The translations under genes and the position numbers were made by a program. From Microcoleus sp. FACHB-831 (GTDB lineage: Bacteria; Cyanobacteriota; Cyanobacteriia; Cyanobacteriales; FACHB-T130): 64,000 nucleotides of DNA. The DNA lies in the NCBI RefSeq assembly GCF_014695585.1, contig NZ_JACJON010000040.1:1-64000 (forward strand), written 5' to 3'. The notes beneath the pieces are model-generated. The model had not been told where the DNA came from and searched no databases. It worked only from the letters and a program-made list of their open reading frames with translations. Each line of letters begins with the position of its first letter. Positions within the stretch are counted from its first letter, which is position 1. This document shows, in pieces, positions 1 to 64,000 of this stretch.

Positions 1-325
1 CTTGAACATAGTTATCGATAATTTTTTGCCGTAAGTCGAGCGAATATGCCTTCATTTCTCTTTAAGGAAAATGTACAACCTATCTATTAATCGTACCTCA
101 TTAGATAGGGAAACGCTATAAGAGCGATCGCGCCTACCTTCCATCTCACGCAATGTTATCTGTCGCCGAAGAGGTTAGCTGCTAGCGTTTCAAGGGAAGC
201 GATCGCAAGGGTTGAAAACTCTACTTATCAAGTAAGCAGGATGCGATCGCACTTAGGCCGAAATTATGGATGGGCGATCGCACAGTTACACTAAAATCTA
301 GGCACAATGCTGTGAGAGATCGATT
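1..325. other. Leader region of hicBA with dispersed repeat copy A
   Basis: No gene is visible. An 8-bp perfect inverted repeat (79-86 with 102-109) may end an upstream transcript. From 123 there is copy A of an intergenic repeat that recurs at about 811, 1768 and 3272. Positions 241-326 are repeated almost exactly at 914-999, before an unrelated gene. An AT-rich TACACTAAAAT stretch about 30 bases before the hicB start could be a -10 region. Confidence 0.6.
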
Positions 326-526
326 ATGAAAATTAAGGCAGTCATCTGGCAGGAAGATGGGGTATGGTGTGGTTCTGTACCTGCTCTACCAGGTTGTCAC
401 ACTTGGGGAGAAAGCTACGAACAACTGTTGGAGATGCTAGAAGACGCTATTCAGGGTTGGCTGGAAGTTGCTAGTCAGCACCAAGAGCTTGAACCTGAGA
501 AACAATTGATTGAGCTATCTGTATGA
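326..526 (+). CDS. hicB: HicB-family antitoxin
   Basis: Small 66-aa HicB (UPF0150-type) antitoxin with a partial RNase H-like fold. In this family it binds and neutralises the HicA mRNA interferase and usually autoregulates the operon. The sequence shows the typical start (KAVIWQEDGVWCGSVPALPGC), where the W-x-G-x-VP-x-LPGC core is diagnostic, followed by the helix TWGESYEQLLEMLEDAI. The length is that of short HicB proteins without a C-terminal DNA-binding domain. The stop overlaps the start of hicA by ATGA, so the two are translationally coupled. The order is antitoxin first, whereas classic hicAB is toxin first. Confidence 0.88.
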   Translation: MKIKAVIWQEDGVWCGSVPALPGCHTWGESYEQLLEMLEDAIQGWLEVASQHQELEPEKQLIELSV

Positions 527-732
527 AGTCGGTTTCCGGTAAAGCTCTTTGTAAGATTGTTGAGCGACATGGTTGGGAACTAAAACGAGTGACTGGTAGC
601 CACCATATTTATGCAAAGGAAGATATGAGTGTCATTCTCTCCATTCCTGTTCATAGCAATCGGGATCTGCCTACTGGTACTTTGAGAAGCCTCCTGAAGG
701 ATGCTGAACTTACTGAAGAAGACCTAGACTAA
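523..732 (+). CDS. hicA: HicA-family mRNA interferase toxin
   Basis: This 69-aa protein has a double-stranded-RNA-binding-like fold and, by family knowledge, cleaves mRNA when freed from HicB. The N-terminal pattern (VSGKALCKIVERHGWELKR) and the GSHHIY motif, which carries the catalytic histidine, are intact. A following IPVHSNRDLPTGTLRSLL segment is also typical. The start codon overlaps the hicB stop by 4 bases. The gene appears complete, so the pair could be functional. It is the first unit of a row of single-gene modules that extends to about 7400. Confidence 0.88.
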   Translation: MKSVSGKALCKIVERHGWELKRVTGSHHIYAKEDMSVILSIPVHSNRDLPTGTLRSLLKDAELTEEDLD

Positions 733-810
733 CAGTGCGATCGCCCATACTCCTCGGACTGAAGCTAGGAAACCCCTACATCTAGTTTTGTTCAGAATCT
801 AGCGTTGTGG

Positions 811-999
811 AGCGATCGCGCCTACCTTCCATCTCACGTAAGACCGTTGAGCTTTGTTTCGAGGTTAGCTGTTAGCGTTCCAAGTATGAGATCTGCTGAA
901 AGCAGTAGCGCTAATGCGATCGCACTTAGGTCGAAATTGTGCATGGGCGATCGCACAGCTACACTAAAATCTAGGCACAATGCTGTGAGAGACCGATTA
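811..999. repeat. Intergenic repeat copy B, duplicated hicBA leader
   Basis: Positions 811-885 match the start of copy A (123-213) and 914-999 match 241-326 with only a few mismatches. The hicBA leader, up to just before the start codon, is therefore duplicated in front of the next, unrelated gene (start 1008). A 68-codon reading frame across this repeat has no protein features and is not called. Confidence 0.7.
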
Positions 1000-1007
1000 A
1001 TAAACGA

Positions 1008-1679
1008 ATGAATTTAGTACCAGTTGTAGAATTTCGTCCCACCGAATATCAAACAAAGCATCATGAAATGCCGGAGAATTCAAAAGCGAATTCCCTCGAG
1101 CTGTGGGATGCTTATTGGAGAAATTCTCTTGCCGATTCGGGGATTATTACACTTGAGCCTTATGCAAATGGTTCGTGGTTAGTTGAAACTGAAATCTTAC
1201 TAAACAATAAAAAAACAATAGAACTAATGCTAATAAAGCATTTAACTAACTTTAAATCTGGCTTAATAAAAAGTATCTCTGAAGAGGTTGGTGCGTTGTA
1301 TGGAGGTTACATTCTCGAAATTGATGAAAAATTAAAAATTTATCCTGAATGCTGCGGTAGCCTTAAAGATATTCAGGAATGGAAAGATATATCTGAGTGG
1401 GAAGATAGTCAAGAAACAACGCTATGGATTGGTCATCCTTGGTTAATGGTAAGTGCAATAGATGAAGAGTACCTTCAGTTTAGAAGAACAGCAGAATATC
1501 GTGAACCTCCAAAACCTGTAATTTTTCAAGTGAAGAAGAGTGATTTGAAATTAGCAATTCGGATTGCAGAAGATAACTTGTTTAAGTTTCAAGAGGTTAT
1601 TTGGCCAATATTGAGAAATATTATCCCGAAAAATGCTGAAGAAGTTCTTAAAATACTGGTATATGGTAGCGAGCCTTAA
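1008..1679 (+). CDS. Hypothetical protein (223 aa)
   Basis: Not recognised. It is an acidic soluble protein, rich in Trp and Glu, without a signal peptide or membrane segment. A central stretch has repeated tryptophans in acidic surroundings (residues about 120-145: IQEWKDISEWEDSQETTLWIG), and the C-terminal third looks alpha-helical. AT content is higher than in the core genes further on, suggesting acquired DNA. It sits alone between two copies of the intergenic repeat and uses the duplicated hicBA leader as its upstream region. A cassette-type immunity or stress protein is possible, but nothing in the sequence proves it. Confidence 0.6.
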   Translation: MNLVPVVEFRPTEYQTKHHEMPENSKANSLELWDAYWRNSLADSGIITLEPYANGSWLVETEILLNNKKTIELMLIKHLTNFKSGLIKSISEEVGALYGGYILEIDEKLKIYPECCGSLKDIQEWKDISEWEDSQETTLWIGHPWLMVSAIDEEYLQFRRTAEYREPPKPVIFQVKKSDLKLAIRIAEDNLFKFQEVIWPILRNIIPKNAEEVLKILVYGSEP

Positions 1680-1767
1680 AAGACCTAATGAATTACTGCA
1701 ACCGACGGTCTAATAGTGCGATCGCCCATCCTTATAGGATACTTTTGATCGGCATGTATGCGGCTGT

Positions 1768-1850
1768 GCGATCGCGCCTACCTTTCATCTCATGCAACGT
1801 TATCTGTCACTAATGAGTTTAATTATTAGCGTTCCAAGAATGCGATCGCT
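1768..1850. repeat. Intergenic repeat copy C
   Basis: Matches copies A, B and D. It begins with GCGATCGCGCCTACC, runs through CATCTCATG and ends in TTATTAGCGTTCCAAG followed by a HIP1 site. It lies between the genes ending at 1679 and starting at 1885. Confidence 0.65.
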
Positions 1851-1884
1851 ACCTTAAGGATGAAATAAAACAGGGGATACATTC

Positions 1885-2529
1885 ATGTCAAGGATTTGGA
1901 AAGAACCAAGGAAGCTAATAGTTCCCCGTAACAGTAGCGAGGTTTTTAGCCCCATGTCCCGAGGCGGGCCTCCTGCGGACATTTCGCCCGCTCGTACACT
2001 AATTCCAGAATGGGTTTACTGTGTTTATGTTTGTGGCTTTACATTCAAATTCTGGTCAATTCCTCAAATTCAAGCCGCTCTTGATTTCTACTCTAAAAAA
2101 ATTCATCCAAGCTCACGTCTAGAAGACCCTAATGGGACTCTCTGGTGTTATCATAGCGAAGCTCAACGATGGTATGAACGTTTACCTCTTTATTTGCGGA
2201 AAGAAGGCAAACGACAGCGAGTAGTCAAAGCTTTAGAGCAAGCATTACAACAGTTCGCTAATGAAATATCGCCAATACAACCAAGCGTAAATGTAAGGGA
2301 ATTACGTGTGAGTTCTAGTCGCCGATATTCAAAAAAAGATGATTTTAATTATGTAGCTTGGTGCAAAGAATGCAATAAACTACTCGGACAAGGGTTGTGC
2401 AGGCAGTGCAAGAGTAGGAAGTCGCACTCACTATATCGAGTAGCTCATTGTAATAACTGTAACGTACCACTTGGGCAAGGTTTGTGTGGAGGATGCGAAA
2501 AAACGAGAAAAACATTAATAGAAGTCTAA
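1885..2529 (+). CDS. Hypothetical protein with two C-terminal zinc-ribbon-like CxxC pairs
   Basis: A 214-aa protein not assignable to a named family. The N-terminal part (about 45-125) is mixed alpha/beta with several Trp and Tyr residues. The C-terminal 60 residues carry two similar modules, CKECNKLLGQGLCRQC and CNNCNVPLGQGLCGGC. Each has two CxxC knuckles and probably binds one zinc. Residues about 24-33 are encoded by a GC-rich imperfect palindrome (1954-1982) that looks like an in-frame repeat insertion. The intact frame through it suggests that the gene is still under selection. The zinc modules hint at nucleic-acid or protein binding, which is inference. Confidence 0.6.
   Translation: MSRIWKEPRKLIVPRNSSEVFSPMSRGGPPADISPARTLIPEWVYCVYVCGFTFKFWSIPQIQAALDFYSKKIHPSSRLEDPNGTLWCYHSEAQRWYERLPLYLRKEGKRQRVVKALEQALQQFANEISPIQPSVNVRELRVSSSRRYSKKDDFNYVAWCKECNKLLGQGLCRQCKSRKSHSLYRVAHCNNCNVPLGQGLCGGCEKTRKTLIEV
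1954..1982. repeat. Palindromic repeat inside a coding sequence
   Basis: A 29-base GC-rich element with outer arms ATGTCC and GGACAT and an inner GAGG/CCTC stem. Its composition differs sharply from the AT-rich gene around it. Its length is compatible with an in-frame insertion. Confidence 0.55.
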
Positions 2530-2694
2530 ACTAGCCCTTTGCGTTTTCAAAATGCGCTTTGTGCTAGCTCTGAAAGAAACGCTCCGCTAAAGCTTCACTT
2601 GCTTGGCGATCGCTCCACAAGGTTAACTGTAGCGATAATACTTGTTTGTAGAGTCACGGACAACCGTTCAGTTCATTCAAGAATAAGGTTAAAG

Positions 2695-3234
2695 ATGCGA
2701 AAACTAAAATATTATGTTGCCGTTTCTGTGGATAACTTTATTGCCCACGAAGACGGATCGTGGGATGGCTTTCTTACGGAAGGCGAAGCTGTCACCGATT
2801 ATCTCGAATCTTTAAAAACATGGTTTGATGCCGTTTTGATGGGACGCAAAACATACGAGATAGCGCTAAAGGTCGGCGTAACCAATCCTTATTCATATCT
2901 AAAGCAGTATGTTTTTTCGCGCACGATGAAAGAAAGCCCGGATGAGAATGTTGAACTGGTCTCGGAAAATATAGTTGAGTTCGTTAGAAAATTGAAGAAT
3001 GAAACGGGTAAAGACATCTACCTTTGTGGCGGCGCGGATTTAGCCACAATGCTTTTTTCAGAAAACTTGATTGACGAGATAATTCTGAAGTTGAATCCGG
3101 TACTACTTGGTTCGGGCATTCCACTTTTTTCCGGACTCATTAAGCAGACTGCGCTGGAACTCACCGACAGCAAGATTTACAAAAACGGTGTCGTGTTGCT
3201 TTTTTATCGTGTGAAAAAAATGGAACAAATTTAA
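2695..3234 (+). CDS. Dihydrofolate reductase-fold (RibD C-terminal-like) protein
   Basis: This 179-aa protein belongs to the DHFR/RibD_C superfamily of NADPH-dependent reductases, like the YyaP/YwjB group. The visible pattern is an N-terminal strand KLKYYVAVSVDNFIA, an acidic DGSWDGF, VLMGRKTYE near residue 58, and the nucleotide-binding DIYLCGGADLATML near residue 115. A C-terminal LNPVLLGSGIPLF is characteristic. The substrate is unknown. The start at 2695 is chosen because the family signature begins there and an AAGG lies 7-12 bases upstream. Longer readings add an unrelated N-terminus. GCTAATC follows the stop directly and could be part of a recombination site. Confidence 0.82.
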   Translation: MRKLKYYVAVSVDNFIAHEDGSWDGFLTEGEAVTDYLESLKTWFDAVLMGRKTYEIALKVGVTNPYSYLKQYVFSRTMKESPDENVELVSENIVEFVRKLKNETGKDIYLCGGADLATMLFSENLIDEIILKLNPVLLGSGIPLFSGLIKQTALELTDSKIYKNGVVLLFYRVKKMEQI

Positions 3235-3271
3235 GCTAATCGTGAGAGCGTACTTGCCAGGTGTCGGAGGA

Positions 3272-3370
3272 ACGATCGCGCCTACCATCTCACTTCAAGC
3301 GTTGGGCTTTGTTTGGGGGTTATCAGTCACTGAGGAGTTTAGCTGTTAGCGTTCCAAGGATGCGATCGCG
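3272..3370. repeat. Intergenic repeat copy D
   Basis: The fourth copy of the accessory intergenic repeat. It contains CAAGCGTTGGGC and ends in GAGTTTAGCTGTTAGCG. GTGAGA at 3242-3247 is complementary to TCTCAC at 3289-3294, which gives a stem-like, attC-like layout between the DHFR-like gene and the ankyrin gene. Confidence 0.65.
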
Positions 3371-3483
3371 GTATTGCAGCGCCAAATCGCTTTCATCAGA
3401 GTAGCTGATGATATCGTTAGCTAAGTTGCAAGTGATCGCCTGTGTTGGAGAAGATAGGGGATTACCAGAGCCAACAAAGAGCC

Positions 3484-4086
3484 ATGAATATTTTTGAGGT
3501 TATACAAGTCGGAAATATAGACAAACTTCAAGAGCTAGTTAAAGCCGGAACAGATGTAAAGGTTCCAGACAAGAGTGGTGTTACAACGTTGATGAAGGCT
3601 GCTGCATCTTGCAGTCCAGGCGGCAACATTGTGGAGACTCTCGTCGCACTTGGAGTCGATGTTAATGCCAAGGATGAGAATGGTAAAACGGCTCTGATGT
3701 ATGCCGCTGAGCGAGGCAGTATTCATGTAGTGCAAGTTTTGCTTGCTGCTGGGGCGGATGTCAATGCCAAAGCGGAAAAAGTAGCAATCGGGTGGAACAG
3801 AACAGCCCTAATGTATGCAGCATGGCTGGATCACGCTGATACTGTAAGGACTTTAATTGAAGCTGGGGCAGATGTAAATGTCAAAAACAGTGACGGGGAC
3901 ACAGCTCTTTTAGGGGCTGTAAAGGAAGGCTATATCGAGATTGTGCGTATTTTAATTGATGCCGGAGCAGACATTAGTGCTAGAAACTGTAATGGCGACA
4001 CAGCTCTCTCATTGGCAGTAAGCGAGGATTTCCCTGTAATCATTGAGATGCTTCGCAAAGAAGCGGGAATGAGTAGAGAGTGTTGA
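3484..4086 (+). CDS. Ankyrin-repeat protein
   Basis: A 200-aa protein made of about five ankyrin repeats and little else, so a protein-binding scaffold without a catalytic domain. Repeat signatures are visible: SGVTTLMKAA, NGKTALMYAAERGSI, VVQVLLAAGADVNAK, RTALMYAAWLDHADTV, GDTALLGAVKEGYIEIV, ILIDAGADI, GDTALSLAV. The ATG at 3484 (MNIFEVIQ) fits an ANK N-cap better than an upstream GTG at 3442, which would add 14 unrelated residues. It is a single-gene unit between copy D and a GNAT gene. No partner is evident. Confidence 0.85.
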   Translation: MNIFEVIQVGNIDKLQELVKAGTDVKVPDKSGVTTLMKAAASCSPGGNIVETLVALGVDVNAKDENGKTALMYAAERGSIHVVQVLLAAGADVNAKAEKVAIGWNRTALMYAAWLDHADTVRTLIEAGADVNVKNSDGDTALLGAVKEGYIEIVRILIDAGADISARNCNGDTALSLAVSEDFPVIIEMLRKEAGMSREC

Positions 4087-4135
4087 GTGCGATCGCTACA
4101 TTGGAAGCAACAAGATTTGGATACAGAGGTGAAGC

Positions 4136-5032
4136 ATGAAAGGAAGTTGTGCTTGCGGTGGCATTCAGTACGAACTCTCTGACAATCTATGCCGTTCAAA
4201 ATTGAAGTTGTCCTGCACATCCACGGCACACACGGCAAATATTTCTATGACTCAATCAAGCTCCCCACTCATAAACTCCCGCATTCAATCATATCTGCGC
4301 TTTGCGGCAAGCCAGCAACGTGACACGGAGCGCATCGAACCATTCCTCTCAACATTCAACCCCTACAACGACAACCCCTTTCTTAACTACGCCATCCCCG
4401 ATGACAACGCTGTGCCATCTTTAGATAACGTGAATGCACTCATTACTGCCTACGAAAAGCGGGGACGACAGCCACGATTGGAATATATTGCAAGTCTGGC
4501 ACCTGCGGTTGAGGAAGTGCTGATAGCTGCTGGTTTCACTGTTGAGGGACGTTTACCGTTGATGATTTGCGCTCCCGGTTCGGAGCAATTGCTTCCTACA
4601 CCTCCAGGCATAGAACTCATCGTACCGACTTCGGATGCCGAGATGCTTGCTACGGTTACGGTGCAACATGAAGCCTACGCAGCTCCTACTCCCAGTCTCG
4701 AAGACGCTGCCCGTCTACGAGATAGCATAGCGGCAGGCGGAATCGCAGTACTTGCTCATGTCGCAGCAACAGGTGAACCTGTGGGGGCTGGAGTCTGTTC
4801 AGTGCCCGGAAATCAGACGACAGAGATTGCTGGCATCGGTGTACGTGTCCCTTTCCGACAGCGGGGCATTGCAGGAGCCTTGACAACTCGGTTAGTGCGA
4901 GAGGCTTTTGATGCAGGCGTTACAATAGCTTTTCTCATGGCGGCGCATGAGGAAGAAAAGCGGATTTACACCCGCGCTGGCTTCTCCACAATTGGCGAGA
5001 TTTTGCACATTTCGCTCCCACCAAAGCTCTAA
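4136..5032 (+). CDS. GNAT acetyltransferase with a fused GFA-domain remnant
   Basis: Residues about 150-298 carry a GNAT N-acetyltransferase fold with the acetyl-CoA loop in IGVRVPFRQRGIAGAL and a late YTRAGF strand. The central part (about 60-150) is typical of two-part GNATs. The first 18 residues (MKGSCACGGIQYELSDNL) instead match the start of a GFA/CENP-V zinc protein (GSC-x-CG-x-x-Y-E) but stop before its remaining zinc ligands. This looks like a truncated gene joined in frame. The ancestral GNAT start is probably the ATG at 4247, which would give 261 aa. The acceptor substrate is unknown. Confidence 0.75.
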   Translation: MKGSCACGGIQYELSDNLCRSKLKLSCTSTAHTANISMTQSSSPLINSRIQSYLRFAASQQRDTERIEPFLSTFNPYNDNPFLNYAIPDDNAVPSLDNVNALITAYEKRGRQPRLEYIASLAPAVEEVLIAAGFTVEGRLPLMICAPGSEQLLPTPPGIELIVPTSDAEMLATVTVQHEAYAAPTPSLEDAARLRDSIAAGGIAVLAHVAATGEPVGAGVCSVPGNQTTEIAGIGVRVPFRQRGIAGALTTRLVREAFDAGVTIAFLMAAHEEEKRIYTRAGFSTIGEILHISLPPKL

Positions 5033-5120
5033 TCTAGATGAGCGATCGGGATTGAGAATTTATTAGCGGCGGTTGAATTTAGCCGTTAAGTATCCAGTAA
5101 ACCATCAGAGGGTTACAAAC

Positions 5121-5603
5121 ATGACAGACAAGAAATCTTTTATTTTGCGGCATCAACAAATTGCGGACAGTATGCAAGCGTTCTCCCACCCCTGGAATCC
5201 GAAATCCGAAATCTCAGGGACACAAATGGGGCGCTTGCTCGGACTAAAGCGCACCGGAGTCAACTTCGTAAAAGTCCCTCCAGGAAAGGAATCGTTTGTC
5301 TATCATTCCCACTACCGCGAGGAAGAATGGATTTACATCCTATCGGGCTGCGGAATTGCGGAAATTGACGGGGAAGAATTCGAGGTTGGTGCAGGAGACT
5401 TCATGGCATTCCCGACTCCTTCGGTAGCTCATCATCTGAGGAATGCAGGCAACGAAGACTTAGTTTACCTGGCAGGAGGAGAAAACCTCGATATAGAAAT
5501 TGCTGATTTTCCGCACCTTGGAAAACGTATGTTTCGCCGTGAGGATGCTATTGAAATCTTTAACCTGTCAGATGCTAAACTGTTTGGAGCATTAGACACC
5601 TAA
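5121..5603 (+). CDS. Cupin-domain protein
   Basis: A 160-aa single-domain cupin. The first cupin motif is seen as HSHYREEEWIYILSGCG (two His and a Glu as likely metal ligands) and the second as GDFMAFPTPSVAHHLRN, which supplies the last His. Such proteins bind a divalent metal and can be isomerases, sugar-phosphate-binding proteins or stress proteins; the substrate cannot be told. The start at 5121 follows AGAGGG by 8 bases and is preferred to an in-frame start 48 bases upstream. A TTTAGCCGTTAAG segment just upstream matches the border seen at other units of the array. Confidence 0.82.
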   Translation: MTDKKSFILRHQQIADSMQAFSHPWNPKSEISGTQMGRLLGLKRTGVNFVKVPPGKESFVYHSHYREEEWIYILSGCGIAEIDGEEFEVGAGDFMAFPTPSVAHHLRNAGNEDLVYLAGGENLDIEIADFPHLGKRMFRREDAIEIFNLSDAKLFGALDT

Positions 5604-5637
5604 TATTGAGCAAAATTAGCAACTTGCGGAACAAGTT

Positions 5638-6342
5638 ATGCACCACAGCTATAAAACAGAATTTGGTAGACGATATGATGCTTATGAGCAGTCAAAAGAA
5701 ATGGAAGTATACCGAAACTTGAAGGCGTTGCAATCTAGTTTTCAAGTTTTCAAGATAAATTTCTGTGAATTGATGAAGTGGTTAGAGCCCCTTAAAGATT
5801 CTAGAGAGTCTTTAAGTATGTATAACCAGGATAAAATGGAGAATGTAGATGCTCTAATTGCTGAAACTAAGAGGTTGCTCCATAATTTTCTTGCTTCTGC
5901 AAAGTCCCTGGTTGACCATACAAGAGTAATTGTTAACAGACTTTACGCAGAGCATGAGTTTAGAAAGGAGTATCAAAGCAAACTTGACCAGGATTTAGCA
6001 AACAATCCTGTGCAGAAATTTGTTCAAAATCTTCGGAACTATACCCAGCACTACACTTTACCCATTCTGGCCCTACAAATTACCTTATCAGATGACTTGA
6101 ACTTCAATATGAAAATGGATGTTAAGGTTCTCAAACAATGGGATGCATGGGGGAGTTCAAAATCTTATCTGGAGAGTATGGGAGATAACTTTTGTATAGT
6201 GACCCTGACTAATGAATACTTTGTGCTAATTCAGGGTTTCTATAGCTGGCTTATCGAGCGACAGCAGGAACTCCATCAAGCAGATTTTGAAAACCTTCAG
6301 AAAATGGAGGAAGAATTCATGAATCTTAGTGGCGCAGGGTAA
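5638..6342 (+). CDS. Helical protein with a HEPN-like RNxxxH motif
   Basis: A 234-aa, almost entirely alpha-helical protein of unknown function. Residues 78-95 (KRLLHNFLASAKSLVDHT) and 130-142 (QNLRNYTQHYTLP) are the clearest blocks. The second contains R133-N-Y-T-Q-H138, which fits the Rx4H motif (often RNxxxH) of HEPN ribonuclease and nucleotidyltransferase-partner proteins. The N-terminal half could form a coiled coil. It has no signal peptide. It is AT-rich like its neighbours and sits as a single unit after the cupin gene. A HEPN-type toxin or defence factor is plausible but rests on one short motif. Confidence 0.6.
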   Translation: MHHSYKTEFGRRYDAYEQSKEMEVYRNLKALQSSFQVFKINFCELMKWLEPLKDSRESLSMYNQDKMENVDALIAETKRLLHNFLASAKSLVDHTRVIVNRLYAEHEFRKEYQSKLDQDLANNPVQKFVQNLRNYTQHYTLPILALQITLSDDLNFNMKMDVKVLKQWDAWGSSKSYLESMGDNFCIVTLTNEYFVLIQGFYSWLIERQQELHQADFENLQKMEEEFMNLSGAG

Positions 6343-6691
6343 CACTGTGGTGTAGCGCACGGAAGGACTATCTGCCGCCGCTGACCTTTGCCGTTATACT
6401 ACACATGCTGATAATAATGAGTTGCGTACTCGAAACAACCAGATTACAGCTTCGACCTTGCGAGATATAGGATATTCAAATCGTCCACACGTTTTGGACA
6501 AACGATGGCGTTAGGTATTTGCTATTGGAAAACCGAGTAATCTCGTTAGACGAAGCGCGATCACTAACGTTTATACAAATGAAACATCTTGAACATTGTT
6601 TCAAGGCATACAGCGTATTCAAGCTAGGCTCAAATTGCCATGAAGTAGGGATAATCAACAAGTCGTTTCTTAGTTTGAAAGTGCGGTAGCT

Positions 6692-6890
6692 ATGACCGAA
6701 TTACTTGAAAGAGCGATCGCCCGATTGATACTCTACCTGCTAGCGAACAGGATGCGTTGGCGTAGCCTGCCGGAGGCATCTCGCTGCAATAATTCTCGAA
6801 GAACTCGAAGCTGAAATTCAGCGAGATGAAGCATTTGCAGGCTTCCAATATGTCCTAGCTAAACTTGCAGCCGAAGCAATAGTTGAATAA
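6692..6890 (+). pseudogene. Degraded antitoxin-like gene split by a palindromic repeat
   Basis: Reading in pieces gives MTELLERAIARL, then in another frame DTLPASEQDA, then after a repeat AAIILEELEAEIQRDEAFA followed by GFQYVLAKLAAEAIVE and a stop. This order matches the short cyanobacterial antitoxin-like family with the pattern LPASEQDAIAALILEELE, which usually precedes a RelE/ParE-type toxin. One base appears lost near 6725 and a 30-base palindrome (6751-6780) is inserted at the DA-IA junction, so no full-length product can be made. No toxin gene follows; a GNAT gene does. Confidence 0.75.
6751..6780. repeat. Palindromic repeat inserted in the antitoxin relic
   Basis: A 30-base element with GATGC and GCATC ends and an inner GCCT/AGGC stem. 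It is of the kind dispersed in many cyanobacterial genomes. It interrupts the coding frame of the relic gene. Confidence 0.65.
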
Positions 6891-6904
6891 CATACGATTA
6901 ATTA

Positions 6905-7372
6905 ATGAAAGTCAGACCTGCTAATCTTAATGACGTATCGCTAATTTTCTCCTTCATTCAGAAGAACTCAGAATTTAGCCGAAAGGTTGGTGGATTCTCT
7001 GGAGTATTGCGAGTATCCGAGGAGAAAATACGCAAAACGCTATTTGGTGCTATTCCTTTTTCTTACGTTTTGTTTGCCGAGACTTCAGGGCGTGAAGTTG
7101 GGTTTGCGTTATATGCATTCAGATACTCCTCATTTGCAGGTCAACCGAGCATCTGGCTTGACGATCTGTATGTGGATGAAGACATGAGAAGTAAAGGAGC
7201 CGGAGCAGCATTAATGGATTATCTTGCTCAAATTGCGAAGGAGACTGATTGTACTCATCTTGCTTGGAATGCTGATGCTCGAAACACTCGCGGGCTTAAT
7301 TTTTACGCTCGGTTGGGTGCAGAAATTACAAAGCAGGAGGGTAATCGATGTTTTTTGATCTGGACTCCATAG
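6905..7372 (+). CDS. GNAT family N-acetyltransferase
   Basis: A complete 155-aa single-domain GNAT. The N-terminal strand is MKVRPANLNDVSLIFSFI. The acetyl-CoA pyrophosphate loop is seen in LYVDEDMRSKGAGAALMDYL (about residues 88-107: V-x-x-x-x-R-x-x-G-x-G/A). NARNTRGLNFYARLGA-like text (DARNTRGLNFYARLGA) marks the last helix. The overall pattern resembles the diamine/spermidine acetyltransferase-like branch. The acceptor is unknown. It is the last gene of the row of single + strand units; TTTAGTCGTTAGCT follows about 20 bases after the stop. Confidence 0.85.
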   Translation: MKVRPANLNDVSLIFSFIQKNSEFSRKVGGFSGVLRVSEEKIRKTLFGAIPFSYVLFAETSGREVGFALYAFRYSSFAGQPSIWLDDLYVDEDMRSKGAGAALMDYLAQIAKETDCTHLAWNADARNTRGLNFYARLGAEITKQEGNRCFLIWTP

Positions 7373-7893
7373 GCAGTGACATAATAGTGACATAATTTAG
7401 TCGTTAGCTCCCTTCTGCGATGTCACCTTCGCGATCGCTTTTTTGATACCGCTTTCATCATAAGCATATACAAAATTTATCGCAGACTATACTCTGACGT
7501 TCCATACTACATCAGAGAACTTCTCATCAGGCATTAGTGACAAGTTGCGTTGACCTTAATTTGTAACTAAATGAGATACAAGGAAGATGCTGCTGACAGG
7601 AACAGCAACCAGCCTCGAAAACTGGCGTACAGCTAATAACTGTAACGGTAGCTCTTTCCCCCGCCTTGCTAAAAATTGCCTCATCTTCCGTTATCCATCG
7701 CAAGCCGAATAGCGAGGCGCACCGTTGACATCGTGTTGTAGAAGGGGCAGTACCTTCATGGTGGATTTAGTTTAGCTTGGCTTAACGTCGGCTTGTCACC
7801 CAATCGGGTGAGGTGTTATGTCGGTTGTTGTTTGTAGTATGTCTGTAGTAAGGCGTAACTGCAATAAATGCAGCAGCTTAAGCATTAAACATT
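7373..7893. other. Non-coding stretch with stem-loops and a direct-repeat promoter element
   Basis: There is no convincing gene; a 41-codon frame at 7587-7712 has an upstream AAGGAAG but no recognisable product. Perfect small hairpins occur: GAAGG/CCTTC near 7741-7757 and TCACCC/GGGTGA with an AATC loop near 7796-7811. GCTTAAC (7780-7786) and GTTATGT (7815-7821) flank the second hairpin in an attC-like way. A TGTAGTAT-type direct repeat (7833-7850) lies 44 bases before the next gene. Confidence 0.45.
7833..7850 (+). promoter_or_regulatory. TGTAGTA direct repeat upstream of the double-GNAT gene
   Basis: TGTAGTAT and TGTAGTA are spaced 11 bases start to start. The same arrangement, with nearly identical spacer, occurs in the promoter at 8898-8916. 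This suggests a common DNA-binding regulator. Confidence 0.5.
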
Positions 7894-8853
<960 letters not shown>

Positions 8854-8887
8854 TTGGCTCTTGCTAAAAAATCTTGCTGCCGAACTC

Positions 8888-9187
<300 letters not shown>

Positions 9188-9304
9188 CTCAATATCTCAA
9201 GTTAGATATAGGTTTGCCCGTGCGCTCACAAGTTTTTGTTGCTAAAAACGGTAACTCTGCAATAGATTTTTCGACTTGCACGCCACAGCAATAAAAGTTT
9301 TCAA

Positions 9305-9493
9305 CCCGCGCCCTAACAGGTGAAGCATACACACAATCCGCCATTTAAGCGGGAGGTTGTGGGTTCGATTCCCACCAGTTCCACTATTAGGAGACAAAAG
9401 TAAAAAATAACTTTTTACTTTTGTCTTCATCAAGGGACTGTAGCTCAAAGGTAGAGCGCCAAAAGTGAACTCGCTTTTCTAACTTGCGCGGGG
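9305..9493 (+). ncRNA. yrlA: YrlA-type bacterial Y RNA (circularly permuted tRNA mimic)
   Basis: Bacterial Y RNAs tether the ring protein Ro60/Rsr to partners; YrlA members carry a tRNA-like head. Here a tRNA can be read in permuted order. A T arm (9359-9375: GTGGG, TTCGATT loop, CCCAC) is followed by an acceptor 3' strand (9376-9382 CAGTTCC) and a closing hairpin of 14 perfect pairs (9393-9425). Then come the acceptor 5' strand (9434-9440 GGGACTG, six Watson-Crick pairs plus one G-U) and a D arm (9443-9457, GCTC/GAGC). The missing anticodon arm is replaced by a long stem whose base pairs CCCGCGC (9305-9311) with GCGCGGG (9486-9492). A free 3' CCA end is absent. This is the architecture reported for YrlA. 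No Ro60 gene lies in the window. Confidence 0.75.
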
Positions 9494-9586
9494 TCAATAT
9501 TACGATTAGTGCGGAATTGGATACAGGTAAAGCTGGAAATGCTTCCCACACCTGCACATAATTAGACACAAAAAAAGGTTCTACTT

Positions 9587-9716
9587 CGCGCCCTTATCAA
9601 GAAAGCGTACATACATCTAGTGCTAGCTCGTCTGTAGGCTATCGCCCCATAAAAATGGGGTCACGGATTCGCCTATTGTGTATGCAAATGAAAACAAAGA
9701 TTTCTTAACTGGCGCT
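9587..9716 (+). ncRNA. Y-RNA-stem-like element 2
   Basis: It shares the basal stem of the YrlA-like RNA. The 5' strand is CGCGCC (9587-9592) and AAGAAAGC (9599-9606); the 3' strand is TTTCTTAACT followed by GGCGC (9701-9715). GCGCC pairs with GGCGC and AAGAAA with TTTCTT. Inside, CATACA (9610-9615) pairs with TGTATG (9679-9684) and encloses a CCCCA/TGGGG hairpin. The head is not a permuted tRNA as in the upstream element, and its other arms are weak. It may be a diverged Y RNA; expression is unproven. Confidence 0.5.
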
Positions 9717-9801
9717 GAGCCATCTAAATTCAAAGGATAACTATGCAGTAAAATCTACCACAAAAGCTAAACCATGCTTACTTGTGGAGACATACTATTC
9801 T

Positions 9802-10266
9802 ATGGCACGCGATCCAATTCCAACCTGGTATTTTGCCTTAGTGGTAGTTCGTTTAGAACACCGTTTTCTATTAATTCATGAAAGTACACACGGTCAGAAT
9901 TGGCATTTACCCGCTGGGAGAGTAGAGCCAGGAGAAACTCTTGTAGATGCTGCTAAGCGAGAAACGCTAGAAGAAAGCAGCATTCCGGTAATAATTGAAG
10001 GAATTCTGCGAATTGAGCATACAACTTATCCAGAGAATAGGGCGAGGTTAAGAGTTATTTTTGTGGCTCGTCCGCAAGACAATACTCCTCCGAAAAGTAT
10101 TCCTGATGAACACTCATTAGGTGCTGCTTGGTTTTCTTTAGAAGAATTAGATAAATTGTCACTTCGAGAAGAAAAGGTTCGAGAAATGTTGAAATATATC
10201 GCTAGCGGTGGGCAGATTTACCCCCTTGAGTTGATAACTACCGAAACTGCGCTTTATAAAGTTTAG
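9802..10266 (+). CDS. Nudix hydrolase
   Basis: A 154-aa single-domain Nudix protein, hydrolysing a nucleoside-diphosphate-linked substrate with Mg2+. The Nudix box is GRVEPGETLVDAAKRE followed by TLEESSI, matching GX5EX7REUXEEXGU except that the G before the last position is S. An upstream LPAGRV and strands ALVVVRLEHRFLLI fit the fold. The ATG at 9802 is chosen; a GTG 18 bases upstream (9784) is possible. It sits between two Y-RNA-like elements, starting 86 bases after element 2 and ending 9 bases before element 3. An RNA-cap or nucleotide-sanitising role is possible but inferred. Confidence 0.82.
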   Translation: MARDPIPTWYFALVVVRLEHRFLLIHESTHGQNWHLPAGRVEPGETLVDAAKRETLEESSIPVIIEGILRIEHTTYPENRARLRVIFVARPQDNTPPKSIPDEHSLGAAWFSLEELDKLSLREEKVREMLKYIASGGQIYPLELITTETALYKV

Positions 10267-10274
10267 AATTTTCA

Positions 10275-10398
10275 CTCCGCGCCATGAGTTAGAAAGCTTA
10301 CATACTAACCAAATTGCGTTAGGCGCTTGATTAAAAAGCGGGATAATGCAGGTTCAAATCCTGAGTATGAGTAAATGGCTTTCTTAGCTTGCGCGGAG
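10275..10398 (+). ncRNA. Y-RNA-stem-like element 3 with cloverleaf-like head
   Basis: The basal stem pairs CTCCGCGC (10275-10282) with GCGCGGAG (10391-10398) and AGAAAGC (10291-10297) with GCTTTCT (10378-10384). The head reads in normal tRNA order: CATACT (10301-10306) pairs with AGTATG (10364-10369); CTAAC/GTTAG forms a D-like arm; CGCTT/AAGCG with a 7-base loop forms an anticodon-like arm; CAGG-TTCAAAT-CCTG (10349-10363) forms a T-like arm. It is not a normal tRNA: position 33 is not U, and the acceptor continues into the long stem. The shared stem suggests the same binding protein as the YrlA-like RNA. Confidence 0.55.
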
Positions 10399-10425
10399 TA
10401 TCCAAGCTCAAAAAGAGGTTGAGTA

Positions 10426-11148
10426 ATGAGCGAACACCGTTTAAATGAAATTGTGATTGAACGTCCTCGTAGAGGAATGAGGATAAGTTCAAAAAAAGTT
10501 GGAGGCTACAAGAAAGCTCTGCAAAAATTGACTGAAGAAGCGATTGTAGATGGGTTGCTATCTCCTTATTTAATAAAACCCAGACATACCACAAAGCACT
10601 TTTCAGATCATCTAGGTCCATTGTATCGCTGGCTGCGTTCTAAAGTGGGGCAGCGTTGGGATGATGCATACAGCGAGCTATGTCGGAGCCTTGATAGTAG
10701 CACAATAACTGGGCGACACGTTTTGTCTCATGTATGGCATTTTGTGGAACTAAATGTTGTGCTTATTGACGGCGTTCCTTACCGTAAAGATAGACAAGAA
10801 TACCCCCTTGATCGTTTTTGTTGGACATGGAAAAATCAACTTTACGTCAATCCGGAAACAGGAATTCTTTCGATAGCTGAGAAAGCGCCAAAGGAACTTC
10901 CTAAAAAGCGGGAAGATTTGGTTGTGATAGACAAATACCATCATTATCGAAAGGTGGATGATGTTTTGTTTCGGATCGTCCTTCAAGACTTGCCACCCAT
11001 GAGCAAAGCTACAGATATTGTACTGAAGGCGACTATCAATGCTTCGATAGCATGGCAAGAATACGGTAGTGAAGTCTATGCTGTTAGCAAACAGCAATGT
11101 AGTAAGAAGGAAATTAAGTTCATCATGAAGCAATTGGCTAAAAATTAG
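10426..11148 (+). CDS. Hypothetical protein (240 aa) beside Y-RNA-like elements
   Basis: Not recognised as a named family. It is a basic soluble protein. The most family-like block is PLYRWLRSKVGQRWDDAYSE (about residues 65-84) followed by ITGRHVLSHVWHFVELNV, and then YPLDRFCWTW near residue 127. It ends in a basic helix (KKEIKFIMKQLAKN). No signal peptide or membrane span is present. An AAGAGG lies 9-14 bases upstream of the ATG. The basic character and its position 28 bases after element 3 would suit an RNA-binding partner of the Y-like RNAs, but this is inference. Confidence 0.65.
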   Translation: MSEHRLNEIVIERPRRGMRISSKKVGGYKKALQKLTEEAIVDGLLSPYLIKPRHTTKHFSDHLGPLYRWLRSKVGQRWDDAYSELCRSLDSSTITGRHVLSHVWHFVELNVVLIDGVPYRKDRQEYPLDRFCWTWKNQLYVNPETGILSIAEKAPKELPKKREDLVVIDKYHHYRKVDDVLFRIVLQDLPPMSKATDIVLKATINASIAWQEYGSEVYAVSKQQCSKKEIKFIMKQLAKN

Positions 11149-11341
11149 GCCGATTGTAAATTTATTACCAGGCTAATAGATAAAGTCAGATTTAATTGAC
11201 TAATAGCTGGCATCGGTAGTCTATTAAACCACAGTTTCGCTTTTAATCATAAATTCAACTATGGCAGGTTGGAAGTGAAGACGATGTGGTGGGAAGCGTT
11301 GGTTTTTAATATTAATTTTTTTATTGGTACTGGAGGTATGT

Positions 11342-12156
<815 letters not shown>

Positions 12157-12268
12157 ACTCTTAAAAAAGGACAAACTGCACTTATCGTAGGGTGGAGATT
12201 GCCGACCATTTAAGCGTTATACAGTTTGGACAGAGCAATAAAAATTATTAGTCAAGGAGGAATAAAAG

Positions 12269-12931
12269 ATGGTGGAAATAACTGTACAAACCGTCAAACA
12301 ACTGCGTCTAAAAACAGGCGCAGGCATGATGAATTGTAAAAAGGCGCTGAATGAAACAAATGGCGATATGGCGAAAGCGATCGCATGGCTGCGCCAACAA
12401 GGTATAAATAGCACCAGATGCAAAGGTGGCAATGCAATTGCGGCAGAAGGAATTATTGACAGCTACATTCATACTGGTGGTAAAGTCGGCGTGCTAGTGG
12501 AAGTTAACTGCGAAACTGACTTTGTAAGTCGCAGCGAAGTATTTCAAAGCTTGGTACGGAACATCGCCATGCAAATTGCAGCTTGTCCGAATGTGGAATA
12601 CGTGAAAGTGGCAGACATCCCGGCTGAAATTGTCGAGAAAGAAACACAAATCGAAATGGGACGGGATGACTTGGCTAACAAACCAGCAAACATCAAAGAA
12701 AAAATTGTTCAAGGACGAATTGAAAAACGCCTGAAAGAAATGTCTTTGATGGATCAGCCCTACATTCGCGATCAAAATATTGTTGTGGAAGAACTTGTTA
12801 AGCAAGCGATCGCCCAACTCCGCGAAAATATCCAAGTGCGTCGCTTCGTCCGCTTTGAGTTAAGCGAAGGTATTGAAAAACCAGAAACTAACTTTGCCCA
12901 AGAAGTTGCTGCACAAATCGGCGGCGGGTAA
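12269..12931 (+). CDS. tsf: Elongation factor Ts paralogue
   Basis: A 220-aa EF-Ts, the nucleotide-exchange factor for EF-Tu. It has the N-terminal UBA-like domain ([19 protein letters not shown]), the EF-Tu-contacting TDFV motif in [12 protein letters not shown], and the conserved RGDD-like [20 protein letters not shown]. The end is [15 protein letters not shown]. The length fits cyanobacterial EF-Ts. It is not downstream of rpsB, the normal tsf context, and differs at usually conserved spots such as [13 protein letters not shown] in place of a Lys-rich IASAGKK-like segment, so a second copy is likely. AAGGAGG lies 9 bases upstream. Another tsf should exist elsewhere if this is a paralogue. 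Confidence 0.85.
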
Positions 12932-13428
12932 GAAAACTGACAGGTTATAGTGTGTGGGGTAGGTCGAAAAACCTACCCTACTTGCTAGAGAAGGGAATCA
13001 AATAGCGATCGCTTAATAATTCAAAACAAGGATGGCGATCGCGCCTATATTTTCTGATGGAAATTCTGAAGCCACAGCTACAATTACTAATTAATAATTA
13101 GAGCGGTTAAATGGTTCAATAGTAGGGTGGGCGCTACCCACCCTACTAAAAATGGTTGGGTTCGTTTATCCAACTCTCTAACTTATCGGATGCTATAAAT
13201 TTCCAGGCTTATCTTCTGCTCAGATCCGCTATTACTAGCAAAACCAGATTTAGCTTATCAGTCTGAAGTACAAGTCGCAAAGAGCATAGGTTTTGAGTAG
13301 GATTTGATAGCAAACGAGGTTTTAATTGAAATGCTCAGACATTCCATCCGATTGCTACTGCACTACCTCAAATTCTGGGGCGTACCAGTCCCAGCGTGAT
13401 TTATCCCTTCATTCAGCAACGCCAGATA
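12932..13428. other. Non-coding stretch with palindromic repeats
   Basis: A GGGTAGGT/ACCTACCC hairpin with a CGAAAA loop (about 12957-12978) follows the EF-Ts paralogue and could end its transcript, although no clear T run follows. A second hairpin, GTAGGGTGGG with CCCACCCTAC (about 13122-13146), belongs to a repeat seen again near 40838-40861 and partly near 55338. Nothing coding is seen. Confidence 0.55.
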
Positions 13429-14577
13429 TTAAAGTGGTAAAATCTGCCGCAGTGTTTCCAATAGCCGATCCACATTTTCGGCGCGACTGTTGAATCCCAT
13501 TAGACCTACGCGCCAGACTTTACCAGCGAGTTCGCCAAGTCCGCCGCCAATCTCAATGTTGTACTCATTCAACAACTGACGCGCGATCGCCTTACCATCG
13601 ACACCTTCTGGAATGCAAACAGTTGTAAGCGTTGGCAATCGGAATTCTCGTTCAACATGAAGCTTAAGTCCTAAATCTTCTAATCCCTCCCACAGGTACT
13701 CGACGTTCTTTTGATGACGAGTCCAGCAATTTTCTAATCCTTCTTCTGTAATCAAACGCAGCGCTTCCCGCAAGGCATAATACAAGTTAATTGGGGCGGT
13801 GTGGTGATAAGTGCGTTCGCTACCCCAATACTTACCCAACAACGTCATATCTAAATACCAATTCGCCACTTTTGTACGACGTTGTTGCATTTTTTCAACC
13901 GCACGCGACCCCATCGTAAATGGCGAAGCACCCGGCGGACAACCTAGCCCTTTCTGACTACAACTATAAGCTAGGTCAACTTTCCATTCATCTAAGAACA
14001 AGGGAACGCCACCCATACTTGTCACCGTATCCACCAACAGCAAACAGTCGAATTCACGACAGAGATCGCCGACTCCTTCCAACGGTTGACGCGCCCCAGT
14101 AGATGTTTCGGCATTAACTAAAGCCAGAATAGCAGGGCGATGAGTTTCCAAGGCTGCGCGAATTTCTTCTAGTGCGAAGACTTGTCCCCAAGGCTTGTTA
14201 ATGGTTCGCACATCTGCGCCATAACGTCCAGCCATGTCAACGAGGCGGTTGCCGAAGTAACCACTCACGCCAACTAGAACCACATCACCGGGTTCAGTTA
14301 CATTGGCGAGGGTTGCTTCCATTGCTGCGGTTCCCGTACCGCTGACAGCAATGGTGAGCGGGTTTTCTGTCTGCCAAACATAGCGCAGCAATGCCTGGAT
14401 TTCGTCCATCAGTGCGAGAAACGTTGGGTCGAGGTGTCCAACAGGAGGGGTATTCATCGCCTGGAGGACGGCGGGATGGATATTCGATGGGCCTGGGCCG
14501 AGTAGGAGGCGATTCGGCATTTCCAGGGGATTGAGTTGTAACCGTTGAGTGTTGTTGATGGAGAGTGTTAGCGTCAT
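13429..14577 (-). CDS. Class V aminotransferase (alanine/serine-glyoxylate type)
   Basis: A 382-aa PLP enzyme of the alanine-glyoxylate/serine-glyoxylate aminotransferase family. In cyanobacteria it is often mislabelled as a soluble hydrogenase subunit. It would turn glyoxylate from photorespiration into glycine. Visible marks are RLLLGPGPSNIHP at the start of the catalytic fold, SGTGTAAMEATLAN, LLVDTVTSMGGV with the PLP-ring Asp, and the Schiff-base lysine K209 in SCSQKGLGCPPG. ERTYHHTAP precedes the C-terminal domain. About 20 residues precede the usual start; the ATG 57 bases in (MPNRLLL) is an alternative. Confidence 0.88.
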   Translation of the reverse strand: MTLTLSINNTQRLQLNPLEMPNRLLLGPGPSNIHPAVLQAMNTPPVGHLDPTFLALMDEIQALLRYVWQTENPLTIAVSGTGTAAMEATLANVTEPGDVVLVGVSGYFGNRLVDMAGRYGADVRTINKPWGQVFALEEIRAALETHRPAILALVNAETSTGARQPLEGVGDLCREFDCLLLVDTVTSMGGVPLFLDEWKVDLAYSCSQKGLGCPPGASPFTMGSRAVEKMQQRRTKVANWYLDMTLLGKYWGSERTYHHTAPINLYYALREALRLITEEGLENCWTRHQKNVEYLWEGLEDLGLKLHVEREFRLPTLTTVCIPEGVDGKAIARQLLNEYNIEIGGGLGELAGKVWRVGLMGFNSRAENVDRLLETLRQILPL

Positions 14578-14877
14578 TATCTGTTTTAGGGTGTAGAGCT
14601 TTTCCAGTAGACGATAACTTAAAGTTTAAAGGCTGCGTGCAAGCAACGCTAATGATACTGATGTGCGATCGCCGCTTTGTTGAACGCAGTCATTAGGTCG
14701 TCAATACACCTACTTTCATATAACCGCAACAAAACTTGTTCAGATATCCGACTTCTCTAAGAAGTCGGATATCTTGCCAGAAACGCGAATTTTTATCGCG
14801 CCGCGCTGCTAACGCCCTCATCTCAATCAAAGTGCGATATTTAAAGCATATCCTTGGGAGAATTGCTCCCCCTTCAA
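14578..14877. other. Intergenic region with a strong hairpin
   Basis: A 13-bp perfect stem with a 5-base loop occupies 14743-14773 (GATATCCGACTTC / GAAGTCGGATATC). It lies between the start of the aminotransferase gene and the end of the PRC-barrel gene, both on the minus strand. It may terminate the PRC gene or be a dispersed repeat. Nothing else is visible. Confidence 0.55.
14743..14773. terminator. 13-bp perfect hairpin (terminator or repeat)
   Basis: GATATCCGACTTC and its exact complement flank the loop TCTAA. There is no long T run on either strand, so a dispersed palindromic repeat is equally possible. Confidence 0.4.
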
Positions 14878-15663
14878 TCAGCCTATGTCCTTGTTCTCAG
14901 GTAACTCAGCAACGTTCGTTATAGATTCAGCTGTAGTATCAATTGTTTTTAATTCTGGGACAGGTTCAGAAGCTTTTTGTAGTTGATCTTTCACTTCAGA
15001 GACTTTTTCTTTGGCTTTCTCTGTTATTTCTTGAGTTTTGTCTTTTACTTGCTCGGCTAGATTTTGAGTTCTGTTCTTTACCGCCTCTAAGTCCCGCTTG
15101 GTTTTCTCCAAGTCATCCTTTAGCAACTCTGTCGCTTGATTAACTTTTTGATTCAGTCCCTCTGCATACTGCGTTGGTACTTGAACAATGGCATCATCGA
15201 CAATTACTCGTTTGCTACCAACGCTGGCGATCGCTACTATCGGTAGCAAATAAACTCCATCCAAGACACCGCGCCAACCACTAGAGACAAATAAATAACT
15301 AACTACAGCGCCAGTCTCAGATTCAAATATATAATCCACTAGCTTGCCAACTTTATTGCCAGCGTCCGTCCAAACTTCATGACCAATTAGCGAAACCACC
15401 TGTTCTGGCTTTTCTGGTTCGGCTCCGCCTGGGCTGTTATTGACTAAAATACTATCACCGCCAACCCGAGCCACTTGATCCCACGCAAACGAATGTTTTT
15501 TGTTGCCTAAAAATCCTGACTTACAGGTAAAACCTACAACTTGATGAGCTACCGAATTTAGCCACACAGAAGAAACCCTACCTACTTCTTCCGCTGTGCT
15601 GCGCTCTAGCACCAGCCGATTTAGCAATTCACTCTGCCTAATTATCTGTTGTTCTGTACTCAT
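14878..15663 (-). CDS. PRC-barrel domain protein with C-terminal coiled coil
   Basis: A 261-aa protein. Two PRC-barrel-like halves occupy about residues 10-80 (LLNRLVLERSTAEEVGRVSS and on) and 90-160 (LIGHEVWTDAGNKVGKLVDY and on). PRC barrels are known from photosynthetic reaction centre subunit H and from RimM. A long amphipathic helix follows (about 165-235), rich in Lys, Glu and Asp with LEA-like repeats such as EKAKEKVSEVKDQ. It probably acts in membrane- or pigment-associated assembly or stress protection, but no substrate is known. It is soluble by sequence and stands alone on the minus strand. Confidence 0.82.
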   Translation of the reverse strand: MSTEQQIIRQSELLNRLVLERSTAEEVGRVSSVWLNSVAHQVVGFTCKSGFLGNKKHSFAWDQVARVGGDSILVNNSPGGAEPEKPEQVVSLIGHEVWTDAGNKVGKLVDYIFESETGAVVSYLFVSSGWRGVLDGVYLLPIVAIASVGSKRVIVDDAIVQVPTQYAEGLNQKVNQATELLKDDLEKTKRDLEAVKNRTQNLAEQVKDKTQEITEKAKEKVSEVKDQLQKASEPVPELKTIDTTAESITNVAELPENKDIG

Positions 15664-16014
15664 AATAAAAACCCTATGGACTTTTAATAAAAGTCGCCCT
15701 AGCCACGCTTATATATTTGTAGGCTATGGGTCGGCTTTGGACTAGGAGCAAGAATATTGCTACCGCTATCAACCGAGCCAAAACAGGTAGCCCTTATCAT
15801 ATTCGGGCTAATTTGTCTACAGTTGTATAGAATTCGCTGCCTACATAGGTAGTAGATACTAACATCCTCCCATCAGCAGCATAGCAGTTAAGACATATGC
15901 GATTTGTGTAAAGCAAGTCAGCAGGATACTCACAGGAGCAAGTAAGCATCTTTTTTTACTGCTTTGTCAGGCTTTTCCTCTGTCATACAAAAACCAGCAA
16001 CTTCAAGGCTTAGA
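15664..16014. other. Intergenic region, no feature seen
   Basis: About 350 bases upstream of the PRC-barrel gene. I see no reading frame or clear stem-loop. Promoter elements must lie here but none is close to consensus. Confidence 0.4.
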
Positions 16015-16536
16015 TCAATTCTTAACTTCGGGTTGTGTTATTTCCTCTATATTTGTGTTTCTGGGCGGAGTTATAAAAGTCTGGGTCTCTTTTGATGGGT
16101 CTTCACTTTTTGAAGAGCCAGGTCGCTTCCCAGCCACCGTTTTGATCTTAGTGGCCGGATCGGCAGATCCCATGCGAATTTGAATTTTCGGCCCGGAGCT
16201 GGCTAGGCGAATAATCAGCCCGTCAACTACCGCCACTTGGTTGATCCGTTTCCCATCTATATAAGTACCATTGGCACCTAGACTCACAACTTCCCAAGCA
16301 GAACCATTGCGCCTTAGCTCGACATGGTGACGTGAAACTACGGCGCTATAGAGAATTACATCATTATCAGTTGATCGACCAATACGAACAACTGATTCCG
16401 GTTCAAAAGTCCAACTCTGAACCGGGATAGACTGGATAGGATGCAGCAGGCTGAGGGTAATCACCGATCTTACATACTTGAAAGATTTCCACCTTTCGGC
16501 CTGTAACTCGCAAATTGGGAAACAGAGCGAAAACAA
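16015..16536 (-). CDS. FHA-domain protein
   Basis: A 173-aa protein with one forkhead-associated domain (about residues 28-120), which binds phosphothreonine peptides. The core motifs are visible: VVRIGRSTDNDVIL (GR-S), VVSRHHVEL (SRxH) and GANGTYIDGKRI (NGTYIDG). The C-terminal 50 residues are polar and probably disordered. The first 24 residues do not look like an FHA N-terminus; a GTG near 16464 (start VITLSLLHP) is an alternative. A zinc-ribbon/FHA protein lies upstream on the same strand. FHA proteins usually work with Ser/Thr kinases; none is in view. Confidence 0.8.
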   Translation of the reverse strand: MFSLCFPICELQAERWKSFKYVRSVITLSLLHPIQSIPVQSWTFEPESVVRIGRSTDNDVILYSAVVSRHHVELRRNGSAWEVVSLGANGTYIDGKRINQVAVVDGLIIRLASSGPKIQIRMGSADPATKIKTVAGKRPGSSKSEDPSKETQTFITPPRNTNIEEITQPEVKN

Positions 16537-16935
16537 TTTAAATAGCTTTGTCCGACAGCATAAGCGGGCTTGCTGCGATCGCTCCCACTATTTCCTTTTT
16601 CTGCGAGCCTGACTTGCTCTGAAGTAGTTTCCCAAACCAGAGTATAAGTGATACTTTGTTTAGGCCGTACCTTCATCGCTTGCCCTGGCTAATTAGTTGT
16701 GGGCTTGGGGGAGCTTTACAGGACTGAATACTCCCAAAGCTCAGTTAATAGCTTTGGATATAACAGACCTTTATGTGTTCTGGCACTTAGTACCGCTTAG
16801 TTCCAAGAGCCAGCATCACGATACGATGCTCAATTATCAACTCAAGACTATCACTTAAAACCCGTGTAGGCAATTGCAATAATCACCCAGCGTGTTTGTT
16901 GTGACGTGCCTTCTTGCCACATATTCGCCAAAGTC
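16537..16935. other. Intergenic region, no feature seen
   Basis: About 400 bases between the two FHA genes, with no convincing reading frame. Minus-strand frames here lack any domain signature. The separation argues against a simple operon. Confidence 0.4.
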
Positions 16936-17727
16936 TTACGAAGAGAGTTGAAACAAAAACGTCATCATATCGCCTTTACCCAAGCCAATGCGATCGCCCG
17001 GTCGCAGTCGGTGTCGATTGCCGCTGGCTAGTGGATTGTGGTTAATGTAAGTGCCATTAGAACTGCCCACATCCTCAATGTAGTATGCACCTCCCTCCAC
17101 TCGAATATCGGCATGAATCCGAGAAACGATCTCCGAAGAAGGAAACCCGGAAACATCAACATCAGGTGGTATCTGATCGTTCGGCTTGCCCATATGAATT
17201 ACCGATAGATTTTGCGGCAATTCGATCAGAGTATTCGTTTGGATATGCAGTAGTTGAGCTGTTTGCTGCTGCAACTGAGTTTTGGCACTGCCAGCCGGAG
17301 GTCTTGCCGGGGGTGGCGCGGCGCTGACTTCAGGGGCTGGTAGTGGTGGTGGAACAACACTTGCTTCAGGTGCGCTTGGTGGTTGACTCACTACGGTAGC
17401 AGGAAGCTCAGGAGCTTCTATACCTGCACCCGTAGTTATCGGTTCAGGTATGTCGAACTCAGAGCCGAAGGGTTGGGGTTGAACGAGCGGATCTGGGCTT
17501 ACTAAATCCGGCATATCCGGGAGCGAGACTGTCGCTGGTATCTGTCCTGGAGATTGCGGGGATGATGGAAGCAGGTTAGAACCACACTGACCGCAGAAGC
17601 TGGCGTCTGTCTGAACTGGTGCGCCACAGTTAGGACAAGCAGTGGTCGCGGGTAAGGGTGTTAAGCACGCCTCGCACTGGGTAGCGCCATCAGGATTTTG
17701 GTGAGTGCAATTTGGGCAAACGATCAT
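16936..17727 (-). CDS. Zinc-ribbon and FHA-domain protein
   Basis: A 263-aa, three-part protein. Residues 1-55 hold two zinc ribbons (CPNCTHQNPDGATQCEAC and CPNCGAPVQTDASFCGQC). Residues about 56-150 form a Pro/Ala/Val/Ser-rich linker, probably disordered. The C-terminal 100 residues are an FHA domain with HMGKPNDQIPPDVDV, SRIHADIRV and SSNGTYINHNPL. The FHA part would read phosphothreonine. GKPND replaces the usual GR, which is tolerated in some cyanobacterial FHA proteins. Likely a signalling adaptor. Confidence 0.85.
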   Translation of the reverse strand: MIVCPNCTHQNPDGATQCEACLTPLPATTACPNCGAPVQTDASFCGQCGSNLLPSSPQSPGQIPATVSLPDMPDLVSPDPLVQPQPFGSEFDIPEPITTGAGIEAPELPATVVSQPPSAPEASVVPPPLPAPEVSAAPPPARPPAGSAKTQLQQQTAQLLHIQTNTLIELPQNLSVIHMGKPNDQIPPDVDVSGFPSSEIVSRIHADIRVEGGAYYIEDVGSSNGTYINHNPLASGNRHRLRPGDRIGLGKGDMMTFLFQLSS

Positions 17728-17816
17728 AAAATCTCCTTGCAGGCGGTATCCATCCCTTCATGGGGGAGCGGATGGTCAGATTTTAATATATTGTGAATTG
17801 CGAGACATCTTACATT

Positions 17817-18542
17817 TTAAGTTTTCAGATCTCCACCCGCAGATTCGTCTAGAAGCCACCAAAGCTGGCCTCTGGGCTGGATAAGTCTAGCTGGATAGGT
17901 GAAGTCATCTGCTGTAGGAGCAAATATTTGAGCCAGAGCCGCTCGTTTGCTATCACCAACTACCATAAACATGACTTCTCTGGCGTGGTTAATTAGCGGT
18001 ACTGTGAAGGTGATGCGGGGTTGGCCATCTTTGTTGCCAACTGCGATCATGCGATCGCGCACTTGCAAGGCTTCTGTGTGAGGAAACAGCGACGCTGTGT
18101 GTGCATCGTCTCCTATCCCCAACAAAATTACGTCAAATTTAGGGAACTTACCCACCTGAGCTTGGAAAAACGCCTGTAGCTCGGCTTCATGTTTATCGGC
18201 GTCTGCACTAGGGTTGCTTCCACCTGTGGGCATCGGGTGGATATTGCCCTCTGGTATGGTGACTCGATCTAGCATTGCTTGCCTCGCCATGCGTTGATTG
18301 CTATCGGGATGATCCGGCGGCACGTAGCGTTCGTCGCCCCAAAAAACATGAATTTTATCCCAAGGTAGGTTTTGCGTTGCCATTGCTTCATAAAGCGGCT
18401 TGGGTGTGCTACCACCAGCAAGGGCAATGGTAAACTGTCCTCGTTCCTCAATGGCTTTGGTAATTTTGGAAATTACAATTTCGAGCGATCGCTGAATCAG
18501 CGCCGCCTTATCCGGTAACACTTCAACGATTTTGTTCATCAA
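17817..18542 (-). CDS. pgl: 6-phosphogluconolactonase
   Basis: A 241-aa enzyme of the DevB/SOL family that hydrolyses 6-phosphogluconolactone in the oxidative pentose phosphate pathway, which is important for dark metabolism and NADPH in cyanobacteria. Signature segments are FTIALAGGSTPKPLYEAM, VFWGDERYVPPDHPDSN and LLGIGDDAHTASLFP. The length matches the family. The start is ATGATG; either Met is possible. It stands alone on the minus strand, without zwf or opcA nearby. Confidence 0.93.
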   Translation of the reverse strand: MMNKIVEVLPDKAALIQRSLEIVISKITKAIEERGQFTIALAGGSTPKPLYEAMATQNLPWDKIHVFWGDERYVPPDHPDSNQRMARQAMLDRVTIPEGNIHPMPTGGSNPSADADKHEAELQAFFQAQVGKFPKFDVILLGIGDDAHTASLFPHTEALQVRDRMIAVGNKDGQPRITFTVPLINHAREVMFMVVGDSKRAALAQIFAPTADDFTYPARLIQPRGQLWWLLDESAGGDLKT

Positions 18543-18772
18543 ATTTTACTAAACTTGTTCCTAACAAGAGGATATAGGCAATCTTACCTTGAGTATTTGT
18601 ATCCCAAGCAACGCAAAATTTAAATTTTATCAAGCTTAAGTCAACTGTGAAATCGAGCCATATTCGTCCGCGTAGCAACAATTGCCTAAATCGCAGTTAA
18701 TATAAAAACTCAGGTGGTACATCAATTCCAATAACTCCGAGTCTGTAGAGAAAAATAGGAGAGGGGGGTGTA

Positions 18773-19870
18773 GTGCTGAACTTTTTTAGACGACATAAAG
18801 ACGCGATCGCTTCTTCAGTCCTAGCCCTAGAAGCTTATGCCGTTCCAAGTGCGGAGCGGCAGCGTCTGACTATATTTTTACAAAACAGTGACAGCCGAGA
18901 GTTGTACCGCGCCAACCCCCGCCGGATCGCAGAACACTTGCAGCTTTCCGAGCGAGAAACCCTGCGTTTGTTAGTTATTGCGGTAAAACAGGGACTGATG
19001 ACGCTCAACTGGGAAGTCCAATGTCCTTGTTGTAAAGGCATAGACTTCAGCCCGAAAGGGCTGTATGACCTGCGGACATCCCATACCTGCGCCTCCCCAG
19101 ACTGCAAGCACGTCCACGCTACAGATGCCGACGAACAGGTGCGCGTTACGTTTAGCGTTGACACTCGCCTGCGCCCCCTGGATGCTAAAGCTAACGATCC
19201 CGGTTTCCGCGCCAGCATTGATGCTCGCTATGGCGTTGTTTCCGGGCATCGCCTGCTCACCCTACAAATTTTCCGCGATTTATTTCCCCGCGAAACTATA
19301 CCCCCAAATGAAAGCCTTGTAGTTCAGCGCGTAGCAATTTTGTTTACCGATCTCGCTGGCTCAACGGCACTCTACGCGCGACGCGGCGATTCGCGAGCCT
19401 ATAATTTGGTGCGCCAACACTTTGCTCTGCTTTTTAGCATCGTAGACGAACACAATGGTGTTGTTGTTAAAACGATTGGCGATGCTGTCATGGCAGCCTT
19501 TACAGACCCCGCTGATGCTGTAAGCGCGGCGATCGCCATGCACCAACAACTCGCGCTTCTCAATCAGCAGTTAGAACTCTCCGAAGACGATCTGCTTATC
19601 CTCAAGATTGGCATTGATGTTGGCCCTTGCATCAGCGTCACTCTCAACGACCGCCCTGACTATTTCGGCACAACTGTCAATACAGCCGCACGAGTACAGG
19701 GTACAAGCAAAGGCAACGATATCGCCATGACCGATCCCGTGCTAAAAGACCCAAGGGCAGCAACCTTGGTACAGGCTTACAAATCTGTGGGTAATGAGTT
19801 GTTATTAAAGGGGTTGGATGCCCCAACACTGGTTCATCATCTTGCTTTAACAACTGAAGCCCTTATCTAA
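18773..19870 (+). CDS. Class III adenylate/guanylate cyclase
   Basis: A 365-aa soluble cyclase. The C-terminal catalytic domain (about 190-350) has both metal-binding aspartates (FTDLAGST and KTIGDAVMAAF), plus DYFGTTVNTAARVQG with the transition-state Asn and Arg. The Asp before YFG and the Lys of KTIGD fit ATP as substrate. The N-terminal 150 residues contain a helical part and a zinc-ribbon-like CPCC with CASPDC, the region that precedes such catalytic domains in the DUF5939 family. The start is GTG at 18773, preceded by a G-rich AGGAGAGGGG. There are no membrane spans. Confidence 0.88.
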   Translation: MLNFFRRHKDAIASSVLALEAYAVPSAERQRLTIFLQNSDSRELYRANPRRIAEHLQLSERETLRLLVIAVKQGLMTLNWEVQCPCCKGIDFSPKGLYDLRTSHTCASPDCKHVHATDADEQVRVTFSVDTRLRPLDAKANDPGFRASIDARYGVVSGHRLLTLQIFRDLFPRETIPPNESLVVQRVAILFTDLAGSTALYARRGDSRAYNLVRQHFALLFSIVDEHNGVVVKTIGDAVMAAFTDPADAVSAAIAMHQQLALLNQQLELSEDDLLILKIGIDVGPCISVTLNDRPDYFGTTVNTAARVQGTSKGNDIAMTDPVLKDPRAATLVQAYKSVGNELLLKGLDAPTLVHHLALTTEALI

Positions 19871-20304
19871 ACATAAGGACGATGAGCAAAAAGTAAATAA
19901 TTCTGGCTTTCCAACCCAATCGGTTTGGCAAACTAATCTGGCTCTAGTGTGTCTTCCTTGATCCCTAAATTTTTCGCTCGTAAGCAAACGCTGCAACAAA
20001 TTTATTTTTTTGTAAATAAAAATCTAGTTGAATTCATGTAGAATTATTTCTTTTTCGTCCTATAATCTGTGTTTGAGATTTTTTGAGATAAGCAGACATT
20101 AGCAGTAAACAGCTTTTTAGAACCCATAAGTGCAAGGAAGGAGCTGTGAAGGTCATAAGTTAATATGGGCTAGTATTGCGCGATCGCATCCACCCAAAGC
20201 CAAGTTTGAGCCTTTGGTTGGTAATTTACATCACTCTTATCGCAGGTTAGGGATGCGATCGCGGTTAAGTTTATAAAGGACAATTAGTAACTCACGGCAA
20301 ACCA
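19871..20304. other. Intergenic region with possible promoter
   Basis: About 430 bases with no gene. A perfect -10-like TATAAT lies near 20060-20065, but no matching -35 is 16-18 bases upstream. Several HIP1 sites follow. No ORF or stable hairpin is evident. Confidence 0.4.
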
Positions 20305-21078
20305 ATGAAAGCCCATAGCCCTGCATTCCCGGCGTTCACCGCTCTCTCGCTGAAGGTGGTGGGCGTCATATTGATCGTTTCTTCTGTGATTGACTATATA
20401 ACCCTGTTAGTTCCCTTCAACGTGCAGGACAGGGCGTGGCAACTCACTTTTGCCACCCAGATAGTTGACCGGGGAGTTATTCCTCTAGTCGGTATATCCT
20501 TTCTGTTAGTTGGGTACTGGATTGGCAGCAGCTATAGTGACTCTCAAGGAGACGACAATTTATTCCTAGACTTAAAATTCTGGGCATTTGTGCTAGCCAG
20601 TATTTTAGGGCTGTTGTTCTTGGTGCTACCGATCGTACACATGAACAATATCAATCAGCAAAGCCAAGAATATCTCAAACAAATTAGTGCCGGAGCAACT
20701 CAAGCGCAGCAGCAACTCACAGCCCAATCGCAACTGGTAGACTCGCTTCGCAAAGATCCAAAGAAACTGGCGGAGCTAGATGAGGCAATTAAGAGTGGTA
20801 AAGTCCAAGGAGCGCAACTACAGCAATTACAGGAACTGCAAAAGTTGACCCAAGACCCCAAAATTCTTAATGAAAGACTTACCGCAGCTCAAACCCAACT
20901 CGGAAGCCGCAAGCTAGATGCCGAGAAAAGAACCCAAACCGAAGCTTGGAAGTTGGGTTTGCGGACTAGCCTTAGCAGTTTGCTTCTGGCTCTAGGCTAT
21001 ATTGCCATTGGCTGGACAGGATTGAGAGGCATGGGCGGCGGTTCCCCAGCAAGTCGTCGCAAAGCTCAGGCAAGGTAA
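20305..21078 (+). CDS. HpsJ-family membrane protein
   Basis: A 257-aa integral membrane protein. Hydrophobic spans occur at about 15-37, 58-77, 90-112 and 218-238. Between the third and fourth is a long Gln- and Ala-rich coiled coil (about 120-200). The VDRGVIPLVGISFLLVGYWI text is typical of HpsJ-like proteins tied to polysaccharide secretion in hormogonium-forming and other cyanobacteria. A GT2 glycosyltransferase follows 237 bases downstream, which fits exopolysaccharide work. Assignment to HpsJ is by pattern only. Confidence 0.65.
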   Translation: MKAHSPAFPAFTALSLKVVGVILIVSSVIDYITLLVPFNVQDRAWQLTFATQIVDRGVIPLVGISFLLVGYWIGSSYSDSQGDDNLFLDLKFWAFVLASILGLLFLVLPIVHMNNINQQSQEYLKQISAGATQAQQQLTAQSQLVDSLRKDPKKLAELDEAIKSGKVQGAQLQQLQELQKLTQDPKILNERLTAAQTQLGSRKLDAEKRTQTEAWKLGLRTSLSSLLLALGYIAIGWTGLRGMGGGSPASRRKAQAR

Positions 21079-21315
21079 AGGTAAAAGTAAAAAGGCAAAA
21101 GGCAAAAGAAAGAATTGGGAATTTCTATTGTTTTTTACTTTTTACTCAACTAGCCTAGTGAAAAGTAAAAAGGAAAAGTAAAAAGGCAAAAGAAAGAATG
21201 GGTAATTTCTATTGTTTTTTACTTTTTACCTTCCTGGGCTTGGCAAAAAATATCAGAGTTTGGCGTAATGGTGGATTGAAATCGGCTTTTTGTTTCTCAA
21301 TTCTGGCGCTAGGAT
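21079..21315. repeat. AAAAGGCAAAAG repeat, two direct copies
   Basis: A segment containing AAAAGTAAAAAGGCAAAAG, then TTTCTATTG and TTTTTTACTTTTTAC, occurs at about 21085-21150 and again at about 21170-21232. Each copy has GTAAAAAG/CTTTTTAC inverted arms, so it can form a hairpin and may end the upstream transcript. Similar A-rich elements occur at 44406-44466 and 52850-52910. Confidence 0.6.
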
Positions 21316-22206
21316 ATGTTCTCGATTTACATCCTGACCTACAACGAAGAAATTGATATTGCAGCTTGCATTGAGTCGGCGATGTTATCGGACGACATCA
21401 TTGTAGTGGACTCATACAGCAGCGATCGCACCATCGAAATTGCCCAACGCTATCCCGTTCGTATCGTCCAGCACGAGTTTGAAAGTCACGGGCGTCAGCG
21501 CACTTGGATGCTTAAGGAACTACCCACCAAGCACGAGTGGGTATATATCCTAGAAGCCGATGAACGGATGACACCCCAATTGTTTAACGAATGTCTCCAA
21601 GCCATTGAGAGCCAAGAATTCATAGCTTACTACGTCGCAGAGCGAGTCATATTCTTGGGCAGTTGGATTCGCCGCAGCACCCAATATCCCCGTTACCAAA
21701 TGCGTCTGTTCCGCAAAGACAAAGTTTGGTTTACAGACTACGGTCATACCGAACGCGAAGTCTGCGACGATCCGGCTGGATTTTTGCAAGAAACCTATCC
21801 TCACTACACCTGTAGCAAGGGATTGAGCCGATGGATAGACAAGCACAACCGCTACTCGACCGACGAAGCGGCAGAAACATTGCACCAGTTGCACAAGGGA
21901 AGCGTCAACTTGCGTGACTTATTCTTTGGTAATACGGAAGTAGACAGACGCCGCGCCCTCAAAGATTTGTCCCTGCGCTTGCCTTTCAGGCCCCTGTTGC
22001 GCTTCATATATATGTATTTTCTGCTTGGTGGTATTCTGGATGGGCCTTCTGGCTTTGCTTGGTGTACTTTGCAGGCGTTCTACGAATATCTAATTTTGCT
22101 CAAGGTTTGGGAGTTACAGAATATACCCCCAACCGACGGCACGAATCAACCTAAACCTCCAACAAACGCTAGCGTCGAGGAAGCAACGGTCAGTTCTTCC
22201 CCTTAG
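21316..22206 (+). CDS. Family 2 glycosyltransferase (WaaE/KdtX-like)
   Basis: A 296-aa GT-A fold glycosyltransferase. The nucleotide-sugar site is seen in SIYILTYNEEIDIAACIES, DDIIVVDSYSSDRT and the DXD-like VYILEADERM (E-A-D). The FRKDKVWFTDYGHTEREV and YHHYTCSKGLSRWIDKHNRY-like text (PHYTCSKGLSRWIDKHNRYS) is typical of the lipopolysaccharide-core GT2 branch. The C-terminus has one or two hydrophobic helices (about 215-260) and a polar tail. It probably acts at the inner membrane face in surface polysaccharide assembly. The HpsJ-like gene is just upstream. Confidence 0.88.
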   Translation: MFSIYILTYNEEIDIAACIESAMLSDDIIVVDSYSSDRTIEIAQRYPVRIVQHEFESHGRQRTWMLKELPTKHEWVYILEADERMTPQLFNECLQAIESQEFIAYYVAERVIFLGSWIRRSTQYPRYQMRLFRKDKVWFTDYGHTEREVCDDPAGFLQETYPHYTCSKGLSRWIDKHNRYSTDEAAETLHQLHKGSVNLRDLFFGNTEVDRRRALKDLSLRLPFRPLLRFIYMYFLLGGILDGPSGFAWCTLQAFYEYLILLKVWELQNIPPTDGTNQPKPPTNASVEEATVSSSP

Positions 22207-22452
22207 AGGAAGGCAGTTTGGGGATAAATGATAAAATTGTAAAGACTGATACAAGAGGTTTTAAGATATTCATTGTTGGGGAGAAAACACCTTTGTGCAA
22301 ACGCCAGTGTATCTCTCAAGGGAAAAATCGACCCCGGCGGTCGAAACAAACCTTAAGCCCGAGTCGGGACTTGCAACAATTCTTTACGAGTCTTACAAAT
22401 AAGATATAGAACGCTATATCCCCAGCCAGTTCTAAGGAGAGTCGGCAAACTC

Positions 22453-23175
22453 GTGCTCCAACGCTTTAAGCAGGACTTAAAAAATGACCTCATAGCAGGT
22501 CTTTTGGTAGTAATCCCCCTCGCTACCACGATCTGGCTGACAATTAATATTGCCAGTTGGGTGATAAATTTTCTCACCCGCGTTCCCAAGCAGGTGAATC
22601 CATTTGATGGCCTAAACCCCATATTGGTTAATCTGCTGAACTTGTTTGTGGGGTTAGCCGTACCCCTTCTGTGCATTCTGGTAATTGGCTTAATGGCTCG
22701 GAATATTGCCGGAAAATGGCTGCTAGATTTTGGCGAGAGGCTGTTACAGGCGATTCCGTTTGCGGGTTCGGTGTATAAAACGCTCAAACAGTTGCTAGAG
22801 ACGCTGCTGAAGGATACAAACGGTAAGTTTCGCCGCGTGGTTCTGGTGGAGTATCCCCGCCGGGGAGTGTGGGCGATCGCATTCGTTACTGGCAGCATCA
22901 GCAACGATATCCAGTCTCACATAGCCCGCCCCATGCTCAGTGTATTCATCCCCACAACACCCAACCCCACAACGGGTTGGTATGCCGTAGTACCCGAAGA
23001 TGAGGTTTTGAATTTATCAATGTCGATTGAAGATGCCTTCAAGGTGGTAATCTCAGGTGGCATCGTTAGCCCAAATGCCTCAGTCCTCATGCCCGTTGCC
23101 ACAGCCAAAGATCGGCAGGTTAAACAATTGGTGTCTGAAGGAAATTGGCAGGTTGTACCCACAGAAGAAGATTAA
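22453..23175 (+). CDS. DUF502 membrane protein
   Basis: A 240-aa member of the DUF502 family, widespread in cyanobacteria and plants (chloroplast LCV-like proteins). It has two transmembrane helices, at about residues 13-37 and 59-83. A conserved cytosolic or periplasmic part follows (AIPFAGSVYKTLKQLLETLL, then VLVEYPRRGVWAIAFVTG, VFIPTTPNPTTGWYAVVP). The function is unknown. The start is GTG at 22453 with no strong ribosome site. nusB follows 88 bases later, the arrangement often seen with nusB and ftsY in cyanobacteria. Confidence 0.85.
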   Translation: MLQRFKQDLKNDLIAGLLVVIPLATTIWLTINIASWVINFLTRVPKQVNPFDGLNPILVNLLNLFVGLAVPLLCILVIGLMARNIAGKWLLDFGERLLQAIPFAGSVYKTLKQLLETLLKDTNGKFRRVVLVEYPRRGVWAIAFVTGSISNDIQSHIARPMLSVFIPTTPNPTTGWYAVVPEDEVLNLSMSIEDAFKVVISGGIVSPNASVLMPVATAKDRQVKQLVSEGNWQVVPTEED

Positions 23176-23263
23176 GCTGAGATAAGGAAAAAGCAAAAAT
23201 AAATAGAAAAGTCTTGTTTGTTGCTTCTTCCTTGTTCCTTTTGCATTTTGCCTTTTTATTTTT

Positions 23264-23893
23264 ATGCAACCCCGCCAAACTGCCCGTGAATTAGCTGTTT
23301 TAGCTGCCAGCCAGATGCCTACTTCTCCAGAGAAGCTGGCAAAAGAGCAGCTATCTGGAATGTTACTAGCAGTGATCCGCACCCTTACAGGAGAAGTTCA
23401 AGAGGGGCTAGAAAATGCCGCCGCTGAACTAAAACGGGGGAGCGATCGCCTGCTTTCGAGCGAAACCCGCGCTGCTGACGTTCAAAGTGCCAGAGCGATG
23501 GTGAACGAAGCTATAGAGCTAACGCAGACAGCCATCAACCGCGTAGGAACCACAATCTCGCTCCCAGAATCACTTTATTTGGCAAATCAGCAGGAAGTCC
23601 GCTCCTACGCCCTAGAAATTCTCACTACTGTCAGCAAGAGAAGTAGTGAAATTGATGAAATGCTAGAGTCCGCGTTAGAAGACTGGCACTTAAACCGTCT
23701 GGCTCGGATTGACCGCGATATTCTGCGCGTTGCAGTCGCAGAAATTGAATTTTTAGGTCTAGCAGAACGGATAGCGATTAACGAAGCCGTAGAGCTTGCC
23801 AAAAAGTACAGCGATGAAGAGGGACACAGATTCATCAACGGAGTTCTGCGCCGCGTGAGCGATCGCCGCAAAGCAAGATCCCACAAAAGTTAA
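23264..23893 (+). CDS. nusB: Transcription antitermination factor NusB
   Basis: A 209-aa NusB, longer than the ~140 aa of E. coli. The extra length is an insert of about 60 residues after the first helix (about 45-105), common in cyanobacteria. The Arg-rich start PRQTARELAVLAAS and the conserved C-terminal helices RIDRDILRVAVAEIEFLG, AINEAVELAKKYSDEEGHRF and INGVLRRV are clear. NusB with NusE binds boxA RNA in rRNA operons. ftsY is 59 bases downstream. Confidence 0.92.
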   Translation: MQPRQTARELAVLAASQMPTSPEKLAKEQLSGMLLAVIRTLTGEVQEGLENAAAELKRGSDRLLSSETRAADVQSARAMVNEAIELTQTAINRVGTTISLPESLYLANQQEVRSYALEILTTVSKRSSEIDEMLESALEDWHLNRLARIDRDILRVAVAEIEFLGLAERIAINEAVELAKKYSDEEGHRFINGVLRRVSDRRKARSHKS

Positions 23894-23952
23894 AATTTTT
23901 TATAGTCAAAAGCAGCTAGTCGGCGTTAAGTGCCGCCAAAGTAATAAATACA

Positions 23953-25797
23953 ATGGTTTTTAATTGGTTCCGCCGCCAGTTCAGCGTTAACGAATCGTCT
24001 CCCACACAGGAGACTCCCCCCCAAGATCCGCCCCAGGTTGAAGAAACACCAACAGATCTAGCACAGTCCGAAGTTAAATCAGGTGGAGCTGAACCAACTA
24101 TTGAGCCATCTCAACAGGTGGCGGCAGATTATCTTACCTGGGCTAAAACTGCTTACAAAAACATTCAGCAACAGCAAAAATCCGAAGACCCCGAAACAGC
24201 TTCTCCGGATTCCGCTGACGTAACCGATGCCGCAACGGTGCATTCTCCAGAACTGTTAGAAACGGCAGACACAGCCACAGAGTCGGAACCTATCGACGAT
24301 GCCCAAACCTCTACAGAGGTCGAATCGGCAACCAAGGCGGTAGACGTAGCACAAACAGAAGGATCTGTAACCGACGAAGCAGATACAGCCCAGACAACAG
24401 CGCCAGAAACTGTACAAACGGCAGAAACAAACGCAGATATTGCAGGCGATGCGGAAGTTCTGGATGCTCAAACTGTCACGGAGGTGGAATCGACATCAAC
24501 CCAGGCGACAGCAGCAGAAACCATAGAAACTGCTACAGAGCCAGAACTTGCCGACGCGCAGACTGCAACTGAGGTGGAAGCGGCAGCAGCCACATCTCCG
24601 GAACCAGAAACCTCCCCAGTAGCAGCAGAAGCAGCAACGCCAGAGAATGCAGCCCCGTTGCCTTTCTGGGCACGCGAGTCTGGTACGGCACGACTGGAAC
24701 GCCTGAAAGAAACGGCGCTTGAGGAGCCAGAACCCGCAGCAGCAAATATGCAGGCGGCAGAGCCAGCCCTCTTAGAAATCCCCAATCTGCCTTTTGATGA
24801 AGGGTTTTTGTGGTCAGCCCAAGTGCTAGCAGCTCAGGGCAGGCGTGCCGATGATGTTTCTCTTGAGGAAATTAGCTGGCTGAAACGACTGCGCCAAGGG
24901 CTAGACAAAACCCGTCGCAGCTTGGTTAACCAGCTTAAGGCCATTGTCGGTCAAGGGCCGTTGAATCAAGACGCCGTAATGGAGATTGAGGCGCTGCTAT
25001 TGCAGGCTGATGTCGGCGTGGAAGCGACAGACTATATCATAAATACGCTGCAAAAAAGACTGCTTGAGGAAGTTTTGCCACCAGAGCAAGCGATCGCCTA
25101 CCTCAAGCAAATTTTGCGCGACTTGCTCGACTCACCAATTCGCGACAACTACAACCCGACTTTTGTCCCAGAAAAGGACACGCTGAATATCTGGCTGATG
25201 ACGGGGGTGAATGGTGCAGGTAAAACTACAACAATTGGTAAACTTGCCCATTTATCCCAAAAATCTGGCTATAGTTGCTTAATTGGGGCAGCAGATACGT
25301 TTCGGGCGGCTGCTGTGGAACAGGTGAAGATTTGGGGTTCTCGCAGCGGAACGGAAGTAATTGCCAATACTGGCAAGAATACAGATCCGGCGGCTGTAGT
25401 ATTTGACGCGATCGCTGCTGCACAGGCACGCCGTACAGAGTTGCTGCTGATAGACACGGCTGGACGTCTTCAGAACAAGAAAAATCTGATGGACGAACTC
25501 AGCAAAATTCGCCGAATTGTCGATAAAAAAGCCCCTGACGCCAAAGTAGAAGCACTTTTGGTATTAGATGCCACTCTGGGGCAAAATGGGTTGCGTCAGG
25601 CGCAAGTGTTCTCCGAGGCGGCAAAATTAAGCGGTGTGGTATTAACTAAGCTCGATGGTACTGCTAAGGGCGGTGTTGCTCTAGCTGTAGTGCAACAGTT
25701 GGGTTTACCGATTCGCTTCATTGGTGCGGGAGAAGGGATTGAAGATTTGCGGCCATTTTCTAGTTACGAATTTGTGGAAGCTTTGCTAAATGGCTAG
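23953..25797 (+). CDS. ftsY: Signal recognition particle receptor FtsY
   Basis: A 614-aa FtsY. The C-terminal NG domain (about 295-614) has all GTPase motifs: GVNGAGKTTTIGK (G1), DTFRAAAVEQ, DTAGRLQNKKNLMDEL (G3), TKLDGTAKGG (G4) and GAGEGIEDLRPF. It docks SRP-ribosome complexes at the membrane. The N-terminal 280 residues are an acidic, Thr/Glu/Ala-rich, low-complexity A domain with loose repeats of the type AQT-TEVES, longer than in many relatives. The order nusB-ftsY, both + strand and 59 bases apart, suggests co-transcription. Confidence 0.94.
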   Translation: MVFNWFRRQFSVNESSPTQETPPQDPPQVEETPTDLAQSEVKSGGAEPTIEPSQQVAADYLTWAKTAYKNIQQQQKSEDPETASPDSADVTDAATVHSPELLETADTATESEPIDDAQTSTEVESATKAVDVAQTEGSVTDEADTAQTTAPETVQTAETNADIAGDAEVLDAQTVTEVESTSTQATAAETIETATEPELADAQTATEVEAAAATSPEPETSPVAAEAATPENAAPLPFWARESGTARLERLKETALEEPEPAAANMQAAEPALLEIPNLPFDEGFLWSAQVLAAQGRRADDVSLEEISWLKRLRQGLDKTRRSLVNQLKAIVGQGPLNQDAVMEIEALLLQADVGVEATDYIINTLQKRLLEEVLPPEQAIAYLKQILRDLLDSPIRDNYNPTFVPEKDTLNIWLMTGVNGAGKTTTIGKLAHLSQKSGYSCLIGAADTFRAAAVEQVKIWGSRSGTEVIANTGKNTDPAAVVFDAIAAAQARRTELLLIDTAGRLQNKKNLMDELSKIRRIVDKKAPDAKVEALLVLDATLGQNGLRQAQVFSEAAKLSGVVLTKLDGTAKGGVALAVVQQLGLPIRFIGAGEGIEDLRPFSSYEFVEALLNG

Positions 25798-25809
25798 TAA
25801 TCTGCAAGC

Positions 25810-25860
25810 CTAATTGTGAAAAACCCGTTTTATTGAAGAAAAGGGGTTTACTAGCTGTTA
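25810..25860 (+). terminator. Possible terminator after ftsY
   Basis: An AAAACCC segment near 25818 is complementary to GGGGTTT near 25844, giving a short stem downstream of ftsY. The T run is weak. Confidence 0.35.
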
Positions 25861-25873
25861 AAAACACCCGTGC

Positions 25874-26662
25874 ATGAAAACCGACAGCATCTTCTATCAA
25901 CTCTTTCAGACTTTTCCTGGTGTCTTTTTTGAACTTATCGGTCAGCCTGCTATTGAGGGCGAGGCTTATAAATTTCAGTCAGTTGAAGTTAAAGAAACAA
26001 CCAAACGTATTGATGGGGTTTTTGTTCCTACCAGCCGCAACCTTAAACCCATCTACTTTGTGGAAGTCCAGTTTCAAACTGACGCTGACTTTTATTACCG
26101 ATTATTTACTGAAATTTTTGTTTACTTGGGTCAAAACAAACCTAGAAGAGATTGGCGTGCTGTCGCGGTGTTTTCCCAACACATTATCGATCCAGGAGTG
26201 CCAATAGAATATCAGGGATTACTAGCAGGTAAGCAAGTAGAGTGGGTGTATTTAGACGAGTTAGGCGAACTAGCCGAGCGCTCGGTAGGATTAGGAATGG
26301 TGAAGTTGGTAGTTGAGGATGAAGAAACAGCGGCATCGATTGCCAGACAGTTAATCCAGAAGGCACAGCAGGAGCTGGAGGATGAAGTAGTCCGGCGAAA
26401 AGTTATAGAATTGATTGAGACAATATTGGTCTATAAATTTACCCAGTTAAGCCGTCAGGAGATAGAAGCGATGTTTGGCTTAAGCGAGTTAAAACAAACG
26501 AGATACTTTCAAGAAGTAAAAGAAGAAGGCAAGCAAGAGGGAAAGTTAGAAACAGTACCTCGGTTGTTGCAGTTGGGGTTGAGTTGGGAACAGATAGCTA
26601 CGGCGTTAGATTTGCCAATTGAGGTCGTTCAGCAGGTAGCCGAAGAGCAATCAGAAAGTTGA
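25874..26662 (+). CDS. Rpn-family PD-(D/E)XK nuclease / DUF2887 protein
   Basis: A 262-aa protein of the Rpn (recombination-promoting nuclease, putative transposase) family, which is abundant in cyanobacterial genomes. The N-terminal nuclease core shows FYQLFQTFPGVFFELIG, then the active-site Asp in RIDGVFVP and the E-x-Q in YFVEVQFQ. The C-terminal 70 residues are helical and include a helix-turn-helix-like LGLSWEQIATALDLPIEVVQ. Such copies multiply in genomes, but no transposon ends are visible. All catalytic residues appear present, so it may be active. Confidence 0.85.
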   Translation: MKTDSIFYQLFQTFPGVFFELIGQPAIEGEAYKFQSVEVKETTKRIDGVFVPTSRNLKPIYFVEVQFQTDADFYYRLFTEIFVYLGQNKPRRDWRAVAVFSQHIIDPGVPIEYQGLLAGKQVEWVYLDELGELAERSVGLGMVKLVVEDEETAASIARQLIQKAQQELEDEVVRRKVIELIETILVYKFTQLSRQEIEAMFGLSELKQTRYFQEVKEEGKQEGKLETVPRLLQLGLSWEQIATALDLPIEVVQQVAEEQSES

Positions 26663-26769
26663 TATTATCAGCGCGATTTGGTTACGCGATCGCCCCGCTA
26701 TTTTATAAAGCAATGACGTTTTTGAAACTATTGAGCGATCGCCCGCTCCAAAAACACTATTAAAGCAGA

Positions 26770-28194
26770 ATGAACAGGAAACTCCAGACCTCGTTCATCT
26801 ACTTACTATGCCTAGTAATTACACTTGCCATCTCAATTTTTCCTCCCCAGATTATAGTTAATTCCCAACCTAAACCAGCCTCCGCTGAGTTACGAGGCGT
26901 TTGGCTGACTAATGTTGCAAGTGGAGTGTTATTTGTGCCTTGGGGGGTCAACAGAGCGCTGCACCAATTATCTCAACTGAACTTTAACACCGTTTACCCC
27001 GTAGTCTGGAACCGGGGCCACACCTTCTACCCCAGTCCTGTAGCAAAACAGGTTATGGGTAGTTCTCAAGACTCCTTGCTGTGGTTGATGCGGCTGGGGG
27101 GCGATGTGCTGGCTGAGATAGTCAAGCAGGGGAAGCGACAGGGGCTTAGGGTAATTCCTTGGTTTGAGTATGGCTTCATGGCTCCTGCGGGTTCAGAACT
27201 AGCAAAGAGCCACCCGCAATGGATTACCGGGAGTAGGGAAAGAAGCATCAAATTACAGCCAGACACTCTTGAAGAAGAATTGCTCAACTCAACTGAGCCA
27301 AATGTTCAGCCTTACTCTGAACAAGTGCAAAAATTTATCCGCAATCGAGCTGTCAGTAAAACGGTTTGGCTCAACCCTCTCCACCCAGAAGTTCAAGAGT
27401 TCATTCTCGATCTGATTGTGGAAGTTCTTACTAATTATGATGTAGCTGGAATTCAGCTAGACGACCATTTTGGTTTACCTGTAGATTTTGGTTATGACCC
27501 TTTCACAGTCAGGCTTTATCAACAAGAACACCAAGGCAAAAATCCCCCCGTTAATCCCGAAGATCCTGAATGGATGCGCTGGAGAGCTGATAAGATTACT
27601 GAGTTTATGCAGCGGGTTTTCCAAGCTGTTAAAATCGTCAAACCTGACGCCATAGTGTCTTTATCTCCAAACCCGCAGGATTTTTCTTACAAAGCTTATC
27701 TACAAGATTGGCAGACTTGGGTAAAGCTTGGTTTAGTGGATGAGTTGATATTGCAGGTGTATCGAGATGATATGAAAACTTTTCTGGCTCAATTGTCACA
27801 TCCAGCAGTTGAAATTGCTCGTCAAAAAATTCCAGTGGGGGTGGGAATATTATCTGGATTATGGACTCATCCTGTTGAGATTGAGCAGATTAAGCAGCAG
27901 GTGAAGGCGGTGCGCGATCGCGGTTTTAATGGTGTATCTTTCTTCTACTGGGAAAGCTTGTGGGGCTATATCGCGCCTGAGTCGCCCAGAAAACGCCGCG
28001 CTGCTTTTCGGGCACTTTTTCCATCAAGGGCTACACAACCCAAGGTTTTGCCAAAGCCAGTTAATAACAAGCCACTTTTTCCCTCCAACGCTACACAACC
28101 CAAGGTTTTGCCAAAGCCAGTTAATAGCAAGCCACTTTTTCCCTCCAACGCTACACAACCCAAGGTTTTGCCAAAGCCAGTTAATAGCAAATAG
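26770..28194 (+). CDS. Glycosyl hydrolase-like 10 (GHL10) secreted protein
   Basis: A 474-aa protein with an N-terminal signal or anchor helix (about 8-30) and a TIM-barrel GHL10/DUF187-type domain (about 37-400). Family segments are AELRGVWLTNVASGVL, FNTVYPVVWNRGHTFYPSP, VIPWFEYGFMAP, VAGIQLDDHFGLP (likely acidic catalytic residues) and SLSPNP. It should act on a cell-envelope polysaccharide outside the membrane; the substrate is unknown. The last 60 residues are three 20-residue repeats (ATQPKVLPKPVN core) encoded by perfect or near-perfect 60-bp tandem repeats at 28013-28190. Confidence 0.87.
   Translation: MNRKLQTSFIYLLCLVITLAISIFPPQIIVNSQPKPASAELRGVWLTNVASGVLFVPWGVNRALHQLSQLNFNTVYPVVWNRGHTFYPSPVAKQVMGSSQDSLLWLMRLGGDVLAEIVKQGKRQGLRVIPWFEYGFMAPAGSELAKSHPQWITGSRERSIKLQPDTLEEELLNSTEPNVQPYSEQVQKFIRNRAVSKTVWLNPLHPEVQEFILDLIVEVLTNYDVAGIQLDDHFGLPVDFGYDPFTVRLYQQEHQGKNPPVNPEDPEWMRWRADKITEFMQRVFQAVKIVKPDAIVSLSPNPQDFSYKAYLQDWQTWVKLGLVDELILQVYRDDMKTFLAQLSHPAVEIARQKIPVGVGILSGLWTHPVEIEQIKQQVKAVRDRGFNGVSFFYWESLWGYIAPESPRKRRAAFRALFPSRATQPKVLPKPVNNKPLFPSNATQPKVLPKPVNSKPLFPSNATQPKVLPKPVNSK
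28013..28190 (+). repeat. 60-bp tandem repeat, three units, inside the GHL10 gene
   Basis: Units start at about 28013, 28073 and 28133. The last two are identical where compared, and the first differs by a few bases. The period of 60 keeps the frame and yields 20-residue peptide repeats, so the copy number can vary without breaking the gene. Confidence 0.9.
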
Positions 28195-28275
28195 CTAAAT
28201 TTATGAGTTTGTACAGACGCGATAAATCGTCGTTTTGAGTTATGAGTTATTAAGTCAAAACTCAAACTATTACCA

Positions 28276-28884
28276 ATGAAGATCTATCGCTCGATAATTA
28301 CTAAATACTGGGGTTTATGGTTGCAGTGGGTGTTAGTCACTTGTGGGGGTTTTTTTGTCAGTTTGCTGTTTGTTGAAGTCGGCGAAAGATCTGATATCGG
28401 CGTTTTGGAGGGGGCGGTAGGAGGAGGCGCGATCGCCTTAGCACAAGCTTTGGTTCTCAGGCGGCATCTGCCTTTGGCTCGCCTATGGATATTAGCCACT
28501 ATAGTGAGTTGGGTAGTAATCGGGGGCAGTGGCATCGGTGCTATAGGCTGGGTTGCACCCACCACTAAGCTTTTTGCACTCAGGGTAAAGTTCGGGTTCT
28601 TTGATGGCGCAATGGTGGGTGCTTTGCTAGGGCTGATGCAATGGTTTGTTCTCAGACAGCAGCTTGCCAGAGCCAGCGTGTGGATCTTAACAAATGCAGC
28701 TAGTTGGGCGATAGGGCTGGCTACAGGCTGGGTTGCAGGTGGTATTTTGCGCGTAAGTGCGGGTATATTTTTGGGCGAGATAGTAGGTTTGGCGTTGACA
28801 TGGGTTGTAGTCGCGGCAATTACAGGAGTTGCCTTGATTTGTTTACTGCGGTTTTCTGCCACAAAAAGTCTGCCTGGTTATTAA
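28276..28884 (+). CDS. Hypothetical multi-pass membrane protein
   Basis: A 202-aa protein, not assigned to a known family. About five to six hydrophobic segments are visible (about 15-36, 42-60, 70-92, 112-130, 138-158, 168-193). There is an internal duplication: QALVLRRHLPLARLWILAT then VSW in the first half and QWFVLRQQLARASVWILTN then ASW in the second, each preceded by a Gly-rich GAxVGGxxGAL-like stretch. This two-fold build is common in small transporter-like proteins, but no substrate is indicated. The ATG is 82 bases after the GHL10 stop. Confidence 0.65.
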   Translation: MKIYRSIITKYWGLWLQWVLVTCGGFFVSLLFVEVGERSDIGVLEGAVGGGAIALAQALVLRRHLPLARLWILATIVSWVVIGGSGIGAIGWVAPTTKLFALRVKFGFFDGAMVGALLGLMQWFVLRQQLARASVWILTNAASWAIGLATGWVAGGILRVSAGIFLGEIVGLALTWVVVAAITGVALICLLRFSATKSLPGY

Positions 28885-29025
28885 AAACCCTCGCGATCTA
28901 GGCACTGCGACTCGTCCATCTCTGCTGTAGTGCGACTCTTTTATTAAGTGTATTTAGCCTAAAGATACTGCTAAATTTTGCTTTTGCTCGGTGCGTAGGG
29001 TTGGTAGCGATCGCTATAGTAGTCA

Positions 29026-29208
29026 ATGATGCGATTCACCCAAAAAAGCACCTTATATCGTTGGCAAAATGCCAGATTAGCGCTATCATTGACACCTTTA
29101 GTAGCACTTATAGCGCTCCTTGCGTCTAACACAGCGCTCAAACAGCTACAACCGCCATTTCTTTGGGACGGTAAAACGCCATACCGTTATTATCAAAGCC
29201 TTAGCTAA
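29026..29208 (+). CDS. Small hypothetical protein (60 aa), uncertain
   Basis: A possible membrane-anchored peptide with one hydrophobic segment (about 19-33) and a polar Trp/Tyr-rich tail (FLWDGKTPYRYYQS). No strong ribosome site precedes it. It may be a real lineage-specific gene or chance. Confidence 0.3.
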   Translation: MMRFTQKSTLYRWQNARLALSLTPLVALIALLASNTALKQLQPPFLWDGKTPYRYYQSLS

Positions 29209-29328
29209 AATTGAACCCCAATAGGGCGGTTCCCACTAAGGTCGCCAAAATAGTTCTTAGCTTCATTTGTTATTTTGAATTTCTTTTTACTGCCAACTCC
29301 CGATCCCTGAACCTTGACCCCCCAAACC

Positions 29329-30762
29329 ATGACAGCTGTGCCCTTTCCACGCCAGCCCTCTCACTCGGGTGACATTACCAGTGGTGGTGCTGCTAAACCT
29401 GAACCGACACCCGTTTTTGCCCTCAAAGAACTGGTGGCGCGTTTGCATCGAGAACAAAATAAAATTCAAGACTTACTAAGCTCTTTAGGTTTTGCTCTAC
29501 GCAGTTTCAACAACTTAAATCAATTTTTAGAGCTAATTCCCCTTATGGTATCTCGCGTCACCGATGCCGATGGCGGCGCACTCATACTGTTCAAGCCGAA
29601 CGGTCAGGTGCGGCTTGAAAGGCTACACTGCCAAGAGGGTTTGGTGTTTCAGGATATTCGTAAAGCGCTAGAGATGGCTACTCGTCAAGTTAGTACATCC
29701 TCGACAACGGGGACGGACGCGCTCGATCGCGTCTCTACAACTACATCGCCATCGCTTGACGAGCGGGTAAGCGAGTACCTGGGGCGAGATATTCATCTGT
29801 TTGGCACGCCCATTCTGGTTAAAAATAGCGAGCGGGGGCGCCTTTATGTGTTCAGCCGCGATCCGCAATACACTTGGACAGATACCCGACAGAAGTTAGT
29901 CCGCTTAGTGGCAGATCAAACAGCAGTCGCGATCGCCAACGATGAACTAACGGTCGAACTCCGCGCCAAAGAACGCCTCGACCAAGAATTAGAAATCGCC
30001 GCTGACATCCAACGTCGTCTGCTACCCCCCCAATGCCCCGAAATCAAAGGTGTCGAAATGGCGGCGCGCTGCCAAACAGCTAGCCGAGTCGGAGGCGATT
30101 ACTACGATTTCATCCCTGCTAACTACGATCAACTGCGCCCCAAAAAGATACTCGACAACGAATCAGCGGCTTGGAGTGTTGTTATTGGCGATGTCATGGG
30201 CAAAGGCGTCCCAGCAGGCTTGATTATGACCATGACGCGGGGAATGCTACGAGCCGAAGTGCTAAACGGTCACTCACCCGCCCGAATTTTGCAACACTTA
30301 AATCGGGTGATGTACGCGGATTTGGAGAATTCCAATCGATTTGTCACTCTTTTTTATTCAGAGTATGACCCGCAAAGTCGTATCCTTTCTTATAGCAATG
30401 CTGCCCACAATCCACCTTTGTTGTGGCAAGCATCAACCCGTGCCATCCAGCGTCTTGATACCTTTGGGATGCTAATTGGCTTGGATGCTGACTCACGCTA
30501 TGAGGATGCCAGCGTGCAGCTGGCAACTGGAGACACGCTCCTTTATTACACTGACGGCTTTACCGATGGCGCTAACCAAAATGGCGATCGCTTTGATGAA
30601 GAAAACCTGAGCCGCTGTTTTCAGTGGGCTTGCCAGCATGGCACAAGTCCGCAGGCCATTCTCGAATATCTGTTCGACCAGGTTCAGCAGTTTATTGGCC
30701 CAGGCAATCGCAACGCCGATGATATGACTCTGGTCGTTATGCAGGTAAAATCTTTTGATTGA
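29329..30762 (+). CDS. GAF and PP2C (SpoIIE/RsbU-type) phosphatase
   Basis: A 477-aa regulator. Residues about 50-230 form a GAF-like sensor (FLELIPLMVSRVTDADGGAL). After a linker helix (LDQELEIAADIQRRLLPPQ) comes a SpoIIE-type PP2C phosphatase domain (about 250-475) with metal-binding acidic motifs SRVGGDYYDF, VVIGDVMGKGVPA and the late NADDMTLVV. It probably dephosphorylates an anti-sigma-antagonist. The ATG at 29329 is preferred to a TTG 15 bases upstream. A palindromic repeat (29716-29740) is translated in frame inside the GAF region. Confidence 0.87.
   Translation: MTAVPFPRQPSHSGDITSGGAAKPEPTPVFALKELVARLHREQNKIQDLLSSLGFALRSFNNLNQFLELIPLMVSRVTDADGGALILFKPNGQVRLERLHCQEGLVFQDIRKALEMATRQVSTSSTTGTDALDRVSTTTSPSLDERVSEYLGRDIHLFGTPILVKNSERGRLYVFSRDPQYTWTDTRQKLVRLVADQTAVAIANDELTVELRAKERLDQELEIAADIQRRLLPPQCPEIKGVEMAARCQTASRVGGDYYDFIPANYDQLRPKKILDNESAAWSVVIGDVMGKGVPAGLIMTMTRGMLRAEVLNGHSPARILQHLNRVMYADLENSNRFVTLFYSEYDPQSRILSYSNAAHNPPLLWQASTRAIQRLDTFGMLIGLDADSRYEDASVQLATGDTLLYYTDGFTDGANQNGDRFDEENLSRCFQWACQHGTSPQAILEYLFDQVQQFIGPGNRNADDMTLVVMQVKSFD
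29716..29740. repeat. Dispersed palindrome translated within the PP2C gene
   Basis: GACGCGCTCGATCGCGTC followed by TCTACAA matches the intergenic repeat family GACGCGATxxATCGCGTCTC seen at about 35847, 48220 and 63138. It falls within the reading frame near residue 130 of the phosphatase. Confidence 0.65.
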
Positions 30763-30789
30763 TAAACACCAGTTTGATGTGAGGAGAAA

Positions 30790-31038
30790 ATGGTAGTGGA
30801 TAATAGCATATTTCATGTAATAACTGATTTGTTGCCCTCAGCGCATGCATCCAATAGCTTCCATTTAGCGGTTTGGCATCCATCGCTCAATTGGCCGCTT
30901 TTGGCTCAAGAAATTAAAGATCCAAAGGTTTTGGATCAGATGCAAAATGCCTTTAATAACTTCATTAAGTCAGGCCAAGTTTGGGCGCTGATGATTGGCC
31001 TATTTTTTGGCTACCTGATTCGAGGGATAACGCGCTAG
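30790..31038 (+). CDS. Small conserved membrane protein (82 aa)
   Basis: Function unknown. The first 45 residues are mixed, and the last 20 form a transmembrane helix (VWALMIGLFFGYLIRGIT) with a positive end, so it is a C-terminally anchored protein. A GAGGAGA sits 3-9 bases before the ATG and supports translation. It lies 27 bases after the PP2C gene and 111 bases before argH. Confidence 0.6.
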   Translation: MVVDNSIFHVITDLLPSAHASNSFHLAVWHPSLNWPLLAQEIKDPKVLDQMQNAFNNFIKSGQVWALMIGLFFGYLIRGITR

Positions 31039-31149
31039 TGAGTTTTGAGCGGAGCCGGAGTTGCTCCGCTTCCGGTTTTGTCGTGAAGCGATGACTCGCA
31101 TCTGAGTTTTGAAACAAAGTTAAATACTCAACCAACACAACCAACTGCT

Positions 31150-32535
31150 GTGAAAGAACAAAAAACATGGAGCCAGCGGTTTGAATCGGCGTTGCATCCC
31201 GCGATCGCACGCTTTAATGCCAGTATTAGTTTTGATATTGAGCTGATTGAATACGATATCACCGGATCTATCGCTCATGCCAAAATGCTTGCCAAAACTG
31301 GCATCATTTCACCCGAAGAAGGCGAGCAACTTGTTGCTGGCTTGGAGCAAATTCGCGGTGAATATAGGCGAGGTGAATTCACTCCTGGTATAGATGCTGA
31401 AGATGTCCATTTCGCAGTAGAAAAACGGCTGACAGAATTAGTCGGTGATGCAGGCAAAAAGCTGCACACGGCGCGCTCGCGCAACGACCAAGTTGGTACC
31501 GATACCCGCCTCTACCTACGCGACCAAATTCAACAAATTCGCCATCAGCTCCGGGAATTTCAGGGCGTTTTGGTCGATATCGCCGAACAGAACGTGGAAA
31601 CCCTGATTCCCGGCTACACGCACCTGCAACGCGCCCAACCCGTGAGTCTAGCTCACCACCTCTTAGCCTATTTTCAAATGTCTCAACGCGATTGGGAACG
31701 CTTGGGCGAAATCTACCAGCGCGTCAATATCTCGCCGTTGGGGAGTGGCGCTCTAGCTGGCACGACTTTCCCTATCGATCGGCATTACACGGCAGAACTA
31801 TTGAATTTTGGCGGAGTTTATGCTAATAGCCTCGATGGAGTGAGCGATCGCGACTTTGCTATAGAATTCCTCTGTGCCGCCAGCCTGATTATGGTTCACC
31901 TTAGCCGCCTCGCAGAGGAAGTCATCCTCTGGTCTAGCCAAGAATTCGGCTTCGTCACCCTCAAAGATAGCTGCGCCACGGGATCGAGTATCATGCCTCA
32001 AAAGAAAAACCCCGACGTGCCAGAACTGGTGCGAGGCAAAACCGGGCGCGTCTTTGGACATCTCCAAGGAATGCTGGTGCTGATGAAGGGGTTGCCCTTG
32101 GCTTATAACAAAGACTTGCAAGACGACAAAGAAGCTTTGTTTGACAGCGTGAAGACAGTAAAAGCTTGTCTGGAGGCGATGACCATCCTCCTGCAAGAAG
32201 GTCTGGAATTTCGGATAGATCGCCTAAGAGAAGCCGTAGAGTCCGATTTTTCTAACGCGACCGATGTCGCTGACTATTTGGCTGCGCGCGGCGTGCCGTT
32301 CCGGGAAGCTTATAACTTAGTAGGTAAAGTTGTTAAAACCAGCTTGGCCGCCGGGAAACTGCTCAAAGAGCTTAGTTTGGAGGAGTGGAAGCAATTGCAC
32401 CCAGCCTTTGAGGAAGATATTTATCAAGCGATCGCCCCCCGACAAGTTGTAGCTGCCCGCAATAGCTACGGCGGTACGGGTTTCGACCAGGTTAGACAAC
32501 AATTACTTGCCGCCCAATCTCAACTTAGCGGGTAA
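31150..32535 (+). CDS. argH: Argininosuccinate lyase
   Basis: A 461-aa enzyme releasing arginine and fumarate from argininosuccinate, the last step of arginine biosynthesis (also feeding cyanophycin). It has [20 protein letters not shown], the [15 protein letters not shown] helix and the fumarase-superfamily signature [16 protein letters not shown] with the catalytic Ser. Length and layout are standard. The start is GTG at 31150 ([12 protein letters not shown]). It is monocistronic, facing a convergent small gene. Confidence 0.97.
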
Positions 32536-32589
32536 AACAAAAATTGGCCTGCGCTTCGTCTTTACAGGCGATCGCGCTATTGACAATAA

Positions 32590-32660
32590 ATTAGCCATAA
32601 ATGACGAATGCTGAATTACAAACAATGAATTCAGCATCCATCATTTATAATTCAGCAATT
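32590..32660. terminator. Hairpin between convergent argH and small basic-protein gene
   Basis: GAATGCTGAATT near 32607-32618 pairs with AATTCAGCATCC near 32628, and the outer AAATGA/TCATTT arms extend the stem. It lies in the convergent intergenic space and could stop both transcripts. Confidence 0.5.
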
Positions 32661-32688
32661 CGTGTTTTACGCCGCGTTCAAAGCCTGG

Positions 32689-32922
32689 TTATGGTCGGGG
32701 TCCAAAACTCTTGCCACCACCACCACCGCCACCGCCACCGCCACCATAAGAAGCAGCTCCTTCATCTGACTGTGCTGCTCCCTCATCTTCCTCATTTCTC
32801 GGTGGTCTTCCAGACCGCCGGAACTTAGAAAACCTACCCGTAGTTAAGCGTTTGCGAAACTTGCGAGCATAGGCTTGGTTACGCTGCGCCTTTTCTTTCT
32901 TGGGGTTACGGCGCTTCGCCAT
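32689..32922 (-). CDS. Small basic Gly-tailed protein
   Basis: A 77-aa, very basic protein: MAKRRNPKKEKAQRNQAYAR, then KFRKRLTTGRFSKFRR, an acidic patch (NEEDEGAAQSDEG) and a C-terminal run of 11 glycines. It resembles a recurring cyanobacterial small basic protein and probably binds nucleic acid or the ribosome (inference). The ATG at 32922 follows a GAGGTG; a GTG six bases upstream is less likely. An RRM RNA-binding protein gene lies 151 bases away on the same strand. Confidence 0.65.
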   Translation of the reverse strand: MAKRRNPKKEKAQRNQAYARKFRKRLTTGRFSKFRRSGRPPRNEEDEGAAQSDEGAASYGGGGGGGGGGGKSFGPRP

Positions 32923-33073
32923 GTTCACCTCATTAAATAAACAACAAAAACTGTACTTGCGGAGCCTGATTTAGCAATATTTTTGCTTTTGCGCTGGAAA
33001 TGCTGTTGCTGCTTTCTTAGAAGTCTGTGTCTGACTAATAAATAACAACAAACACCCAACAGCAAACAACTAC

Positions 33074-33364
33074 TTAGAACCTGCCGCGATCGCGCGGCCC
33101 TCCCCCTCGCGTGTTAGTGCTTTCTTTGGGTCGAGCTTTGCTGACGCGGAGCGATCGCCCCATCCATTCTGCACCGTCGAGTGCAGTTATGGCTGCATCT
33201 TCATGCGTCCCTTCCTGCATTTCCACGAAGGCAAAACCCCGCGCTTTACTGGTTTCCCGATCTATGGGTATCACCACACTTTTGACCGAACCATGTTCTT
33301 CAAAAACTTGCTTCAAGTCATCTTGGGAAACCTCGTAAGACAGGTTGCCAATGTAAATAGTCAT
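33074..33364 (-). CDS. rbp: RRM-type RNA-binding protein (Rbp)
   Basis: A 96-aa protein with one RNA-recognition motif and a short Gly/Arg-rich tail, as in cyanobacterial cold-regulated Rbp proteins. RNP2 is TIYIGNLSY and RNP1 is KARGFAFVEM, both intact with their aromatic residues. The C-terminus is RGGGPRDRGRF. It is expected to bind mRNA and to be stress or cold induced. A 240-base leader precedes it in the divergent space toward the peroxiredoxin gene. Confidence 0.93.
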   Translation of the reverse strand: MTIYIGNLSYEVSQDDLKQVFEEHGSVKSVVIPIDRETSKARGFAFVEMQEGTHEDAAITALDGAEWMGRSLRVSKARPKESTNTRGGGPRDRGRF

Positions 33365-33664
33365 CCAAAAACATCCATCTGAGCAGTTGATTCAGATAAA
33401 AGTCCAGTGAGAGGGTCTTGAAAAACTAGGTCTTCTAAAGACTTCTCGAACGTGCGATCGCTAAGCGAATTCAGACAAGGCTCCCACCACCAAACTGGTT
33501 CTGGCGTTGGCAGCCTCTACCCTTAGGCTTGTGCAACAGATGCTACACCTTACCAGTATAAGGCCAGCAGGCTGCTACCTGACGTTACCGAACTTGCATC
33601 CGTACCGTCTATGATAGAGCATTGCGGGTCTTTAACCCTAATTCGCTTCTGGAAAACACTGCAA

Positions 33665-34150
33665 ATGACGCTCAACATCGGTGATATTGCGCCTCCTTTC
33701 AGCCTACCTGATGCCCAAGGAAACATCCATAGTCTTGAGGAATTGCAAGGGTGTCGTGTCGTGCTGTATTTTTATCCGCGCGATAATACTCCCGGCTGCA
33801 CGAAGGAAGCTTGCGCCTTTCGAGATGCTTATGCCGACTACCAAGCAAATAATATTGTAGTTTTCGGCATTAGTACAGATGACCCTAAAGCTCATAACAA
33901 ATTTACCACCAAGTATCAGTTGCCCTTTACCCTGCTATGCGATGTAGATGCCAAAGTCTCTACAGCTTATGGTAGTTACGGGCTAAAAAAATTTATGGGC
34001 AAAGAATTTATGGGCGTTTACCGCTACACCTTCGTAATTGCCCCAGATGGTAGGATTGAGAAAATTTACACGAAAGTAAAACCAGAATCCCACGCGACGG
34101 AAATTCTGGCAGATCTGAGCGATCGCGATTCCAGCAAGCAAGTCTCCTAA
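33665..34150 (+). CDS. bcp: Peroxiredoxin Q/BCP
   Basis: A 161-aa thiol peroxidase. The peroxidatic Cys is in FYPRDNTPGCTKEACAFRD, with the resolving Cys five residues later, as is typical of atypical two-Cys PrxQ. It starts LNIGDIAPPFSLPDAQG, the standard family N-terminus, so the ATG at 33665 is chosen over a start 54 bases upstream. It would reduce peroxides with thioredoxin. The C-terminus has a few extra polar residues (DRDSSKQVS) partly encoded by a HIP1 site. Confidence 0.93.
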   Translation: MTLNIGDIAPPFSLPDAQGNIHSLEELQGCRVVLYFYPRDNTPGCTKEACAFRDAYADYQANNIVVFGISTDDPKAHNKFTTKYQLPFTLLCDVDAKVSTAYGSYGLKKFMGKEFMGVYRYTFVIAPDGRIEKIYTKVKPESHATEILADLSDRDSSKQVS

Positions 34151-34184
34151 TTCCAACTCCCACTAAGCACTAATAACTCACCAA

Positions 34185-34640
34185 ATGCTTCGCTCATGGC
34201 AATTTGTAAAAACTGTAATAGGGATTATATTCCGCCATCCCGTTACAGGCGCGACCATCATCCCCATTCTCCCTGATGGTCAGATTGTTTTCATTCGCCG
34301 CCGCGATACGGGTGAATGGGGCTTACCTGGGGGTATGGTCAATTGGGGTGACGATATTCCCACAACAGTGCGGCGGGAATTGGCTGAAGAAACTGGACTG
34401 GAAGTAGTGAACATTCGCCGCTTAGTAGGAGTTTACTCTTCCTTCGAGCGCGACCCCAGAATACATTCTATTTCCGTCTTAGTCGAAGCCGACGTGCAGG
34501 GGTCGTTTCAGATTCAGGATACCCTTGAGATCTCTGATGTCAAAGCGTTTTCTAGGGAAGAGCTGCCCTTGGGCAAACTCTGCCACGACCACGACCGACA
34601 GTTACAGGACTACTTGAACGGCGTGACAACACTTGCGTAG
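34185..34640 (+). CDS. Nudix hydrolase
   Basis: A 151-aa Nudix protein with a perfect box: GGMVNWGDDIPTTVRRE followed by LAEETGL. Strands TIIPILPDGQIVFIRR and GEWGLPGG precede it. ADP-ribose pyrophosphatase-like or nucleotide-sanitising activity is plausible, but the substrate is not encoded in a clear motif. It is 34 bases downstream of bcp, in the same direction, so the two may be co-transcribed. Confidence 0.88.
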   Translation: MLRSWQFVKTVIGIIFRHPVTGATIIPILPDGQIVFIRRRDTGEWGLPGGMVNWGDDIPTTVRRELAEETGLEVVNIRRLVGVYSSFERDPRIHSISVLVEADVQGSFQIQDTLEISDVKAFSREELPLGKLCHDHDRQLQDYLNGVTTLA

Positions 34641-35013
34641 GCTTGGACGTTATCAATACTTAAAAAATCGTAAAATTAGCGATACGCGCGATCGCCAGTC
34701 TCTTATTGCATGGGCTATGAGCGCGATCGCTCGGGGGCAAAACATTATCAGGTGGGAAAGTTGGAAACTTTGCGGGTGGGAATGTTGAGAGGTTGGAAAC
34801 TTGAACAGTTGGGTAGGGGTTCTCCTTTTAACCTCACCTACCTTTACTGGCTTAGATCGGGCGGTTGTACCGCAACTCTAGCGCCTGCGGGGTAGGGAAA
34901 GCCTCCCTTCTACAAACCTTTAAACAAATAAACCTTCAATCCTCTCAACAGCTAGCTGCAAGCATGCTTTTGAAAAAGGCTTGGACTGCTGGTGTAAACA
35001 ACTGTGAAACCGG
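34641..35013. other. Intergenic region, no feature supported
   Basis: About 370 bases with G-rich low-complexity sequence near 34750-34820 (repeated GTTGGAAACTT). Short frames at 34710 and 34865 show no protein-like pattern. Confidence 0.4.
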
Positions 35014-35832
35014 ATGGATCTACTCCTACGCAATTCTCGAATTAAACTATCTCAAGGGCAAGTTTTCTGGCGTGAAATCGGTTCTGGGCCGATTCTCGTT
35101 TTTTTGCATGGGTTCTTTACCGATAGCAGCCAATGGCTACCTGTTATAGAGCAATTAAATCGGGAACACCATTGCTTCGCGCCGGATTTGCTGGGGTTTG
35201 GTGAATCGGAACGCCCCAATATGCACTACTCGATCCAGTTAGAAGTGGAATGTCTGGCTGAGTTCTTGGAGGCGTTGAAGCTGCGCGAAGTATATTTAAT
35301 CGGTCACTCGCTGGGTGGCTGGATTGCTGCTAGCTATGCGCTGAAATATCTAGAGCAGGTTCGCGGTATCGTACTGGTGGCACCGACAGGAGTGCAAGCG
35401 GAAAAAATTAGAGGAAACAAGAGGTGGAATCGATGGTTGCTGGGGCGTCCGCCAATATTATCTTGGTTGTTGCGTAGTCTCCGCTTCCCGGCACAATTAC
35501 TGGGTTTCTCCAAGAAAATCTCGGCGGCGCTAGAAATGCGACAACAGCTATTACAGTCTCCCACCGCCTGCCAGTTGTTATTCCAACGCCGCCCATCGGA
35601 AATTCAAGCTGAGTTATTAGAGGAACGACTGGAATGGCTGAAAGTGCCAGTTTTGGTTTTGCAAGGGGGACAGGATACTCACGCAGCGATCGCCGAAAGT
35701 AAAGCTTATGCTGCATTGTCTCCCAGAGCCGCCCTGCAAATCATAAACTTGGGTGGAAACGACTTACCCCAACAACTCCCCGATGTTGTGGCTGGGCATA
35801 TTCGCGACTTTGTGAGTGGTGTTGACTTCTAA
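35014..35832 (+). CDS. Alpha/beta hydrolase with His-to-Asn change at the catalytic site
   Basis: A 272-aa alpha/beta hydrolase fold. The oxyanion region is VFLHGFFTDSSQW, the nucleophile elbow is LIGHSLGGW (Ser99) and the acid is D221 in LQGGQDTH. The third triad member should be a His in the segment GGHDLPQE-like; here it reads GGNDLPQQ (Asn249). Another His nearby (H262 of AGHIRDF) is unlikely to replace it. The protein may thus have weak or altered activity, or a sequencing change may be involved. It starts with ATGGATCTACTCC and has no signal peptide. The substrate is unknown. Confidence 0.82.
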   Translation: MDLLLRNSRIKLSQGQVFWREIGSGPILVFLHGFFTDSSQWLPVIEQLNREHHCFAPDLLGFGESERPNMHYSIQLEVECLAEFLEALKLREVYLIGHSLGGWIAASYALKYLEQVRGIVLVAPTGVQAEKIRGNKRWNRWLLGRPPILSWLLRSLRFPAQLLGFSKKISAALEMRQQLLQSPTACQLLFQRRPSEIQAELLEERLEWLKVPVLVLQGGQDTHAAIAESKAYAALSPRAALQIINLGGNDLPQQLPDVVAGHIRDFVSGVDF

Positions 35833-35844
35833 GTTACAAAGTCA

Positions 35845-35872
35845 AGACGCGATGAATCGCGTCTCTACAAAA
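35845..35872. repeat. GACGCGATxxATCGCGTC repeat
   Basis: A member of the dispersed palindrome family between the convergent hydrolase (+) and coaX (-) genes. It may serve as a hairpin between the two transcripts. Confidence 0.55.
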
Positions 35873-36590
35873 CAATTTTCCGCATTCCCCAGAAAATTAG
35901 ATGGCGATCGCCAATTACCCCAGCAGCTATATCGGGATACTGGGATTGTAGATAATTTAGGAGAATAGCGCGATCGCCCCCTGTCAGTACAACCCGACTT
36001 TCTGGAAACGAGTGCCACCAAGCCTCGATAAAATCCCGCATACCTGACAAAACCGTGTAGACAACACCACTTTCAATTGCCTCTGGCGTACTTTTAGCCC
36101 ATCGTGTTGGTAATTGGCTGGGTAATTCAACTTGCGGCAGGGCAGCAGTCCTTTTACCCAGAGACTCTAGCTGCAACTTTAATCCTGGTAAAATCGCCCC
36201 ACCCACCAGACAACGATTTTCATCAACACCTGTGAAAGTTAGCGCAGTCCCAGCATCAATTACCAAACACGGATAACCGTAAGTTTCCCCAGCACCCAAA
36301 ACAGCCAAAGCCCGGTCTATTCCCAGCGTCGGATATAACTTTCTTAGCGGGATTTGTTCTAAAGTAATGACGCGCACATCTGGATAGTCTTGCCAAAGGG
36401 CGGTCTGAGTCGGAACAACAGAAGCCAGATAAAGAGGCACAGACTGTTCATCTTGTAGAGATGGCGTCTCGCGTCTGCGTTCTACAAACTCAGTATCCCA
36501 AGCTTCTTGAAGGGTTTCTCCGATAAACCGCGCCCAATGCAGCCGCGAGTTGCCAATCATCAACCCCAGCCAAATCTTATCTATACTCAT
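35865..36590 (-). CDS. coaX: Type III pantothenate kinase
   Basis: A 241-aa CoaX, catalysing the first committed step of coenzyme A synthesis. The fold of the ASKHA superfamily is seen in LGLMIGNSRLHWARF (phosphate loop), PCLVIDAGTALTFTGV (second phosphate motif) and LVGGAILPGL. VVLTGGDRAILL follows near the C-terminus. The N-terminal third (about 30-50) contains residues RRRETPSLQ encoded by a dispersed repeat (36453-36487) lying in frame. It overlaps a repeat beyond the stop but no other gene. Confidence 0.9.
   Translation of the reverse strand: MSIDKIWLGLMIGNSRLHWARFIGETLQEAWDTEFVERRRETPSLQDEQSVPLYLASVVPTQTALWQDYPDVRVITLEQIPLRKLYPTLGIDRALAVLGAGETYGYPCLVIDAGTALTFTGVDENRCLVGGAILPGLKLQLESLGKRTAALPQVELPSQLPTRWAKSTPEAIESGVVYTVLSGMRDFIEAWWHSFPESRVVLTGGDRAILLNYLQSQYPDIAAGVIGDRHLIFWGMRKIVL
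36453..36487. repeat. Palindromic repeat translated within coaX
   Basis: TTGTAGA and TCTACAA end-arms flank GCGTCTCGCGTC-type sequence, the same family as the intergenic GACGCGAT repeats. The insertion is in frame and appears tolerated. Confidence 0.6.
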
Positions 36591-36798
36591 AGTTCATGGT
36601 TCATAGTTCATGGTTCATGCTCCCAGGCGGGGCATGAAATTTAACCAAAAACTCCAGGTTCGAGCTATCTAGACTCCTGACTCCGGACTCCGGACTCCTT
36701 AACACTGACTTTTAAAACTTTTAACTCACTCATAGGTTATTAATAAACCGTTACAAGTCTTATCATGTAAGAATAAAAGTAGAAAAAATACCTATGGG
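36591..36798. repeat. Short tandem repeats upstream of flv3
   Basis: GTTCATGGTTCATA units recur at 36592-36618 and GACTCCGGACTCCGG units at 36672-36698. The flv3 promoter must lie downstream of these, but no clear consensus is visible. Confidence 0.45.
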
Positions 36799-36819
36799 TT
36801 GCCAAGAAGGAGACCAGTT

Positions 36820-38541
36820 ATGGTAGCGCTCACCGAAAGAACCCAACAAAAGCGTTTGACAATACAGACCGGAGAGATTGCCCCAGATACGATCGCCATT
36901 CGTTCGTTGGACTGGGATCGCGATCGCTTCGATATAGAATTTGGACTGCAAAACGGCACTACATACAATTCCTTCCTAATCCGGGGCGAACAGACTGCCT
37001 TAGTTGACACCTCCCATGCCAAGTTTAGCCAGCTGTATTTAGACACCCTAAAAGGTCTGATCGACCCGACTGAAATAGATTATCTGATTATCAGCCATAC
37101 CGAGCCAGACCACAGCGGCTTGGTCAAAGATGTCCTTGAACTGGCTCCTAATTTAACTGTTGTAGGAAACAAAGTAGCAATCCAGTTCCTCGAAGGTTTT
37201 GTGCATCAGCCATTTAAGAAAAAAATTGTCAAAAATGGCGACAAACTCGATTTAGGCAACGGTCACGAATTGGAATTTGTCATCGCGCCTAATTTACACT
37301 GGCCCGATACAAGTTTTACCTTCGACCACAAAACCCAAACCCTGTACACCTGCGATGCTTTTGGGATGCACTATTGCTCTGATAGCACCTTTGATGAAGA
37401 TTTAGGCGCTATTGAGGCAGATTACAGATTTTACTACGAGTGCCTGATGGCTCCCAATGCCCGTTCCGTCCTGTCTGCCCTCAAGCGGATGGGCGAACTG
37501 CCAGAAGTTGCCACCATTGCGACGGGACACGGCCCCTTGCTGCATCATAACGTTACGGAATTGGTGGGACGTTATCGCCAGTGGAGCAGTGAAAAAGCAA
37601 AGGCAGAAACGACCGTAGCTGTATTTTACGTTTCCGATTACGGGTACAGCGATCGCCTGTCGCAAACCATCGCCAAAGGCATCACAAAAACAAATGTTGC
37701 CGTTGAAATGATGGATCTCAAATCAGCAGATCCCCAAGAAGTTCAAGAACTCGTCAGCCGTTCTGCTGGAATTGTTATCAGCACTCCCCCAGCAGCTAAT
37801 CCAGCGGCTCAAGCTGCTGTGAGTATCGTATTAGCAGCTGCCAAGGACAAGCAAACTGTCGGCATTTTTGAGGCTTACGGGGGGGATGATGAACCCGTCG
37901 ATCCGATGGTTAGCAAATTTAGAGACTTGGGTTTGGCGGTAGCATTCCCAGCAATTCGGATTAAAGACACGCCTACAGAAGCAACTTACCAGTTGTGCGA
38001 AGAAGCGGGGACAGACTTAGGACAATGGCTAACCCGCGATCGCACTATCAAGCAGATCAAGTCCCTCGATGCGGAACTTGAAAAAGCATTGGGGCGGATC
38101 AGCGGTGGACTGTATATTATCACTGCTCACAAAGGCGACGTTAACGGTGCGATGTTGGCATCTTGGGTGGCTCAAGCCAGCTTCCAACCTTTGGGCTTTA
38201 CAATCGCTGTAGCCAAAGACCGTGCTATTGAGTCTTTGATGCAAGTAGGCGATCGCTTCGTCCTCAACGTGCTAGAAGAAGGCAATTACCAAAGCTTAAT
38301 GAAACACTTCCTCAAGCGTTTCGCCCCCGGTGCGGATCGTTTTGCAGGAGTAAAAACCCAGCCAGCTGAAAATGGTTCGCTGATTTTGACGGATTCCCTC
38401 GCCTACCTAGAGTGCCAAGTAGCCAGCCGTATGGAATGTAGCGATCACTGGATTGTCTACAGCACCGTCGATACTGGTCGCGTTTCTAAGCCGGAGTCTC
38501 TCACAGCAGTTCACCACAGAAAAGTCGGCAATTATTATTAG
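36820..38541 (+). CDS. flv3: Flavodiiron protein, canonical diiron ligands (Flv3 type)
   Basis: A 573-aa class C flavodiiron protein: metallo-beta-lactamase-like diiron domain (about 20-250), flavodoxin-like domain (about 255-400) and the cyanobacterial C-terminal flavin reductase domain (about 430-573). The iron ligands are complete: SHTEPDHSG gives H-x-E-x-D-H, and later His and Asp occur in NLHWPDT, CDAFGMHY and TGHGPLLHH. In photosynthesis, Flv1/Flv3 return electrons from PSI to O2 as water. The ATG at 36820 follows AAGGAG by 8 bases. A second flavodiiron gene follows 231 bases later. Confidence 0.9.
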   Translation: MVALTERTQQKRLTIQTGEIAPDTIAIRSLDWDRDRFDIEFGLQNGTTYNSFLIRGEQTALVDTSHAKFSQLYLDTLKGLIDPTEIDYLIISHTEPDHSGLVKDVLELAPNLTVVGNKVAIQFLEGFVHQPFKKKIVKNGDKLDLGNGHELEFVIAPNLHWPDTSFTFDHKTQTLYTCDAFGMHYCSDSTFDEDLGAIEADYRFYYECLMAPNARSVLSALKRMGELPEVATIATGHGPLLHHNVTELVGRYRQWSSEKAKAETTVAVFYVSDYGYSDRLSQTIAKGITKTNVAVEMMDLKSADPQEVQELVSRSAGIVISTPPAANPAAQAAVSIVLAAAKDKQTVGIFEAYGGDDEPVDPMVSKFRDLGLAVAFPAIRIKDTPTEATYQLCEEAGTDLGQWLTRDRTIKQIKSLDAELEKALGRISGGLYIITAHKGDVNGAMLASWVAQASFQPLGFTIAVAKDRAIESLMQVGDRFVLNVLEEGNYQSLMKHFLKRFAPGADRFAGVKTQPAENGSLILTDSLAYLECQVASRMECSDHWIVYSTVDTGRVSKPESLTAVHHRKVGNYY

Positions 38542-38772
38542 AAACCGCAGATATAGCAGTCCTCCAAAGATTTGTGAAAGATTTTTTTAATGAACCGCGA
38601 AGACGCACCAGCGGAGCGAAGCGCGTCAGCGCGTTAGAGCGCGAAGGAAAGAGCGGAAGAGAGATTTCACAACTGATTTAGGATTGCTATAAACGCAGAT
38701 GAACGCCGATAAGCTCTGATTCATCTGCGTAGTTCGTCGCTACCGTTTCTCCTCACTTTTAAATACTCATCC

Positions 38773-40500
38773 ATGACAGCCTTAAAACCTCGTGACGTTC
38801 AGGTTCTACCGATTGGTGTAGATACAACGGTGCTGCGATCGCGCACTTGGGACAGACTCAAATTTGAAATAGAATATGCCCTTGCTAAGGGGACAACTGC
38901 CAATTCTTATTTAATTCAAGCTGAAAAAACTGCTTTAATCGACCCGCCCGGAGAATCATTTACTGAAAGTTTTCTGGCAGAATTACGGCATCGCTACGAC
39001 GTAAAAAACCTCGATTATATAATTTTGGGGCACGTCAATCCTAACCGGGGAGCGACGATCAAACAACTGCTAGAGTTAGTCCCAAATCCTACATTTATTG
39101 TCTCCAATCCGGGAGCGATCGCTCTGCGTTCTGCTTTCCCAGAGCGCGAATTAAACATTGTCGTCGTCCGGGGAGAAGAAACTCTAGATTTAGGTAAAGG
39201 TCATTGTCTGCAATTTATCGCCACTCCCACTCCCCGATGGCCAGACAGACTTTGTACCTACGATCCGCAGACTCAAATCTTATATACAGATAAGCTATTT
39301 GGAGCGCACGTCTGCGGAGATCAAGTTTTTGATGAAGGGTGGCAAACCTTCGTTGAAGATCGCCGCTACTACTACGATTGTCTCATGGCTCCCGCTGCCC
39401 GTCAGGTGGACGCAGCGCTTGATAAATTGGCTCAGTTTGAAGTTAAATTATATGCGACTGGTCACGGCCCTTTGGTACGCTATGGTTTGACAGAAATTAC
39501 CCACGCCTACCGTCAGTGGAGCCAGTCGCAAAGAGCGAATGAGACGAGCGTAGCGTTGATTTATGCTTCGGCTTATGGGAATACAGCGACAGTAGCACAA
39601 GCGATCGCTGCTGGAATTACTAAAGCTGGTGTTGCTGTTGAATCTATTAACTGCGAATTTGCAGAACCCAGCGAAATTAGCGCCGCCTTAGAAAAATCAG
39701 ATGGATTTATCATGGGTTCTCCCACCCTTGGCGGTCATGCTCCCACACCAGTACAAACCGCGCTGGGAATTGTTTTATCCACTGCTAGCAAAACTAAACT
39801 AGCAGGTGTATTTGGTTCCTACGGCTGGAGTGGAGAAGCAATTGATTTACTTGAAGGAAAGCTAAAAGACGCAGGTTATCGGTTTGGATTTGAAACAATA
39901 CGAGTTAAGTTTAAACCGACCGATGTAACCCTCAAATATTGCGAAGAAGCGGGTACAGATTTTGCCCAAGCTCTTAAGAAAGCTAAAAAAGCCAGAATAC
40001 CCAGACAGCAAACTAGCGAGTCGCAAACTGGCAGGATAGAACAAGCTGTGGGGCGTATTGTTGGCTCTCTTTCTGTAGTGACAACTAAACAAGGCGACCT
40101 GACTGGTGCAATGTTAGCTTCTTGGGTTTCTCAGGCTACTTTCAATCCTCCCGGTCTTACTATTGCTGTAGCTAAAGAACGAGCAATTGAATCTCTAATG
40201 CATTCTGGCGGCAAATTTGTTTTAAATATTTTGCCAGAAGGCGATCGCGTAGGTTTAATGAAGCAATTCCTCAAACCTTTTGCTCCTGGTGAAGACCGCT
40301 TTGCTGGTGTGGCGACGGCTGAGAGCAACACTGGTTGCCCGATCCTCAGCGATGCTCTAGCTTACCTTGAATGCTCTGTGCAAAACCGTATGGAATGCGG
40401 CGATCACTGGCTAGTCTACGCTGTAGTTGAAAATGGCAAACTTCTACAATCCGAAGGCGTTACTGCTGTGCATCACCGCAAATCTGGCAGCCACTATTAA
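38773..40500 (+). CDS. flv1: Flavodiiron protein, non-canonical ligands (Flv1 type)
   Basis: A 575-aa flavodiiron protein with the same three domains as its upstream neighbour. The diiron ligands are replaced: the loop reads LGHVNPNRGAT instead of H-x-E-x-D-H, as in the Flv1/Flv2 group. Later, APTPRWPDR-like text (TPTPRWPDR) lacks the His of the partner. Such subunits work as a hetero-oligomer with Flv3. The flavodoxin loops SPTLGGHAPTPV and the C-terminal flavin reductase (SWVSQATFNPPGLTIAVA) are intact. The pair probably forms one photoprotective operon or divided unit. Confidence 0.88.
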   Translation: MTALKPRDVQVLPIGVDTTVLRSRTWDRLKFEIEYALAKGTTANSYLIQAEKTALIDPPGESFTESFLAELRHRYDVKNLDYIILGHVNPNRGATIKQLLELVPNPTFIVSNPGAIALRSAFPERELNIVVVRGEETLDLGKGHCLQFIATPTPRWPDRLCTYDPQTQILYTDKLFGAHVCGDQVFDEGWQTFVEDRRYYYDCLMAPAARQVDAALDKLAQFEVKLYATGHGPLVRYGLTEITHAYRQWSQSQRANETSVALIYASAYGNTATVAQAIAAGITKAGVAVESINCEFAEPSEISAALEKSDGFIMGSPTLGGHAPTPVQTALGIVLSTASKTKLAGVFGSYGWSGEAIDLLEGKLKDAGYRFGFETIRVKFKPTDVTLKYCEEAGTDFAQALKKAKKARIPRQQTSESQTGRIEQAVGRIVGSLSVVTTKQGDLTGAMLASWVSQATFNPPGLTIAVAKERAIESLMHSGGKFVLNILPEGDRVGLMKQFLKPFAPGEDRFAGVATAESNTGCPILSDALAYLECSVQNRMECGDHWLVYAVVENGKLLQSEGVTAVHHRKSGSHY

Positions 40501-40872
40501 TTTTGGATTTTAGATTTTGGATTTTTGATTATTAATCCAAAATCTAAAATTACAAATTTATATGGCTAACCTTTATACCCGACCCTGTTCATCTGAACAG
40601 CATTAAGCGCTGGAAAACTACTGGTAAATATAGTTTGACTCTAGGTTAAGTAAAACTTTAAGTTGAAATGTTAGTGACGAATTTCTGCTCAACTATGGAT
40701 GGTTGATGGATGAGCGAAATATCATCAACAGCAAGGGCTATTCGAGGTGTCAGAACTCTTGATAATCCCTAAAAAAATAACCTTAGTTGTGGTTAGCAGT
40801 AGACTTTTTAATTAGTACCTACAAACCAGACAAAAATATAGGGTGGGCATTGCCCACCCTACAAATGATATT
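40501..40872. other. Intergenic region with terminator-like and dispersed repeats
   Basis: Right after flv1, a TTTTGGATTTTAGATTTTGG-type sequence (40501-40528) is matched by AATCCAAAATCTAAAATT (40535-40552), giving a hairpin likely to end the transcript. A GGGTGGGCATTGCCCACCC palindrome lies near 40841-40859 next to the end of the minus-strand lyase gene. Nothing coding is seen. Confidence 0.55.
40502..40553 (+). terminator. Hairpin after flv1
   Basis: The inverted arms (AAAATCTAAAATTC-like family) form an A/T-rich stem immediately downstream of the flv1 stop. The sequence is also a dispersed repeat; a translated copy occurs inside copB (58736-58765). Confidence 0.5.
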
Positions 40873-41421
40873 TTATTGGATGCGCTTTTCTAGATACTGC
40901 CCGATCATCTGTTGTTCGCCTAAACGAGAGATGATGGTTTGGCGCGTGCGGTAGTTGCTACCAACTAACTTTAATTCTTCTTCAAATACAGAGCCTTGAT
41001 ACTCTGTCCGCAAGCATAAGGTTTTGGGATTTGGGAAGTAATATTGGGCGGTTACTGGCTTAGAAGTGGCAAAACCGCGATCGCGATACAAAGTTTTTCC
41101 CAATGCCCCAAATATAGTCGAACCCTTCGACTCTTTGCGCTGCGTCACTGAATTTGTACTGTTCCACTCGACGTAGGAACCGCACGTCATCGCATTGAGG
41201 TCTTCCAGTTCGTGCAACTGTGCCAGGTGAATTAACTCCGGGCTTCCCTGCTCCAAAAACCGGACGTTTATCATACTCACCATTTCCTTGGTTTCTCCGT
41301 CCGGTAGCGTGTAGTAGCGTCGCTCAGAACGCCAGCTACCACCGGACTCCCGGAAAAAGGCTGCAATTAGTGATTCTTCAGTAGTTTGGGTAAGTTGTAG
41401 CCCTGTTGTCACGTGTAACAC
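40873..41421 (-). CDS. CpcS/CpeS-family phycobiliprotein lyase
   Basis: A 182-aa protein of the CpcS/CpeS lipocalin-like lyase family, which attaches phycocyanobilin to cysteines of phycobiliproteins. FFRESGGSWRSERRYYTL is the family N-terminal signature, and SEELVSMINVRFLEQG-like text (KEMVSMINVRFLEQG) plus QYYFPNPKTLCLRTEY complete the beta barrel. Subfamily (S, U or V) cannot be set from sequence alone. The predicted start GTG at 41421 leaves no spacing for GAGGA; the GTG nine bases inside (41412) has GAGGAG at 8 bases and is the better start. Confidence 0.85.
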   Translation of the reverse strand: MLHVTTGLQLTQTTEESLIAAFFRESGGSWRSERRYYTLPDGETKEMVSMINVRFLEQGSPELIHLAQLHELEDLNAMTCGSYVEWNSTNSVTQRKESKGSTIFGALGKTLYRDRGFATSKPVTAQYYFPNPKTLCLRTEYQGSVFEEELKLVGSNYRTRQTIISRLGEQQMIGQYLEKRIQ

Positions 41422-41620
41422 TCCTCGTGCGATGACATATAACAGATCGACGACGCTTTACCGTCTTTGTTACCATTCTTAACATATTAAAACATATTTA
41501 TCTCCAGCCCAGCTCTGCCATCCGGAAGAAACTCATAATAAATCTGACTTTGGGTTTATATCCTCCCCAAGGTTGGTAAGTAGTAATGGATAGCTGGTAG
41601 TTTTTATTACCCACTATCGA

Positions 41621-42715
41621 TTAGGCTTCGATTAGTACCAGTCGCCGAATCAAGGATCGGTCAAGAGAAGATGTTTTGTCAGTATATTTTGCTACAGTAG
41701 GGTCTGTCTTCCCAAGAGGGGTTCCACTGTTGTTTGTGCTAACACTCAGAGGCAAAACATTTCTTTCGGGCTGCTTTTGGCTAGAAAAAGATTGATGGTG
41801 AGGCGCTAATTTAGCTTTCGTCAATAGATGCCATGCAATGGGTGAAAGCGCTGCGGGAAAAGCCATTTTGACAGCACAAAAAACTTTTGCTTGCTTGAGA
41901 GCAACTAGACTCCAATGCAGTTGCAAATAAGCTTTAATATTCTCAAGGGCTGGAATGTGGGGTCGGTGCTGTTCGCTGACTAAAGCATAAATTTTCTGCT
42001 TGATCGAGATATTAGTAGAAAGTCGCTTTTGAAGGGATAACTGATAATTTAAAGCACCAGGCCAAATTGTGCGGTAGGCGAGGCACTGATTAATAAAAAC
42101 TGCATCTCCAAACTGGGCAATTTTGATCCAAGAATCAATATCATCGTAGTTGGTATCCAAGCTGGAATCCCAGCCGCCAGATGTGAGGAAAGCGCTACGC
42201 TTGAAGGCGACTTGAACAGGAGTACCGAAAGGAACTAGATCTAGCAGCATTCCATAATGAATATCTTCCTGGGGGATATAAAAAGCTTTGCCGGGGCCAG
42301 TTTGCCTAGTTCTACTAATTTCAGCTTGGTTAGTATCGACCTGCATGGCTTGGCAGGAGCAGATTACAGCGCCGGGACACAGCGCGATCGCTCGACTCAT
42401 CTCTTCCAAGCAGTTAGCAGCTAGATAGTCATCATCATCAAGCGGCTTAATCCACTCACCCCGCGCCAGTTGCACCCCAGCATTCATCGTCGCAGAATGA
42501 CCCAAGTTAGCTGAATTGCGTTGATAAACTAAGCGTTCATCGCCCTTAGCCCGAAGTTCTTCACATAGATTCCGCACATAAACTTCAGTACCATCCGACG
42601 AACAATCGTCAGCAACAACTACTTCACAAGGCACAGTTTGGGCAAGAGCTGTCTCAATTGCCCTCCGCAGCAAGGCGAGACGGTTATAAGTTGTAATAAC
42701 AATGCTAAATTTCAT
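41621..42715 (-). CDS. Family 2 glycosyltransferase
   Basis: A 364-aa GT-A enzyme. The nucleotide-sugar motifs are KFSIVITTYNRLALLRRAIE, VVVADDCSSDGTEV and the catalytic DXD within IKPLDDDDYLAAN. NTNYDDIDSWIKIAQFGD-like text (DTNYDDIDSWIKIAQFGD) gives the ED-like acceptor region. A helical C-terminal part of about 120 residues ends in a Ser/Thr-rich tail. It probably acts on a cell-surface polysaccharide, substrate unknown. The ATG for MKFSIVI (42715) is preferred to one three codons upstream. Confidence 0.87.
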   Translation of the reverse strand: MKFSIVITTYNRLALLRRAIETALAQTVPCEVVVADDCSSDGTEVYVRNLCEELRAKGDERLVYQRNSANLGHSATMNAGVQLARGEWIKPLDDDDYLAANCLEEMSRAIALCPGAVICSCQAMQVDTNQAEISRTRQTGPGKAFYIPQEDIHYGMLLDLVPFGTPVQVAFKRSAFLTSGGWDSSLDTNYDDIDSWIKIAQFGDAVFINQCLAYRTIWPGALNYQLSLQKRLSTNISIKQKIYALVSEQHRPHIPALENIKAYLQLHWSLVALKQAKVFCAVKMAFPAALSPIAWHLLTKAKLAPHHQSFSSQKQPERNVLPLSVSTNNSGTPLGKTDPTVAKYTDKTSSLDRSLIRRLVLIEA

Positions 42716-42887
42716 CCAAATCACCCACTAGATGCCAATACAAATGCACCCTGGTCTGGAAGAAACGTCAAGGCTGGGATTAAGATCTGCCCAGCTTTCC
42801 TCTTACTGTAACTTAGAGACGTTGAATATTAGCGGTTAGGTTTAAATTCGGCGAACCTGCTAACCGCTAACCAACTATTTAGCAGCC

Positions 42888-44381
42888 TTATACTGGTGCA
42901 AAGTTCTGGGGAGTCCAAGTACCATGCAACCCGTAAGGGACGTGATGCTTCAAGTGCAACCGTGCTACTGGCCCTTTGTCAAAGTTGCGGGCATCTAAAA
43001 TAACGACATCAGAACGGTGGCGGGATGAGTCATAAACCAAAGCGATCGCCCAGCCATCATCTTCGCTGTTTCCACCAGGACGAGGAACAAATACAGGTTC
43101 GCTCGCAAAGCCATGCGGTGCAGCACTCCAAAGCTGGCGATCGCCAGTCTCTAAATCCACTTTCAGAATAGCTTGCAACGGAGCGTTCCCACTAGCCGCA
43201 TGGGCAGCACCCATATAAAGATAGCGATACGGGCGTCCCACCAAAGCCGGATGAACGCTGGGAAACTCACAGCAACGACTTTCAATCAATTGCCTTTCCA
43301 CCGTCTGAGTCTTCAAATTCACACCAAACCGCCACAGTTGTCCTGGTGTCAGCGCATCAAACTTAACTTCTCGATAGTCAGACCCAGGCTCAACAGCGGG
43401 TAAAGACTCATAACAAATCGAGTCAATGTAAATTTCCTCACCCTGCTCAAAAGCATTAGCGTGGTGGAAGACGAAACCCGACTGAGTTTCAAACATCTGC
43501 ACCGACTTACCCGCTTTGGGGTCGCGCGGAATCACCACAATGCGAGTGGGTTGAGTTGGTTGAAACTCCACGGACTCACCAGCACCGCGCAATCCAAACA
43601 CGAAAGGCAGCGGATTAAACGAAACTGGATTTTGGAAGAATATGCAGTAGTTTGGCGTAATCGCAAAATCGTGGATGAAGGCGAAACCAGGAACGCTGTG
43701 GGAGTGACGGCTCACCAGTTTGCCGCTTGAGTCTAACTCGTATATTGTGATGGTGCTAGAAAGGCCAGGTTTAATAGAAAAGTTCACCAACCTTTCCCCC
43801 CCATCTTTCCCCGCGTCGATGCGCGGATGGGCGGCGAAAGCGTCACCAGGCTTCAAGATGCCATCGAGATAATCTATCCCAAAGGTTTCCAGCGTGCGGG
43901 GGTTTAAGCCATGAGGTTCAGCAGCTTCCCATAGAGCTAATAGCTTCCCTCCCCAGTAAATTACCTGGGTATTGGCAATATTTTTTAATTTCAAATCAAA
44001 GGCATTTGCAAACCAGCCACCAAGCTTTTGAGTGCCAAAGACCCCGCGATAGAGAATTCGGCCAGCCTGCTGTTCTTCTACATAACCTTTAGTGCGGACG
44101 AAGCGGTTGCGGAAGTGGGCGCGACCGTTGGTAAAGGCAATTCTTGCAATCATGCCATCGCCATCAAACGGGTGATGGAGGCGTTGACCGTTGACATCGA
44201 GCAAGCCAGGGCCATTGCGAAACAGAGTTCCACTTAGCCCTTCTGGAATTTCTCCTTCTATGTCATCAATCCAATAGTCGTATTCGTTGGGCTGAGATTC
44301 ATAACCTTTTTGCCAATCTTTGAGTTCGTATGGCAAATCTGTGGCGACAGGAAACCGTTCTTGAGTTGGGATGGCTTGCAT
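42888..44381 (-). CDS. Carotenoid cleavage oxygenase (apocarotenoid oxygenase type)
   Basis: A 497-aa seven-bladed propeller dioxygenase using Fe(II). The four iron-binding histidines are seen as FAAHPRID, FAFIHDFAIT, FVFHHANAF and YGLHGTWTP. GTLFRNGPGLLDVNGQRLHHPFDGDGMIARI is the usual front of the family (written here in part: FDGDGMIARI). The size and features fit the apocarotenoid-15,15'-oxygenase (ACO) group, which makes retinal from apo-carotenals. The start at 44381 (ATG) replaces a TTG three codons earlier. Confidence 0.9.
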   Translation of the reverse strand: MQAIPTQERFPVATDLPYELKDWQKGYESQPNEYDYWIDDIEGEIPEGLSGTLFRNGPGLLDVNGQRLHHPFDGDGMIARIAFTNGRAHFRNRFVRTKGYVEEQQAGRILYRGVFGTQKLGGWFANAFDLKLKNIANTQVIYWGGKLLALWEAAEPHGLNPRTLETFGIDYLDGILKPGDAFAAHPRIDAGKDGGERLVNFSIKPGLSSTITIYELDSSGKLVSRHSHSVPGFAFIHDFAITPNYCIFFQNPVSFNPLPFVFGLRGAGESVEFQPTQPTRIVVIPRDPKAGKSVQMFETQSGFVFHHANAFEQGEEIYIDSICYESLPAVEPGSDYREVKFDALTPGQLWRFGVNLKTQTVERQLIESRCCEFPSVHPALVGRPYRYLYMGAAHAASGNAPLQAILKVDLETGDRQLWSAAPHGFASEPVFVPRPGGNSEDDGWAIALVYDSSRHRSDVVILDARNFDKGPVARLHLKHHVPYGLHGTWTPQNFAPV

Positions 44382-44405
44382 AGTTCGCAATCTGGGGTTG
44401 AAAAA

Positions 44406-44466
44406 GTAAACAGTAAAAACTAAAAAGGCAAAAGTAAATATTTTTTTCTTTTGCCTTTTTGCCTTT
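44406..44466. repeat. AAAAGGCAAAAG palindromic repeat
   Basis: AAAAGGCAAAAG (about 44426) and CTTTTGCC (about 44450) form a hairpin upstream of the oxygenase gene and after the end of the transporter gene, both on the minus strand. It could terminate the transporter transcript. Confidence 0.5.
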
Positions 44467-44504
44467 GGTTGTGGGCTGCTGGTGGGGAATGCTATTGCTT
44501 TATG

Positions 44505-45977
44505 TCACTCGGCTGGCTCTTCTACCCGTTTTCTTGCTATGGAAGTGCTTATGAATTCTGGAAGTAGATGGGGTAGAAAAGGTTGTTCCGGTGCCTGCGC
44601 CCCCGTCGAATGATGTTCCAAAACTGAAGCGGGGGGCAAAGATTGGGCGGTGCGCTCTGTTTGAGCGTCGGCTTGCGGGTCAGCTACCGGAAGCCAACCC
44701 ACCAATGGCAGTGGCAGTAGGGTACTGAGATTGGTAATTACAACTAGCTGCCAGAGGTTATCAAAGTTGGTATCGGTTACTCCCAGCCAATGGGTGAGTA
44801 AGGCTCCTGTTTCATGAGACAACAGTCCTGCTAGATTGTTGACAGACATAAGGAGGGCAAACAAGCTTGCTTCAACACCCGGCGGGCAAAGTCTTGCGGC
44901 TAGTACTAAGACGGGCATGAAGGTAATCTGCCCCATGACGGTGAGGATGAGGCTATCTCCCATGCTGAACCAGTGGTCGTCGATGCCTAACGTGCGGTTG
45001 GCGTGGGTGACTAACAGCAGCGTGGTCATGCCGAGTGCTGCTGATAAAATTGTCGTCCAGGCGAATATGGTGCGAAATGGGACGCTTTTGAGAAAGCGTT
45101 GGAATAGCCAGATGCCTACAAGGGAGGCGATGCTTGTGACTAGACGGACTCGCCCTAAGAACTCTGGCTGGAATCCCAGTTCGTTGGTGGTGAAGTAGAA
45201 GAATGCTGCGTCACCTGATGGGGTGGCTTGCCAGAGGAAGATAAAGGCTGTGGGCAGCAAGATGGATTTTTGGCTAATGGCTTGCCGCAACGCTTGTAGC
45301 TGGTTCTTGACTGTAGCGGTGTCGGGGCGATCGCTCACTCTTTCTTCTGCGATTAACCACGCAACCGCTGACACTATCAAGGGGAAAGTAGCGGTAATGC
45401 CAAACACTGTCTGCGTACTGAAGTGTTGCAGCAAAACGCCGCTAAAGTAGGCGGTCATCAAACCTCCCACCGATGAAGCGCCCCAAGAGATCGATTGAAG
45501 TGAGCCAGCTTGACTCATCGATTCTCCCCTGGCTCTCTCGACTACGAGGGAGTCTACTATTACGTCGCTGACTGCAACTGAGAGAGAACTGAGGCTGATT
45601 GCCAAGGTAGCTGCGATCGCTGTATGAACGACTGTGGCTAGACTGACCCACGCGATCGCTCCCAAAAGTCCCGATAAAATCAGGTAAGGACGCCGCCGAT
45701 AGCCAAAAATCGGCAACCCATCAGACACAAATCCAAATAACGGCTTCACTACCCAAGGCAGTGCTGCAATTCCCATCAAAGCTGCAACTTGAGCCGGACT
45801 TAAGCCTAATTCGTCTTTGAGAAAAAAGCTGACCGCCAAACGCGCCAGCCCCAGTATTCCCTGAACAAAATAGACCAATAAAATCGCGATTAACTCAGGT
45901 GTGGGTTCGTTACCCAGTAATAGCTTTTTTGTCAATGAGTTTTTAGTCTCGGACAAGCCAGAGGAAGAAACTAGCAT
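44505..45977 (-). CDS. Folate/biopterin transporter (FBT/BT1 family)
   Basis: A 490-aa major facilitator with about 12 transmembrane helices, of the BT1 family. Members include the Synechocystis folate transporter and plant chloroplast homologues. Recognised segments are YFVQGILGLARLAVSFFLKDEL, LPWVVKPLFGFVSDGLPIFG (the first written as YFVQGILGLARL in family terms) and the DVIVDSLVVERARGES loop between helices 4 and 5. The N-terminal 25 residues and C-terminal 50 residues are polar. It likely takes up folates or pterins, with substrate known only by family. Confidence 0.88.
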   Translation of the reverse strand: MLVSSSGLSETKNSLTKKLLLGNEPTPELIAILLVYFVQGILGLARLAVSFFLKDELGLSPAQVAALMGIAALPWVVKPLFGFVSDGLPIFGYRRRPYLILSGLLGAIAWVSLATVVHTAIAATLAISLSSLSVAVSDVIVDSLVVERARGESMSQAGSLQSISWGASSVGGLMTAYFSGVLLQHFSTQTVFGITATFPLIVSAVAWLIAEERVSDRPDTATVKNQLQALRQAISQKSILLPTAFIFLWQATPSGDAAFFYFTTNELGFQPEFLGRVRLVTSIASLVGIWLFQRFLKSVPFRTIFAWTTILSAALGMTTLLLVTHANRTLGIDDHWFSMGDSLILTVMGQITFMPVLVLAARLCPPGVEASLFALLMSVNNLAGLLSHETGALLTHWLGVTDTNFDNLWQLVVITNLSTLLPLPLVGWLPVADPQADAQTERTAQSLPPASVLEHHSTGAQAPEQPFLPHLLPEFISTSIARKRVEEPAE

Positions 45978-46247
45978 TGATTAAGTTATTTAAAGAAATA
46001 TCACCGCTTATTATGATAACGTTCCTAGCCCTTTATATTTCGCAACATTTGGCAAAAGTATAGTTATCGAATAGAACAAAGCGACAATATCTGCCTTTAG
46101 TTAGGGGTTACAGCCTCTATGGTGAAAATGGCATAATGTGCTGAATGACGATCGCCTCCCCATAAGGACAGATCGCAATGGAAAAGTGCCAAAGCCTAGT
46201 TAACTGCTAGCGTCCGATGTTCTTGAATATTAGAGATACAAGCATTT
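45978..46247. other. Divergent intergenic region
   Basis: This 270-base region separates the transporter (-) and CHASE2 cyclase (+) genes and must hold both promoters. No consensus pair is evident. An AATGGCATAATGTG stretch near 46128 could be a -10. Confidence 0.4.
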
Positions 46248-48212
46248 GTGAAAAGCTTTTTTAAAGCATCGGCATCGGCGATCGCGAAGCTTTCTGACCA
46301 GATTGTTAGTCTGTCGTCGGAATTGACAGGAGTTAAAGTAGTAGCGATCGCAACTTTAACACTCAGCGGTCTAGTCCTGGGAATGCGACATCTAGGGGGG
46401 CTAGAACCACTCGAAATACTGGCTTTTGACCAAATGATGCGCCTTCGCCCTGATTTAGGACAAGATCCGCGCCTGCTTGTTGTTGCCATAACAGAGCAAG
46501 ACATCCGGCGTCAGAAGCGACCGATTCAATCCGACCTAGTTGTGGCACAGTTGTTGAAAAAATTACAACAATATCAGCCCAGAGTAATAGGCTTAGATTT
46601 GTATCGCGATATCCCCTTCGAGCCTGGTCGTAGGGAACTGATAGCTGAACTACAGCAACCTAATGTAATTGCGATTAGAAACATCGACGACATTTATGGA
46701 ACGCCAGCGCCCCCTGAAATAACAGCAGAAAGGGTTGGTTTTAACGATTTTCCGATCGATCCAGATAGCATACTGCGTCGCAATACCTTGTTTGCTGAAA
46801 CTGGCAATAATAGTGTGCTTTTTTCTTTTTCCCTACAACTGGCTCTAGCTTATTTGCAGGGTGAGGGGATATCACCCCAAGCATCTGAAATTAATAATTA
46901 TCTTCAACTGAACAAGGCGGTGTTTGTACCCTTAAAAGACAATCCCGGCCCGTATAAAACAAACTATGGCGGCTATGAGGTAATGCTAAATTACCGAGGA
47001 GTCGATGTAGCGCGGCAAGTAACCCTCTCGCAAGTTTTGGATGGCAAGATCGAGCCGCAATGGGTGAAAGACAAAATAGTGCTAATTGGCAGCACCGCGC
47101 CTAGCCTCAAAGACAATTTCACCACCCCCTACAGTCCAAGATTGAAGCAAAACTACAAGATGGCTGGGGTAATTGTTCACGCCCAGATGGTGAGCCAATT
47201 ATTAGATGCAGCTAAAGGCGATCGCCCTCTGTTCTGGTTCTGGCCAGAATGGGCACAAAAGTTGTGGATTGTAGGATGGGTGTTTGTTGCAGGCATTCTA
47301 GCTTGGTGGCTCCGTCATCCCTTAGTGTTGAGTCTGGGTATTGGCGTAAGCGTAGTTATTTTGTTTGGAACCTGTTTCTATTTGTTTAGCCAACAAGGAT
47401 GGATACCGCTGTCGGCTCCAGCGCTGGGATTTCTCCTGACTACCGGACTTGTTATCACCTACCGATCCTATGAAGCACAGCAACAGCAACAGATGGTGAT
47501 GAAGTTGTTGGGTCAAAACACTTCACCAGAAATCGCGATCGCTCTGTGGAAAGGACGCTCTAGCCTGCTCAAGTCGGGCAAGCTCCCAGGGGTAAAGCTG
47601 ACTGCTACTATGATGTTCACCGACCTCAGAAACTTCAGCACCATCTCTGAACAAATGCCGCCGGAAGCTTTGCTGGAGTTTTTGAATGAATTGCTGGATG
47701 TCATCACCCATGAAGTGCTGATTCGTCAGGGCGTTATCAACAAGTTTACTGGTGATGGAGTAATGGCCGCCTTTGGCGTTCCCATAGATATCGCCCACAA
47801 GCCAGATGAAATATCAAAGGACGCCCAGAGAGCTGTGGATTGTGCCTTGGCTATGAGCGAGGCTCTTAAAAAACTCAACGTCATGTGGCAGAGTCGCGGG
47901 TTGCAGCCGATCCAAATGCGGGTGGGGATTTATACTGGCCAAGTTGTCGTTGGCAGTTTGGGAGGCAAAGACCGCTTGGAATATGGCATCATCGGCGACA
48001 GCGTTAACATTGCCTCGCGCCTGGAAAGTTCCGCGAAAGAGCGCCAACCCAGCCATTGTCGCATACTCATCGGCCACGAAACTTTAGTTCACCTTGAGGA
48101 TCAATTTGTTGTTGAATCTTGGGGGGCGATGGAACTTAAAGGTAAAAACCAAATGGTCGATGTCTATCTTGTAATGGATAGAAAGCCACAAGGGGAGAAA
48201 GGAGAGTATTGA
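46248..48212 (+). CDS. CHASE2-domain adenylate cyclase
   Basis: A 654-aa membrane receptor cyclase. The N-terminus has a transmembrane helix (about 28-48), followed by an extracytoplasmic CHASE2 sensor (about 60-325: MRLRPDLGQDPRLLVVAIT, VIGLDLYRDIPFEPGR, DKIVLIGSTAPSLKDNF). Three more helices (about 335-400) lead to a class III cyclase domain (about 440-630) with MMFTDLRNFSTIS, NKFTGDGVMAAFG and IGDSVNIASRLES. The metal Asp residues and transition-state Asn/Arg are present; KFTGD and YGIIGD point to ATP as substrate. The start is GTG at 46248. Confidence 0.9.
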   Translation: MKSFFKASASAIAKLSDQIVSLSSELTGVKVVAIATLTLSGLVLGMRHLGGLEPLEILAFDQMMRLRPDLGQDPRLLVVAITEQDIRRQKRPIQSDLVVAQLLKKLQQYQPRVIGLDLYRDIPFEPGRRELIAELQQPNVIAIRNIDDIYGTPAPPEITAERVGFNDFPIDPDSILRRNTLFAETGNNSVLFSFSLQLALAYLQGEGISPQASEINNYLQLNKAVFVPLKDNPGPYKTNYGGYEVMLNYRGVDVARQVTLSQVLDGKIEPQWVKDKIVLIGSTAPSLKDNFTTPYSPRLKQNYKMAGVIVHAQMVSQLLDAAKGDRPLFWFWPEWAQKLWIVGWVFVAGILAWWLRHPLVLSLGIGVSVVILFGTCFYLFSQQGWIPLSAPALGFLLTTGLVITYRSYEAQQQQQMVMKLLGQNTSPEIAIALWKGRSSLLKSGKLPGVKLTATMMFTDLRNFSTISEQMPPEALLEFLNELLDVITHEVLIRQGVINKFTGDGVMAAFGVPIDIAHKPDEISKDAQRAVDCALAMSEALKKLNVMWQSRGLQPIQMRVGIYTGQVVVGSLGGKDRLEYGIIGDSVNIASRLESSAKERQPSHCRILIGHETLVHLEDQFVVESWGAMELKGKNQMVDVYLVMDRKPQGEKGEY

Positions 48213-48531
48213 GTTTTGTAGAGACGCGATGAATCGCGTCTGAGTTGGAAATTCATAACAAGTAACTATAGGCTTTATATCCACTTAGTAACTCTTGTCA
48301 ATACTAAGTTACTAAAATTTATTAACTAACCTTACGTTATTAACAGATAAGTCACAAATCGTTAAGTTTATCGCTCCATGTCAGCAGTAAGCTTAACAAT
48401 AGAAAGCTCAGTTTATAGCTTTTTGGGTTGCCATAAGTTGTAATTCTGGAATCGTCAATATTAATAGCAGGATTTAACGATTCTTATGGCTACAAAGCCG
48501 AGCTTTTACTTTGCGATAGGGAGGTAATTAG
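48213..48531. other. Intergenic region with dispersed palindrome
   Basis: A GACGCGATGAATCGCGTC repeat (about 48223-48240) follows the cyclase stop and may end its transcript. The rest is AT-rich leader of the Usp gene, with GGGAGG at 48520-48525 as its ribosome site. No ORF is supported. Confidence 0.5.
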
Positions 48532-49377
48532 ATGATTGAAAAAATTTTGATAGCGGTTGCTGGACTGGGAAAGTGTGAAGAGATGCTCAAGCAGTTGATG
48601 GAAATTCCTTCCATTCAACGGGCAAAAGTAACTGTTTTGCATGTTGTGCCAAACCAAGTCACCGCCGATGCTATGTCCGCCAAGCTGGAAGAGGGTGGCA
48701 AAATTTTAGCAAACGCGATCCAGTATTTAAACTTAGATCCTGCGAAAGTAGAAGCCAGACTAAAACAGGGCGATCCTAAAGCTACTGTCTGCCAAGTTGC
48801 TGATGAAGAACAATCTGACTTGATTATTATGGGTTCGCGGGGGCTGAAGCGCCTGGAATCGATTTTAGAGAACTCAGTTAGCCAGTACGTTTTCCAGCTT
48901 ACGTCTCGTCCGATGTTGTTGGTTAAAGATGATATTTACGTCAAAAAAATCAACCGCGTTATGGTGGCGATTGATGGTTCAGAGTCGTCGAAACAGTGTT
49001 TAAATTTGGCTTTGTTCTTGCTGCGAGATATTAAAGGCTCGCAGTTGGTTCTGGCTCACGTCAACAAGGCTAGGACAAGCTTTGAGTCAACAACCAACCC
49101 CGAACAAGATCCAGTACTCGCACCAGCGCTCGCAGATGCAAAAAAACTGGGCATTTCTTACAAGTGCGTTACGGGTAGCGGTAAGGCAGGGCCAGAAATA
49201 TGCCGCTTGGCAGAAGACTTGAATGTTGACCTGTTAATGTTGGGTTCCCCAGAGCGTCGTCCCTCTATTGCTAGAGCTTTGCCCGATTTGGATCGCTTGC
49301 TGGGAAATTCTCTATCAGACTACGTGCGGGTTTACTCTAAGTGTCCCGTGCTGTTAGGACGCACGATAAGTGCTTAA
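48532..49377 (+). CDS. Tandem universal stress protein (two UspA domains)
   Basis: A 281-aa cytosolic protein of two Usp domains. The first (about 1-140) ends with the ATP-binding motif IIMGSRGLKRLESILENSVS (G-x2-G-x9-G(S)-like). The second (about 145-280) starts RVMVAIDGSESSKQC and has LLMLGSPERRPSIARALPD and LLGNSLSDYV, in which the ATP motif is altered (GSPE), so only the first domain may bind ATP. GGGAGG lies 7-12 bases upstream of the ATG. It is typical of stress and stringent-response regulation in cyanobacteria. Confidence 0.92.
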   Translation: MIEKILIAVAGLGKCEEMLKQLMEIPSIQRAKVTVLHVVPNQVTADAMSAKLEEGGKILANAIQYLNLDPAKVEARLKQGDPKATVCQVADEEQSDLIIMGSRGLKRLESILENSVSQYVFQLTSRPMLLVKDDIYVKKINRVMVAIDGSESSKQCLNLALFLLRDIKGSQLVLAHVNKARTSFESTTNPEQDPVLAPALADAKKLGISYKCVTGSGKAGPEICRLAEDLNVDLLMLGSPERRPSIARALPDLDRLLGNSLSDYVRVYSKCPVLLGRTISA

Positions 49378-49459
49378 TTTTGAATTTTGGATTATAAATC
49401 TAAAATTTTCCATTAAGCTTGTTGAGTGTTGACGGCTGAGTGCTGAAAGTAAAAAATAC

Positions 49460-49499
49460 CCCCTGCGATCTCCCCAAGGGGAGATCGCAGGGGTTTGTT
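49460..49499. terminator. Bidirectional terminator between usp and psbM
   Basis: A perfect 16-bp stem (49460-49475 with 49478-49493), AA loop, is followed by TTTGTTT on the + strand and preceded by AAAAAATA (T-rich on the minus strand). It lies between convergent genes, so it can stop both transcripts. Confidence 0.9.
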
Positions 49500-49508
49500 T
49501 GATGCAGA

Positions 49509-49628
49509 TTATTCAGACTTTTTGCCACTTTCGCGGCTAGCAGTTTGGATGTACAGAATCAATAGAAAAACAGTGGGAACCAGCACAAAGAGAATGCTGG
49601 CAATAAAACCTAGATCATTAACTTGCAT
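49509..49628 (-). CDS. psbM: Photosystem II reaction centre protein PsbM
   Basis: A 39-aa single-span membrane protein, a small PSII core subunit near the dimer interface. The reading [20 protein letters not shown], then [15 protein letters not shown], is almost identical to known PsbM (VNDLGF and [10 protein letters not shown] are diagnostic), with a slightly longer charged tail (KKSE). It is shorter than usual ORF cut-offs, so gene callers may miss it. It ends 16 bases from the shared terminator and lies downstream of a ferredoxin gene on the same strand. Confidence 0.96.
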
Positions 49629-49689
49629 TGCTAAGTGCCTTCATCTCATTTCAAGTCAACAAACATTAGAATATCACTTACTTATGACA

Positions 49690-49781
49690 CAATAGCGGTT
49701 CCCCAGCGAGGAGCGATTCGCCCATACTATTACGACAGCGAGGCGCAAAGCCTTGGGCTTCGCGAGGAGACCGAGGGTGGA
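49690..49781. repeat. GC-rich palindromic repeat between ferredoxin and psbM
   Basis: AGGCGCAAAGCCTTGGGC and nearby GCGAGG/CTTCGC inverted arms (about 49738-49775) are of the dispersed cyanobacterial type. It separates the two minus-strand genes. Confidence 0.5.
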
Positions 49782-50078
49782 CTAAGGCTTGGTCTTAACG
49801 CTGATTGGCCCATTGACTAAAGTTTGACAGGCTAAACGGTAATTTTCCGGCTTTTTCTTGAGCTTTCGCTGTTCAAAGTCAGTTTTAGGCGATAAATTGT
49901 CGATCCCTTCAACAATCTCGACTATGCAGGTGGCGCATTGACCGTAGCCGCCACAGTTCATCATCTTTCCCCTGAAGGTGTAGATATCGATGCCGTTCTG
50001 GACGGCTTTCTCTCTTAAGTTTGCTCCATCAGCGGCAATAACTTCGCTTTTTTCTTTGATAAATGTAATGTTAGCCAT
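49782..50078 (-). CDS. [2Fe-2S] ferredoxin
   Basis: A 98-aa ferredoxin with cysteines C42, C48, C51 and C84, spaced C-x5-C-x2-C-x32-C. The C-x5-C interval ([11 protein letters not shown]) differs from the C-x4-C of photosynthetic PetF and recalls adrenodoxin-like or low-potential bacterial ferredoxins. The core strand [20 protein letters not shown] is typical. It is likely cytosolic and serves a specific reductase. Its gene lies 153 bases upstream of psbM on the same strand, so co-transcription is possible. Confidence 0.87.
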
Positions 50079-50575
50079 CGCCTGCTTTCCTCAAACGGGT
50101 ATATTAAGAATTATTAATTAAAGTGTAACGTTTGCAAACATAAATTTAAGGTGGGAAGTTCGTTGGCTAGCAAAGAGGGCGATCGTGGGTGGCGATCGCT
50201 GATTGAACTTCTAGGGATATGAGATAGCGATTATTAGCAAAAGTGGCTTAAAGCGCGATCGCGCCCCAATGCTCTGAGATTTTGCATTTACTCTCGCCAG
50301 AGCAACCAGGTCTAAATCAAGTCGGGTATCTGATTTTATCCAGAGGGGTTCGCAGGTTCGCACGAGATATCTAGCATCAGAGTCAGAAGGCTTCTGCTCT
50401 TAAAAGGCAATGGCAACGCTTTAACAACTTCACAGCGATCGCCCATTCCTCTATTTTATGGGAAACTTTTCCCAAAGCAACTCATTCTGATAAGCAATCT
50501 TTCATCGGTTAAGGAAAACATTTATACCCATAAATGTTTTCCTTAACCGTAATACAAAAATACAAACTCAAAGAT
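50079..50575. other. Divergent intergenic region with perfect hairpin
   Basis: About 500 bases between the ferredoxin (-) and the AMIN/beta-lactamase gene (+). It is rich in HIP1 sites. Its end holds a perfect 20-bp inverted repeat at 50506-50549, 27 bases before the proposed start codon. No ORF is supported. Confidence 0.6.
50506..50549 (+). promoter_or_regulatory. Perfect 20-bp inverted repeat in the leader of the AMIN/beta-lactamase gene
   Basis: The arms 50506-50525 and 50530-50549 are exact complements with a 4-base loop (ACCC). The right arm overlaps a possible upstream ATG (50534), which makes a start there unlikely. It could be an operator or an RNA hairpin in the 5' leader. Confidence 0.6.
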
Positions 50576-51925
50576 ATGACAGTGAAAGTACGCTGGCTTT
50601 TACCCAGTTTAATTAGTGTTTTACTGCTTTCCTCTCCTGCTAAGGCAGCTAATTTAGCATATTGGCACTTTAATGCCAATCAGAATCAGCTTGACTTGAC
50701 AACAGATGAGGGAGTTCAACCCAGCGTTCAAATGATCGTTAACCCTACTCGTTTAGTTATAGATCTGCCGGGAATTACCCTACAGCAGGCTAAAACCATT
50801 CATCAAAAAATAGGGCCAGTTATTCAGGAGATCCGGGTAGGACAGGTTGACGATGGAACCACGCGGATGGTGATAGAATTAGCCCCCAATTACACCTTAG
50901 ATCCGGCAAAAATCTTAGTAAAGGGGCAATCTCCCAATCGCTGGACTGTCAATTTACCAAACCCCGAAAGAATTCCACCTGATTACCGACAGCAACCAGG
51001 GGGGACGAGTGAAGAAATAGCTTCTACCCCAGTAATGGTTCCAAAACCCACAGCAGCAGCCAATACATTTGCTGGTGTGGTTCCTAAAGGTAGAGAAATG
51101 CTTGAAATCAAGCCTCAAATTCAAGCGTTAAGAGACAAGTACAAATCGCTGACTTCTGGAATGTTTTTCCTGGATTTAGATACAGGAAACTATCTGGATA
51201 TTAGCGGCGATCGCGTATTTCCGGCAGCCAGTACCATCAAATTACCAATCCTCGTCGCCTTTTTTCAGGATGTAGACGCGGGAAAAGTCAGTTTGAATGA
51301 AACATTAGTGATGCGCCGCAGTTTGATGACTGGAGGTTCCGGAAGCATGCAGTATAAAACGGCGGGAACTAAATTTGGCATCAGCGAAACAGTCGCCAAG
51401 ATGATTACCATCAGCGACAACACAGCAACCAACATGATTATTGACCGTTTAGGGGGAATCTCTAAACTAAATCAACGTTTTCGCAGTTGGGGGCTAAAGG
51501 ATACAGTAATTAACAATATGCTCGCCGATCTAAGCGGCACTAATAAGACAAGTTCTAAAGACTTGGTGCGCTTGTTAGCATTGCTAGCTAATAAGCAGCT
51601 AGTTTCTCAAAATAGCAACGATCGGATAATAGATTTACTACACCGCACGACCATTAAAACTCTGCTTCCATCGGGTTTAGGACCAGGAGCAGATATTGCA
51701 GATAAAACGGGGGATATTGGTTTTTTAGTTGGGGATGCGGGGATTATTACTATGCCGAGTGGCAAGCGTTATTTGGCAGGTATTTTTGTCCGACGCCCTT
51801 ACAGATCTCCACAAGCTAGGGAGTTTGTTCGTCAGGTTTCCGGGCTAGTTTACAATTACCTGAATCAACCGAACCAACAATCAACTGTGAATTCTTCAAA
51901 GTTGCCTTCAGGTGCGGGTTTGTAA
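50576..51925 (+). CDS. AMIN-domain and beta-lactamase-fold secreted protein
   Basis: A 449-aa secreted protein. A signal peptide (1-24, ending SPAKA) is followed by an AMIN domain (about 25-125), which in cyanobacteria targets proteins to peptidoglycan. A class A beta-lactamase-like domain (about 175-445) has S219-x-x-K (STIK), S280-D-N and K377-T-G. The class A deacylating Glu segment (ExELN) is missing; MLADLSGTNKTS stands there, so a cell-wall carboxypeptidase-like or inactive enzyme is more likely than a lactamase. The ATG at 50576 is chosen for the signal peptide. Confidence 0.85.
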   Translation: MTVKVRWLLPSLISVLLLSSPAKAANLAYWHFNANQNQLDLTTDEGVQPSVQMIVNPTRLVIDLPGITLQQAKTIHQKIGPVIQEIRVGQVDDGTTRMVIELAPNYTLDPAKILVKGQSPNRWTVNLPNPERIPPDYRQQPGGTSEEIASTPVMVPKPTAAANTFAGVVPKGREMLEIKPQIQALRDKYKSLTSGMFFLDLDTGNYLDISGDRVFPAASTIKLPILVAFFQDVDAGKVSLNETLVMRRSLMTGGSGSMQYKTAGTKFGISETVAKMITISDNTATNMIIDRLGGISKLNQRFRSWGLKDTVINNMLADLSGTNKTSSKDLVRLLALLANKQLVSQNSNDRIIDLLHRTTIKTLLPSGLGPGADIADKTGDIGFLVGDAGIITMPSGKRYLAGIFVRRPYRSPQAREFVRQVSGLVYNYLNQPNQQSTVNSSKLPSGAGL

Positions 51926-51950
51926 GTCAAGTAGTTATCGCTCGATAAAA

Positions 51951-53315
51951 TTAGCGCAACGGTAAGCGGAGGGTAAAAGTGCTGCCGTTGCCTAATTGGC
52001 TTTGTACTTGCAGGCTACCGCCGTGAGCCAAAGCGATCGCTTGGGCAATAGGCAAGCCTAATCCAGAGCCTCCCGTATGGCGAGAGCGATCGCTATTTAC
52101 TCGATAGAAACGATCGAATATCCGCGTCTGCTCCTCAACAGCAATACCAACGCCAGTATCGACAATTTGGATCAAAGCTTGGTGACTGCTGCTATCTAAA
52201 ATAACCTTTACTTTACCGCCAGCAGGCGTGTAGTGAATGGCGTTAACAATTAAGTTAGAAACTAGACGATAAAGCTGTTCCTCGTTACCAGTGACATACA
52301 CTGGTTTTGCCACTCGGATATCAGTTGTCAGCATCACATTACCTGCGATCGCTAGAGCCGCAAATTCTTCAACTAAGTCGCTGACGATATCATTTAAGCA
52401 ACAAGAAAGCCGCGTTAATGGCAGAGTTTGCCGATCCATGCGAGCTAGTAGCAGTAAATCTTGGACAAGTTGAGACAAGCGGCGAGTTTGACGCTCCATA
52501 ACTGCCAGTATTTCCTTACCTTCATGCTCTGGCAAGCGATCGCTTCTTCGTGCCGATTCTACAGTTGCTTGAATTGCGGCTAAGGGAGTACGCAATTCGT
52601 GAGCAGCATCAGCAGTGAATTGCTGCATTTGTGCATAAGCTCCATAAACTGGTTGCATTGCTCTAGCAGCTAACCACCAACTAGCACCACCTACTAATAG
52701 CATTGCTATCGGCAATCCTAATAACAGAATTAATCTGAGGGCAGCCATATAGTCGTCGAAATCTTGCAGACTTCGCCCGACTTGGATGTATCCCCATTCT
52801 TGATTATCCCTGGTATGCAGCGATAGGGAAATTTGTTGATAGCGAGCGCCTTTAAAAAGGCAAAAGCGTTCCCAGGCAGAGCCTGGAAACGAGGGCAAAA
52901 GGCAAAAATTAGCACTTTTTTCCCGCTCGGCTTTTTCAGGTTGTAAACCTGCTTTGGCTATTATTTTCCCTGAACGATTTAACAAACGAACATAATAATC
53001 GCCTTGATGAATTGCGCCTAAAACGTGGCGCGGCTGCGTGATTGTTGTTACACAGTTTGTGTCAACTAAACAGAGATCGGGTAATAGTTGCTGGGTAGCT
53101 GGTTCGAGTCGCGAGGGGTACTTGAGAGTGGGTTCAATGCTGTCGTGGAGAGTTCCGGCGACAGATTCCAATTCTCGGTTAAGAGCAACCCAATGGGCAT
53201 GAGCGATCGCCTCATACAAACCAATTGCACATAGGCTGAGAATCAGGCTCATAACGCCAGTGTACCAGCCTGCTAATCGCCACTGAGTTAGGTTAAAAAG
53301 TTTATTTTGATTCAC
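51951..53315 (-). CDS. copS: Sensor histidine kinase (CopS-like)
   Basis: A 454-aa membrane kinase: TM1 (about 20-42), periplasmic sensor (about 45-190), TM2 (about 195-218), HAMP-like linker, HisKA with FTADAAHELRTPLAAIQ (His) and an HATPase_c domain (NLIVNAIHYTPAGG, IVDTGVGIA, GGSGLGLPIA). The sensor contains FPGSAWERFCLFKG, encoded by an in-frame repeat. The start is GTG at 53315 (VNQNKLF), overlapping copR by 14 bases; a TTG 24 bases upstream is less likely. Its place in the cluster suggests copper sensing; the motifs alone do not show it. Confidence 0.85.
   Translation of the reverse strand: MNQNKLFNLTQWRLAGWYTGVMSLILSLCAIGLYEAIAHAHWVALNRELESVAGTLHDSIEPTLKYPSRLEPATQQLLPDLCLVDTNCVTTITQPRHVLGAIHQGDYYVRLLNRSGKIIAKAGLQPEKAEREKSANFCLLPSFPGSAWERFCLFKGARYQQISLSLHTRDNQEWGYIQVGRSLQDFDDYMAALRLILLLGLPIAMLLVGGASWWLAARAMQPVYGAYAQMQQFTADAAHELRTPLAAIQATVESARRSDRLPEHEGKEILAVMERQTRRLSQLVQDLLLLARMDRQTLPLTRLSCCLNDIVSDLVEEFAALAIAGNVMLTTDIRVAKPVYVTGNEEQLYRLVSNLIVNAIHYTPAGGKVKVILDSSSHQALIQIVDTGVGIAVEEQTRIFDRFYRVNSDRSRHTGGSGLGLPIAQAIALAHGGSLQVQSQLGNGSTFTLRLPLR
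52850..52915. repeat. Repeat translated within the sensor domain of copS
   Basis: A palindrome with arms CGTTCCCAGGC and GCCTGGAAACG (52867-52891) is flanked by AAAAAGGCAAAAG and GGCAAAAGGC. It is of the same dispersed family as elsewhere and reads in frame as FPGSAWERFCLFKG. Confidence 0.7.
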
Positions 53316-54006
53316 GATTCGGCTGGAGACGATATCCAATACCGTAGACAGTTTCTATCAAGCGATCGCACCCTTTTTCTTCCAGTTTGCGCCGCAACAA
53401 ACGCATTTGAGCAGCTACCACATTACTTAAAGGTTCTGCCCCCAATTCCCAGAGTTGATCGATAAGTTGGTCGCGAGTAATAATTTGATTGGGACGCTTT
53501 AGGAAATATTCTAATAGTTGAAATTCCTTATTGGTCAGCGAAATAAATTGGCGATCGTCAGTGGAATTTTCACAATAAAGTGTTCTCGTGCCGTAATCTA
53601 AACTAAGGTTTCCTACTTGGAGTTGCTGGGGTTGGAGTTGGGGCGATCGCCGCTGCAATGCCCGCAACCTTGCTAACAATTCTTCCATGCCAAACGGCTT
53701 CACTAAATAATCATCCGCGCCAGCATCCAACCCAGCAATTTTATCTTCCATGCTGTCTTTTGCAGTTAGCATCAAGACTGGCAAAGGATTCTTCTTAGTT
53801 CGCAGCCGCTTACACAATTCTAAACCTGACAATCCTGGCAGCAACCAGTCGAAGATAGCCAGAGTGTATTGCGTTGGCGGGTTTTCTAAATAGTCCCACG
53901 CTAGAGAACCATCTACAACCCAGTCAACTACATAAGCTTCTTGATTCAGAGTCCGCTTAATAGCAGCACCCAAATCTGGCTCATCTTCAACTAACAGGAT
54001 TCTCAT
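53302..54006 (-). CDS. copR: OmpR-family response regulator (CopR-like)
   Basis: A 234-aa two-domain regulator. The receiver domain has acidic VEDEPD, phospho-acceptor Asp in FDWLLPG, and Lys in LVKPFG. The C-terminal winged helix is FISLTNKEFQLLEYFLKRPN and ends with RLIETVYGIGYRL. It should bind direct repeats such as the TTTCAT-N5-TTTCAT boxes upstream of copB and copA. It overlaps copS, so the two are coupled. The arrangement matches copMRS in Synechocystis, by which it is named. Confidence 0.87.
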   Translation of the reverse strand: MRILLVEDEPDLGAAIKRTLNQEAYVVDWVVDGSLAWDYLENPPTQYTLAIFDWLLPGLSGLELCKRLRTKKNPLPVLMLTAKDSMEDKIAGLDAGADDYLVKPFGMEELLARLRALQRRSPQLQPQQLQVGNLSLDYGTRTLYCENSTDDRQFISLTNKEFQLLEYFLKRPNQIITRDQLIDQLWELGAEPLSNVVAAQMRLLRRKLEEKGCDRLIETVYGIGYRLQPNRESK

Positions 54007-54095
54007 TTCTTTTTGTCGTTTTTATCGTTACTAGGCTCCAGCCTGTTAACGCCTAACTAGAGGCTCTACCTCTATTAGCTTAGAGCCTAAGAAGG

Positions 54096-54737
54096 TTATT
54101 TATACCAAGCTTGCTGCCATTGCTGCATTTGCTTAATTTCAGCATTTTGGCTATCAATAATTAACTTTGCCAAGTTGCGAATTTCAGGTTTATCGGCAGA
54201 GTCAACCACCTTTTCAGCCATCGTTACAGCACTTTGGTGATGAGGAATCATTTGCTTAATAAATTCCCGATCAAAATCAGCCGCATTTTTCAGCGCTTGC
54301 ATATCCATCCCCATCATTTCCATACTCATACTGTCTTGGTGGTGCATCGAATGATCCATGCCCATACCACCAGATGAAGCAGAAATATCTTTGCCGTACC
54401 ACTGTTTGTACCAAGTTTGCATCTGCTGAATTTCTTTATTTTGGTCTTTTTTGATGGCTTCAGCCAGTTTTTTGATTTCAGGCCGTTTAGCCTTTTGAAA
54501 GGCCATATCAGCCATTTCCACTGCCCCTTGATGGTGGGGAATCATCATTTCGATAAATTGGCGATCGCTCTGCGTAGTTGTGTTTGCTTTAGTAGAGGTT
54601 GCAGGAGTGGTTTCCGCTGGAGTAATCTGCTTCAGATTTTGCTCGGCGGATGATGTGCCGCAGCTTATTAGACCCCCGGCGATCGCGCCGAAAGCAACTA
54701 AACGGACAACCTTGTAAACTATGTGCTTTTTGTCCAT
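54096..54737 (-). CDS. copM: DUF305 periplasmic metal-binding lipoprotein (CopM-like)
   Basis: A 213-aa protein with a lipoprotein-type signal (AGGLISCGTS, Cys as likely anchor) and a two-fold DUF305 repeat. Each half has a helix with HHQGAVEMADMA (first) or HHQSAVTMAEKV (second), and the linker is Met- and His-rich (MGMDHSMHHQDSMSMEMMGMD). These residues suit copper or silver binding. The Synechocystis DUF305 protein CopM binds copper and is linked to CopRS. It is 89 bases upstream of copR and 16 bases downstream of copC, so it is part of one operon. Confidence 0.85.
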   Translation of the reverse strand: MDKKHIVYKVVRLVAFGAIAGGLISCGTSSAEQNLKQITPAETTPATSTKANTTTQSDRQFIEMMIPHHQGAVEMADMAFQKAKRPEIKKLAEAIKKDQNKEIQQMQTWYKQWYGKDISASSGGMGMDHSMHHQDSMSMEMMGMDMQALKNAADFDREFIKQMIPHHQSAVTMAEKVVDSADKPEIRNLAKLIIDSQNAEIKQMQQWQQAWYK

Positions 54738-54753
54738 GATATTCTTTCCTTAT

Positions 54754-55260
54754 TTATCGTTTGAAAGTAAAACGACCGTTCACCTTTTCACCTTTGATAT
54801 CAGACAAAACAGCTACTTTATACTCACCCGCTGTTTTATCCGGTAGTACAGCAGCGTAGTGTTTACCCGGCGCATCATAGGTAAGGTTCAACGTCTTTTG
54901 CTCTCCCGTAGGCGACTGAACTTGAGCAGTTACCTTAGCATCAGGTATTGCTTCGTGGTTGTCACCTTTTTGAAGATAAAAATCTATGTGAGTTCCGTTA
55001 TCTTCCTTAAGAGTGACTAACTCTAAATGATAATTCCCTGACTCAATAACCTGACCACCTTGATTTTTGTTTGAGTGTCCTGTTTTAGTAGCTTGAGTCT
55101 CTCCGTTATTGGTGGTTTGGGCAGGTTTATTCGCTGCTACTTCTGGCGAAGCAGCAGGGCTGTTGCTGGGATTAGTTGCTTGATTTTCATTGCTACAAGC
55201 TCCCCAAATAATTAATCCCACACTACTGAGAATTAACAATCCAGACTTTAGTAGTTTCAT
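54754..55260 (-). CDS. copC: Small periplasmic lipoprotein of the copper cluster (CopC position)
   Basis: A 168-aa lipoprotein: MKLLKSGLLILSSVGLIIWG then AC as lipobox (GACS). A polar linker (residues about 25-65) is followed by a beta-rich domain of FixH/YtkA type (YHLELVTLKEDNGTHIDFYL, VTAQVQSPTGEQKTLNLTYD, HYAAVLPDKTAGEYKVAVLSD). The ATG at 55260 has AGGAAA upstream; a longer frame reaching to 55323 is unlikely. The name copC is by position after copA, as in copBAC of Synechocystis, and is not the unrelated proteobacterial CopC. It may pass metal to the pump. Confidence 0.65.
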   Translation of the reverse strand: MKLLKSGLLILSSVGLIIWGACSNENQATNPSNSPAASPEVAANKPAQTTNNGETQATKTGHSNKNQGGQVIESGNYHLELVTLKEDNGTHIDFYLQKGDNHEAIPDAKVTAQVQSPTGEQKTLNLTYDAPGKHYAAVLPDKTAGEYKVAVLSDIKGEKVNGRFTFKR

Positions 55261-55322
55261 AATTTTCCTATTTTTACTTTCCTCTGTGTTCTTTCTTCTT
55301 CCTAGCCCGGCATTACCCACCA

Positions 55323-58300
55323 TTAGGGAGTTTGGTAGGCATTGTCCACCCTACTTTCATGGGTAGTATTTTTAGGGATCAAAATCTTCCCAAACTGAGC
55401 ATATAAAGCCGGAAGAACTAACAGCGTTAGCCCCGTAGAAGTAAATAATCCTCCTAACACTACAACTGCCAAGGGTTGTAGAATTTCCTTACCCGCTCCA
55501 CCTCCTATAACCAGTGGTGCTAAACCCAAAGCCGAGGTGAAAGCTGTCATCAAAATTGCGTTAAGTCGTTCCATAGATCCTTGAATTATCACTTCTTGGA
55601 AAGGCATTCCAGCCGCAAATTTAGTATTGTAATTGTCAACCAATAACAAACCGTTGCGAGTAGCTACTCCAAATAAAGTAATAAAGCCAACCAGAGAAGC
55701 GACCGAAATAATGCCGCCAGTAAGAGCAACTGCTATCACTCCTCCTACCAACGACAAGGGCAAATTAACCATAATCATCGCGGTTGAGGCGATAGATTTT
55801 ACAGAAAAATACATCAAAACCGTAATAACAACAAATGATATAGCAGTGAATATTATGATGTTCTGAGTGGCTCGTTGTTCCGATTCAAATTGCCCGCCGT
55901 ATTGGATAAAGTAACCAGGGGGTAATTGCACCTGTTGCTTAACTTTTGCGCTAATTTCATCAACTACGGAGCGCAAATCTCGTCCGTTAGCATTCGAGGA
56001 AACAACTATCAAGCGGGAAACATTCTCGCGGTTGATGGTATTTGGCCCCGTACCATAGTCGATTTTAGCAACTTGAGCTAAGGGAATCTTTTGATTAGTT
56101 GGAGTATCGACTAATAAATTGCTGATAGTATCTAAGTTGCGGCGGGCATCTTCTTGTAACCACACAACTAGATCGAATGTTTGTTGTTGTTCCAATACTT
56201 GAGATACCACTCGTCCATTTAAAGCAATTTCAATTGTTTCGGCAAGTGAGTCTACAGTTAAGCCATAACGAGCAGCTTGTTGGCGGTCGAATTTAATTTG
56301 TATTTGTTTGATTGGCAGTTGTGGTTCTAGTTGTAAATCTACGACACCTCCAACAGTTTTCATAATGTCTTCGACTTGTCTGCCAATAGTGCGGAGTTGT
56401 TCTAAATCAGGGCCGAATATTTTGACAGCGATCGCGCTTCTCACTCCCGACAAAACTTCATCCATTCTGTGAGAAATAAATCCCCCAATATTAGGCGCAA
56501 CTCCTGGTAATTTTGCAAATTCCTCTCGCAGTTTTTCAATACTTCCAGAACGGTCTTTTATCCCTTTTTCACTTAGTTCTACATCTAAGTGTGCCAAGTT
56601 GACACCCGCCGCATCAGCATCGCCAGGGGCGCGTCCCGATCGTAACTGGATAAAATCAAATCGGGGGTCATCTTTAAGCGCATCTTGCATAGCAAAACCA
56701 GCGCGATTAGTAGCTTCTAGAGATACACCAGGATAGAGAGTTAGAGTATTGACGAGCGATCGCTCTTGAAACTCCGGGAGAAAAACTCTTCCCAACGAAG
56801 GTAAAATCACAATTGCCGCTACTAAACTCGCAGCAGCTATCAGCACAATCAGCTTAGAACCACGCATCGAAAATATTAAAAATGGCCGATAAAGCCCCTT
56901 AAAAAATCTCGCTACAAAAGGTTCTTTTTCTGGCAACCGACCGTGAGGCAATAAAATAGCACACAAAGCCGGAGTTACTGTCAGTGCTGTGACGCTAGAA
57001 GCCAAAACTGCTACTAAATAAGCAACGCCCATCGGTGTAAAAATTCTACCTTCCACACCAGCTAGAGCAAAAATTGGCGAGAAGACTACAACTGTAATTA
57101 AAGTAGCTCCAAACAGAGAATCGCGCACCTCCTGACAGCCTTCAAAGACAACTTCTAACGCTGGCTTTGGGTTGCCAGAAACTTTATTTTCCCGCAGGGA
57201 ACGATAGACATTTTCGGCATCAACAATAGCATCATCGACCGCTGAACCAATTGCTACTGCTAAACCTCCCAAAGTCATAGTATTTAGTCCCTGTCCCAGC
57301 CAATTTAGCGCCAGCAATCCTAACAGCAAAGATAGGGGAAGTGCCGTGAGACTAACTACAAGGGTGCGCCAGTCCATCAAAAACGGAATAAGTATTATGG
57401 CAACAATAATGCTGCCTTCTACTAGCGCTTCTCTAACATTTTCAATCGAAGCATCGATAAAATCTTCCTGGCGGAAAGTAACCTGTACTTTTACATCTTT
57501 TGGCAAGCCAAGTTTAACCTCTTGCATTGCCGCTTCAATGGCACGGGTGACAGTTGGAGTATCGGCAAGAGGCTGTTTATTTAGCATTAAAACAATTGCT
57601 TGTTTACCATTCAAACTGGCATCACCGCGCTTGAGCGCAGCACCAATTTTGACATCAGCAATATCACCTAGTTTTATAGGCGTACCGTTGCGAGAAGTAA
57701 TTACCGATTGCTGCAAGTCTTCAATCGATGTAACCCGCCCAACTCCTCGAATTAATAACTCTTGGTCTGGATTAATCAAAAATCCACCAGGAGCGTTGAC
57801 ATTGGCTTTCTCGGCAGCTTCAGTAACATCCTGCAAAGATACATCAAAAGCTTTCAACTTGGCTGGATCGACTAATACTTGATATTGGCGGACATCCCCG
57901 CCATACGCGATCGCCTGGGACACTCCAGGAACAGCCAAAACACGATTTGTTACTTGCCAATCCACAATCCGCCGCACTTCCATTAAAGAAGTTGTTTCCG
58001 ATGTAAAAGCATATTGCAATACAGTCCCAATAGGTGAACTGATGGGAGAAATTTGCGGCGAATCTACACCCTCAGGCAGCTTCTCTTGCGCTTGCTGCAA
58101 TCTTTCTGTCACCAATTGTCGTGCTTGATAAATATCAGTTTCCCAGTTAAAGATAACTTTGACAACTGATAATCCTACTGCGGATGCCGAGCGTACTGTT
58201 GTAACACCAGGAGTGCCATTAATTGCACTTTCAATAGGTAAAGTGACTAGAGATTCTACTTCCTCTGGCGCTAATCCTGATGCTTCAGTTTGAATTTCTA

Positions 58301-58439
58301 CTTGGGGTGGCGCAAACGGGGGAAATACATCCAGCGGCATTTGCGACGCCACCCGAAATATCCAAACCGTAACCAGAATTGCAGCTAGAATAACTAGCCA
58401 GCGTTGTGCAATTGACCACTTGATGAAGGCACTGAGCAT
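55323..58439 (-). CDS. copA: Heavy-metal efflux RND transporter (CusA/CzcA type; CopA)
   Basis: A 1038-aa inner-membrane RND pump with the usual twelve transmembrane helices and two large periplasmic loops. The N-terminus FIKWSIAQRWLVILAAILVT is typical. The proton-relay region in helix 4 reads GGLAVAIGSAVDDAIVDAEN, with the D-D pair. The other core motif EGSIIVAIILIPFLMDWRT is clear. It exports metal from periplasm or cytosol with the adaptor encoded upstream. With DUF305 CopM and copRS nearby, copper is the likely substrate. A TTTCAT direct repeat lies 55 bases before the start, so it may also be transcribed separately. Confidence 0.9.
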   Translation of the reverse strand: MLSAFIKWSIAQRWLVILAAILVTVWIFRVASQMPLDVFPPFAPPQVEIQTEASGLAPEEVESLVTLPIESAINGTPGVTTVRSASAVGLSVVKVIFNWETDIYQARQLVTERLQQAQEKLPEGVDSPQISPISSPIGTVLQYAFTSETTSLMEVRRIVDWQVTNRVLAVPGVSQAIAYGGDVRQYQVLVDPAKLKAFDVSLQDVTEAAEKANVNAPGGFLINPDQELLIRGVGRVTSIEDLQQSVITSRNGTPIKLGDIADVKIGAALKRGDASLNGKQAIVLMLNKQPLADTPTVTRAIEAAMQEVKLGLPKDVKVQVTFRQEDFIDASIENVREALVEGSIIVAIILIPFLMDWRTLVVSLTALPLSLLLGLLALNWLGQGLNTMTLGGLAVAIGSAVDDAIVDAENVYRSLRENKVSGNPKPALEVVFEGCQEVRDSLFGATLITVVVFSPIFALAGVEGRIFTPMGVAYLVAVLASSVTALTVTPALCAILLPHGRLPEKEPFVARFFKGLYRPFLIFSMRGSKLIVLIAAASLVAAIVILPSLGRVFLPEFQERSLVNTLTLYPGVSLEATNRAGFAMQDALKDDPRFDFIQLRSGRAPGDADAAGVNLAHLDVELSEKGIKDRSGSIEKLREEFAKLPGVAPNIGGFISHRMDEVLSGVRSAIAVKIFGPDLEQLRTIGRQVEDIMKTVGGVVDLQLEPQLPIKQIQIKFDRQQAARYGLTVDSLAETIEIALNGRVVSQVLEQQQTFDLVVWLQEDARRNLDTISNLLVDTPTNQKIPLAQVAKIDYGTGPNTINRENVSRLIVVSSNANGRDLRSVVDEISAKVKQQVQLPPGYFIQYGGQFESEQRATQNIIIFTAISFVVITVLMYFSVKSIASTAMIMVNLPLSLVGGVIAVALTGGIISVASLVGFITLFGVATRNGLLLVDNYNTKFAAGMPFQEVIIQGSMERLNAILMTAFTSALGLAPLVIGGGAGKEILQPLAVVVLGGLFTSTGLTLLVLPALYAQFGKILIPKNTTHESRVDNAYQTP

Positions 58440-58493
58440 TTTACTTGTCAGTTGTTATCCTGAAAATACCCTTTTAAATAATTTCACAAAAAA

Positions 58494-58510
58494 ATGAAAT
58501 TAGGATGAAA
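58494..58510 (-). promoter_or_regulatory. TTTCAT-N5-TTTCAT direct repeat upstream of copA
   Basis: On the minus strand the two hexamers are identical, with a 5-base spacer (period 11). They sit 55 bases before the copA start, in the 109-base gap after copB. An OmpR-type regulator such as CopR could bind here. Confidence 0.7.
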
Positions 58511-58548
58511 TTTGATAGCATCAGATATTAAATCTGGCGATCGCTCTT

Positions 58549-60435
58549 TTAAACCTTTGGCGTTGGTTGATGAGAATTAGACTCTTGTTTGTCCTGAATT
58601 AGAGGAATTGAAAAATCAACTAAGCTGGGTGTTGATGGCTGATAGGTTACTTTTTTTGAGCGACGACCTAACCAAAAAGCACCAGATGCGATCGCTCCCC
58701 CTGCGGGCAACATCCACCACAAAGGAATAAAATTTTGAATTTTAGATTGTGGATTTTGAATTGAAGAATCTGGCTTTTCTGTTTTGGTTTCTTTAGCTTT
58801 GCTATCACCGCGTAAAGATTGAGCATAAAGTTGAATTGCTCCTTGGGTGACTACTTTATCCCCATCAAATAAACCACTTTTAATTTCAACAACATCTCCA
58901 GCTATTTGGCCTAATTTCACATCAACAGACTCGAAAGCTGTACCATTTTGAACATAAACAACTTGCTTACCATTTGCTTCCACCACCGCTGAAGTAGGAA
59001 TTGCCACAACAGGTGTCGCTGTTTTATCGGTCACTACCTCCAATTCAGCAAACATCCCCGGCTTTAACACACCGACAGAGTTATCTAATTCTGCCTTTAC
59101 TGGCACAACCCGCGTTTCCCCTTCCACTACCGACCCAATTAAAGTAATCTTTCCCTCAAAAGTGCGGTTGGGTAAACTCGCAACTTTAACTCGAACTTGC
59201 TGGCCCTTTTTCACCTTGTCCAAGTCTTTTTCATAAATATTAGCCGTTGCAAAAACCTTACTATCATTCAAAATAGTCATCAACGGTTTAGTAGCTGCTT
59301 CAACCGATTGACCCGGCGTAACTTCTCTATCTGCAACCGTCCCCGAAATAGGAGCAACAACAGTAACAAGACCCTTAGAATTCGCAACACTTCCTAACTG
59401 TTGCAGTCGAGTTTCATAACCAGTACTACTCAACCGAATGCGCGATTTTGCAACATCAACCGCTGATTGAGCGCGTTTGAGTTCAGCTTCAGCTTCGACA
59501 ACTTCCCGGCGGCTGTTTGCCTTAGTAACTTGCGCCTGTACTTCTGCAACTTTACCTTCCGATTCCCGCATTTCTCTTAGTGGCAAATCTACCTCGGCGC
59601 GTCTGACTTCTGTTTCCGCATCGAGAACATTGCGGCGGCTGTTTGCCTTGGCTAATTCGGATTTTGCTTGTGCTAAATGAGCTTGCGATTCCAACATCTG
59701 CCGTCGTGGAATAGCTCCCTTATCCGCCAAGTCCTTATCTCGGTCATACTGTTCCTGCGCGACTGCCAGTTCCGTTTTGGCTTGCGCTATATCTGCTTCC
59801 GATATTTTTAGCTGCCGCTGATAGTTTTCTTTGGCAATTTTTAAGATTTCTTTACGTTCTACTAAAGATTTGTCTCGTTCATACTGTGCCCTTGCTGCTG
59901 TTAGTTGAATTTTGGCTTGTGCTATCTCAGCGGCGGCTATCTGCGAATATTTATCATAGTTTTGTTGTGCTAACTTTAAATCAGCTTCAGCTTTTTGCAA
60001 ATCTGCCTCAGCTTCAGCCCGTTTTTGCGCTGATTCTACGCGCAATTGTGCTAGTTCCGCACTTGATAAAACGGCTACTGTTTTACCCTTGGCTACCACT
60101 TCACCCGGTTTCACCAATAATTCGACTACGGTGCCGTTGATGGGAGCAGTCACCTCTACTTTTTGGTTGGGCAAAGTTTCAATTTGTCCTGTAGTTTTAA
60201 TACCAACTGCTAGCTGCTTTTGGGTGACAGGTTCAACTTTAATTCCTAACCTTTTTGCTGTTTCTGCATCAACTTGAATAGCACCGGGAGCCTGAGTTGC
60301 TTCGCTTGCTCCGTGAAATTCATCTCCATGTCCAGCGTGTGCTAAAACAACTGTCGGAGCAGTTATTAATACTAAACTGAGTATTCCACTAGATAAGCTA
60401 TGAATATAAGTGTGGGCTAGGTGGTGCGATCGCAT
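58549..60435 (-). CDS. copB: RND periplasmic adaptor (CusB/CzcB-like; CopB)
   Basis: A 628-aa membrane-fusion protein. An N-terminal signal helix (about 12-32) is followed by the lipoyl/barrel pieces (VTAPINGTVVELLVKPGEVV near residue 88; LVTVVAPISGTVADREVTPG near 350) enclosing a very long coiled coil (about 125-340) with repeats AKANSRR and EAELKRAQ. The C-terminal domain (about 400-520) holds VKVASLPNRTFEGKI. A C-terminal part is unusual: a tail of 100 residues has IQNPQSKIQN, encoded by a dispersed repeat, then a hydrophobic stretch (WWMLPAGGAIASGAFWLG). It bridges the pump to the outer membrane. Confidence 0.88.
   Translation of the reverse strand: MRSHHLAHTYIHSLSSGILSLVLITAPTVVLAHAGHGDEFHGASEATQAPGAIQVDAETAKRLGIKVEPVTQKQLAVGIKTTGQIETLPNQKVEVTAPINGTVVELLVKPGEVVAKGKTVAVLSSAELAQLRVESAQKRAEAEADLQKAEADLKLAQQNYDKYSQIAAAEIAQAKIQLTAARAQYERDKSLVERKEILKIAKENYQRQLKISEADIAQAKTELAVAQEQYDRDKDLADKGAIPRRQMLESQAHLAQAKSELAKANSRRNVLDAETEVRRAEVDLPLREMRESEGKVAEVQAQVTKANSRREVVEAEAELKRAQSAVDVAKSRIRLSSTGYETRLQQLGSVANSKGLVTVVAPISGTVADREVTPGQSVEAATKPLMTILNDSKVFATANIYEKDLDKVKKGQQVRVKVASLPNRTFEGKITLIGSVVEGETRVVPVKAELDNSVGVLKPGMFAELEVVTDKTATPVVAIPTSAVVEANGKQVVYVQNGTAFESVDVKLGQIAGDVVEIKSGLFDGDKVVTQGAIQLYAQSLRGDSKAKETKTEKPDSSIQNPQSKIQNFIPLWWMLPAGGAIASGAFWLGRRSKKVTYQPSTPSLVDFSIPLIQDKQESNSHQPTPKV
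58736..58765. repeat. A/T-rich dispersed repeat translated within copB
   Basis: The sequence reads in the copB frame as IQNPQSKIQN. It matches the family AATCCAAAATCTAAAATT seen intergenically at 40535-40552 and near 49390. Confidence 0.6.
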
Positions 60436-60480
60436 AATTACAAAATTCTCTGCAATTTATCCCTACACTTGCACACAAAA

Positions 60481-60497
60481 ATGAAATTGCCGTGAAA
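60481..60497 (-). promoter_or_regulatory. TTTCAC-N5-TTTCAT direct repeat upstream of copB
   Basis: On the minus strand TTTCAC and TTTCAT are separated by 5 bases, the same layout as the box at 58494. It lies 46 bases before the copB start, ahead of the whole cluster, so it is probably the main operator. Confidence 0.68.
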
Positions 60498-60632
60498 TCT
60501 AGCGATCGCCAACCACACTCACAATATGTGGAGTACGCTTTGCCCAACTCTTCAAAAAACCTTACCTCCGATAGATGCAAGCTAAAATGGCAGGGCTAAG
60601 TCCATCTCTAAACCCTCGTTGCCGCGATCGCT

Positions 60633-61265
60633 ATGAACGACCAACAACGTGCCTTAGAAATCCTCCAGCGCCTCAAACCGCTCTATTCAGATTCCCCGTG
60701 TCCCCTCAACTACGAAACCCCCGTGCAACTCTTGCTAGCCGTTATCATGGCGGCTCAATGTACAGATGAGCGCGTAAATCAAGTTACAGCAGAACTTTAT
60801 AGCAAATTTCCAGATGCAGCCGCGATCGCCAGCGCTGACCCAGCCGAGTTAGAAACCATCTTGCGCCCGCTAAGTTTTTTTCGCAACAAGACAAAAAACA
60901 TCCAAGCCACCAGTAAAATGCTGGTAGAGCAGTTTGACGGCCTGGTACCGCAAGATATAAACCAGTTAGTCAAGCTACCAGGGGTTGCCCGCAAGACAGC
61001 GACAATGGTGCTGCATTACGCTTATGGCATTGATGCCGGGATTACCGTAGATACCCATGTCAAGCGCCTAAGTTCCCGGATGGGATTTACCCAACAAACA
61101 GACCTCGACAAAATTGAAAAAGACCTGATGCCCCTATTACCGCAGTCAGAATGGGGAAATTGTTTCGTTTTCTTGACATATCACGGGCGGAATGTTTGCA
61201 ATGCTAAAAAACCTGGATGCAGCACTTGTACCGTGGCAGACTTGTGCCCCGCTGCCGTCAAATAG
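60633..61265 (+). CDS. nth: Endonuclease III
   Basis: A 210-aa base-excision DNA glycosylase/AP lyase removing oxidised pyrimidines. The helix-hairpin-helix is KLPGVARKTATMVLH with the catalytic Lys, and the catalytic Asp is in GITVDTHVKRLSSRMG. The [4Fe-4S] loop has Cys spaced C-x6-C-x2-C-x5-C (CNAKKPGCSTCTVADLC). Length and residues are all standard. It diverges from copB with 197 bases between the genes, which contain the copB operator. Confidence 0.96.
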   Translation: MNDQQRALEILQRLKPLYSDSPCPLNYETPVQLLLAVIMAAQCTDERVNQVTAELYSKFPDAAAIASADPAELETILRPLSFFRNKTKNIQATSKMLVEQFDGLVPQDINQLVKLPGVARKTATMVLHYAYGIDAGITVDTHVKRLSSRMGFTQQTDLDKIEKDLMPLLPQSEWGNCFVFLTYHGRNVCNAKKPGCSTCTVADLCPAAVK

Positions 61266-61510
61266 GTTAACAGACTAAGTTTGGTGGCGATCGCGGGGTA
61301 ATGGGCTAGCGCGATCGCTCTAGACAAATTTGTCTTCCTTGAGTCGTATGCAAAAAATTGCATCATCCCCCGCAATAGGTAATTCTTCACTAAAAATGCA
61401 GCCCAAGCCAAACCAAAAAAAGTCAAGCCCAACCAGCAAAAATCGCGGTGTAATACAGAACTGGATGATATCATTGCGATGAAATCAGAGAAATTAAAGG
61501 GCAATTAAAT
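61266..61510. other. Intergenic region before gpmI
   Basis: About 245 bases with HIP1 sites and no ORF. A CCAAGCCAAACC / AAGCCCAACC stretch gives no stable hairpin. Confidence 0.4.
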
Positions 61511-63109
61511 ATGGCGAAAGCACCTGTTTCTCCCGTGGTGCTAGTCATCTTAGACGGCTGGGGCTACCGCGAAGAAACCGAGGGAAACGCGGTTGCAGCC
61601 GCAAAAACCCCGGTAATGAAGAGCCTTTGGGCAGCATATCCCCACACCCTGATCCGCACCTCTGGCAAAGCTGTAGGGTTGCCAGAAGGCCAAATGGGCA
61701 ACTCAGAAGTGGGCCACCTGAACATAGGTGCAGGGCGGGTTGTACCGCAAGAATTAGTCCGCATCTCAGACGCCGTAGAAGACGGATCCATCCATCTGAA
61801 CCCCGCGATCGCGCAAGTCTGCCAGGAAGTCAAGAGTAACGGCGGCAAGCTTCACCTAATCGGGCTTTGCTCTGAAGGCGGCGTGCATTCTCACTTAGGC
61901 CATCTAATAGGATTGCTAGAGTTAGCTGCATCCCAAGAAATATCCAATGTTTGCATCCACGCGATCGCCGATGGACGAGATACCAGCCCCAAAGAGGGTG
62001 TCGAGGCACTTGGCAAGATTCAAGACTGCATTGACAAACTTGGCATCGGGCGCATTGTCACCGTCAGCGGTCGCTATTACGCGATGGATCGAGATAATCG
62101 CTGGGATCGCGTCAAACTTGCCTACGACGTAATGACGACTGATGGCCCGGGCACTGGTCAAGCAGCCGTAGAATTATTGAAGGCTTCCTACGCAGAAGGT
62201 ATCACAGACGAGTTCGTCCAGCCCACCCGACTTGCCCCCGGTGCAGTCGAAGCCGGAGATGGAGTAATATTCTTTAACTTCCGCCCAGATAGGGCAAGGG
62301 AACTGACTCAAGCTTTCGTAAATTCAACCTTTAAAGGTTTTCCACGAGAACATATCGTTCCTCTGTCATTTGTCACGTTTACCCAATACGACCCCACGTT
62401 ACCCGTCTTGGTGGCTTTTGAGCCTCAGAACTTGAATAATATTTTGGGGGAAGTAATATCTAAGCACGGCCTGCGACAGCTTCGCACTGCTGAAACAGAA
62501 AAATATGCCCACGTCACTTATTTCTTCAATGGTGGCTTAGAACACCCCTTTGAAGGAGAAGACCGGGAACTCGTTCCTAGTCCAATGGTTGCGACCTATG
62601 ACATGGCACCAGCAATGTCCGCAGAAGCAGTGACGGATGGGGTAATTGCCGCGATTGAAAAACACATTTACTCGCTGGTTGTGATTAACTACGCCAACCC
62701 AGATATGGTTGGGCACACTGGGAAGATAGAACCCACAATTCAAGCCCTCGAAACAGTAGACCGATGTATGGGGCGTCTGCTAGAAAGCATTAATAAAGCT
62801 GGTGGCACGGCGATTATAATAGCCGATCACGGCAACGCAGAATCTATGCTGGATGACGAAGGCAACCCCTGGACGGCGCACACAACGAACCCCGTGCCAT
62901 TTATCCTGGTAGAAGGCGAGGGATTAAAAATCCCCGGATATGGCACTGATGTAGCTTTGAGAACCGATGGCCGTCTGGCGGATATTGCGCCGACGATTCT
63001 AGACATTTTAAAGCTGCCGCAACCGCCTGAAATGACTGGGGTATCAATGATAATCCCAGCTGATTTTGAAATCAGAAAAAATCGCACCCCAGTGCGAGTT
63101 TCCCTATGA
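61511..63109 (+). CDS. gpmI: 2,3-bisphosphoglycerate-independent phosphoglycerate mutase
   Basis: A 532-aa glycolytic enzyme, interconverting 3- and 2-phosphoglycerate with two manganese ions. It belongs to the alkaline phosphatase superfamily: PVVLVILDGWGYREE (metal Asp), the phosphoserine site GQMGNSEVGHLNIGAGRVVPQ-type text (GNSEVGHLNIGAG), a GRDTSPKEG segment and HAIADGRDT, with the second metal site IIADHGNAESM and AHTTNPVPF. Length and motifs are complete. secG is 125 bases downstream, as in other cyanobacteria. Confidence 0.97.
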   Translation: MAKAPVSPVVLVILDGWGYREETEGNAVAAAKTPVMKSLWAAYPHTLIRTSGKAVGLPEGQMGNSEVGHLNIGAGRVVPQELVRISDAVEDGSIHLNPAIAQVCQEVKSNGGKLHLIGLCSEGGVHSHLGHLIGLLELAASQEISNVCIHAIADGRDTSPKEGVEALGKIQDCIDKLGIGRIVTVSGRYYAMDRDNRWDRVKLAYDVMTTDGPGTGQAAVELLKASYAEGITDEFVQPTRLAPGAVEAGDGVIFFNFRPDRARELTQAFVNSTFKGFPREHIVPLSFVTFTQYDPTLPVLVAFEPQNLNNILGEVISKHGLRQLRTAETEKYAHVTYFFNGGLEHPFEGEDRELVPSPMVATYDMAPAMSAEAVTDGVIAAIEKHIYSLVVINYANPDMVGHTGKIEPTIQALETVDRCMGRLLESINKAGGTAIIIADHGNAESMLDDEGNPWTAHTTNPVPFILVEGEGLKIPGYGTDVALRTDGRLADIAPTILDILKLPQPPEMTGVSMIIPADFEIRKNRTPVRVSL

Positions 63110-63119
63110 TTGGGGAATA

Positions 63120-63200
63120 AGGAATGGGGGCTGGGGAGACGCGATAAATCGGTGTCTCTACAAGGACTCCGGAGTCCGGAGTCCGGACTCCAAATGCCCA
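63120..63200. repeat. Dispersed repeats between gpmI and secG
   Basis: A GAGACGCGATAAATCGGTGTCTC palindrome (63137-63159, one mismatch) and a GACTCCGGAGTCCGGAGTCC tandem (63166-63185) precede secG. Similar elements flank flv3 and copS. Confidence 0.55.
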
Positions 63201-63234
63201 ATTACAAAGTACCAAGTACAAATTAGAAATTACC

Positions 63235-63468
63235 ATGACTCTTGTTACCATCATCCAAGTAATCTGGACACTATCTGCTCTGCTCCTGGTTGTTTTAGTG
63301 TTGCTGCACAGTCCCAAAGGCGATGGTATTGGGGGCATTGGGGGTCAAGCGCAGATGTTTACCAGTACTAAAAGTGCAGAAACTGCTTTGAACCGAGTCA
63401 CCTGGACATTGAGTGTTATTTTTATGGGCTTAACTGTAGTTTTAAGCGCGGGTTGGTTGCCAAAATAG
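63235..63468 (+). CDS. secG: Preprotein translocase subunit SecG
   Basis: A 77-aa membrane protein with two transmembrane helices (about 5-25 and 53-73) that supports SecYE protein export. The loop has HSPKGDGIGGIGGQAQMF and STKSAETALNRVTW, the family hallmark. The position after gpmI is conserved in cyanobacteria. The spacing of 125 bases contains dispersed repeats. Confidence 0.95.
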   Translation: MTLVTIIQVIWTLSALLLVVLVLLHSPKGDGIGGIGGQAQMFTSTKSAETALNRVTWTLSVIFMGLTVVLSAGWLPK

Positions 63469-63593
63469 AAGTTGGAGTTAGGAGTTAGGAGTTAGATGGG
63501 TTGGAAAGTTTAAAAGTAGAAAGGTGAAATATTTAGACCTCCAAAGATTTAAATTTTCAAGTCTCTACAAGACTCATAATTCTTATTCTTCTA

Positions 63594-63665
63594 ACTCAAA
63601 ACGTGCTAGGCAAAGCTGCGCTAATAAGACTCAAAACGTGCTAGGCACCGCTACGCTAACAAAAC
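63594..63665. repeat. 36-bp tandem repeat
   Basis: Two units, 63594-63629 and 63630-63665, both begin ACTCAAAACGTGCTAGGCA and end in a TGCGCTAA/TACGCTAA segment. The second unit contains the likely start codon of the last gene. Confidence 0.6.
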
Positions 63666-64000
63666 TATTGGCAGCGATCGCTACCTTTTTTTTGGTCGTT
63701 TTAACCCATTTTCATAACTTGGGTAATGGCGATGTTGCTATAGCCCAAAAGCCACCCCAATTATCTGAAACTGCCCTACCCGCCGCTCAAGTTCACCCTT
63801 TGCCGCCCTTTTTGTTGCAATGGCAAGATAAGACTAATAGCGGCGATTACTTTTCTGGGGTGAAGCAAACTTCGGTTGGCTATTTGGTTTGGTCTAAGTT
63901 TCCAGTTAAGGTTTACCTGGAACGACCAGTAGAGTTAGATTCAGCATCCTTTGAGGGACGAAAATTTCAGGAATGGGTAAAAGGCGTGTTGCAGGCGGTG
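63638..64000 (+). CDS. Partial secreted protein (peptidase-like), runs off the window
   Basis: An open frame continuing past 64000. It has a hydrophobic signal-like start (LTKLLAAIATFFLVVLTHF) and a mature part with WQDKTNSGDYFSGVKQTSVG, then VWSKFPVKVYLERP and FQEWVKGVLQAV. This recalls cyanobacterial secreted zinc-peptidase-like proteins in which an HExxH motif follows, which here would lie outside the window. The start GTG at 63638 is a guess; the frame is open from 63482. Confidence 0.55.
   Translation, partial: MLGTATLTKLLAAIATFFLVVLTHFHNLGNGDVAIAQKPPQLSETALPAAQVHPLPPFLLQWQDKTNSGDYFSGVKQTSVGYLVWSKFPVKVYLERPVELDSASFEGRKFQEWVKGVLQAV

Follow-up and report, generated by a model that had tools for sequence, protein, structure and literature searches.

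The question raised by this locus is what a short stretch of cyanobacterial DNA encodes when the parts of a tRNA stand in it out of order. The window, the whole 64,000-nucleotide stretch of Microcoleus sp. FACHB-831 that was analysed, had previously been given a sequence-only reading, which proposed a YrlA-type Y RNA built on a tRNA in permuted order at 9305-9493. Both the order and the boundaries were confirmed, with three corrections given below, and the stretch very probably encodes a small RNA that mimics a tRNA in shuffled order. The element, named E1, comprises the following parts.

9306 to 9491, plus strand: E1, a chassis RNA with a circularly permuted tRNA head (sequence reading, fold, covariation, covariance model)
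9337 to 9353, plus strand: anticodon-arm-like hairpin of 5 bp (one G-U) with the 7-nt loop CAUUUAA (read from the sequence)
9354 to 9358, plus strand: variable loop, 5 nt (read from the sequence)
9359 to 9375, plus strand: T arm (sequence, permissive Rfam match, covariation)
9376 to 9440, plus strand: acceptor helix in permuted order, with the 3' strand at 9376-9382, an insert, and the 5' strand at 9434-9440 (sequence, fold, covariation)
9383, plus strand: A after the acceptor 3' strand (read from the sequence)
9390 to 9428, plus strand: A/T-rich hairpin of 17 bp (9390-9406/9412-9428) within the acceptor loop (fold of E1)
9443 to 9457, plus strand: D arm (sequence, permissive Rfam match, covariation)

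From 5' to 3', E1 runs through chassis stem, anticodon-arm-like hairpin, variable loop, T arm, acceptor 3' strand, A/T hairpin, acceptor 5' strand and D arm back to the chassis stem, which consists of CCGCGC/GCGCGG and UGAAGC/GCUUUU flanking an asymmetric internal loop. The sequence-only reading had the anticodon arm replaced by a long stem and took the hairpin at 9337-9353 for an unusual addition within it; that hairpin is instead the retained anticodon arm, so that the cloverleaf is complete, with all four arms present and the opening between the D arm and the anticodon arm, near positions 26/27. The seven acceptor pairs, one of them G-U, were read exactly as before. The absence of a free CCA end was also upheld: positions 9383-9386 read A-CUA, with a CUA behind the discriminator that is not CCA-ready, and the acceptor end is closed by a loop. 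The anticodon loop carries A33 where a decoding-competent loop needs U33. As had been anticipated for a tRNA finder, which might report halves or nothing, ARAGORN reported no tRNA in the window, and Rfam at gathering scores gave no match for E1. A permissive Rfam search aligned E1 with YrlA (RF02553) at 32.3 bits (gathering 69) over model positions 24-84 of 114, the tRNA-like core alone being aligned, and with permuted tmRNA (RF04321) at 32.4 bits (gathering 47), through the T arm-acceptor part alone.

E1 folded with a z of -6.1, and 0 of 200 shuffles were equally stable, a value to which the insert hairpin contributes. Minimum-energy and centroid folds of the single sequence showed the outer stem, acceptor helix, D arm and insert hairpin; they lacked the T arm and the inner chassis stem, both of which rest on the comparison of copies. 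For this comparison an alignment of 30 permuted copies was used, comprising 27 of 44 permuted hits of the scanner described below, E1, a copy on contig C58 and one from locus L055 (the 238-nt permuted copy of L073 was too long for the alignment list). Scored on the structure read from E1, which tilts both the pair counts and the slid control in its favour, 98.5% of 840 pair cells form; sliding the partners by one, two or three columns lowers this to 32-48%. Both partners vary in 16 of the 28 pairs. In the permuted acceptor helix pairing is 100%, with compensatory changes in 6 of its 7 pairs. A covariance model (R1) built from 22 of the 30 copies, omitting E1, the C58 copy, L143b and five tRNA-Leu-like copies, scored E1 at 102.5 bits (E 6.8e-20 in the 6.42-Mb genome, with a rough E calibration) and the C58 permuted copy at 91.8 bits in the same genome. 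Partial matches of R1 to ordinary tandem tRNA genes reached 35.8 bits (on C29), and scores below about 36 bits are consequently weak alone. The permuted tRNA of E1 is real.

The A/T hairpin, described earlier as closing the acceptor with 14 bp, is present and folds as 17 bp. It is probably an inserted repeat, since like palindromes occur elsewhere in the genome on both strands (e.g. C67:128489 and C74:36036) and the acceptor loop measures 51 nt in E1 against 4-16 nt in the remaining 29 aligned copies. The copy of L073, outside the alignment, has a long insert of its own. An integron attC site was also considered for the CTAAC/AAGC ends and the cassette-like neighbours; by eye, AAC lies on the same strand at both ends and R-box pairing is absent, and this candidate was rejected.

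The stem of E1 recurs. In the chassis the two parts of the stem enclose a fixed internal loop, CCUAAC/AACUUG, and the heads it bears are exchangeable; eight copies were found in this genome, E1 included, two of them weak (E2 and the second copy on C75). Two copies follow E1 in the window, having the stem in common with it and different heads.

9586 to 9717, plus strand: E2, chassis copy with a degenerate tRNA-like head (shared arms; R1 30.9 bits)
10277 to 10396, plus strand: E3, chassis copy with a normal-order tRNA-like head, T arm GCAGGTTCAAATCCTG (R1 44.7 bits, E 1.8e-6 genome-wide)

The R1 score of E2 corresponds to E 5.6e-5 in 121 kb and 0.003 genome-wide, and because ordinary tandem tRNA genes score higher with this model, E2 is identified mainly by its shared arms. 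C58 carries two chassis copies, one of which is a second permuted tRNA whose acceptor is closed by AAUU and whose fold is only slightly more stable than those of shuffles (z -1.6). Of two copies on C75, the second scored 32.6 bits with R1, no higher than stray tandem-tRNA matches, and is supported by its visible arms. A single copy on C29 adjoins 38 tRNA genes. The copies on C58 and C75 sit upstream of a divergent Ro60-like gene; E1 itself is not adjacent to such a gene: one lies on C58 and the other on C75, and chassis copies of its own accompany each of them.

The protein encoded beside the C58 and C75 copies combines helical repeats with a vWA domain, and an RNA ligase (above the Pfam cut-off; 143.9 of 151 bits with the DRB0094 model) and KptA occur in its gene neighbourhood. 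Sequence comparisons placed it at a distance from known Ro60 proteins: no match to Pfam TROVE (PF05731) was obtained at E 0.1, the Pfam vWA scores were below the cut-off (22.9 and 18.7 of 27 bits), the weak phmmer relatives were TROVE chains (E 0.2), and a profile of the partner matched PDB sequences weakly, with TROVE chains at E 0.66. A search of the genome with PF05731 returned only a gene on C67, and BLASTP between the C58/C75 and C67 proteins gave E 0.004 as a two-sequence comparison. Structure prediction from a single sequence was poor (pLDDT 45); an AlphaFold model from 40 sequences reached pLDDT 79.5 and pTM 0.72. With this model the first 11 PDB matches in Foldseek were all Ro60/TROVE (E 5e-11 to 2e-7), and VIA-align gave Ro60 Z scores of 18.4-20.8 over 414-441 residues versus at most 12.3 for other chains. 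The MIDAS motif DxSxS appears in the partner alignments as DKSSSM/DKSGSM, and the predicted model has the Ro60 fold, a helical-repeat ring with a MIDAS-bearing vWA domain. The C58/C75 protein is here taken as a divergent Ro60 on the evidence of the predicted fold.

A Ro60 gene, which the sequence-only reading had proposed to look for, is thus present in the genome in canonical form on C67 and in divergent form on C58 and C75. The canonical gene has tandem tRNA-like RNAs of its own upstream, in normal order and of another kind than E1; three exceed the Rfam tRNA cut-off, ARAGORN called none of them, and R1 scored 31.3 bits there. At L003 7769-8474 these RNAs were observed to carry a stem GGGCCGA...GAGGGTTATC in the anticodon region. 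The C67 protein gave no tblastn match (1e-5) in the 80 best partner loci described next.

Among 386 sampled cyanobacterial genomes, the partner gene was present in 29, an E1-type RNA (R1 match) in 25 and both in 23 (Fisher p 2e-29, with shared ancestry ignored). The six gene carriers lacking an R1 match comprise three with partial gene matches (G125, G203, G385), one with the gene match split across the ends of one contig (G103), one with the gene on a 5.4-kb contig (G116) and one with a full-length gene match (G127); two genomes, G328 and G038, gave an R1 match and lack the gene. A scan of a named collection with a two-sequence alignment of the partner gave no matches, and with an 18-sequence alignment 291 relatives were confirmed, of which the best 80 loci were retained. 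With a stem-based scanner, whose score was set on known copies, 75 of these 80 loci yielded 246 candidate chassis elements; 239 share the strand of the gene and 7 lie opposite. The reversed-sequence control gave 14 hits, and six or more of the plus-strand hits appear to be fortuitous (e.g. L078 6779, L136 1509, L130 2928).

By head, the 246 elements from the best 80 loci comprise 97 normal-order tRNAs, 44 permuted tRNAs in 39 loci (a class defined by a motif rule), 40 short hairpins, 14 sarcin-ricin/GTPase-centre heads, 12 H69-71 heads, 25 others (among them a small number of chance hits as well as tRNA heads whose T loop is variant or interrupted), 7 over-long elements (above 245 nt, set aside as ambiguous) and the 7 on the opposite strand. 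ARAGORN called 91 tRNAs inside chassis elements in these loci, so annotation pipelines may list the normal-order heads as tRNAs. Seven of the best 80 loci hold 12-26 tRNA genes outside the detected elements, some perhaps missed heads; such genes were observed upstream of the Ro60-like gene in L074, L076, L078, L095, L101, L111 and L138. The T loop of tRNA-like heads is in places interrupted by short inserts, several starting GGTACCCTxCGGGAA (L075 5395, L091 416, L100 8137, L109 8480, L116 6634, L121 8146, L122 7169), and a tmRNA-like match at L077:6585-6668 falls within no detected chassis element.

Some heads resemble 23S rRNA in place of tRNA. One 202-nt head type aligned with the GTPase-associated centre of its own 23S rRNA at a score of 84 (shuffled maximum 49) and includes the sarcin-ricin stretch TAGTACGAGAGGA. 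The sarcin-ricin 12-mer AGTACGAGAGGA has 30 occurrences, spread over 28 of the best 80 loci, against 0.15 expected by base count; all 30 lie on the gene's strand, 26 are flanked by both chassis arms, 14 fall inside scanner elements and 27 have a GTPase-centre motif downstream. Examples were observed at L038 3905-4106 (reverse-complement coordinates), L077 11796-11997 and L128 11620-11820. A second head type repeats CGTAACTATAACGGnCCTAAGGTAGCGA of the 23S H69-71 region, with scores of 54-55 against the shuffled maximum of 49, and this exact H70 motif was found 13 times on the gene's strand in the best 80 loci, 5 of them inside scanner elements (heads of this type are seen, e.g., at L072 3772-3986, L131 6890-7071 and L077 7211-7389). 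The 3' parts of some H69-71 heads resemble by eye the preceding 23S sequence, suggesting permutation, with alignments that lie within the range of shuffles. Several rRNA-like heads gave alignments that did not exceed 49, the shuffled maximum, and these were not counted. Such heads are a minority (by the scanner, in 14 and 12 of the best 80 loci), and none occurs in the window.

The genes around E1 were compared with the same 80 loci, recurrence being counted on the gene's strand, with flanks partly cut at contig ends in some loci. The promoter and genes of the relevant part of the window are as follows.

7894 to 8853, plus strand: GNAT acetyltransferase with two GNAT stretches (Pfam; in 21 of the best 80 loci)
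8888 to 8916, plus strand: predicted promoter with a TrcR-type double operator, TTGACA 8888-8893, 17-nt spacer, TAGTAT 8911-8916 (sequence)
8898 to 8905 and 8909 to 8916, plus strand: two TGTAGTAT operator sites, 11 nt apart, the second overlapping the -10 box (sequence)
8987 to 9187, plus strand: 66-aa accessory protein (...EAVYG), first gene behind the operator (in 62 of the best 80 loci, all on the gene's strand)
10426 to 11148, plus strand: 240-aa protein with no Pfam or NCBIfam match (in 44 of the best 80 loci)
11324 to 11725, plus strand: ribosomal protein L7/L12-like protein (in 28 of the best 80 loci)
11731 to 12156, plus strand: 141-aa protein of unassigned family (in 28 of the best 80 loci)
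12269 to 12931, plus strand: elongation factor Ts-like protein (in 7 of the best 80 loci)

The NUDIX gene and the four genes tested from 4136-7372 recur in 0 of the best 80. From this recurrence, 7894-12931 has the appearance of an island that belongs to the system, with the Ro60-like gene located elsewhere in the genome. The 66-aa protein had no Pfam match. An EF-Tu-like gene lies upstream in L045, and RNA-repair neighbours occur in a minority of the best 80 loci (KptA in 9, Rnl in 6).

The putative operator offers a link to translational stress. In Anabaena, TrcR is described in PMC10272220 as repressing the trn tRNA array, rtcB and other genes, as being relieved by translational stress, and as binding a site, TGTAGTAT, that overlaps the -10 box. 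The window has this arrangement at 8898-8916. The composite TTGAC-N14-18-TGTAGTAT occurs at 7 sites in the 6.42-Mb genome (reversed control, 1). Four are in the window, at the C58 and C75 Ro60-like loci and at the C29 38-tRNA array; the fifth, a double operator, precedes an EF-G gene on C46 (TIGR00484, 966 bits; L156 614-2737), the sixth, with a double TGTAGTAT on C10, precedes a 491-aa protein (L155 865-2340), and the seventh is on C67. The 491-aa protein had no Pfam or NCBIfam match; a vWA-like stretch is visible by eye, and it is possibly a further Ro60-like protein. Across the best 80 loci the 8-mer TGTAGTAT occurs 128 times on the gene's strand and 40 times on the other (reversed controls 36 and 21), with at least one copy on the gene's strand in 69 of the 80. 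From the operator sequence we predict an array that stays silent during normal growth and that translational stress derepresses through a TrcR-type operator.

The system extends to contigs labelled as phage, their viral nature being the collections' labels. The partner is encoded on four IMG/VR contigs (46-50% identity, 36.7-390 kb) and on one 595-kb uncultured phage record. These carriers of the divergent Ro60 are L145-L148 and L154, most with clear chassis RNAs; the 66-aa protein was also seen by eye upstream in L145 and L146. Best R1 scores were 46.9-77.4 bits on L146, L147, L148 and the 595-kb record, and 31.4 bits on L145, within the range of stray tandem-tRNA matches. As read from the sequence, one head of the 595-kb record is permuted at another point, its anticodon arm following the D arm.

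We infer that E1 is transcribed, is bound by Ro60 and responds to stress in this organism, and the reading preferred here, to which a probability of roughly 60% is assigned, is that of a stress-induced Ro60-particle RNA whose head acts as a bait or docking module. In such a particle the outer two-part stem would serve as a common handle, presumably bound by the divergent Ro60. The chassis internal loop loosely resembles the vertebrate Ro60 site as PMC4726728 describes it (a 7-bp helix with a single bulged C and a 3-nt bulge opposite), and the correspondence is not clear. The head of E1 is a whole cloverleaf, permuted such that the loop-closed acceptor end would face outward and aminoacylation is impossible; sister RNAs on the same chassis would present the anticodon loops of normal-order tRNA mimics, and in some genomes sister heads resemble the 23S sarcin-ricin loop/GTPase centre and the H69-71 region. 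Upon translational stress the array would be derepressed through the TrcR-type operator, and the heads could engage proteins that recognise tRNA or the ribosomal factor site, such as damaging RNases, the repair ligase/KptA, or EF-Tu/EF-Ts/L12-type proteins, either competing with them or tethering them to the Ro60 particle, which would handle damaged RNA. Precedents for both roles are found in the literature on bacterial Y RNAs: PMC7790460 suggests a competitive-inhibitor role for the YrlA tRNA domain and states that YrlA is not cut by an anticodon nuclease, and a Y RNA of D. radiodurans is described as tethering Rsr to PNPase (PMC4726728, PMC7790460). A broader reading, which we put forward tentatively and at slightly under even odds, is that of a library of stress-induced RNAs on one handle, miniatures of the vulnerable parts of translation that serve as baits or sensors in a cyanobacterial and huge-phage Ro60 system. 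The parts displayed would be tRNA anticodon faces, acceptor faces by permutation, the sarcin-ricin loop with the GTPase centre, and H69-71. If true, such baits or sensors would stand beside spare tRNAs, translation-factor-like proteins and RNA-repair enzymes in an island dedicated to immunity against, and repair of, translation damage.

A pure bait model leaves the 40 short hairpins, which have no evident mimicry, and the 25 unclassified heads among the 246 elements unexplained. The heads might alternatively be docking modules of a scaffold, bringing to the Ro60 particle proteins that bind tRNA or the factor site (EF-Tu/EF-Ts/L12-like proteins, RNA ligase, KptA, exonucleases) and not competing with damaging RNases. 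Tethering by a bacterial Y RNA and the translation-factor-like and repair genes adjoining the chassis RNAs both speak for a scaffold; however, such genes occur in a minority of the best 80 loci (L12 in 28, KptA and Rnl in the few given above, with some flanks ending at contig ends) and chassis RNAs in 75, and we judge this the less likely reading. That E1 is an ordinary YrlA-type Y RNA serving the canonical Ro60 (Rsr) on C67 is improbable. That gene exists, and beyond the partial match of E1 to YrlA the best relative observed, from L078, matches the model end to end at 37.1 bits, still below 69; yet the score of E1 is about half of the gathering score, the canonical Ro60 already has adjoining tRNA-like RNAs, and the relatives of E1 co-occur with the divergent Ro60, in loci where the C67 protein found no match.

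The remaining alternatives concern the tRNA itself. A permuted tRNA gene of the kind found in some algae and archaea, from which a functional tRNA matures, would fit the complete, permuted cloverleaf and the CCA seen in the acceptor loop of the L055 relative; against it stand the CUA after the discriminator, the lack of a free end, A33 and the 17-bp insert of E1, as well as the rRNA-like and other non-tRNA heads on the same chassis, and it is very improbable. A permuted, two-piece tmRNA is hardly credible, because its partial match stays under the gathering score and involves the T arm-acceptor part alone, E1 has an ordinary-form D arm, and heads of other kinds occur in the chassis class. Canonical membership of either YrlA or tmRNA was rejected, the Rfam scores being too low. 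Decayed tRNA halves or a pseudogene remnant would accord with the blank results of ARAGORN and of Rfam at gathering and with the degenerate head of E2. The two unrelated broken tRNA genes that the sequence-only reading named as its alternative are ruled out by covariation, the permuted acceptor and D stems both showing compensatory changes across 30 copies, and E1 scores far above background with a model that omits it; decay has next to no probability for E1, and for the chassis class as a whole the aligned sequences already refute it.

The purpose of bacterial Y RNAs and of their tRNA mimicry is an open question, and here the mimicry takes the form of a repertoire, with tRNAs shown from both ends and two functional 23S regions on one common handle. 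This repertoire is tied to a divergent Ro60, translation-factor-like proteins, RNA-repair enzymes, tRNA arrays and a predicted translational-stress operator, and the same kit appears in phage-labelled contigs up to 595 kb. The bait or tether idea is directly testable in culturable cyanobacteria, and the finding may help to explain their long tRNA arrays. E1 is missed by Rfam at gathering scores, as the partner is by the Pfam TROVE model. Among the titles and abstracts listed from the open-licence literature, none described this RNA family or 23S-mimic heads, and an earlier description elsewhere is possible.

Among known systems, YrlA (RF02553) is the closest in kind: like E1, it has a permuted tRNA-like module with a closed acceptor and a stem whose open ends are expected to be turned toward Ro60. 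E1 differs in lying far under the Rfam threshold, in its other stem with the CCUAAC/AACUUG internal loop and in its retained anticodon arm, and its family differs in bearing several exchangeable heads per locus, 23S mimics among them in some, and in having a divergent Ro60 as partner. A position beside a Ro60 gene, characteristic of YrlA, holds for the relatives of E1 (239 elements on the gene's strand; 75 of the best 80 loci) and not for E1 itself. The original proposal of a YrlA-type Y RNA is therefore right in kind, as a Y-like RNA with a Ro60 partner, since relatives of E1 adjoin a divergent Ro60 gene whose predicted fold matches Ro60, and does not stand as an assignment to the YrlA family. 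With the Ro60/Rsr-Y RNA particles of D. radiodurans and Salmonella the system shares a Ro60-fold protein of helical repeats and vWA, small RNAs adjoining its gene, and RNA-repair genes in some loci; unlike them, it has a partner missed by PF05731, arrays of several RNAs, translation-factor-like neighbours, and RNA ligase/KptA in the observed loci. In the permuted tRNA genes of algae and archaea the 3' half precedes the 5' half, as in E1, which differs in showing no sign of CCA-ended maturation and in a chassis common to non-tRNA heads. The tRNA arrays of the TrcR regulon (trn operon) have the same predicted TGTAGTAT operator, are linked in 7 of the best 80 loci and, on C29, stand beside a chassis copy; they hold ordinary tRNA genes, whereas the chassis RNAs are apparent mimics lacking free acceptor ends.
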